Shown: positions 1 through 35,530 of the stretch, piece by piece
Numbering within the stretch: position 1 is the stretch's first letter
Layout: each line of letters begins with the position of its first letter
NCBI GenBank assembly: GCA_018714125.1
Contig: DVNV01000031.1
Span: 1-35,530 of the forward strand
DNA from: Candidatus Galloscillospira excrementipullorum
GTDB taxonomy: Bacteria; Bacillota; Clostridia; Oscillospirales; Feifaniaceae
DNA length: 35,530 bases
Direction: 5' to 3'
Position numbers and translations under genes: made by a program
Notes under the pieces: generated by a model
The model's database searches: none
Told to the model about the DNA's origin: nothing
Seen by the model: only the letters and a program-made list of their open reading frames with translations

Positions 1-294
1 GGCTGCGCGGCATGCCGCGCAGCCCCCGGCCGGCAAACAGGGGACGGCCCGGCCTTATCGTAAGGCCCCCTGCCGCCCGCCCCGCAGGCACGGACAAGGT
101 CCGTGCCGGGAGGGCCTTTGACCCCGGAAAAGACACAAGTGTGCTGAAAAAAGCCGGCCGTTTTGGCACAGAGAAAGGAGGTTGGAAGAAAAAGGGGGTC
201 AAAGGCCCTCGGAGCCCGCAAGCCCCCTTGAGAGGGGGCTTGCGGGAAGCGGGGCGGGCGGCATGGCCGGACAGGACGCCCCGGGCCCGCTTGG

Positions 295-1080
295 TTATTT
301 CGGGATGAGGATGCGGTATTCGTAGCAGCCGTCGCGCTCCTGCATTTCGGCCCTGGCGGGGATGCCGGAGGTTTTCATGATGGACAGGGCGCGATCCACC
401 GTGTTGAGAAAAAGGCGCACGTCCTTGACAATGGCCTTTTTTCGTGGGGCGGGGACGGGCTGAGGCTCGAGCAGGCGGTCGACCAGCCGGTCGGTGGCGG
501 CCACCGTCAGCTTTTGGGAGAGGATGCGTGAGAGCGCCGTCTCGCGCAGCTCCTCGGGCAGGCGCAGCAGGGCGCGTGCATGGCGCTCGGTCAGGCCCGC
601 CTTGCGGATTTTGGCGCGCAGGCCGGGGTCCAGCTTGAGCAGGCGCAGCTTGTTGGCGATGGTGGACTGGGTTTTGCCCAGCGTGGCGGCGGCCTGCTCC
701 TGGGTGAGGTTTTGCTCGGCCAAAAGACGGGCCAGCCCCTCAGCCTCTTCAAAAAAGTCGAGGTCGCGCCGCTGCAGGTTTTCCACCAGCGCCATGACGG
801 CGGCCTCCTGGTCGGGCATGTCCACCAGAAGGGCGGGGATTTTGGTCAGCCCGGCCATGACGGCCGCGCGCAGACGCCTCTCCCCCGCCACAAGCTCATA
901 CTCTCCCCTGCCCACCGCACGCACCGTCACGGGCTGCAGCAGGCCGTGACGCCGGATGGATTCCGACAGCTCCATGAGAGCGTCCTCGTCAAAAACGCGG
1001 CGGGGCTGGTAGCGGCTGGGCGAGACCTGCGTGATGCCAAGCGTGACCAGCTTGCCGGACTTTGTCGTTTTTTGCAGCAT
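295..1080 (-). CDS. noc: ParB/Noc-family nucleoid occlusion-like protein
   Basis: Motifs RYQPRRVFDEDALMELSESIRRHGLLQPV, GERRLRAA, ENLQRRDLD and HTH GKTQSTIANKLRLLKL (Noc-like). ATG at 1080 is preceded by AAAGGAGGAGCTCCC; the longer ORF start at 1344 has no comparable support. Confidence 0.85.
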   Translation of the reverse strand: MLQKTTKSGKLVTLGITQVSPSRYQPRRVFDEDALMELSESIRRHGLLQPVTVRAVGRGEYELVAGERRLRAAVMAGLTKIPALLVDMPDQEAAVMALVENLQRRDLDFFEEAEGLARLLAEQNLTQEQAAATLGKTQSTIANKLRLLKLDPGLRAKIRKAGLTERHARALLRLPEELRETALSRILSQKLTVAATDRLVDRLLEPQPVPAPRKKAIVKDVRLFLNTVDRALSIMKTSGIPARAEMQERDGCYEYRILIPK

Positions 1081-1340
1081 GGGAGCTCCTCCTTTTGCGG
1101 CAAGGTATTTCCAAGGAAAGAATACCATATATTGGTATATTGTGCAAACATTTTCCATCGCAAATTCCGCCAAAAAGCGGGCGGCCCCCTTTTTCCGCAC
1201 CGGCGGCGCAAAGGGGAGGCGGAGGGCCGCAAAAAAGAGGGGCGGCAGGGGGGCAAAAAAAGAACCGCCCACCGCACGGCAGGCCCTGCCGTACAGTGGG
1301 CGGAAAAATCCAAACGATTTCAAAAGGGGGAGGGGCGCCG

Positions 1341-2330
1341 TCACTTGACGCAGGCCACGGCGCAGGCGACCGTGGCGCCCACCATGGGGTTGTTGCCCAT
1401 GCCGATGAAGCCCATCATGTCCACATGGGCCGGCACCGAGGAGGAGCCGGCGAACTGGGCGTCGCCGTGCATGCGGCCCATGGAGTCGGTCAGGCCGTAG
1501 GAAGCGGGGCCGGCGGCCACGTTGTCGGGGTGCAGGGTGCGGCCGGTGCCGCCGCCCGAAGCCACCGAGAAATAGGGGCGGCCGTTTTCAATGGCCCACT
1601 TTTTGTAGGTTCCGGCCACGAGGTGCTGGAAGCGGGTGGGGTTGGTGGAATTTCCAGTGATGGAGACGTCGACGGCCTCCTTTTGCATGATGGCCACGCC
1701 CTCGCGCACGTCGTTTGCGCCGTAGCAGCGGACGGCGGCGCGGTCGCCCTGGGAGAAGGCCACTTCGCGCACAACGGCAAGCTCCCCGGTGTGATAGTCG
1801 AACTTGGTCTCAACATAGGTAAAGCCGTTGATGCGGGCAATGATGTAGGCGGCGTCCTTGCCCAGGCCGTTGAGAATCACGCGCAGGGGCTTGGAGCGCA
1901 CCTTGTTGGCGGTGCGGGCGATGCCGATGGCGCCCTCTGCGGCGGCAAAGGACTCATGGCCGGCCAAAAAGCAAAAACACTCGGTCTCGTCGCGCAGCAG
2001 CATGGCGGCCAGGTTGCCGTGGCCGACGCCCACCTTGCGCTCGTAGGCCACCGAGCCGGGGACACAGAAGGCCTGCAGGCCAAGGCCGATTTTTTCGGCG
2101 GCCTGGGCGGCCGTGGAGCAGCCGGCCTTGAGGGCGATGGCGCAGCCCAGCGTGTAGGCCCACACGGCGTTGTCAAAGGCGATGGGCTGCACGCCGCGCA
2201 CGAGCTGGGCGCAGTCGACCCCGTTTGCAAGGCAAAGCGATTGGCATTCCTCCAGGGAAGAAAACCCGTAGTGCGCCAGGGCCTCGGCCAGCGAGGCCTC
2301 GCGGCGGTCGAATCCTTCAAATGTGACCAT
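1341..2330 (-). CDS. GGGtGRT family protein
   Basis: Contains the family-defining motif SVASGGGTGRTLHPDN. AAAGGAG lies upstream of the ATG at 2330. Follows the NifU-like gene directly. Confidence 0.85.
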   Translation of the reverse strand: MVTFEGFDRREASLAEALAHYGFSSLEECQSLCLANGVDCAQLVRGVQPIAFDNAVWAYTLGCAIALKAGCSTAAQAAEKIGLGLQAFCVPGSVAYERKVGVGHGNLAAMLLRDETECFCFLAGHESFAAAEGAIGIARTANKVRSKPLRVILNGLGKDAAYIIARINGFTYVETKFDYHTGELAVVREVAFSQGDRAAVRCYGANDVREGVAIMQKEAVDVSITGNSTNPTRFQHLVAGTYKKWAIENGRPYFSVASGGGTGRTLHPDNVAAGPASYGLTDSMGRMHGDAQFAGSSSVPAHVDMMGFIGMGNNPMVGATVACAVACVK

Positions 2331-2335
2331 GGCAA

Positions 2336-3028
2336 TCACTCCTTTCGAGGGTCGATGACCCGTACGGCCTCGCCAAAGCGGCCGTAAGTACCGATATTCT
2401 TTTCGTAGGCCTCCCTGGGGTCAACGCCGTCGCGGATGGCGGCCATCATCTTGCCCAGGTGGACAAAGCGGTAGCCGATGACCTCGTCGTTTTGGTCAAG
2501 CCCCACCGAGAGGACATAACCCTCGGCCATCTCCAGGTAGCGCACGCCCTTTTCCTTCGAGCCGAACATGGTGCCCACCTGGGAGCGCAGGCCCTTGCCC
2601 AGGTCCTCGAGCGAGGCGCCGATGGGCAGGCCGCCTTCGGAGAAGGCGGTTTGGGAGCGCCCGTAGACAAGCTGCTTGAAGACTTCGCGCATGGCCACGT
2701 TGATGGCGTCGCACACCAGGTCGGTGTTGAGCGCCTCAAGCAGGGTTTTCCCCTGGAGGATCTCTGCCGCCATGGCGGCGGAGTGGGTCATGCCGGAGCA
2801 GCCGAGCACCTCCACGAGAGCCTCCTCAATGATTCCTTTTTTCACGTTGAGGGTCAGCTTGCAGCCGCCCTGCTGGGGGGCGCACCAGCCGATGCCGTGC
2901 GAAAGCCCGGAAATATCCTCAATCTGTTTGACCGGCACCCAGGCCCCTTCCTCGGGGATGGGGGCGGGCCCGTGGTTACAGCCCTGTGCCACGCGGCACA
3001 TGTTTTGCACCTCATGGGTAAACGCCAT
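2336..3028 (-). CDS. Iron-sulfur cluster assembly scaffold-like (NifU-like) protein
   Basis: Conserved-looking Cys positions (MCRVAQGCNHGPAP, GIGWCAPQQGGCKLT, VLGCSGMTHSAAMAAEIL). RBS AGGAGG before ATG. Paired with GGGtGRT gene. Confidence 0.75.
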   Translation of the reverse strand: MAFTHEVQNMCRVAQGCNHGPAPIPEEGAWVPVKQIEDISGLSHGIGWCAPQQGGCKLTLNVKKGIIEEALVEVLGCSGMTHSAAMAAEILQGKTLLEALNTDLVCDAINVAMREVFKQLVYGRSQTAFSEGGLPIGASLEDLGKGLRSQVGTMFGSKEKGVRYLEMAEGYVLSVGLDQNDEVIGYRFVHLGKMMAAIRDGVDPREAYEKNIGTYGRFGEAVRVIDPRKE

Positions 3029-3164
3029 GTCGGGAAACCTCCTGAATGTTTTTGACGGCGCCCCATGCCCGGGCTGGCGGCCGGTGCTTGCGCGGTGCCG
3101 GCGCGGGTGAAACAGGGCGCGCGGGAGCCGGTGCGGCAGGCTGTGCCGCCCGGCTTCTTTTTCT

Positions 3165-3192
3165 ATTATACCCCGAAAACGGGGGAAGTCAA
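3165..3192 (-). promoter_or_regulatory. Sigma-A-like promoter for the NifU-like/GGGtGRT operon
   Basis: On minus strand TTGACT - 16 nt - TATAAT; the spacer contains the palindrome CCCCG-TTTT-CGGGG. Confidence 0.6.
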
Positions 3193-3421
3193 TGAGGGCG
3201 CAGTACTAAGCGCACGGGGGCGGCCATAGGCTTAAAGGGAAAGGGTGCGCCGGGGAGGGCCTTGTCAGGAGAGGGGCCCCTTTTTTGCACGCAGCCCGCA
3301 GGACGCCCTCCCGCACAAGGGGGAGGGCCTGCGAAAAGGGGCTCCGTTTGAAAAAGGCCTGCCCCCTTTTCGGGGCGCGGGCGGGGGGCGCCTGTTTGAC
3401 AAACACACGGGGAGGGATTGT

Positions 3422-4567
3422 ATGCGGGCCGGATGGTCGTCCCGGGCGGGACTGGTCTGGGCTGCGGCGGGCAGCGCCGTGGGCTTTGGGAACCTGCTGA
3501 AATTTCCTGCGGCGCTCGAGCGGGGCGGCGGAGCCTTCCTGCTGCTCTATCTGCTCATTGTCTGCCTGATGGGCATGCCGCTTTTGTGCCTGGAGTTTTG
3601 GGCAGGGCGGCGTGCGGGGGGCGGGCCGCCTGCCGTGATGGGGCGGCTTGCCGTCTTTCCCCTGCTGGCCTGCGTTTTCTCGCTTGCCTACTACCTGCGC
3701 CTGGGGGGCTGGACGGTGAGCCTTCTGGCGCGCTGCGCCGGCCTGACGCTGCCCTCCCCGGCGGGGGCGCTGCTCTTCGGGGTGCTGACGCTGGCCGCCA
3801 GAAGGCGCGGCGCACCCGCCATTGAGCGATGCAGCCGTGCCGCCATGCCCCTGCTCATCCTGCTGCTGACGGTGCTGGCGCTGTGGGCTGCCTCCCTGCC
3901 GGGGGCGGGAGAGGCGCTGGGCGCGGCGCTGCGGGTGGAGCCGTCGGCACTGCCGGAGCAGCTGCTGCCGGCGCTGGGGCAGGCCTTTTTTTCCCTGTCG
4001 CTGGGCATGGGCGTCATGCTGACCTACGGCTCCTACCTGCCCCCCGGCAGGTCGGTGTCGGGCGAGGCGGCCGCCGTCTGCCTGATAGACACCCTGTGCG
4101 CCCTGCTGGCGGCCGCCGTGGTGCTGCCGCTCGGCATGGACCACGCGGGAGACGCCGCCTTTTTCCTGGGGATGGAGCGGCTGCTGGCCCCCATGCCCAT
4201 GGGCGGGCTGCTGGCGGCCGCCGGGCTGGCCGCCATCCTGCTGGCCGCGCTGACCTCCTCCATGGGCATGGCCGACTGCATCGCCGATGCCATGCCCCGG
4301 GCCTTCGTGCCCCTGATGCCCCTCATGCTGCTGCTGGCCTCCCCCACCGCCATGCAGGCCTCCCCCGCCGCCGACTGGCTGCCCCGCACCATTGACCTGG
4401 TGCTGCTGCCCGCCTCGGAGGCTGCGCTGCTGGTGCTGCTTCTTGTAAAAACATTGGGTATTTTTACAAGAAAATATTACAAAATAGGGAAAAACGGGGA
4501 AAAACCAAAAAAGCCCTGGCTCAAACGGGGCAAACGGCAGCGGCCGAGATTTGGAATATTTGATTAA
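3422..4567 (+). CDS. Neurotransmitter:sodium symporter (NSS/SLC6-like) family transporter, compact
   Basis: AAAGSAVGFGNLLKFPAALERGGGAFLLLYLL and ALGQAFFSLSLGMGVMLTYGSYLP are NSS signatures; hydrophobic throughout; RBS GGGAGGG before ATG. Confidence 0.85.
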   Translation: MRAGWSSRAGLVWAAAGSAVGFGNLLKFPAALERGGGAFLLLYLLIVCLMGMPLLCLEFWAGRRAGGGPPAVMGRLAVFPLLACVFSLAYYLRLGGWTVSLLARCAGLTLPSPAGALLFGVLTLAARRRGAPAIERCSRAAMPLLILLLTVLALWAASLPGAGEALGAALRVEPSALPEQLLPALGQAFFSLSLGMGVMLTYGSYLPPGRSVSGEAAAVCLIDTLCALLAAAVVLPLGMDHAGDAAFFLGMERLLAPMPMGGLLAAAGLAAILLAALTSSMGMADCIADAMPRAFVPLMPLMLLLASPTAMQASPAADWLPRTIDLVLLPASEAALLVLLLVKTLGIFTRKYYKIGKNGEKPKKPWLKRGKRQRPRFGIFD

Positions 4568-4680
4568 AATAATACTGTTTGGAGTATCATTTGAAAAACC
4601 CCTTGCAAAGGGCTTTGGGGCGGCCTGGCGCGGCAAAAGGCAAAGGCAGGGCCCCGCTCCCTTAAGGGTACACAAAAAAA

Positions 4681-4713
4681 GAGCCGCAGTTTCCCGGCGG
4701 GAGGCTGCGGCTC
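4681..4713 (-). terminator. Intrinsic terminator downstream of MFS gene
   Basis: Stem GAGCCGCAG...CTGCGGCTC followed on minus strand by a T tract. Confidence 0.65.
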
Positions 4714-4852
4714 CTTTGAGCGGCATATACGGACTTGTCGGGGAGGCTGCGGCCCCCGAGCCGGGGCGGTTTGCGGACCGCAGGGGGAAGGGGTGCAAAA
4801 AAGGGAAAAAAAGCAAGACGCCGCCGGCATTTGGGGCGCCTTGCCGGGTTTC

Positions 4853-6145
4853 TCATTCGTTTGCGGGGGCGGGAGCGTTGTTGAGGGCGTCAAATTTGGC
4901 GATTTCGGCGGGAGAGGTGCGGATGGCCGCCAGCATGAGGACCAGCACCAGCAGTGAGCAGACCGAGACCGCCACAAAGGCGGGGATGTAGGAGCCGGTG
5001 ACGTCGCGGATGGCGGCGGTGACCGGCATGCCCAGCGAGACGCCCAGCCGGTCAAAGACCTGGCAGACGCCGTAGATGCGCGAATACTCGCGCTCGCCCA
5101 GCAGGCGGCCGGTCATGTAGGGGGGCTGCATGGTGGGGGCGGCGTTGGCAAAGCCGAAGACGAGGGAAAAGACCATGGGCAGCGGCGAGCGCGAGGCAAA
5201 GCACAGCACAAGCCCCGAGAGCGTCATGAGCGAGAAGAGCATGATGGTTCCGGTTTTCATGCCGAAGCGGTCGTACACGCGGCCCAGCACGACCTTGCCC
5301 AGCACCAAAATGGCCATCATGGCCGAAAAGACCCTTGCGGCATACATGGAGGAGTAGCCGATGTCGGTCAGGTAGGCAATCAGGTTGTTTTGCAGGCCCA
5401 TGCTGCAGACCTCGGTGAGGAAGAGGGCGCCGCCGTAGAACCAGAAGGTTTTGGACTTGAAGGCCTGGGCGCGCGTCATGCCCGAGAGCGGGCGGTTCTC
5501 GCCCGCCGGGGCGACGGGCAGCGAGTCTGCCCCGAGGGCCCGTTGCCCCATCTCCTCGGGGGTCTCCTTGATGAGGAAGAGGATGACGGGCACCGTGATG
5601 ACGAGGTAGACAACGGCAAGCTGCACGAAGCCGGCGCGCCAGCCGGTGCCCTCGATGGTGGCCGTGACGATGGGGGTCATGACCGAGCCGGCAAGGCCGG
5701 AGCCGGCCAGGGCAAGGCCCATGGCAAGGCCGCGCTTTTCCACGAACCAGTTGGAGAGGATTTTGGGAATGGGCACGCCGATGAGCATGCCCTGGAAAAG
5801 GCCCTTGACCGAGCCGATGACATAAAACCAATAGACATTTTTGGCCATGGAGTAGCCGAACATGCAGGCGCCGATGATGAGGCAGCCCACCAGCATGACG
5901 TTTTTGAACCGGTGGTCTTTGAAAAATTCTCCCCAGATGGGGGCCATGAGCAGGCCCGCAAAGGTGGAAAAGGAGGAATAGAGCGTAAACACCGAGCGGG
6001 TGACGTCGAACTCTGTGGAACAGGGGACGATAAAGGCGGAGAGCGTGTTTTGAATGATGCCGATGGCGGCAGCCTGGATGCACAGGCAGCCAAACACCAC
6101 GACCCAGCCGTAGAAAAACCGGGGAGCATGCCGTTGCTGCTGCAA
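4853..6145 (-). CDS. MFS transporter
   Basis: RFFYGWVVVFGCLCIQAAAIGIIQNTLSAFIVP and repeated TM pattern. TTG at 6145 with AAAGGTGTG upstream is a plausible start (ORF extends to 6181). Confidence 0.8.
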   Translation of the reverse strand: MQQQRHAPRFFYGWVVVFGCLCIQAAAIGIIQNTLSAFIVPCSTEFDVTRSVFTLYSSFSTFAGLLMAPIWGEFFKDHRFKNVMLVGCLIIGACMFGYSMAKNVYWFYVIGSVKGLFQGMLIGVPIPKILSNWFVEKRGLAMGLALAGSGLAGSVMTPIVTATIEGTGWRAGFVQLAVVYLVITVPVILFLIKETPEEMGQRALGADSLPVAPAGENRPLSGMTRAQAFKSKTFWFYGGALFLTEVCSMGLQNNLIAYLTDIGYSSMYAARVFSAMMAILVLGKVVLGRVYDRFGMKTGTIMLFSLMTLSGLVLCFASRSPLPMVFSLVFGFANAAPTMQPPYMTGRLLGEREYSRIYGVCQVFDRLGVSLGMPVTAAIRDVTGSYIPAFVAVSVCSLLVLVLMLAAIRTSPAEIAKFDALNNAPAPANE

Positions 6146-6231
6146 AAAAATCACACCTTTCTCAAACGGTCTTGAAAGCAAGGCGTCCCCTGCCGCGCGC
6201 CCGGGAGAGTTTTTTCCTCAGGACAAACAAA

Positions 6232-6260
6232 AAAGAGCGCGCCGGGAGGGCACACTCTTT
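6232..6260 (-). terminator. Intrinsic terminator downstream of the second MFS gene
   Basis: 12-bp stem with G-U pairs (AAAGAGTGTGCC / GGCGCGCTCTTT on minus strand) followed by a T tract. Confidence 0.6.
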
Positions 6261-6373
6261 AATGTAATTTTTATACGCAAGAATAACAAGGCATAAAAAC
6301 GGATTTTTGTCTCAACCCGTTTTTGCAGGGGGACGGAAATGGCCAAAAACTTTTTTGACACAGGCCGTCCGGC

Positions 6374-7672
6374 TCAGAGGAGGAACTGCTGCTCCAGCTC
6401 GTTGTTGATTTTGTCAAAGGCGGGAATTTCCTTTTTGGAGAAGCGGATGGCGAAAAGCTCCAGCGCCATGATGACAAAGGCCAGCGCGGCAATGGCGATA
6501 AAGGCGGGGACATAGGAGCCCGTGATGTCGCGCACGGCTGCGGTCAGGGGCACGCCGACGGCGCTGCCCATGCTGACAAAGGGCTGACAGACGCCGTAAA
6601 TGCGGGTGTATTCCCTCTCCCCCAGGAGTTTTCCGGTCATATAGGGGAGCTGCATGGTCTGGATGGTGTCGCCGAAACCGAAGACAATGGCGAAGATGAC
6701 CGGGATGGGCGAGCGCACTGACAGGATCAGCAGCACGGCTGACAGCGAGAGCGTCACCGTAATCACGATGGAGCCAATCCGGATGCCAAAGCGGTCATAG
6801 ATGCTGCCCAGCGCGATTTTGCCGGGCACCAGAATGAACATCATGAGCGAAAAGATGCTGGCGGCATACATGGAGTCAAAGCCCACGTCGGTGAGGTAGC
6901 CGATGATGTTGTTTTGCAGGCCCATGCCGCAGAGCTGGGTGAGAAAGAGGGCCGCAATGTAGCACCAGTAAGTCTTGGAGCGAAATGCCTGGGCGCGCGT
7001 CATGCCGGAGATGGTGCCTCCCATCTCGGCGGGGACTGCCTGGACGTGATCCCAGCCGAGGGGCTTTTGGCCCACGTCCGAGGGGTGCTCCTTGATCAGG
7101 AGCAAAATCACGGGGATGGTGATCAGGAAGAAGACAATGGTGAGCTGCCGGAAGCCGGCACGCCAGCCCATGTTCTGGATGGTGGCCGTGACAAGAGGGG
7201 TCATGATGGAGCCGGCAAGGCCGGAGCCCGCCAGGGCCACGCCCATGGCAAGGCCTCTCTTTTCAATGAACCAGTTGGAGAGGATGCGGGGGATGGGCAC
7301 GCCCGTGAGCAAACCCTGGAAAATTCCGTTGACGGAGGAAATGATGTAAAAATGATAGACGTTGGTGGCCAGCGAGTAGCACCACATGCCGCCGGTCATG
7401 AGCAGACAGCCCAGCAGCATGAAGGGCTTAAAGCGCCGGTTTTTGAAAAATTCACCCCAGAGCGGCGCCATCAAAAGGCCCGACACCATACCAAAAGAGG
7501 TATACATGGTAAAGGTGGCGCGCCCCACCTGCAGGTCTTCAGAGCAGGGCACGATAAAGGCCGAAAGGGTGTTGGAGAGAATGCCGACGGCGGCGGCCTG
7601 GATAAACATGCAGCCGGCAACGACTACCCAGCCGTAAAAAAAACGGGGGCTTTTTCGTGAGGAGAGTTCCAT
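6374..7672 (-). CDS. MFS transporter, paralog of the adjacent gene
   Basis: RFFYGWVVVAGCMFIQAAAVGILSNTLSAFIVP closely resembles the neighbouring ORF along its length. Start site uncertain (ATG 7672 or TTG 7693). Confidence 0.8.
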   Translation of the reverse strand: MELSSRKSPRFFYGWVVVAGCMFIQAAAVGILSNTLSAFIVPCSEDLQVGRATFTMYTSFGMVSGLLMAPLWGEFFKNRRFKPFMLLGCLLMTGGMWCYSLATNVYHFYIISSVNGIFQGLLTGVPIPRILSNWFIEKRGLAMGVALAGSGLAGSIMTPLVTATIQNMGWRAGFRQLTIVFFLITIPVILLLIKEHPSDVGQKPLGWDHVQAVPAEMGGTISGMTRAQAFRSKTYWCYIAALFLTQLCGMGLQNNIIGYLTDVGFDSMYAASIFSLMMFILVPGKIALGSIYDRFGIRIGSIVITVTLSLSAVLLILSVRSPIPVIFAIVFGFGDTIQTMQLPYMTGKLLGEREYTRIYGVCQPFVSMGSAVGVPLTAAVRDITGSYVPAFIAIAALAFVIMALELFAIRFSKKEIPAFDKINNELEQQFLL

Positions 7673-7939
7673 GGAAGAATACCAGCCTTTCAAAAAAACG
7701 CCCGGTGGGCGCGTAGTGCGACGGCGGCAAAAAAAAAGAACAGCCGCACGACGTTAAAAACAATAGAGCCAGTATATCACACCACGGGGAACAAAAACAA
7801 GGATTAGGCGAAAAAAAGCAAAACATTTTCAAAAACAGACAAAAGAAGCGGAAAAATAAGAGTAGAAACCATAAAAAAACAAAAATTCTGCACAATGAAA
7901 CGGGGCTGCCGGCGGCGCCGGCCTCAGGGGCGGCTCTCG

Positions 7940-7968
7940 TTGAATTTTTGTACGCTATGTGATACAAT
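7940..7968 (+). promoter_or_regulatory. Sigma-A-like promoter upstream of the SPFH gene
   Basis: TTGAAT - 17 nt - TACAAT, about 110 nt upstream of ATG 8076. Confidence 0.6.
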
Positions 7969-8075
7969 ACTCAGACAGAAAGTGCCCCGTGTCAGGACGG
8001 GGCAGCCGGTAAGCGCGCCGGGGGAAGCCTTTTTCGGCGCGCCTCATTCCCGCAGGGGAGAAAGGAGATTGCGCC

Positions 8076-8966
8076 ATGCCGCCCATTGTCTCGACCGTAT
8101 TGTGGATTGCTTTTGCCGTTTTGGTGCTGTTTGCCACGGTGCAGATTGTGCCGCAGGCAAAGGCCTATGTTGTGGAGCGCCTGGGGGCCTACAAGGCTAC
8201 CTGGAGCGTGGGGATCCACTTTAAGATTCCGGTGATTGACCGCGTGGCCAAGAAGGTGTCGCTCAAGGAGCAGGTGGTGGACTTTCCGCCCCAGCCCGTG
8301 ATTACCAAGGACAACGTCACCATGCAGATTGACACCATCGTCTATTTTCAGATTATCGACCCCAAGCTCTACACCTACGGGGTGGAGGTGCCCATGGCGG
8401 CCATTGAGAACCTGACCGCCACCACGCTTCGAAACATCATCGGCGACTTAGAGCTCGACGAGACGCTGACCAGCCGCGACCACATCAACGGGCGCATGAG
8501 AATCATCCTGGACGAGGCCACCGACGCCTGGGGCATCCGGGTCAACCGCGTGGAGCTCAAGAACATCCTGCCGCCGCGCGAGATTCAGGACGCCATGGAA
8601 AAGCAGATGAAGGCGGAGCGCGAGCGCCGTCAGGCCATTTTGCAGGCCGAAGGCGAAAAGCAGTCTCAGATTCTGGTGGCCGAGGGTGAGAAGCAGTCTG
8701 CCATTTTGCGGGCCGACGCCAGCAAAATCACCAAGATTCGCGAGGCCGAAGGTGAGGCCGAGGCCATTTTGACGGTGCAGAAGGCGCTGGCCGACTCCAT
8801 CGCCATGCTCAACGCCGCCGCGCCCAGCGAGGCGGTCATCAAGCTCAAGGCGCTGGAGGCCTTTGCGCAGGCGGCCGACGGGCAGGCGACCAAGCTCATC
8901 ATCCCCAGCGAGATTCAGGCGCTGGCAGGCCTGGTGGCCTCCGCGACCGAGTGTGCCAAGCAATGA
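8076..8966 (+). CDS. SPFH domain / Band 7 (stomatin/QmcA-like) membrane protein
   Basis: N-terminal TM, VPQAKAYVVERLGAYKATWSVGIHFKIP, ILPPREIQDAMEKQMKAERERRQAILQAEGEKQ; GAGAAAGGAG RBS. Confidence 0.9.
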   Translation: MPPIVSTVLWIAFAVLVLFATVQIVPQAKAYVVERLGAYKATWSVGIHFKIPVIDRVAKKVSLKEQVVDFPPQPVITKDNVTMQIDTIVYFQIIDPKLYTYGVEVPMAAIENLTATTLRNIIGDLELDETLTSRDHINGRMRIILDEATDAWGIRVNRVELKNILPPREIQDAMEKQMKAERERRQAILQAEGEKQSQILVAEGEKQSAILRADASKITKIREAEGEAEAILTVQKALADSIAMLNAAAPSEAVIKLKALEAFAQAADGQATKLIIPSEIQALAGLVASATECAKQ

Positions 8967-9871
8967 CCGTGGAGCTGCTGCAGGAGGGCCTGCCCCGGGT
9001 GCTTGAGCAGGCCGGGCAGGCGGCCGCCGACCTGCCGGAAAAGGCGGCGGCCCTGGTGGACTCCGCCGTAGACGCGGCGGAGCAGCTCATCGAGCAGCCC
9101 GAGGTGCGGGTGCTGGCCGTCAATGCGCTGCTGGTGGTGCTGCTGTGCCTTGTGGGCCTGCTCTTTTACGTCAGCCGCAGGGCGCTGGCCCATGCGCCCT
9201 ACGGCAGCGGGCTGCAGTCCATCACCTTCATGATTTTGGGCTGCCTGTTCATCTGCTTTATCGAGGTGGGCTACCGTCCGCCCTATCTCATCAAGTCGGT
9301 GTGCAAAATCACGCTTTTTGTGGCCTGCATCACCATGTTTCAGCTCTGCAACCCCAAGGCGCGCATGCTGGACATGTTTCAAAGGCCAAAGCCAAAGCAG
9401 CTGCTGCTGGCACTGCTGGCCGGCGTGGGGGTGTATGCCCTGATTCTCGGCAGCTTCTTTTTCTTCCGCTCCCACATCGACCTCTCTCAAATCGCCCTCT
9501 CGCTGACGCAGGACAGCAGCATCAGCGAGCACAACTTTTTGTTTGTCTCGCTTTACATCAGCTTTTTCAATTCGCTGCTCGAGGAGATTTTCTTTCGCGG
9601 CTTTGCCTTTTTGTCGCTGCGCCGGGAGGTGCCGCAGGGCATTGCCGCCTGTGTGAGCGCGCTGGCCTTTTCGCTGTACCACTTTGTCATCATGGCAAGC
9701 TGGTTTAAGCTGTGGATTTTTGTGCTGCTGCTGGTCAGCCTGTTTGTGGCAGGGCTGTTTTTCAACTGGGTCGACTCGCGCAGCGACAACATCTACAACT
9801 CCTGGCTCATCCACATGTTTGCCAATTTCTCCATCAACACGGTGGGATTTTTGATGTTCGGAATGGTCTAG
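8963..9871 (+). CDS. CPBP family intramembrane metalloprotease (Abi/Rce1-like)
   Basis: EEIFFRG, ALAFSLYH and NSWLIHMFANF motifs in a polytopic protein; ATGA overlap with SPFH stop codon. Confidence 0.85.
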   Translation: MTVELLQEGLPRVLEQAGQAAADLPEKAAALVDSAVDAAEQLIEQPEVRVLAVNALLVVLLCLVGLLFYVSRRALAHAPYGSGLQSITFMILGCLFICFIEVGYRPPYLIKSVCKITLFVACITMFQLCNPKARMLDMFQRPKPKQLLLALLAGVGVYALILGSFFFFRSHIDLSQIALSLTQDSSISEHNFLFVSLYISFFNSLLEEIFFRGFAFLSLRREVPQGIAACVSALAFSLYHFVIMASWFKLWIFVLLLVSLFVAGLFFNWVDSRSDNIYNSWLIHMFANFSINTVGFLMFGMV

Positions 9872-10006
9872 CGCGCCCCTTTCGGGCAGGTTGTGCAGGC
9901 ACTTTCGGACAGGCCCGGCCCGCCCGCCCGGGCGGGCGGGAGCGGACGCTGCAAGTTTTGAAACGGGAAACGGGCGGCCCTGCGGCCGCCGGAAAAGGAG
10001 AAGGCC

Positions 10007-10780
10007 ATGAACCCTGAGTTACCGCGTCGCGACAATTGGGAAAAAGAGCATCCCCCGGAGCACTCGCCTGTCCCGGGGGAGAAGTCTTCGCGGGCCGGTC
10101 GGGTGAAATTTGTGTTTTTGGTGCTGTTTTTTGCAATCATGCTGGTGATCGGGGTGCTTTTTCTGCCTCGCATGGCGCAGCTTGCCACCGAGCAGGGCCG
10201 CGCCCAGTTTATCGCCTGGGTGCGGGGCAAGGGGGCGTGGGGCGTGCTCTTTTTCCTGCTGCTCCAGGTGATGCAGGTGGTGAGCTTTCTCATTCCGGGA
10301 GAGTTTTTCGAGGTAATGGGCGGCGCGCTGTATGGCACCGTCGGCGGCTTTTTCCTGTGCATGGCGGGTGTTTTGACCGGCAGCGTCATCATCTTTTTGC
10401 TGTCGCGCGCGCTGGGCTATGAGGTGGTGGAAAACCTGCTCTCCCGAAAGCGGTTTGACCGTCTGCAGTTTCTGCAAAAGGAGGGCCGGCTGGAGGCCGT
10501 CGTCTTTTTTCTCTTTTTCATTCCCGGCACCCCTAAGGACGCCCTGACCTATTTTGCCCCCTTCACGAGGATGAACATGGGCACCTTTTTGGTGCTGTCA
10601 AGTGTGGCGCGCATCCCGTCGGTGCTGTCCTCCGCGCTGGTGGGCAGCAATCTGGCACAGGGGAATTTTGTGCTGCCCGTTTTGATTTACGCCGTCATCG
10701 GGGCGCTGGGCCTTGCGGGCGTGTGGTGGAACAAGCGTCTGCTCGACAGGAAAAACCAGCCGCAAGACGGGGGCAATTGA
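10007..10780 (+). CDS. TVP38/TMEM64 (VTT domain) family membrane protein
   Basis: SFLIPGEFFEVMGGALYGTVGGFFLCMAGVLTGSVIIFLLSRALG and FFIPGTPKDALTYFAPFTRM motifs. Confidence 0.85.
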   Translation: MNPELPRRDNWEKEHPPEHSPVPGEKSSRAGRVKFVFLVLFFAIMLVIGVLFLPRMAQLATEQGRAQFIAWVRGKGAWGVLFFLLLQVMQVVSFLIPGEFFEVMGGALYGTVGGFFLCMAGVLTGSVIIFLLSRALGYEVVENLLSRKRFDRLQFLQKEGRLEAVVFFLFFIPGTPKDALTYFAPFTRMNMGTFLVLSSVARIPSVLSSALVGSNLAQGNFVLPVLIYAVIGALGLAGVWWNKRLLDRKNQPQDGGN

Positions 10781-10859
10781 GCGTGCAGGGCTCCCCTTCG
10801 CAAAGAATGCATGGCGAGCAAAATCTGCGAAGGCCATAAAAAAACAAAGAGGATTGGCA

Positions 10860-11408
10860 ATGATGAAAAAACGTCTGGCCAAGGGGGCTGTCATCCTTCT
10901 TCTTCTGCTTGCCCTCATCCCCGGGATGCCCGGCTGTGATAGCAGGGAGGGAGAAGTGCCCTCTGAAGACAGGGAGCTCCTCCAGGATGTGCAGGACGGG
11001 TAGCCTGCGCAGGAGGACGGGACGTCCGGGGAGCGCGTCTTGTCAAAGCAGGAGCTCGAGCAGCTGTTTTCCGGCATTCGGGAGCAGGACTGGGAGTTTG
11101 CCGACTGTGTCCCCTTCCCCGACAACGCCTATGACTATGCGGGGGCGGCCCTGTTTTGGGATCAGGAGAAGTGCGGCGCGGCCTTTCTTGAAGCCGACGG
11201 CTCTTTTCAGAGATGCTCCATCGACGCAGGGCCGGAAGACGAGCTCGGACCGACCTACCTGGGAGAGGGTAACATCTCCTTTTTCCTGGAAGGGGAAGAC
11301 GGGCAGCCCTGCGAGTGGACCCTTTCCATTCAGGTTGACGGGAAGAACGTGACGTTCAAGGCGCAAAGCGAGGATGGGCAGCAGAGCCCCGAAGAGGGCC
11401 TTTCCTAA
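10860..11408 (+). pseudogene. Putative lipoprotein interrupted by an in-frame TAG
   Basis: MMKKRLAKGAVILLLLLALIPGMPGCDS... reaches TAG at 11001-11003; the same frame continues as PAQEDGTSGERVLSKQELEQLFSG... to 11408. Confidence 0.65.
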
Positions 11409-11508
11409 AGACAGGGCGCAGCGCCTTTGTGGGGCAGGGGCCAAAGCAAACGCAAGGGAACAAAGCGTCCCCGATGCCCTTTATAAAAAAACTTACACAA
11501 CCTAATAT

Positions 11509-11552
11509 AAAGAGAGGGGCGGCAGGGAAACTTCCCTGCCGCCCCTCTCTTT
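11509..11552. terminator. Bidirectional intrinsic terminator
   Basis: Perfect 21-bp inverted repeat AAAGAGAGGGGCGGCAGGGAA / TTCCCTGCCGCCCCTCTCTTT separated by 2 nt, between convergent genes. Confidence 0.8.
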
Positions 11553-11829
11553 GCTTTAGGGCTTTTGGTTATGCGGGCTGCTTAAAAGAAGGCCCGGCGC
11601 GCCCCTTGCTCAGACGGCGGGCGCTTTCAAAAACACTTGGCGCCCCGGTGCGCAAGTTGGCGCCGCCTTCCGGCCTGGACTGAGCCGCACTCCCCCATTG
11701 CCTTGCGCATCCGTGAGCGGGCGCGCAAGGCGGGGCAAAGGGCCTTTTTTGGCCGGCCCCCCGCAGGGCCCTGTGCCCTTTGCTCTTGCAGAGCTTTGCC
11801 CCGAAAAGGCGGCAAGGGGAAAAAATTTC

Positions 11830-12345
11830 TCAGTCTGGCCAGGGGTGGAAGGCGTTGTCGGGCGGGGCGTCGCGCAGCAGCACGCGCGGCTTTGGCATGA
11901 CCACGGTGGCGTTTGCCGGCACGTCGTCCACCACCACGCAGCCGGCGCCAATGCGGGCGTTGTCGCCCACCGTGACGCGGCCGATGATTTTGGCGCCCGC
12001 GCCGATATAGACGTTTTTGCCAATCACGGGCGCCCCGTAGCGGGCGCTGCCCTGCAGCGTGTTGGAGCCCACCGTCACCTGCTGGAAGAGGGTGCAGCCC
12101 TCCCCGATGGCGGCGCCCTTCGAGATAAAGATGCCCGAGAGACCGTGCGGCGTGGTGAAGGGGGTGATGTCCTGTTTGATGGGGATGTCGGCGCACTGCT
12201 TTCGCTGCAGGCGGCGCACCCGGGCGCGCAGCAGCGAGCCGCGCAGGCCCTTTGCCTGCAGTGCGCGGCGGTAGCAGCGCCAGTGCAGCGCCGTAAGGTC
12301 GGGCAGGATGAGGCGTCCGACAAAGCGTTTGAGGGAGGAAAGCAA
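11830..12345 (-). CDS. Serine O-acetyltransferase-like hexapeptide-repeat acyltransferase
   Basis: GLSGIFISKGAAIGEGCTLFQQVTVGSN...APVIGKNVYIGAGAKIIGRVTVGDNARIGAGCVVVDDVP left-handed beta helix. TTG at 12345 with AAAGGAG upstream; longer ORF would overlap rsmG. Confidence 0.75.
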   Translation of the reverse strand: MLSSLKRFVGRLILPDLTALHWRCYRRALQAKGLRGSLLRARVRRLQRKQCADIPIKQDITPFTTPHGLSGIFISKGAAIGEGCTLFQQVTVGSNTLQGSARYGAPVIGKNVYIGAGAKIIGRVTVGDNARIGAGCVVVDDVPANATVVMPKPRVLLRDAPPDNAFHPWPD

Positions 12346-12400
12346 GAAAACAGCTCCTTTCGTGGGGCGGGCAGGGGGAGGCCCTGCCGCACACCGGGCG

Positions 12401-13192
12401 TCAGAGGGGTTTTTTGACAATCTGCGCCTGCCGGCGGGGGTATTTTGCGTCGGTCTTGCGCACCTTGCGGATGACGGGGACCGACATGACGGCGCCCTCC
12501 CCCGGCAGGGTGTAGGAATACACCCGCTCCAGCCGTCCGCCCAGCGTGCCGACGGCGTTTTTGGCCTCGCCGAGCTCGGCCTCTATGTCGCCCGCCTTCA
12601 TGGGCAGGAAGACCCCGCCCACTTTGACAAAGGGCAGGCAGTATTCGGCAAGCTGGCGCAGGTTGGCCACGGCGCGCGCCGTGGCAATGTCAAAGCTCTC
12701 GCGCAGCGCGGTGTCCTGTGCCAGCTCCTCCGCCCTGCCCCACAGGGTTTTGGCGCCCGGCACCGGCAGCAGCGCCAGCACCTCGTCGAGAAAGTCCAGC
12801 CGCTTTTTGGTGCTGTCAAGCAGCGTCACGCGGGCGCCGGGCAGCGCCACGGCAAGCGGCAGGCCGGGCAGGCCGGCCCCGGTGCCGATGTCGACAATGC
12901 TTGCGTCCGCCGGGCAGAGCGGCAGCAGCGCCAGACTGTCGAGCAGGTGGCGGCACACCATGCCGGCGTCGTCGGTGACGGCGGTGAGATTGATGTGGCG
13001 GTCTGCCTCGCGCAGCAGCACCAGATAGCGGCACAGCGTTTCGCGCTGTGCGTCGTCAAGGCAAAAGGGCTGCCCCGAAAGGCCCTCGTCAAGCAGCCTG
13101 CGCAGCGCCGCCTCCTGCTGCGCGGCGTCGGCCGGGAGGGCAAGCGGGGCGCGCACGGCCCCCGCCTGGGGGGCCTTTGCAGCGTCACTCAT
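12401..13192 (-). CDS. rsmG: 16S rRNA (guanine527-N7)-methyltransferase
   Basis: [45 protein letters not shown]; position adjacent to mnmG; start overlaps mnmG stop. Confidence 0.93.
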
Positions 13193-15071
13193 GGATTTGT
13201 CTCCTTCCCTGCTGCTCAAGCCAGATGAGCAGCACCGAAATGTCGGCGGGGCTCACGCCCGAAATGCGGGCCGCCTGCCCCACCGTGCGCGGACGGATGC
13301 GCTGCAGCTTCTGCTGCGCCTCGATGCGCAGCCCGCGAAGGGAGAGATAGTCGGCGTCGGCCGGCAGCACCCGGTCCTCGAGCTTTTTGGCCTCCTGCGC
13401 CTGACGGCGCTGCCGGGCCAGATATCCCTCGTATTTGATTTGGATTTCCACCTCTTCGCACACGTCGCGCGGCAGAGGGGGACGGGTGACGTCAAAGGGC
13501 GCCAAATCTTCGTAGGACAGGTGCGGACGGCGCAGCAGCTCGGCCAGCCGCGTGCCGGTGCTCACGGGGGAGGAGCCGATGGCCTCAAGCCTCTCGTTGA
13601 GGCCGGGCGAGGCAGGGATGGAGGTCTTGCGCAGACGCCGCAGCTCGTTTGAGATGGCCTCTTGCTTTTGCAAAAAGGCCTGGTAGCGCTGCGGCGAAAT
13701 CAGCCCCAGCTCATACCCGAGCGGCGTCAGCCGCTCGTCGGCATTGTCCTGGCGCAGCAGCAGGCGGTATTCGCTGCGGCTGGTCATCATGCGGTAGGGC
13801 TCGTCGGTGCCCTTGGTCACAAGGTCGTCAATCAGGGTGCCGATGTAGCTGCTGTCGCGCGAGAGCACGACGGGCGGCCGGCCCTTGATTTTGAGCGCCG
13901 CGTTGATGCCCGCCATCAGGCCCTGCGCCGCCGCCTCCTCGTAGCCCGAGGTGCCGTTGAACTGCCCCGCCCCGTAGAGGCCGGAAAGGTGCTTGAACTC
14001 CAGCGTGGGCAGAAGGTCGAGCGAATCGCAGCAGTCATACTCGATGGCGTAGGCCGTGCGCATCATCTGCACCTTTTCAAAGCCGGGCAGCGTGCGCAGC
14101 ATGGCAAGCTGCACGTCCTCGGGCAGCGAGGACGACATGCCCTGCACATACATCTCGTCGGTGTTGGCCCCCGTGGGCTCCACAAAAATCTGGTGGGCCG
14201 TCTTGTCGGCAAAGCGCACGACCTTGTCTTCGATGGAGGGACAGTAGCGCGGCCCGACGCCCACGATGGCGCCCCCGTAGAGCGGGGAGCGGTGCAGGTT
14301 CTGGCGGATGATCTCATGCGTCTTCTCGTTGGTGTAGGTCAGGTAGCAGACCGCCGTGTTGGGCGGCGGGTCGGACGTCTCAAAGGAGAGCGGCGTGGGA
14401 TGGGGGTCTCCCTCCTGCACCTGCATCTTGGAAAAGTCCAGAGACTGGCGCAGCACGCGCGCCGGCGTTCCGGTCTTGAAGCGGCGCAGGCGCACGCCGT
14501 GCTGCACAAGGCTTTCGGAAAAGGCGTTTGCCGGGAAGAGCCCGTCGGGCCCGCTCTCGTAGGAGACGTCCCCCAAAAAGACCTTGCCGCCCAGATAGGT
14601 GCCGCAGGCCACAATCACGGCCCGGCACAAAAAGACGGCCCCCGTGCGCAGCAGCACGCCCGACACCGCGCCCCCCTCGGTCAAAAGCTCCACCACCTCG
14701 CCCTGCCGCAGCAGCAGGCCGGGGGTTTTCTCCAGACGGCGCTTCATGCTCTCCTGATAGCGCCGCCTGTCCGACTGGACGCGCGGCGAGTGCAGCGCAG
14801 GGCCCTTTCCCCTGCCCAGCATGCGAAACTGCAGGGTGGTCTCGTCGGCCGCCTTGGCCATCTCGCCGCCCAGCGCGTCAATCTCCCGCACCAGCTGGCC
14901 CTTGGCCGTGCCCCCGATGCAGGGATTGCAGGGCATGTTGCCCACACTGTCCAGGTTTAAGGTGAGCAGCGCCACCTTGCACCCCAGACGGGCCGCCGCC
15001 AGCGCCGCCTCAATGCCGGCGTGGCCGGCGCCCACGACGCAGACGTCCACGCTGTCCGCAACAAAGCGCAT
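13185..15071 (-). CDS. mnmG: tRNA uridine-5-carboxymethylaminomethyl modification enzyme MnmG/GidA
   Basis: [62 protein letters not shown] start. Confidence 0.96.
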
Positions 15072-15171
15072 GTGCGCCCCTCCTCTCATGAAAACTATCG
15101 CCAGACCCCCTCCGGGGAAAACAGGTCCCAAAGGGGGAAATCAAATCCAAATCGTAAAGATGAGAAATATT

Positions 15172-15201
15172 ATTACAAAAAGGAATAATACTTTTTGTCA
15201 A
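15172..15201 (-). promoter_or_regulatory. Promoter candidate upstream of mnmG-rsmG
   Basis: On minus strand TTGACA - 18 nt - TGTAAT in an AT-rich intergenic region. Confidence 0.5.
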
Positions 15202-15273
15202 TTTTAGGAGAAAAAATCCAAAAAGGCGTGAAACATGCGCGGCGCGCACAAAATCCCACGGCGGGAAAGGGAC

Positions 15274-16629
15274 TTATTTTCCCACGCAAAAGCGGGAGAA
15301 GATACTGTCGATCACGTCCTGGGTCACGCTTTCCCCGGTGATTTCGCCCAGCGCCTCGATGGCCTCGCGCAGGTCGACCTCGGCGATGTCAGGCTCGACG
15401 CCCTGCTCGATGGCCTCCCTTGCGCGCCGCACGGCCTCCCTTGCGCGCCCTGCCGCCTCGGCGTGGCGCAGCGAGGTCAGCAGCACCTCGTCGGGCGCCG
15501 GGAGGTAGAGCTCACACAGGCGGCGTTCGAGCTCGGGCAGGCCCTCCCCGGTGGCGGCGCACAGCCGGACGGGAGAGGGGAAGCGTCTTTGCAGGGCGGA
15601 CAGCTCCATACGCTGCGGCAGGTCGGTCTTGTTCAAAATGGCGATGGCCTCGCGCCCCTCGCACAGGGAGAGCACCCGGTCGTCGAGCTCGTCCCAGGGG
15701 CGGGAGGCGTCAAAGACGGCCAGCAGCAGCGAGGCCTCGGCCGCCGCCTGACGGCTGCGCTGCACGCCGATGCGCTCTACGGGGTCGGCCGTATCGCGCA
15801 GGCCGGCGGTGTCGAGCAGGCGCAGTGCCAGCCCGCCCACCGACACCGTTTCGCTCACCACGTCGCGGGTGGTTCCGGGCAGCTCCGTGACGATGGCGCG
15901 CTCGGAGCCTGCCAGCAGGTTGAGCAGCGAGGATTTTCCCGCATTGGGCTTGCCGATGATGGCGGTGGGCGCGCCCTCCTTCACCACGCGGCCCCTGCGG
16001 CAGGTGGCCAGCAGGGCGTCAAGCCCCGCCTCGGCCTTGCGCAGGGCGGCGCACAGGACGGCGGGGTCGGCCTGCACCACGCCCTCGTCGGAAAAGTCGA
16101 CATAGGCCAGAATGTCGGCGTCGGCCTCCACCAGCCCGGCGCGCAGCGCCCGGCAGCGCTGCGACAGCGCCCCGCTTGCCTGCGACAGCGCCGCCCGCGC
16201 CGCCGCACGGCTGCCCGCCGTGATGAGGTCGATGATGGCCTCGCTTTCGGCCAGGTCGAGCTTGCCGTTCAAAAAGGCGCGCCGGGTGAATTCGCCGGGG
16301 CCGGCCTGGCGCGCGCCGGCCTCGAGCAGGGCGGCCAGCACGTCGTAGAGCACCACGCGGCCGCCGTGGCAGGAAAATTCGGCCATGTCCTCCCCCGTGA
16401 AGGAGGCGGGCGCGGCCCACAGCGTCAGCACCGCGAGGTCGATGTCGCCCTGCGCGTCAAAGACGCGGCCCACGCAGGCGCGGCGCGGCCTTGGCACCTT
16501 TCCCGACAGGGGGCGAAAGCAGCGCAGGGCCACCTCGTGCGAGCCGGGGCCCGACAGGCGCACCACGCCGATGGCGGCGTCCTGCAGCGCCGTGGAGATG
16601 GCGGCAATGGGACGGGGGGACAAGGACAT
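15274..16629 (-). CDS. mnmE: tRNA modification GTPase MnmE/TrmE
   Basis: GKPNAGKSSLLNLLAGSERAIVTELPGTTRD and C-terminal SIFSRFCVGK; start MSLSPRPIAAIST at 16629 with AAAGGAGG upstream. Confidence 0.96.
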   Translation of the reverse strand: MSLSPRPIAAISTALQDAAIGVVRLSGPGSHEVALRCFRPLSGKVPRPRRACVGRVFDAQGDIDLAVLTLWAAPASFTGEDMAEFSCHGGRVVLYDVLAALLEAGARQAGPGEFTRRAFLNGKLDLAESEAIIDLITAGSRAAARAALSQASGALSQRCRALRAGLVEADADILAYVDFSDEGVVQADPAVLCAALRKAEAGLDALLATCRRGRVVKEGAPTAIIGKPNAGKSSLLNLLAGSERAIVTELPGTTRDVVSETVSVGGLALRLLDTAGLRDTADPVERIGVQRSRQAAAEASLLLAVFDASRPWDELDDRVLSLCEGREAIAILNKTDLPQRMELSALQRRFPSPVRLCAATGEGLPELERRLCELYLPAPDEVLLTSLRHAEAAGRAREAVRRAREAIEQGVEPDIAEVDLREAIEALGEITGESVTQDVIDSIFSRFCVGK

Positions 16630-16770
16630 GAAAAAGCCTCCTTTCGAACTTTCGAACAAAGGCCGGCGGCCGCGTCCGATACCATGGCGCGGCTGCGCCT
16701 GCGGCGTCTTGCGGGTCGCGCGCCACGGCGCGGTTAAGTCGGCGCGAGGGCGGGCGACAGGCACAAAAAG

Positions 16771-16800
16771 GGAGGGAATGGGAGCGCGCCCATTCCCTCC
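16771..16800 (-). terminator. Intrinsic terminator downstream of jag/khpB
   Basis: 12-bp stem GGAGGGAATGGG / CCCATTCCCTCC followed by TTTTT on minus strand. Confidence 0.7.
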
Positions 16801-16827
16801 GGAGTTTGACAAAGAGGGGGTGAAAGA

Positions 16828-17928
16828 TTACGGCTGCCCGGGCGCGAAGGAGACGTCGGAATCGGCGGCTCCGGCCTCCGAAAGGGCGCCGTCCCCGGAA
16901 CCGCCCCCGGTATTTTGGGGGGCTTTGGGGCCCTGGGGTCTGCGGCGGCGGCGCCGGCTGCGGCCGCCCGAGCCCGACGCGCTGCTGCGCGGCCCGCCCG
17001 AGCCGGCGGGAGAGATGACCACCCGACGGCTGGGCTCGTGACCGATGGAGCCGGTCTCAACGCCCTCCACCTCCTGCAGCGCCGAGTGGATGACGCGGCG
17101 CTCGTAGGGGTTCATGGGTTCAAGCGTCACGCTCTTTTGCAGGCGCACCACCTTGTCGGCCATCTTGAGGGCCAGCGAAACCAGCACCTCTTCGCGCTTG
17201 GCACGGTAGTTTTCGATGTCGAGCGAGACTTTGGAGAAGCGGTCGTCGGCATGGCCGGCGACAAGGCTTGTCAGGTACTGCAGGGCGTCCAGCGTCTCGC
17301 CCCTGCGCCCAATCAGCAGGCCCATGTTGTCTCCCGAGAGCGAGATGCGCAGCACGGTTCCGTCGCTGCTGGCAGACATGTCGACCGGCAGCTCCAGGAT
17401 GGAGAAAATCTCCTGCAAAAAGGCCTCTGCACGGGTGTCCGACACCGGCTCAAAGGGGCGTGCCGGCTCCTGGGGGGCCGCCTCGGCGGCGCGGGGCTCG
17501 GCTTTGCGCTGCGCGGCCTGCTGCTGCGGCCGGGGCTCACCCTTGGCGCGCTGCCGCCGCTCTTTCTGGGGGGCGGGGGCATCCTGCTGCCTCGGGGCGG
17601 AAACGGGAGCCGCGCCTTCGGACGAAGCCTCACGCGGCGGCTGGGGTTTTGCGGCTCTGTCGGACGCCTCGCGCGGCGCCTGGGGCTGCTGCTTTGGAGT
17701 CTGGGGCTTTGGGGCGGCGGGCTGCGGCTTTGGGTCGGGCTGCTGCACCTCGTAGGTCAGGCGCACCTTGGCGTCCTGGGCGCCCAGTCCAAACAGAAAT
17801 CCCTTGGAGGGGGTCTGCAGCACCTCCACGCTCACGCTGTCGCGGTCAAGCCCCAGCGCGGCGCAGCCGGCCTCAATGGCCTCGTCAATGGTTTTGCCTG
17901 TGGCAATATGCTCCATGGTGACTGTCAT
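16828..17928 (-). CDS. jag: Jag/KhpB (SpoIIIJ-associated) RNA-binding protein, Jag-N + KH + R3H
   Basis: N-terminal Jag-N, GLLIGRRGETLDALQYLTSLV (KH), NPYERRVIHSALQEVEGVETGSIGHEPSRRVVI (R3H), with low-complexity linker. Confidence 0.93.
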   Translation of the reverse strand: MTVTMEHIATGKTIDEAIEAGCAALGLDRDSVSVEVLQTPSKGFLFGLGAQDAKVRLTYEVQQPDPKPQPAAPKPQTPKQQPQAPREASDRAAKPQPPREASSEGAAPVSAPRQQDAPAPQKERRQRAKGEPRPQQQAAQRKAEPRAAEAAPQEPARPFEPVSDTRAEAFLQEIFSILELPVDMSASSDGTVLRISLSGDNMGLLIGRRGETLDALQYLTSLVAGHADDRFSKVSLDIENYRAKREEVLVSLALKMADKVVRLQKSVTLEPMNPYERRVIHSALQEVEGVETGSIGHEPSRRVVISPAGSGGPRSSASGSGGRSRRRRRRPQGPKAPQNTGGGSGDGALSEAGAADSDVSFAPGQP

Positions 17929-19049
17929 TCTTCTTCGTCGCCTCCTTTTGCGGATTTATCAACCGGAGGCAAATCGTGGTCGATGGGGTCGGGGATGTGA
18001 TCCCGGAATCCGAGCACCTTGGCATAATTTTTCCTTTTGCGCTCCTTCATGGCCTGCATTTGTGCCTCCACCTGCGGGCTCATGGGGGGCGGGCTGGCGG
18101 GCTGCTGCTCCTCGGGGGGCTGCTGCCCGGCCTTCAGGCCGCCGAGATTGGCCTTGCGGCGCGCAAGGCGCTCCTGCTTTGCCAGCTCTTCCTTTGCCTC
18201 CTGGGCGGCATAGGCCGCAGCCAGCGTCTTTTTGGGGTTCCAGATGGCGTTGAGCAGCATGCTCTGGAACATCATGAGCAGCGAGGAAAAGCCCCAGTAA
18301 AGGCCCATGCCGGAGGGCATGGTGAAGGCAATCCAGACAGACACGATGGGCATGGTGAACAGCATCTGGATTTGCATTCTCTCGGTGGCCGCCGTGGAGG
18401 GCACCGACTTCATCTGGTACCAGGACTGCAAAAAGGCGGTCAGGCCCGAGAAGATGGGCACCAGCAGCAGCATGTTGAAGGCCAGGCTGGGATGCTCGGC
18501 CAGGTTCATGCCCAGGAAGTTGTAGCTGAAGGTGCGGATGCCAGGCTCGACAAGGCCTGCGTCGACCATGGCGGGCAGGTTGGAAAACAGCGCCTCGGCA
18601 ATGGTGATTTCGGCCGTGTGCGACACGCGCTCGGCCGTCAGCAGGTTGAGGCCCAGCGCAGCGTCAAGCGCCGAAATCTGAGAGGCGCTCAGCTTGACCA
18701 CATAGGTGAGCGGCATGCGGATAATTTTGTAGAGGGAAAAGAGAATCGGCAGCTGCACCAGCATGGGCAGGCAGCCGGCCGCGGCCGAGATGCCGTTTTC
18801 CTTATAGAGGTTGCTGACCTCCAGGTTGGCGCGCATCTTGTCGGCCCCGCACTGCTTGCGGATGGCCTCCTCCTGCGGGCGCACCTTCATCTGATTGATG
18901 GTGCTGCGCTGCTGAAGCAGGCCGAGGGGCAGCAAAATGATCTTGATGGCCACGGTGAAGCCCAGAAGGCCCCAGCCGTAGCTGTTGAATTGATCGATAA
19001 ACCAGCCCAGGAGTGTCCCGAGCGGGAAATTGAGCAGCCAGTCAGTCAT
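17925..19049 (-). CDS. yidC: YidC/Oxa1 family membrane protein insertase
   Basis: SYGWGLLGFTVAIKIILLPLGLLQQRSTINQMKVRPQ and KENGISAAAGCLPMLVQLPILFSLYKII; gene order. Confidence 0.95.
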   Translation of the reverse strand: MTDWLLNFPLGTLLGWFIDQFNSYGWGLLGFTVAIKIILLPLGLLQQRSTINQMKVRPQEEAIRKQCGADKMRANLEVSNLYKENGISAAAGCLPMLVQLPILFSLYKIIRMPLTYVVKLSASQISALDAALGLNLLTAERVSHTAEITIAEALFSNLPAMVDAGLVEPGIRTFSYNFLGMNLAEHPSLAFNMLLLVPIFSGLTAFLQSWYQMKSVPSTAATERMQIQMLFTMPIVSVWIAFTMPSGMGLYWGFSSLLMMFQSMLLNAIWNPKKTLAAAYAAQEAKEELAKQERLARRKANLGGLKAGQQPPEEQQPASPPPMSPQVEAQMQAMKERKRKNYAKVLGFRDHIPDPIDHDLPPVDKSAKGGDEEE

Positions 19050-19097
19050 GAATGTGGAAGACCTCCTTATCTGGGGGTGTTGTGCCGCCGGTGGCCG

Positions 19098-19313
19098 TCA
19101 GGGGACGGGGTCGTAGTAGTCGTGATGGCTGAAGGGATGGCAGCGCAGAAGGCGCCGCAGTGCGAGCCAGCCGCCCTTCCAGGGGCCGTAGCGCGTGATG
19201 GCCTCAACGGCATACGCCGAGCAGGTGGGCGTGTAGCGGCAGCAGGGCGGGAAAAGCGGTGAAATAAACCTCTGATAGCCCCGGATGAGGGCCAGCATCA
19301 GAGCGCGAATCAC
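19098..19313 (-). CDS. yidD: Membrane protein insertion efficiency factor YidD
   Basis: [34 protein letters not shown]. Confidence 0.96.
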
Positions 19314-19657
19314 GAAGATTCCCCCTTGTGCAGCAGGCCGGCGCTGCCCAGCAGGCGGGAGAGCGAGGCGTCCACCGCCTGCCGCTTGAGATGGGGCAGA
19401 CGGCTTCTCGAAACCAAAACGAAGTCAAAGCCCTGGGCGAGCCCGGGCTCGAGCAGGCGAAAGCTCTCGCGCATGAGGCGCTTGGCGCGGTTGCGTGTCA
19501 CCGCGCCGCCCACCTTCTTTCCGACGGTGAAGCCCACGCGGTTGGCGCCCAGCCTGTTTTTGGCATAGTAAACGACGATGTTGCGGTCGACAAGACTTTT
19601 TCCCCTCTTATAGAGCCGGCGAAAGTCGTTGTTGCGCGTCAGAGGGACGGCTTGCAT
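19310..19657 (-). CDS. rnpA: Ribonuclease P protein component
   Basis: [52 protein letters not shown] at 19657. Confidence 0.95.
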
Positions 19658-19828
19658 TGGAAAAACCCCTTTGTCGCGGCTCCCTGTCAGGGACGGGAGC
19701 GGCAGGGCCTCTTTCCCTGCCCCGACGTGTTTTGAAAAGTGCGTCCTGCCGAGGACGAAGCTGCGGGGGCCTGCCGGGCGGCCCTGCGAGAGGGCGCCCA
19801 AAGCGGGTTGTCCGTCTTTGGACAAAGC

Positions 19829-19856
19829 AAAAAAAGGCCACATGTTGCAGTGGCCT
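19829..19856 (-). terminator. Intrinsic terminator between rpmH and rnpA
   Basis: Minus-strand AGGCCAC-TGCAACAT-GTGGCCT followed by a T tract. Confidence 0.65.
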
Positions 19857-19938
19857 GAGGAAAAGCGGACAAGGCAGACCGCCGCACATGAAACTGGCGT
19901 CCCCGCACCGGCCGGCCTTTGAAGGGACCGTCCTGCGG

Positions 19939-20073
19939 TCAGGCGGACAGGCGGGCTCTGCCCTTGGCGCGGCGGGCGCTGAGAATACGTCTGCCGTTGC
20001 GGGTTCTCATTCTCTTGCGGAAGCCGTGCTCCTTGGCTCTATGACGCTTTTTGGGCTGATAGGTTCTCTTCAT
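19939..20073 (-). CDS. rpmH: 50S ribosomal protein L34 (below the ORF-track cutoff)
   Basis: Reverse-complement translation [44 protein letters not shown]. Confidence 0.98.
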
Positions 20074-20203
20074 TGTGCGTGCACCTCCTTTTTCAAATTC
20101 ATATCACGGCGGGCGGGCCGGAGGTTCTCCGGCGCGGTTCGTCTTGCAGATGTCCCGCCCGCTAAGACGAGTCGGAAAAAAGCCGTCAAAATCGGCAAAA
20201 TAC

Positions 20204-20233
20204 ATTATATAAAACTGTTTGGGGGTTTGTCAA
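20204..20233 (-). promoter_or_regulatory. rpmH promoter
   Basis: Consensus TTGACA - 18 nt - TATAAT on minus strand. Confidence 0.75.
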
Positions 20234-20286
20234 CAAAATATCTCGCAAAACCTGCGGCTTTTGTGAGTTTTCTCTTTGAAAAGTCC

Positions 20287-20427
20287 CGTGCTGAGGCTTT
20301 GGGGCCGCCCAAAGCCTCAGCACGGCAGGGCCCGCCCCCTGCGCCGGCAGACTGCCGGCGCAGGGGGCGGGCCCTTGTCCCCCGGCGTTTGCAAAGGGAC
20401 GAAAGCCCTTTTGCAAACGCCGGGGGA
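20287..20427. repeat. Three consecutive long inverted repeats
   Basis: Arms 20287-20303/20308-20324 (17 bp perfect); 20328-20350/20352-20374 (23 bp perfect); 20378-20395/20410-20427 (18 bp perfect plus a bulged extension). Confidence 0.9.
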
Positions 20428-20449
20428 TAAGCTGCAGTGGACGCAGAGG

Positions 20450-21697
20450 TTACTTGGAGGCAAGAGGCGTTGTCTTGCCCTTGACGCCTGCCATGAGAAG
20501 AGCCAGCAGCAGGGTGCCGCCGGTGGCAATGTGCCGGTCGGTGTTGTCGTAGTACTCGTCGAGGGCGTGGGCGCCGCCGCCCGAGCCGCCGCTTCCGATG
20601 CACACCGAGGGGACACCGGCGTAGATGCCCATGGTGCAGTTGGTGGCGCCGCCCACCGAGAAGGTGGGCTCGATGCCGCAGTCCTTGATGACGGTGTAGA
20701 GCGCCTCAACCAGGGGGATGTTGGCCGACTGGGTCACGGCCGGCACGTCGACATACTGCTTGGTGTCCCAGGTCACGGTATCGGCACCCCAGCGTGCCGT
20801 CTCCTCGTCGCAGGCCTCCTGCGCCGCCTGCATAATCTGGTTGTGCAGCGTCTCGAGGAAGTCCTGACGGTTGGAGCGGTAGTTGATTTTGATTTGGGAA
20901 TCCGAGGCCACGGCGTTGATGGCCGAATCGTTGCCGGCGTGGAAGTTGGAGACGCAATAGATGGTGCCGCTGTCGGGCGGAACCTGGATGGAGGCAATCT
21001 TGACCACGCAGCGCGCGGCGGCATACAGGGAGTTGGAGACCTTGCCGAAGGCGCCGGCGGCGTGGCCGCCCTTGGAGTGGAAGTTGATTTCGCAGGTGCG
21101 CAGGCCGGTGCCGTTGAAGACGATGTTGCCAAAGCCGCTTCCGTCGATGCTGATGGAGGCGTCATAGGTATTTTCGCTCATGTGCTTTTTCATGCCGCCA
21201 AGGGCCCCCATGCCCTCCTCCTCCACGGTGCCCATGAAGAAGAGGTCGCCCTCGGTTTCGATGTTTCCGGCGTTGAGCGCGCGGATGACGCTGAGGATGG
21301 AGGCCATGCCCGAGGTGTCGTCGTTGACGCCGGGCAGGTAGACGCGGCTGCCCTCAAACTTGGGCTCGAGCACGGTGTCGAGCGGGAAAACGGTGTCCAT
21401 ATGGGCTTCCAGGATGACGCGCGGGCCCTTGCCGCTTCCCCGGCGCACGCCGATGGCGTTGCCGAAGCGGTCGAGGTGCACGTCTTCCAGGCCGAGCTCC
21501 TTGAGATATTCGCAGAAGGCCAGCGCCTTTTCACGCTCGTGGAAGGTGGGGGCGGGGATTTTTGCCATGGCAACCTGCTGCTCAAGCGTCAGTTCCGAGT
21601 CGGTCTTGAGGAAGTCGAGCGACGTTTTGACGCAGGGCAGTGCCTTGAGCTGCGCAAGGGTTTGCTCCACAACGGGAGAAACGGTGAAGTTGTCCAT
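20450..21697 (-). CDS. M20-family (PepT/M42-like) metallopeptidase
   Basis: VILEAHMDTVFPLD, GVNDDTSGMASIL, GTVEEEGMGALGGMKKH, GGATNCTMGIYAGVPSVCIGSGG. ATG 21697 with AAAGGAGG upstream. Confidence 0.85.
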   Translation of the reverse strand: MDNFTVSPVVEQTLAQLKALPCVKTSLDFLKTDSELTLEQQVAMAKIPAPTFHEREKALAFCEYLKELGLEDVHLDRFGNAIGVRRGSGKGPRVILEAHMDTVFPLDTVLEPKFEGSRVYLPGVNDDTSGMASILSVIRALNAGNIETEGDLFFMGTVEEEGMGALGGMKKHMSENTYDASISIDGSGFGNIVFNGTGLRTCEINFHSKGGHAAGAFGKVSNSLYAAARCVVKIASIQVPPDSGTIYCVSNFHAGNDSAINAVASDSQIKINYRSNRQDFLETLHNQIMQAAQEACDEETARWGADTVTWDTKQYVDVPAVTQSANIPLVEALYTVIKDCGIEPTFSVGGATNCTMGIYAGVPSVCIGSGGSGGGAHALDEYYDNTDRHIATGGTLLLALLMAGVKGKTTPLASK

Positions 21698-21746
21698 AAA
21701 GAGGGCCTCCTTTTGAAAATTTTTGGAAAACTGGTTTTCAAAAAAC

Positions 21747-21775
21747 ATTATAATGCCCAGACGGGCGTATTGCAA
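21747..21775 (-). promoter_or_regulatory. Promoter of the M20 peptidase gene
   Basis: Minus strand TTGCAA - 17 nt - TATAAT. Confidence 0.6.
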
Positions 21776-21913
21776 GAAAAATACGCAGCCGGCACAGGGC
21801 CCCCGACGCGTCTCGGCACGGGAAAAGGCGCCTGCCGGGGGCCTTTTGCGGGAGCGCAGGGGGGCGGGGAGGGGCTTTTGCGGCGAAGTGCGACACGTTT
21901 TCCTTTTTTGCCG

Positions 21914-21942
21914 CACCACTTTTCGCCTGCCGACATAAGATA
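21914..21942 (+). promoter_or_regulatory. Possible sporulation sigma-K-like promoter
   Basis: CAC - 17 nt - CATAAGATA, matching the AC...CATANNNTA pattern, upstream of the Cys-repeat protein gene. Confidence 0.3.
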
Positions 21943-22055
21943 AAGCGGATGGCCCCGATGGGCGGTGTCGCCTGCGGCCACATCCCAATTTTGAAACGTG
22001 GCGCGCCAGGCAAGGCGCCCTGCGCCATGTGATTCTTAGAAATGGAGGAATCCTC

Positions 22056-23426
22056 ATGCGTCTGGAACTGCAATCGGCGCTGTGCGCCGAGCTCACGGAG
22101 GCCAATCTGCGCGGGATGGCCTTTGACGGCAGTTATTTCTATGTCCCGCTTCCCGCCACAGGGCAGGTGCAAAAGCTCGACCGTCAGCTTGGCCTGGTGG
22201 CGACGCTGTCGGCCGGCCGCCGGTACGACCTGCTCTACTGGGACGAAGTCGGCCAGGTTTTTTGGGCGGCGTCTGCCGAGGTGCCCCGCACGGTGTTCCG
22301 CCTCTCCCCCGCCTTTGCGCTGCAGGAGACGGTGACGCTGGCAACGGCGTCCTGCGAAAGCACCCCCATCCGCTCCATCGGCGTCAACTGCAGGAGCAAC
22401 CGCCTGCTCATCACCACGCCCTCTTGTGTCAACGAATACGAGAAAAACGGGGCCTTTGTGGCAACGAGGCTGCGCGCCGGCACCGGCGTTTCGCTCTCGT
22501 ACGTCCTGACCATCGCGCCCTACACGCTGATTTCCTACACAAAGAACGGAAGAAACTTCTTGGAGCTCTCGGATGCCTCGGGCAACAACCTGGGCAACCT
22601 GCGCACGCCGCGAGGCGTTTTCCTGGGCGCGCTGCTCTTTGACCCGCGCAGCGCCCCCTCGAGCGCGGCCGCCTACATCGCCGCCTGGCGCGGCGGCAGA
22701 AGCATGGTGCTGCGCCAGCCGCTCGGCGTTGTCCCCGACAACTGCAATTTCGGGGCCGGCGCAGATGGGGATACCGACAACTCCTGCTCTTGCAACTGCG
22801 GAAACTGGAACGGCTGCGGCAACTGGAACGGCTGCGGCAACTGGAACGGCTGCGGAAACATGGGGGCAAACAACTGCCACCTGTGCGGCAACTGGAACGG
22901 CTGCAACTGCGGCAATATGGGCACAAACGGCTGCGGCTGCAACTGCGGCGTCATGGGCAATGCCGACCCCTGCGCCTGCGCCTGTGCCTGTGCCATGGCG
23001 CAGGCCGGCCACTGCGGCTGCCACAGCCACGACTGCGGCGACGAGGAAGAGGAGGAGCGCACGCCCTGCCAGAGCGCAGTGGATGCGGCCGACGACATCT
23101 TGGGCGCCATCAACCAGATCAACGATGCCGTGGCACAGCTTCTCAAGGAGTGCTGCGACGTCTCCGACGACGAAGAGGATGAGGGCGGCGACGGCTGCCA
23201 TCACTGCGGCGGACACCGCCGTCCCCGGCCCGGCAAGGCCTGCAGCTTGGGCGGCAACAGCAAGAACCGGCTCCGTGAACTGGAGCAGCTGCTGCTGTCC
23301 CAGCTGCAGACCGTGCAGGAGACCGAAACTCCTGCCGTTGTCGGAGAGGGGGGAACTCCATGTGCTGCCGGAACCGCAGACCAGAGCCGCAGTGCCAGTG
23401 CGACAGATCTTGTCTTTGTCGGCTGA
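22056..23426 (+). CDS. Propeller-like protein with Cys/Gly/Asn-rich repeat region; candidate spore or cell-surface protein
   Basis: N-terminal repeats such as FDGSYFYVPLPATGQVQKLDRQLGLVATL, then CGNWNG tandem repeats, CACACACAM, acidic and His/Cys clusters. ATG 22056 with GGAGGA RBS. Confidence 0.75.
   Translation: MRLELQSALCAELTEANLRGMAFDGSYFYVPLPATGQVQKLDRQLGLVATLSAGRRYDLLYWDEVGQVFWAASAEVPRTVFRLSPAFALQETVTLATASCESTPIRSIGVNCRSNRLLITTPSCVNEYEKNGAFVATRLRAGTGVSLSYVLTIAPYTLISYTKNGRNFLELSDASGNNLGNLRTPRGVFLGALLFDPRSAPSSAAAYIAAWRGGRSMVLRQPLGVVPDNCNFGAGADGDTDNSCSCNCGNWNGCGNWNGCGNWNGCGNMGANNCHLCGNWNGCNCGNMGTNGCGCNCGVMGNADPCACACACAMAQAGHCGCHSHDCGDEEEEERTPCQSAVDAADDILGAINQINDAVAQLLKECCDVSDDEEDEGGDGCHHCGGHRRPRPGKACSLGGNSKNRLRELEQLLLSQLQTVQETETPAVVGEGGTPCAAGTADQSRSASATDLVFVG
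22797..22850 (+). repeat. 18-bp tandem coding repeat (TGC GGM AAC TGG AAC GGC)x3
   Basis: Three consecutive units encode CGNWNG; a degenerate fourth (CGNMGA) and later copies (CGNWNGCNCGNMG) follow. Confidence 0.95.
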
Positions 23427-23497
23427 TTTGCTGCCTGTGCCTTTGCGGCAGGGACCGATGTGAGCCGAGAGGCAGATGCCTGAGAAGCCGCTGGTAG
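23360..23497 (+). CDS. 45-aa Cys/Arg-rich small protein overlapping the upstream gene in another frame
   Basis: MCCRNRRPEPQCQCDRSCLCRLICCLCLCGRDRCEPRGRCLRSRW* (12 Cys); GGAGAGGGGGG about 6 nt before ATG. Confidence 0.5.
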   Translation: MCCRNRRPEPQCQCDRSCLCRLICCLCLCGRDRCEPRGRCLRSRW

Positions 23498-23528
23498 GCC
23501 CTGACGCAGCAGGTCACAGAGGGAATTT

Positions 23529-23570
23529 GCGCAAGGGGAGGGGAAAACGGCTTTTCCCCTCCCCTTGCGC
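23529..23570 (+). terminator. Hairpin (likely terminator) after the Cys-rich locus
   Basis: Perfect 19-bp arms GCGCAAGGGGAGGGGAAAA / TTTTCCCCTCCCCTTGCGC with 4-nt loop; a TTTTTT run follows about 20 nt later. Confidence 0.55.
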
Positions 23571-23756
23571 GCCGGGGGGCCGCCCCCCTTTTTTGCCCGG
23601 CGGGCAGGCATAAAAAGAGCGGCCGCAGGGCAAAATTTCGCTTTTCGGAACCGGGGGGATATGGTATAATCGGTATTAAATAGGAAAGGGGGCGCACAGA
23701 AGGGTGCGCTTTGACCGGCTGGTGTCCGGCGGGGACATGTGCGAAGGGAGAGGGCA

Positions 23757-24212
23757 ATGGGGCTTGACAAAAAGAATGCTTCAGACTGGGTGAAGGGGCT
23801 GCCCTTCCTGCTTGTGCTGGGAGTGCTGGTGGGCACGCAGGTGTTTGCCGTTGTGCTGATTGTCTGCATCGTCGCGCTGATTGTCTGGACGGTGGTGCAG
23901 GTGTCAAGGAAGAACAGGTCTTTCCCGGCTGCGGCCCGGGGCAAAAAGGCTTCCCGCCCGTCCACGGCAGCCGCGCCGGACAACCGTCCGCTCATGCCGG
24001 TGACCATGGATTCCGACCAGCCGCACAGTCACAGCGCCAAGAGCACCTATGACCCCATGACCGGCGAATACCTGTTTTTGGACATCCAGCCCTGCACCTG
24101 CCCCAACTGCGGCTTTGTGACCGACACGTCGCACCGCTTTTGCTCGAGGTGCGACACCGACCTCACACGGCCGCACAGCGGAAAGGCCTCATTTTTCAGA
24201 CGAAAGGACTGA
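23757..24212 (+). CDS. Small membrane protein with C-terminal zinc ribbon
   Basis: Two hydrophobic stretches then CTCPNCGFVTDTSHRFCSRCDTDL; extended -10 TGGTATAAT at 23662-23670 upstream. Confidence 0.7.
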   Translation: MGLDKKNASDWVKGLPFLLVLGVLVGTQVFAVVLIVCIVALIVWTVVQVSRKNRSFPAAARGKKASRPSTAAAPDNRPLMPVTMDSDQPHSHSAKSTYDPMTGEYLFLDIQPCTCPNCGFVTDTSHRFCSRCDTDLTRPHSGKASFFRRKD

Positions 24213-24218
24213 TTTGGC

Positions 24219-25061
24219 ATGGTAGATTCCACCAGGATTTTCACCGACCCCACAGACGTAGAGCCCGGCTTTGAACCCATGATGTATTCCATCCCCTATC
24301 CGAGCGGCGGCGTGAAGGTCAACGGCCTGCTCATGACGGCGGCAGGCCGCGAGCCCAGCCCGCTCGTCGTGCTGCTGCACGGCTTTCCCGGCACCGAGCG
24401 CAACCTCGACGTGGCGCAGGCGCTGCGCATGGCGGGCTGCCATGTGGCCTTCTTCCACTACCGGGGGGCCTGGGGCAGCCCCGGGACCTTCTCCTTCTCC
24501 CATGTGCTCGAAGACCCCTGCAGCGTCATCGACTACCTCAAGAGCCCGGAAGTTGCGGCGCAGTACCGCATTGACACCGACAACATCTTTGTGGTGGGCC
24601 ACAGCATGGGCGGCTTTGCCGCGCTGCTGACCGGCGCCGCCAGGGACGATTTGCGCGGCGTGGCCGGCATTGCCCCCTACGATTTCGGCAAGGCCTATCT
24701 GGCGGCCATGGCAGACCCTTCGGGGGCGCAGGCCTATGAGCAGGTCATGGGACAGCCCCTGCCCGAGCTCAAGCTGGAGACGCCCGACGTCCTGCTCAAA
24801 GACCTGGAGGCCCACGCGCAGCAGTGGTGCTTTGACAATCAGATTGACCGGCTTGCCGGCAAAAATGTCTTGGTCTTCGGCTTTGACCGGGACGACGCCT
24901 CCACCATGGAGATGCACATTCTCCCCTTCATCGAAAAGGCGCGCCCCGCGCTGGGGGACAAGCTGCGCTTTGAAAACTACAACACCGACCACTCCTACAA
25001 CGACAAGCGCGTGGCCGTGGCGCGCGCCCTGGCGCAGTGGATTGAAGACTGCGTGAAGTAG
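24219..25061 (+). CDS. Alpha/beta hydrolase
   Basis: LVVLLHGFPGTERNLD, VVGHSMGGFAALLTGA nucleophile elbow, terminal NTDHSYND His region. Confidence 0.85.
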   Translation: MVDSTRIFTDPTDVEPGFEPMMYSIPYPSGGVKVNGLLMTAAGREPSPLVVLLHGFPGTERNLDVAQALRMAGCHVAFFHYRGAWGSPGTFSFSHVLEDPCSVIDYLKSPEVAAQYRIDTDNIFVVGHSMGGFAALLTGAARDDLRGVAGIAPYDFGKAYLAAMADPSGAQAYEQVMGQPLPELKLETPDVLLKDLEAHAQQWCFDNQIDRLAGKNVLVFGFDRDDASTMEMHILPFIEKARPALGDKLRFENYNTDHSYNDKRVAVARALAQWIEDCVK

Positions 25062-25101
25062 TGCAAAAACTTGCAGCCGCCCCGTGAAGCGGCGGCGCCC
25101 T

Positions 25102-25146
25102 GCCGGGCGGCCCTCCCCAAAAGGGGAGGGCCGCCCGGCTTTTTAA
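25102..25146 (+). terminator. Intrinsic terminator after alpha/beta hydrolase
   Basis: Perfect 17-bp arms GCCGGGCGGCCCTCCCC-AAAA-GGGGAGGGCCGCCCGGC followed by TTTTT. Confidence 0.85.
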
Positions 25147-25319
25147 TTCGGAAGGAATCGGGCGGGCGCCGCCGCGCAAGGGCCCCGCCTTGGCCCGGGA
25201 ATATTTTGTGGACGCAGGCGCCTGTCGGTGCTATAATAAAAAAACAGACGGATTCGTCTGCTTTTTACCAAGGCCCGCAAGCGGCGCCGTTTTTTCAAGG
25301 AAAGAAAGGGGGAAAAGGC

Positions 25320-26000
25320 ATGGCCAGACAGGCGGAGCGCCGTCAGAACAGCAGGCGGGAGATTTTGTGCGCGGCGATGGAGGAGTTTGGGGCGAGCGGC
25401 TACGGAGGTGTGAGCATCGAGGGAATCTGCACAAGGCACGGCATTTCCAAGGGAATGATGTATCACTACTACAGGGGCAAGGACGAGCTCTTTTTGGACT
25501 GTGTGCGGCAGGTTTTCGAGGGCTTAAGGGAGTATGTGGAGCGGCAGGCACCCCTGCCGGCGCCGGAGGATGCCCTGACGGCGCTGTTTGAGTATTTTAT
25601 GCTTCGGGAGGACTTTTTTGAGGGGAAACCCGATGCAAAGCGGGTGTTTGAGCAGGCGGTGTTCAGCCCGACAAAGGCGCTGGAGCGGCAAATCAGCGAG
25701 CTGCGCGCCCCTCTGCGCGAGGCCAACCGGCGGTTTTTCCGGCAGGTGCTGTCCTGTGCGGCGCTGCGCCCGGGGGTGACGCCCGGGAGGGCGGCGCGCT
25801 ACCTGGAAAGCCTGGACGAGGTTTTCTGGCCCATGATAGTGTGCTACCGGCAGCCGGGGAGCGGGCAGGATTTGGAGGCTGCGCTTGCGGCAACCGGCGA
25901 GCTTTTGGATATGGCGCTGTTCGGCATTGCAGGCGGGCAGCCGAGCGGGCCGGAGGGCGCGGGGGAAAGGAGGCCCCCTGCGGGGCGGGAGAGGCCCTGA
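25320..26000 (+). CDS. TetR/AcrR family transcriptional regulator
   Basis: REILCAAMEEFGASGYGGVSIEGICTRHGISKGMMYHYYRGKDELF; GAAAGGGGGAAAAGGC upstream of ATG. Confidence 0.88.
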   Translation: MARQAERRQNSRREILCAAMEEFGASGYGGVSIEGICTRHGISKGMMYHYYRGKDELFLDCVRQVFEGLREYVERQAPLPAPEDALTALFEYFMLREDFFEGKPDAKRVFEQAVFSPTKALERQISELRAPLREANRRFFRQVLSCAALRPGVTPGRAARYLESLDEVFWPMIVCYRQPGSGQDLEAALAATGELLDMALFGIAGGQPSGPEGAGERRPPAGRERP

Positions 26001-26055
26001 GGGGGGCCGGGAGGCAACGATAGGCAACGGTTTTTATTTGGAGAGGATGAGAGAG

Positions 26056-28425
26056 ATGAAACGATTGGCAGCACTGCTGCTTTGCGGGGCACTCATGCTG
26101 CCCCTGACCACCGGTGCGCAGGGTGCGCAGCAGCAACAGGCACAGGAGGCGTCGGGCGTCAGCCGGGGCCAGGCGGCGCAGATGCTTTATGAGGCGCAGG
26201 GAAGCCCTGCCGTCACGGCGGGCTGCCCTTTTTCCGACGTTTCGGAGGGCCAGCGCGACGCCGTGGCCTGGGCGGCGCAGCAGGGTATTGTGGCCGGCGT
26301 CGGCGAAGGCTGTTACGCGCCGGAGCGCGCGGTGAGCGGGCAGGAGTTTTGCACGATGCTCTGGCGTCTGGCGGGGGAAGAGGCCCTGCCGGGCGGCGCA
26401 CTGTTTGGGCTTGAGGGGGCCGGCGACGTCGCCGGCTGGGCCGGGGAGGCCGTCAACTGGGCCCTTCAGACGGGCGTGATGCAGGTGGAAAAAGAAGGCG
26501 TGCTGACACCCACGGCCGCCCTGACGCACGGCCTGGCGCAGGACATGCTGCGCAGGGCGCAGTCGCTGCCCGACCTGTCGGGCATCCGGGAGGACTTGGC
26601 GGCGCTGACGGCGGCCCAGCGCCCGGTGGGCTCCCGGGGGGAGGCCGACGCGGCAGCCTATCTGGAGCGGCGCTTTTCCGGGATGGGGTACTCGGTGACG
26701 CGGCTGCCCTACACTGACGAGGCAGGCAGGACGGGCAGCACGGTGGTGGCGGTAAAGCCGGCGGCTCAGCCCGGCGCAGACATTCTGGTGCTCTCGGCCC
26801 ACCACGACAGCGACCCCACGGCCTACGGGGCAAACGACAACGCCTCGGGCGTCGCCGCCCTGCTGTATACGGCGCAGGCGCTGCGGGAGCTGCCCACGGA
26901 CACGGAAATCCGCTTTGTCAGCTTTACCGACGAGGAAAACGGCAAAAAGGGCTCCGCCGCCTATCTGGCCTCCCTGGACGAGGAGGAGCGCAGCCGCATC
27001 GTCGGGGACATCCAGTTCGACATGCTGGGCGGGCTGGGCACCCTGGGCACGGGGCAGTATACGACGGACGGCCAGCAAAACTGGCTGAGCGGGCTGCTGC
27101 AGGGCAAAGACCCCGCCCTGGGCCTGTCGGCCGAGACGGCCAGCGACCATGCCTCCTTCCAGATGGCCGGCATCCCCTCGGTGCTGCTCATGCAAAACGG
27201 GAGGGGCTACCTCTACCACTCGGCCGCCGACACCATGCAAAATCTCAACCTCTATGCCATTGCCGGCGCCGCAGAGACGGTGCTGGAGGCCGTGCGCGAG
27301 GTTGCGGACGAAACAACCCCCTCCTACCGGGAGCTGGCCGCCCAGCAGGGGGAGGGGTATACCTACCGGCAGACACGGCAGAGCAAAATCCTCTTTGGCA
27401 GCTCAAGGGAGGAGGTTTGCGCGGCAATCGGCGCCACGGGAGAGCTGGCCGACAGCTATGAGGTCACGGGCAACGGCTGGGTGGACCGCTACGAGACCTA
27501 CCGCTACCGTATGCGCTGGTTTGACATCGAGACCCCCATCTGCACCGATTACCACTACCGCAACGGGTTTTTGGAAAATGTCGAGCTGCGGCTGCAGGAG
27601 ACCGGCTGCACCGTTGAGGAGGCGTATGAGGGCATGTTGACCATGTACGGTGCACCGTATCGGGAAGAGGAGGGCCGCGTTGAGTGGCTCGACGAGGTCT
27701 ACGGCAAATATCTCACCCTGAACCGGGAGGAGGCTGCCGTCACGGTCAGCAACTACTCGGTGGGCATCACCAATGTGCTGGCCTCCTACCCCGTACAGCA
27801 GGGGCAGGCGGAGATTGAGGACGCCCGGGACAAGGCGGTGTGGGACTACCTCTGCAGGATTTTGCCAGTGCAGGCCCGGCAGAAGATTGCGCAGTTTGAC
27901 CTCTTTACCGACGGCTTTGGCAACATCCTGGCCTACACCACCCCCCTGCAGGAAGACGGCGTGACCGACAACACCCGCTTTTGCATCACCGTCGACTACT
28001 ACGACGTCTATGACGAAGCCGGCAACCCGAGGGACTGGAGCAAGCTGACCTACACCATCCTGCACGAATACGGGCATGTGCTGCTCGAAGACGAGACCCA
28101 AATCGACCTGAGCGTGGGCCAGAACACCCACGACGTCGCCGGCTTTATCCCGGGCTCCTTTCGCATGACGTTTTACGAGACGTTTTGGAAGGAGTTGGGT
28201 GACAGTGCCGTGGCGGATTATGAGCAAAACCCCACGCACTACGTCAGCCGCTATGGGGCAAACTATTTCCACGAGGACATCGCCGACACCTTTGCGGTGT
28301 TTGTGCTGGGGCAGTTCCCGCAGGGGGACACGGTGGCGCAGGACAAGCTGCGGTTTTTCTTTGCCGACGAGAACATGGCGGCGCTGCGCAGCGCCATCCG
28401 GCAAAACCTTGGATTGTCCCAGTGA
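26056..28425 (+). CDS. Secreted SLH-like + M28 peptidase + C-terminal HEYGH zincin-like protein
   Basis: Signal peptide MKRLAALLLCGALMLPLTTGAQGA; SLH-like CPFSDVSEGQRDAVAWAAQQGIV; M28 AHHDSDPTAYGANDNASGVAALL, TDEENGKKG, SDHASFQMAGIPSVLL; HEYGH and downstream HEDIADTFAVF. Confidence 0.8.
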   Translation: MKRLAALLLCGALMLPLTTGAQGAQQQQAQEASGVSRGQAAQMLYEAQGSPAVTAGCPFSDVSEGQRDAVAWAAQQGIVAGVGEGCYAPERAVSGQEFCTMLWRLAGEEALPGGALFGLEGAGDVAGWAGEAVNWALQTGVMQVEKEGVLTPTAALTHGLAQDMLRRAQSLPDLSGIREDLAALTAAQRPVGSRGEADAAAYLERRFSGMGYSVTRLPYTDEAGRTGSTVVAVKPAAQPGADILVLSAHHDSDPTAYGANDNASGVAALLYTAQALRELPTDTEIRFVSFTDEENGKKGSAAYLASLDEEERSRIVGDIQFDMLGGLGTLGTGQYTTDGQQNWLSGLLQGKDPALGLSAETASDHASFQMAGIPSVLLMQNGRGYLYHSAADTMQNLNLYAIAGAAETVLEAVREVADETTPSYRELAAQQGEGYTYRQTRQSKILFGSSREEVCAAIGATGELADSYEVTGNGWVDRYETYRYRMRWFDIETPICTDYHYRNGFLENVELRLQETGCTVEEAYEGMLTMYGAPYREEEGRVEWLDEVYGKYLTLNREEAAVTVSNYSVGITNVLASYPVQQGQAEIEDARDKAVWDYLCRILPVQARQKIAQFDLFTDGFGNILAYTTPLQEDGVTDNTRFCITVDYYDVYDEAGNPRDWSKLTYTILHEYGHVLLEDETQIDLSVGQNTHDVAGFIPGSFRMTFYETFWKELGDSAVADYEQNPTHYVSRYGANYFHEDIADTFAVFVLGQFPQGDTVAQDKLRFFFADENMAALRSAIRQNLGLSQ

Positions 28426-28486
28426 GAGAGGCTCCTTTTCGCAGCTTGGGCATAAGGCCCCCGCCGCTTAAGGCGGAAAACAAAAA

Positions 28487-28520
28487 ACCGGGGCAGACGG
28501 ATGTTGCCGTCTGCCCCGGT
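28487..28520. terminator. Hairpin between the peptidase gene and tRNA-Arg
   Basis: 14-bp arms ACCGGGGCAGACGG / CCGTCTGCCCCGGT, in a convergent position. Confidence 0.6.
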
Positions 28521-28521
28521 G

Positions 28522-28598
28522 TGGCGCGCCTGAAGGGACTCGAACCCCTGACCTACTGGTTCGTAGCCAGTCACTCTATCCAGCTGAGCTACAGGCGC
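28522..28598 (-). tRNA. tRNA-Arg (anticodon ACG), CCA encoded
   Basis: GCGCCTGTAGCTCAGCTGGATAGAGTGACTGGCTACGAACCAGTAGGTCAGGGGTTCGAACCCCTTCAGGCGCGCCA; cloverleaf with ACTGG-CTACGAA-CCAGT anticodon arm. Confidence 0.97.
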
Positions 28599-29071
28599 AT
28601 GCAGCCCTGACGCCGCCGCATGCAGCGTTTTCCAGATGCAAAATGAATCATACCACATCACAGGTCAAAATGCAACCCTTTTTTCACCTCTTTGTGCGAA
28701 AAGGGCACGTCCCCTGCCCCGCCCCGGGCGGGCAGGGGATGTATGGGGAGAAAAGAGGGCGCCCCGCCGGCCGGCGGGGGGAGGCGCGCTGCGGCGTGCC
28801 TGCGCGGCGCGGCGCGGGGCTTGGAAAGAACAGGAAAAGTTGACCAAAAGTTGACAGGAACAAGGGAAAAATTGACAGGCAGGGGGCCTTGCCGGCGACG
28901 GGCGGGAACCTGCCTGCGGCGTGCGTCCAAATCGTATCAAGATGAAATTTATGTAATACGATTTTCCAAAGACGCCCGGAAAAATCCCGAAGTTGCCTAA
29001 AAAATGAGAGAATGGAGACAGGAAAGTTAGTGACAATTGGGGTTGATTTTTTTGGGGAAAGGGAGTAGATT

Positions 29072-29108
29072 GGACATGAAACCGCAAATCAATGCGGTTT
29101 TTCTGTCC
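29072..29108 (+). promoter_or_regulatory. Attenuator-like hairpin in the atp operon leader
   Basis: GGACA-TG-AAACCGCA-AATCAA-TGCGGTTT-TTC-TGTCC with T run, about 32-68 nt upstream of the first atp ORF. Confidence 0.5.
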
Positions 29109-29139
29109 GCAGAGAATCAAGCAGGGGGGATGAAACGAA

Positions 29140-29409
29140 ATGGCTTGTTGTCTGCTCGGCGTGCTGGGAGGGCTTCTTCAGGCACGCCTGCTGGCCGCTT
29201 TCACGAGGGCTGTGACAAGCAATCAGCTTGACACGCGCGCCGTGGCACGCGGCGTTTTGGAGACTTTTCTGCCGCTTTTGCTGCTGCTGCCGGTGGCAAT
29301 TTTTGCGCCTTCGCAGCTGCCCTGGGCGGGCGGCGGTATGGTGACGGCACTGTTGTTGGGAACAGGGGTCTGTCTGATGCGGAAGAAGGGGGCGCGTCCC
29401 GATGTTTGA
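29140..29409 (+). CDS. Small membrane protein, AtpI-like position
   Basis: Hydrophobic 89-aa ORF, overlaps atpB start; first gene of atp operon. Confidence 0.55.
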   Translation: MACCLLGVLGGLLQARLLAAFTRAVTSNQLDTRAVARGVLETFLPLLLLLPVAIFAPSQLPWAGGGMVTALLLGTGVCLMRKKGARPDV

Positions 29410-30298
29410 TAAAGTTTTATTTGCGGTTTCGGGGGCACTGGCGCTGGCGCTCTTTTTGTGGCGCCGGGCGGCGCTGCAGAAGCTGACGCAGGCCGGGGCA
29501 CCCGAGAAAAAAGTGAAAAAGACCCGCCGCACCTTTGCCGTGCTGCTCACGGTGGCGCTCTATGAATTTGCCGCCAAGGGCGTTACGCTGGTGTTCGGCC
29601 CCAGCAGGGAGATGGCTTTTGAGGTGGAGCTGTGGCCCGAGCGCATCGAGGTGATGGGCATGAGCCTCTCCACCACGGTGATTTTGTCGTGGTGCGTCAT
29701 GGCCTTTCTGGTGGGCATTGCCATTGTGCTGCGGCTGACGGTGCTGCGCCGCATGCAGGACCCGCCCCGGGGGACGCAAAACGTTCTGGAAATCATGGTC
29801 GAGGCGGCCGAGCAGTACACGGGCTCGCGCGTTGAGGGCTTTGGCACCGATTTGAGTGCGTATATTTTCACGGTGGTCGCCTTTCTGGTCGGCTGTGCGG
29901 TCCTGGAGCTGTTCGGGCTGCATGCGCCGACTGCCGATATCACGATGACCTTTGCACTGGCCTTCGTGACCTTTTTGCTCATCAACTGGTGCGGCATCCG
30001 CCGCAAGGGCGTGCTGGGCCGCATCAAGAGCCTGGCACAGCCGACGCCGGTGGTTTTCCCCATCCGCGTCATCAGCGACTGCGCCGTCCCGGTTTCCATG
30101 GCCTGCCGACTGTTTGGCAACATGCTCGGCGGCATGATTGTCATGGATTTGATTTACAAATCCCTTGGCAACGGGGCCATCGGCATTCCCAGCGTGGTGG
30201 GGCTGTATTTCAACGTGTTCCACCCCCTCATCCAGGCCTTTATTTTCATCACGCTGACGCTGACCTTCATCAACGAGGCCACCGAAGAACAAGAATAA
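29402..30298 (+). CDS. atpB: F0F1 ATP synthase subunit a
   Basis: SMACRLFGNMLGGMIVMDLI with the conserved Arg and C-terminal IQAFIFITLTLTFINEA. Confidence 0.93.
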   Translation: MFDKVLFAVSGALALALFLWRRAALQKLTQAGAPEKKVKKTRRTFAVLLTVALYEFAAKGVTLVFGPSREMAFEVELWPERIEVMGMSLSTTVILSWCVMAFLVGIAIVLRLTVLRRMQDPPRGTQNVLEIMVEAAEQYTGSRVEGFGTDLSAYIFTVVAFLVGCAVLELFGLHAPTADITMTFALAFVTFLLINWCGIRRKGVLGRIKSLAQPTPVVFPIRVISDCAVPVSMACRLFGNMLGGMIVMDLIYKSLGNGAIGIPSVVGLYFNVFHPLIQAFIFITLTLTFINEATEEQE

Positions 30299-30337
30299 CC
30301 AAAAAATTTTTATAGAGACACTAAGGAGGAGTTCGTC

Positions 30338-30556
30338 ATGAACATTGCACTTGGAGCTGCACTTTGCCTATTGTCCTGTGCGGCGAGCGGATTTGCCATG
30401 GGTATGGCCACCGGAAAGGCGGTTGACGCCGTTGCACGTCAGCCCGAGGCGTCGGGAAGAATCAACTCTATTTTGCTCATGGGCCTTGCGCTGACCGAGT
30501 CGACGGCCATTTACGGCTTTGTCACGGCGCTCATCATGATTTTCACCCTGGGCTGA
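30338..30556 (+). CDS. atpE: F0F1 ATP synthase subunit c
   Basis: MGMATGKAVDAVARQPEASGRI and GLALTESTAIYGFVTALIM. Confidence 0.95.
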   Translation: MNIALGAALCLLSCAASGFAMGMATGKAVDAVARQPEASGRINSILLMGLALTESTAIYGFVTALIMIFTLG

Positions 30557-30608
30557 GGCCTGCTGAGCGCAATTTGTCCGGAAATGCAACAACGGGAGGC
30601 GAGATAGG

Positions 30609-31091
30609 ATGGAGCTTTATCCGCTTGACATCGTCATTCACATCATCAACATCGCCGTTCTCTATTTTTTGCTGCGCATGCTGCTCTACCGGCCAATCAG
30701 CAACTACCTGCAGGCCCGCAGCGCCCGCATAGAGGGAGAGCTGGCCAAGGCACAGCAGACGCTCGAGCAGGCGGAGCAGACAAAGCAGCAGCTTGACCAG
30801 CGTCTGGCGGCGGCTGAGGAGGAGGCGCGCGCCATCGTGCGCCGGCAGGAGGAGAAGGCGGCCGAGGAATCGGCGCGCCTGCTTGACGATGCACGCAAGG
30901 GAGCCGATGAGATTATGGCGGCCGCCGCAGGGCGCATTGCCCAGGAAAAGGCGCGCGCCATGAGTTCCATGAGGGAAGAGACGGCACAGCTTGCCACCGA
31001 GATTGCCGCAAGGATTTTGCGGCGCGAGGTTTCGCTCGAAGACAACCGTGCCGTTGTGAGCAATTTTTTCAGTGAGATGGAGAAGCAATGA
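30609..31091 (+). CDS. atpF: F0F1 ATP synthase subunit b
   Basis: N-terminal TM followed by a long charged coiled coil; position in operon. Confidence 0.9.
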   Translation: MELYPLDIVIHIINIAVLYFLLRMLLYRPISNYLQARSARIEGELAKAQQTLEQAEQTKQQLDQRLAAAEEEARAIVRRQEEKAAEESARLLDDARKGADEIMAAAAGRIAQEKARAMSSMREETAQLATEIAARILRREVSLEDNRAVVSNFFSEMEKQ

Positions 31092-32834
31092 AGAAACCGA
31101 TACTCAGGGTTGCGCCGCCGTATGACGAGAGCGAAATCCGCTCCATCACACAGGGATTTGAGGCGCTCTTTGGAAAAAAGCTGGATTTTGAGGTCGTGCC
31201 CGACGAGTCGCTGCTGGGCGGCTTCGTGGCGCGCATTGGAAACCGCGTGTTCGACGCCAGCCTTTCGCTCTCCCCCTTCCGGGAGGACAAGGTGCTGTCG
31301 GCGCGCGACATGGATTTTTTAGAGGACGAGGAGCAGCAGCTCGAATCGGTCAGCGACTTTTTGCGCCGGCGCATCGAGCAGGCCGACCTCTCGCCCGACA
31401 TTTACGAGTCGGGCAGCGTAAAAAGCTGCGCCGACGGCATCGTGCAGATTGACGGCCTGCCCCACAGCCGCTACGGCGAGCTGCTCTCCTTTGAGGGGGG
31501 CATTGTCGGGCTGGCGCTCGATTTGCGCTTAGACGGCGTGGGCGCCGTTTTGCTGGGCGGCGAAAGCGTGCTGCCCGGAACCCAGGTGCGCGGCACGGGG
31601 CATGTGGCCGACATCTGCGTGGGCGAGGAGCTGCTGGGCCGCGTCATCGACCCCATCGGGCGCGCTCTGGACGGCAAGGCGCTCAACGCCACGCAGTTTC
31701 GCCCCATCGAATGCCCCTCCCCCTCCATCATGCACCGCGCGGCGGTCAACACGCCGCTTGAGACCGGCATTCTGGCCGTCGACAGCATGATTCCCATTGG
31801 GAGAGGGCAAAGAGAGCTCATCATCGGGGACCGGCAGACCGGGAAGACCTCGATTGCGCTGTCGGCCATTTTGAATCAGAAGGGAAAGGGCGTGCTGTGC
31901 GTCTACTGCGCCGTGGGGCAGAAGGCCTCGAGCGTGGCGGGCGTGGTGCACACGCTCGAGCAGGCGGGGGCGCTGTCCAACACGGTGGTGGTGTCGGCCA
32001 GTGCTGCCGACTCGGCCGCCATGCAGTACATTGCGCCCTACGCCGCCTGTTCCATCGCCGAGCACTTCATGCTGCAGGGGCGCGACGTGCTCATTGTCTA
32101 CGACGATCTGTCCAAGCACGCCGTGGCCTACCGGGCCATGTCGCTGCTGCTGCGCCGCCCGTCGGGCCGTGAGGCCTACCCCGGCGACGTGTTTTACCTG
32201 CACAGCCGCCTGCTGGAGCGTGCGGCAAAGCTCTCCCCTGCCCTGGGCGGCGGCTCCATGACGGCGCTGCCCATCGTGGAGACGCTGGCCGGCGACATCT
32301 CGGCCTACATCCCCACCAACATCATTTCCATCACCGACGGCCAGATTTATCTGGAGAGCGAGCTCTTCAATGCCGGCGTGCGTCCCGCCATCAACGTGGG
32401 CCTGTCGGTGTCGCGTGTGGGACGTTCGGCCCAGACCAAGGCCATGAAGCAGGTGTCGGGGAGCCTGCGCCTGTCGGTGGCACAATACCGCGACATGGCG
32501 GTCTTTGCCCAGTTCGGCGCAGACATCGACGCCGCCACGGCGCAGATGCTGCGCGACGGCGAGCGTCTGACCGAGCTGCTCAAGCAGCCCCAGGAGGAGC
32601 TGCTTTCCCTGTCGCGCCAGGTCTGCCTGCTGCTGGCGGCCGAGCACGGTGTCTTTTCCGAGACGCCGGTTGCCGAGGTCTTGCATCGCCGCACCGCGCT
32701 GCTCTCGGTGCTGGCCGCCGAGGAGGGCTCCACGCTGCGCGCCATCGACAGCTCCGGCACCCTGACGCAGGCACAGCAGGACTCTCTCGTGGCCTGCATG
32801 GAGCGCTTCAAGGCGCGAAAGGACGGTGAGGGCG

Positions 32835-32851
<17 letters not shown>
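31088..32851 (+). CDS. atpA: Delta C-terminal-domain / alpha subunit fusion of F1 ATP synthase
   Basis: Residues ~1-65 read as delta CTD (VAPPYDESEIRSITQGFEALFGKKLDFEVVPDESLLGGFVARIGNRVFDASLSL); then complete alpha (SVKSCADGIVQIDGL, GDRQTGKTSIALSAI). 587 aa, ATGA overlap with atpF. Confidence 0.85.
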
Positions 32852-35097
<2,246 letters not shown>

Positions 35098-35098
<1 letters not shown>

Positions 35099-35514
35099 TG
35101 TCAGCCGAGTATTCTCTGGAAATCCTCACGCCAGAGCGCCAGTTTTTCCAGGGGCAGGTGCAGGCGCTCACCATCCCCGCGCCCGACGGGGAGCTCACCG
35201 TGCTGGCCGGGCATGCGCCGCTCATCGTGCCGCTTGTGGTGGGCGTGCTGCGCATCAAGCAGGAGGACTCCTGGAAAGAGGCCTTCACCTCGGAGGGCTT
35301 TATGGAGGTGCGTGCCGACGGCGTGCTGGTTTTTTCGCAGGCCTGTGAATGGCCGCAGGAAATTGACGCCCGGCGCGCGCAGGCGGCCGAGCGCCGTGCG
35401 GCGGAGCGGCTGCGGCAAAAGCGCAGCATAAATGAACACAAACAGTCGAAAATTGCCATGGCCCGCGCCATGGCACGGCTGCGGGTCAGTCAGACGCAGT
35501 CAAAATATCACTAA
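35098..35514 (+). CDS. atpC: F1 ATP synthase subunit epsilon
   Basis: LEILTPERQFFQGQVQALTIPAPDGELTVLAGHAPLIVPL. Confidence 0.95.
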
Positions 35515-35530
35515 GACAAAGGCGGGGGCC

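Follow-up and report, generated by a model that had tools for sequence, protein, structure and literature searches.

A stretch of 35,530 nucleotides from Candidatus Galloscillospira excrementipullorum (contig DVNV01000031.1; this whole stretch is referred to below as the window) contains an unannotated small ORF that begins inside the 3' end of a larger coding sequence, here called the host gene, in another frame. This raises two questions: whether the small ORF is a gene at all, and whether its product would be made as a separate small partner of the host protein or as a tail added to it by frameshifting. Both readings had been offered in a preliminary description of the locus.

Results

A small Cys/Arg-rich ORF overlaps the end of a Cys-repeat gene

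The small ORF lies at positions 23360-23497 of the forward strand. Its translation, MCCRNRRPEPQCQCDRSCLCRLICCLCLCGRDRCEPRGRCLRSRW*, is exactly the 45-aa product with 12 Cys that had been described, and it also contains 11 Arg. As described, it starts within the 3' end of the upstream coding sequence (22056-23426); it is in the -1 frame relative to the host gene, and the two share 67 nt (23360-23426). With a Cys fraction of 0.267, it ranks first among the window's 358 ORFs of 30 aa or longer, the runner-up having 0.171. This composition is not a by-product of the host sequence: when the host gene was recoded synonymously using its own codon usage, the shared stretch encoded on average 1.0 Cys, and none of 20,000 recodings had an open small frame with at least 6 Cys in the overlap. 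Six of the 12 Cys lie 3' of the host stop codon, where the host gene constrains nothing. The small ORF is very probably a real gene rather than a product of chance.

The small protein matched no Pfam and no NCBIfam family at E values up to 1, with metallothionein profiles included in the former search and the SCIFF peptide model in the latter; family, fold and database searches (Pfam, NCBIfam, PHROGs, PDB) gave nothing informative.

The host gene (22056-23426, forward strand) encodes 456 aa and is preceded by the Shine-Dalgarno (SD) sequence GGAGG at 22044-22048 on the same strand, with a duplex energy of -9.3 kcal/mol. Its product consists of a putative N-terminal domain of ~233 aa, a region of Cys/Asn/Gly repeats (NWNGCGNWNGCG..., encoded at about 22785-23036) and an acidic helical C-terminal part. 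No Pfam, NCBIfam or PHROGs family was found above the cut-off, and there was no match in phage and plasmid collections; the AlphaFold prediction, made with two sequences, had a pLDDT of 33 and the fold was unusable. The repeat region varies in length and repeat content among the sister species, with CHLCGGTDGASDNG repeats in one of them (G002).

Orthologs of the small ORF occur in three species of one genus

We compared the source genome with G003, G002 and G001 from its own genus, and with G004, G033 and genomes of family f19. The host gene was present in four of the eight family members compared. The host protein was 86% identical over the alignment in G003 (contig CALWCA010000011.1, 'uncultured Clostridia bacterium'), 63% identical in G002 and 41% identical in G004, a member of another genus, while the homolog in G033 was weaker. 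A 180-nt tract (21980-22159) that runs from the noncoding 5' leader into the beginning of the host coding sequence shows 100% identity between the source genome and G003, as against mostly 80-95% in the host coding sequence beyond it; the tract either recombined recently or is a leader under constraint. Distant homologs in G206 and G092 (family f19, same order) share the host N-terminal domain and a Cys-rich C-terminal tail, so that coat-like proteins with Cys tails seem to form a broader, uncharacterised family.

The small ORF was found at the same place in both G003 (45 aa, 91% identity) and G002, where it starts with GTG (41 aa, 49% identity). Stop codons or a loss of Cys in orthologous loci had been named beforehand as arguments against the gene. 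Internal stops were absent from both orthologs, but the Cys content was not fully kept: G003 has 13 Cys, whereas in G002 there are 8, of which six occupy shared positions, indicating that not all of the Cys are constrained. Invariant in all three species are C3, NRR, E9, Q11, RSCLCR, LCxC and C40, and the CxC...CxC pattern formed by C18, C20, C27 and C29 is conserved.

The host homologs of G004, G033 and the f19 genomes had no comparable overlapping small Cys-rich ORF, and G001, although from the same genus, has neither the host gene nor the small ORF. When the order was searched with a profile of the small protein, significant matches came from the three genus members alone, the remainder being low-complexity background (E about 0.005 or worse). 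Two weak matches within the family were rejected as homologs: one (G004:C22) sits within a topoisomerase-like reading frame, the other (G004:C7) in an unrelated frame. The small ORF is thus known from three species of a single genus, which limits the claim.

The small frame is under purifying selection

Comparison with the relatives, proposed earlier as a check of Ka/Ks and frame conservation, showed selection on the small frame, which is open in G003 and G002. Between the source genome and G002, the overlap had a dN/dS of 0.32 when read in the small frame and of 1.79 when read in the host frame, the value for the host N-terminal domain being 0.18; the excess of nonsynonymous host changes in the overlap over the N-terminal domain had a Fisher p of about 0.001. 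The source genome and G003 differ by two substitutions within the overlap; each leaves the small protein unaltered and changes an amino acid of the host protein. In neutral simulations, so few amino acid changes without a stop arose with P=0.018 for the comparison with G003 (whole ORF) and P=0.011 for that with G002 (first 36 codons). These tests rest on three sequences and are accordingly modest in numbers and power, and all of them point one way. We conclude that the small frame is under purifying selection, while the host frame in the overlap is not; the last 22 host codons look unconstrained, and the small frame appears to dominate selection there.

The same comparisons speak to the idea that the stretch is maintained for a non-coding role, as a DNA element or as an RNA such as one derived from the 3' UTR, the open small frame then being incidental. 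Such an element would fit a conserved RNA hairpin directly 5' of the ORF and a 16-nt stretch, GATCTTGTCTTTGTCG, that is identical in all three species. It would not explain why substitutions favour synonymous changes in the small frame and avoid stops, or why recoding of the host frame cannot reproduce the Cys content. Furthermore, the alignment of the source genome with G003 is ungapped up to the end of the small ORF and then collapses (58% identity, with gaps, in the next bin). We consider this explanation very unlikely, and that the small ORF codes for a protein highly likely.

The small ORF probably has its own strong initiation site

The good SD-like tract mentioned in the preliminary description proved to be a very strong one. 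The SD of the small ORF (GAGGGGGG, 23346-23353, forward strand) is conserved in three species, and the tract GGAGAGGGGGG ends 6 nt 5' of the ATG. The duplex with the anti-SD had an energy of -11.3 kcal/mol in the source genome, -11.3 kcal/mol in G003 and -12.0 kcal/mol in G002 (AGAGGAGG); the site of the source genome surpassed the ten other starts checked in the window and ~99% of random 22-mers drawn from it. The start codon occupies a single alignment position in the source genome, G003 and G002 (ATG, ATG and GTG, respectively). The host residues encoded over the SD tract change from GEGG to REEE in G002, and the purine-rich character is retained. The fact that the SD was kept although the host codons changed points to selection on the nucleotide signal itself, and we are fairly confident that the small ORF initiates independently.

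The alternative is that the Cys-rich sequence is no free protein and is instead attached to the host protein as a C-terminal tail by -1 frameshifting at G_GGG_GGA (23348-23354). The small frame is indeed -1 relative to the host frame, GAG GGG GGA in the source genome and G003 reads as a heptamer of the X_XXY_YYZ type, and the distant host homolog of G004 itself has a short C-terminal tail with Cys, CPRQSGCDC. However, the heptamer is missing in G002 (AGA GAG GAG GAA AAC), which nevertheless has the ORF and an even stronger SD, and frameshifting gives no reason for a start kept at one position with an optimal SD. The -1 frame 5' of the small start is closed by stops. Stimulators of frameshifting normally lie downstream of the slippery site, whereas the conserved hairpin at this locus lies upstream of the G run. 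A frameshifted tail is therefore disfavoured and in our judgement quite improbable; of the two readings offered at the outset, the separate small partner is the one supported by the start, the SD, the selection and the point at which conservation ends. A longer small protein reaching into the upstream -1 frame was also rejected, owing to stops in the source genome and G003 and, further upstream, in G002.

The accessibility of the SD was moderate (about 0.5), and its sequestration by RNA structure was rejected, as no sequestration was conserved across the species. For these reasons, a mechanism coupling the small ORF to translation of the host gene is only proposed.

A conserved RNA stem-loop lies within the host gene upstream of the small ORF

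A single long RNA stem-loop (23241-23308, forward strand) lies within the host coding sequence, 37-105 nt 5' of the SD of the small ORF. Its z-scores against dinucleotide shuffles were -3.5, -2.8 and -4.5 in the source genome, G003 and G002, and in each of these species it was the most structure-biased window of the coding sequence relative to synonymous recodings (z of -3.4, -2.7 and -5.7 among 43, 45 and 38 windows, in the same order). The codons of this region are also unusually frozen: in host codons 393-424, which end about 30 nt 5' of the small start, 22 of the 24 residues conserved between G003 and G002 use identical codons, as against 107 of 212 in codons 1-392 (p=6e-5). Nine of the ten variable columns of the stem-loop are unpaired; since the paired columns are nearly invariant, there is no covariation to cite. 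No Rfam family was above the threshold, with chance matches only. We rejected the possibility that the stem-loop is a repeated genomic element, because it was found at this locus only in the genomes searched. A second hairpin just 5' of the SD was also rejected as a conserved element, as on inspection its pairing register differs among the species.

We infer that the stem-loop affects translation of the overlap, with the sign of the effect either way. It would probably tune translation of the small ORF, either by slowing host-translating ribosomes or by insulating the internal start.

The two genes probably form one sporulation-type transcription unit

The small ORF is followed by two hairpins on the forward strand. 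The first corresponds to the strong hairpin previously placed at 23529: it spans 23528-23571 and has a 20-bp stem and a 4-nt loop (fold of 23516-23600, -55.1 kcal/mol). The second is an intrinsic-terminator-like GC hairpin, GGGGGGCCGCCCCCC, followed by TTTTTT (23574-23594), and is a probable operon end. This order suggests that the host gene and the small gene probably share one transcript. The neighbouring genes encode an M20-type peptidase and a zinc-ribbon-like protein; in G002, the gene after the small ORF is a different, convergent one, and the zinc-ribbon gene is on another contig. Elsewhere in the window, two adjacent, similar MFS-type transporter ORFs (4853-6181 and 6374-7693, reverse strand) stand in tandem, as judged by eye from their translations.

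Dense Cys codons directly 5' of a strong hairpin and a terminator could also mark a Cys-responsive leader, in which ribosomes would stall at tandem Cys codons when charged tRNA-Cys is low and so alter the hairpin at 23528 and downstream expression. Polycysteine attenuators have been reported in mycobacteria. Here, however, no further ORF separates the small ORF from the terminator, the gene beyond is no known gene of Cys metabolism and is replaced by the convergent gene in G002, and G002 has a sparser Cys run, all of which makes a leader extremely unlikely.

Upstream of the host gene lies a sigma-K-like promoter, CACC-N16-CATAAGATA (21914-21942, forward strand), which is conserved in four species. 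In G003 and G002 it is kept with the 16-nt spacing (CACC-N16-CATAGGATA), while the spacer sequence has diverged in G002; the counterpart in G004 is CACC-N16-CATAGATT. The bare pattern matches once in the window and twice in the genome, compared with six genomic matches of a reversed control pattern. As the pattern by itself is not enriched, the case for the promoter rests on its conservation. Sigma-K promoters of C. difficile combine AC at -35 with a CATA-type -10 shared with sigma-E, as in an example with AC and CATATAAT (PMC3789822).

SpoIVA is present in the source genome and most relatives, and the source genome contains genes for sporulation-type sigma factors, including an adjacent pair whose arrangement suggests sigma-E and sigma-G. 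No clear copy of sigK was found in the draft assembly of the source genome; it was found in G003, G004 and others. In G001, a sigma-K-like gene seems to be split between two contigs, G001:C368 and G001:C11 (profile positions 12-119 and 108-226), possibly because of an assembly break or a skin-type insertion.

This setting bears on a further alternative, namely that the small gene is real and unrelated to spores, encoding a vegetative, metallothionein-like metal-binding or redox protein. The conserved CxC...CxC pattern would suit such a function, and expression during sporulation is only predicted. Against it stand the conservation of the promoter in four species, the Cys-repeat nature of the host protein and the lack of any match to metallothionein or other Pfam and NCBIfam families. 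We regard a vegetative protein as improbable.

Discussion

Taken as a whole, we consider it reasonably probable that the locus harbours a nested, separately initiated small gene in a sigma-K-like sporulation unit, encoding a Cys/Arg-rich partner of a coat-like host protein. The two-gene unit would start at the sigma-K-like promoter and end at the terminator near 23590. The passage of ribosomes along the host gene would leave the region accessible, and a basic 45-aa protein with many CxC and CC motifs would arise from an initiation of its own at the very strong internal SD; this may be direct internal initiation, either while host ribosomes pass or in the intervals between them. The mother cell may then deposit both proteins, with disulfide cross-linking in an outer spore layer, a possibility suggested by co-expression with a Cys-repeat coat-like protein. 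The small CxC/Arg-rich protein would most likely be a cross-linker or adaptor laid down together with the host protein. Since there is no homology to known coat proteins, the argument for a role in spores draws on the type of promoter, the composition and the lineage, and we offer this role as an informed guess that leans only slightly towards being right.

The closest known analogues are the Cys-rich proteins CdeC and CdeM, which, according to excerpts of two reports, build the C. difficile exosporium and for which disulfide cross-linking has been proposed (PMC6101409, PMC7677010). In these excerpts, CdeM has C-terminal CNCCNCCRK repeats and CdeC has Cys repeats; like the small protein, whose spore role is presumed, both are Cys-rich proteins of Clostridia. 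However, CdeC and CdeM are much larger (405 and 161 aa) and have about 9% Cys, compared with 45 aa and 27% for the small protein, and the excerpts describe no gene overlap for either, whereas the small ORF overlaps its host. Searches of Pfam, NCBIfam, PHROGs and PDB gave no homology to known coat or exosporium proteins, CdeC and CdeM being set apart by description.

Another Clostridia comparison is offered by the SCIFF peptides, which have six Cys in forty-five residues. The small protein resembles them in length, Cys richness and lineage but differs in its 12 Cys arranged in CxC and CC motifs, in having no NCBIfam match and in its peptidase and zinc-ribbon neighbours.

For the gene arrangement, a precedent is the coat/lysis pair of phage MS2, with a spacing of -50 nt, in which translation of the host gene and RNA structure govern the internal start (PMC12548453). 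In both cases, a small gene starts well inside the 3' end of the upstream gene in another frame, and RNA structure is involved in its start, in our pair presumably so. Our pair is chromosomal, however, and the small ORF has its own very strong SD, while the hairpin lies 5' of the start without sequestering it and coupling is putative. The small ORF and its host may plausibly work much as the MS2 pair does, but with a strong SD of its own.

Overlaps of such length are unusual: in over 80% of the gene pairs that overlap, the shared stretch is shorter than 30 bp (PMC12548453). The present overlap is co-directional like other same-strand bacterial overlaps, but it is 67 bp long and selection in it acts mainly on the small frame. 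A bolder version of our proposal would be overprinting, in which the small gene took over the last codons of the host, the C-terminus of the host protein became free to vary, and the stem-loop would set the stoichiometry of cross-linker and host protein; as a whole, we find this doubtful.

Long same-strand overlaps with selection on the hidden small frame have rarely been documented in bacteria, and ORF-length cut-offs conceal such overlapping small genes. If translated, the small ORF would define an orphan family whose members are very small, rich in Cys and Arg and probably linked to sporulation, and would provide a compact, testable case of an RNA hairpin within a coding sequence acting on an overlapping start. 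It would also mean that Cys-rich partners may be encoded within each other's genes.
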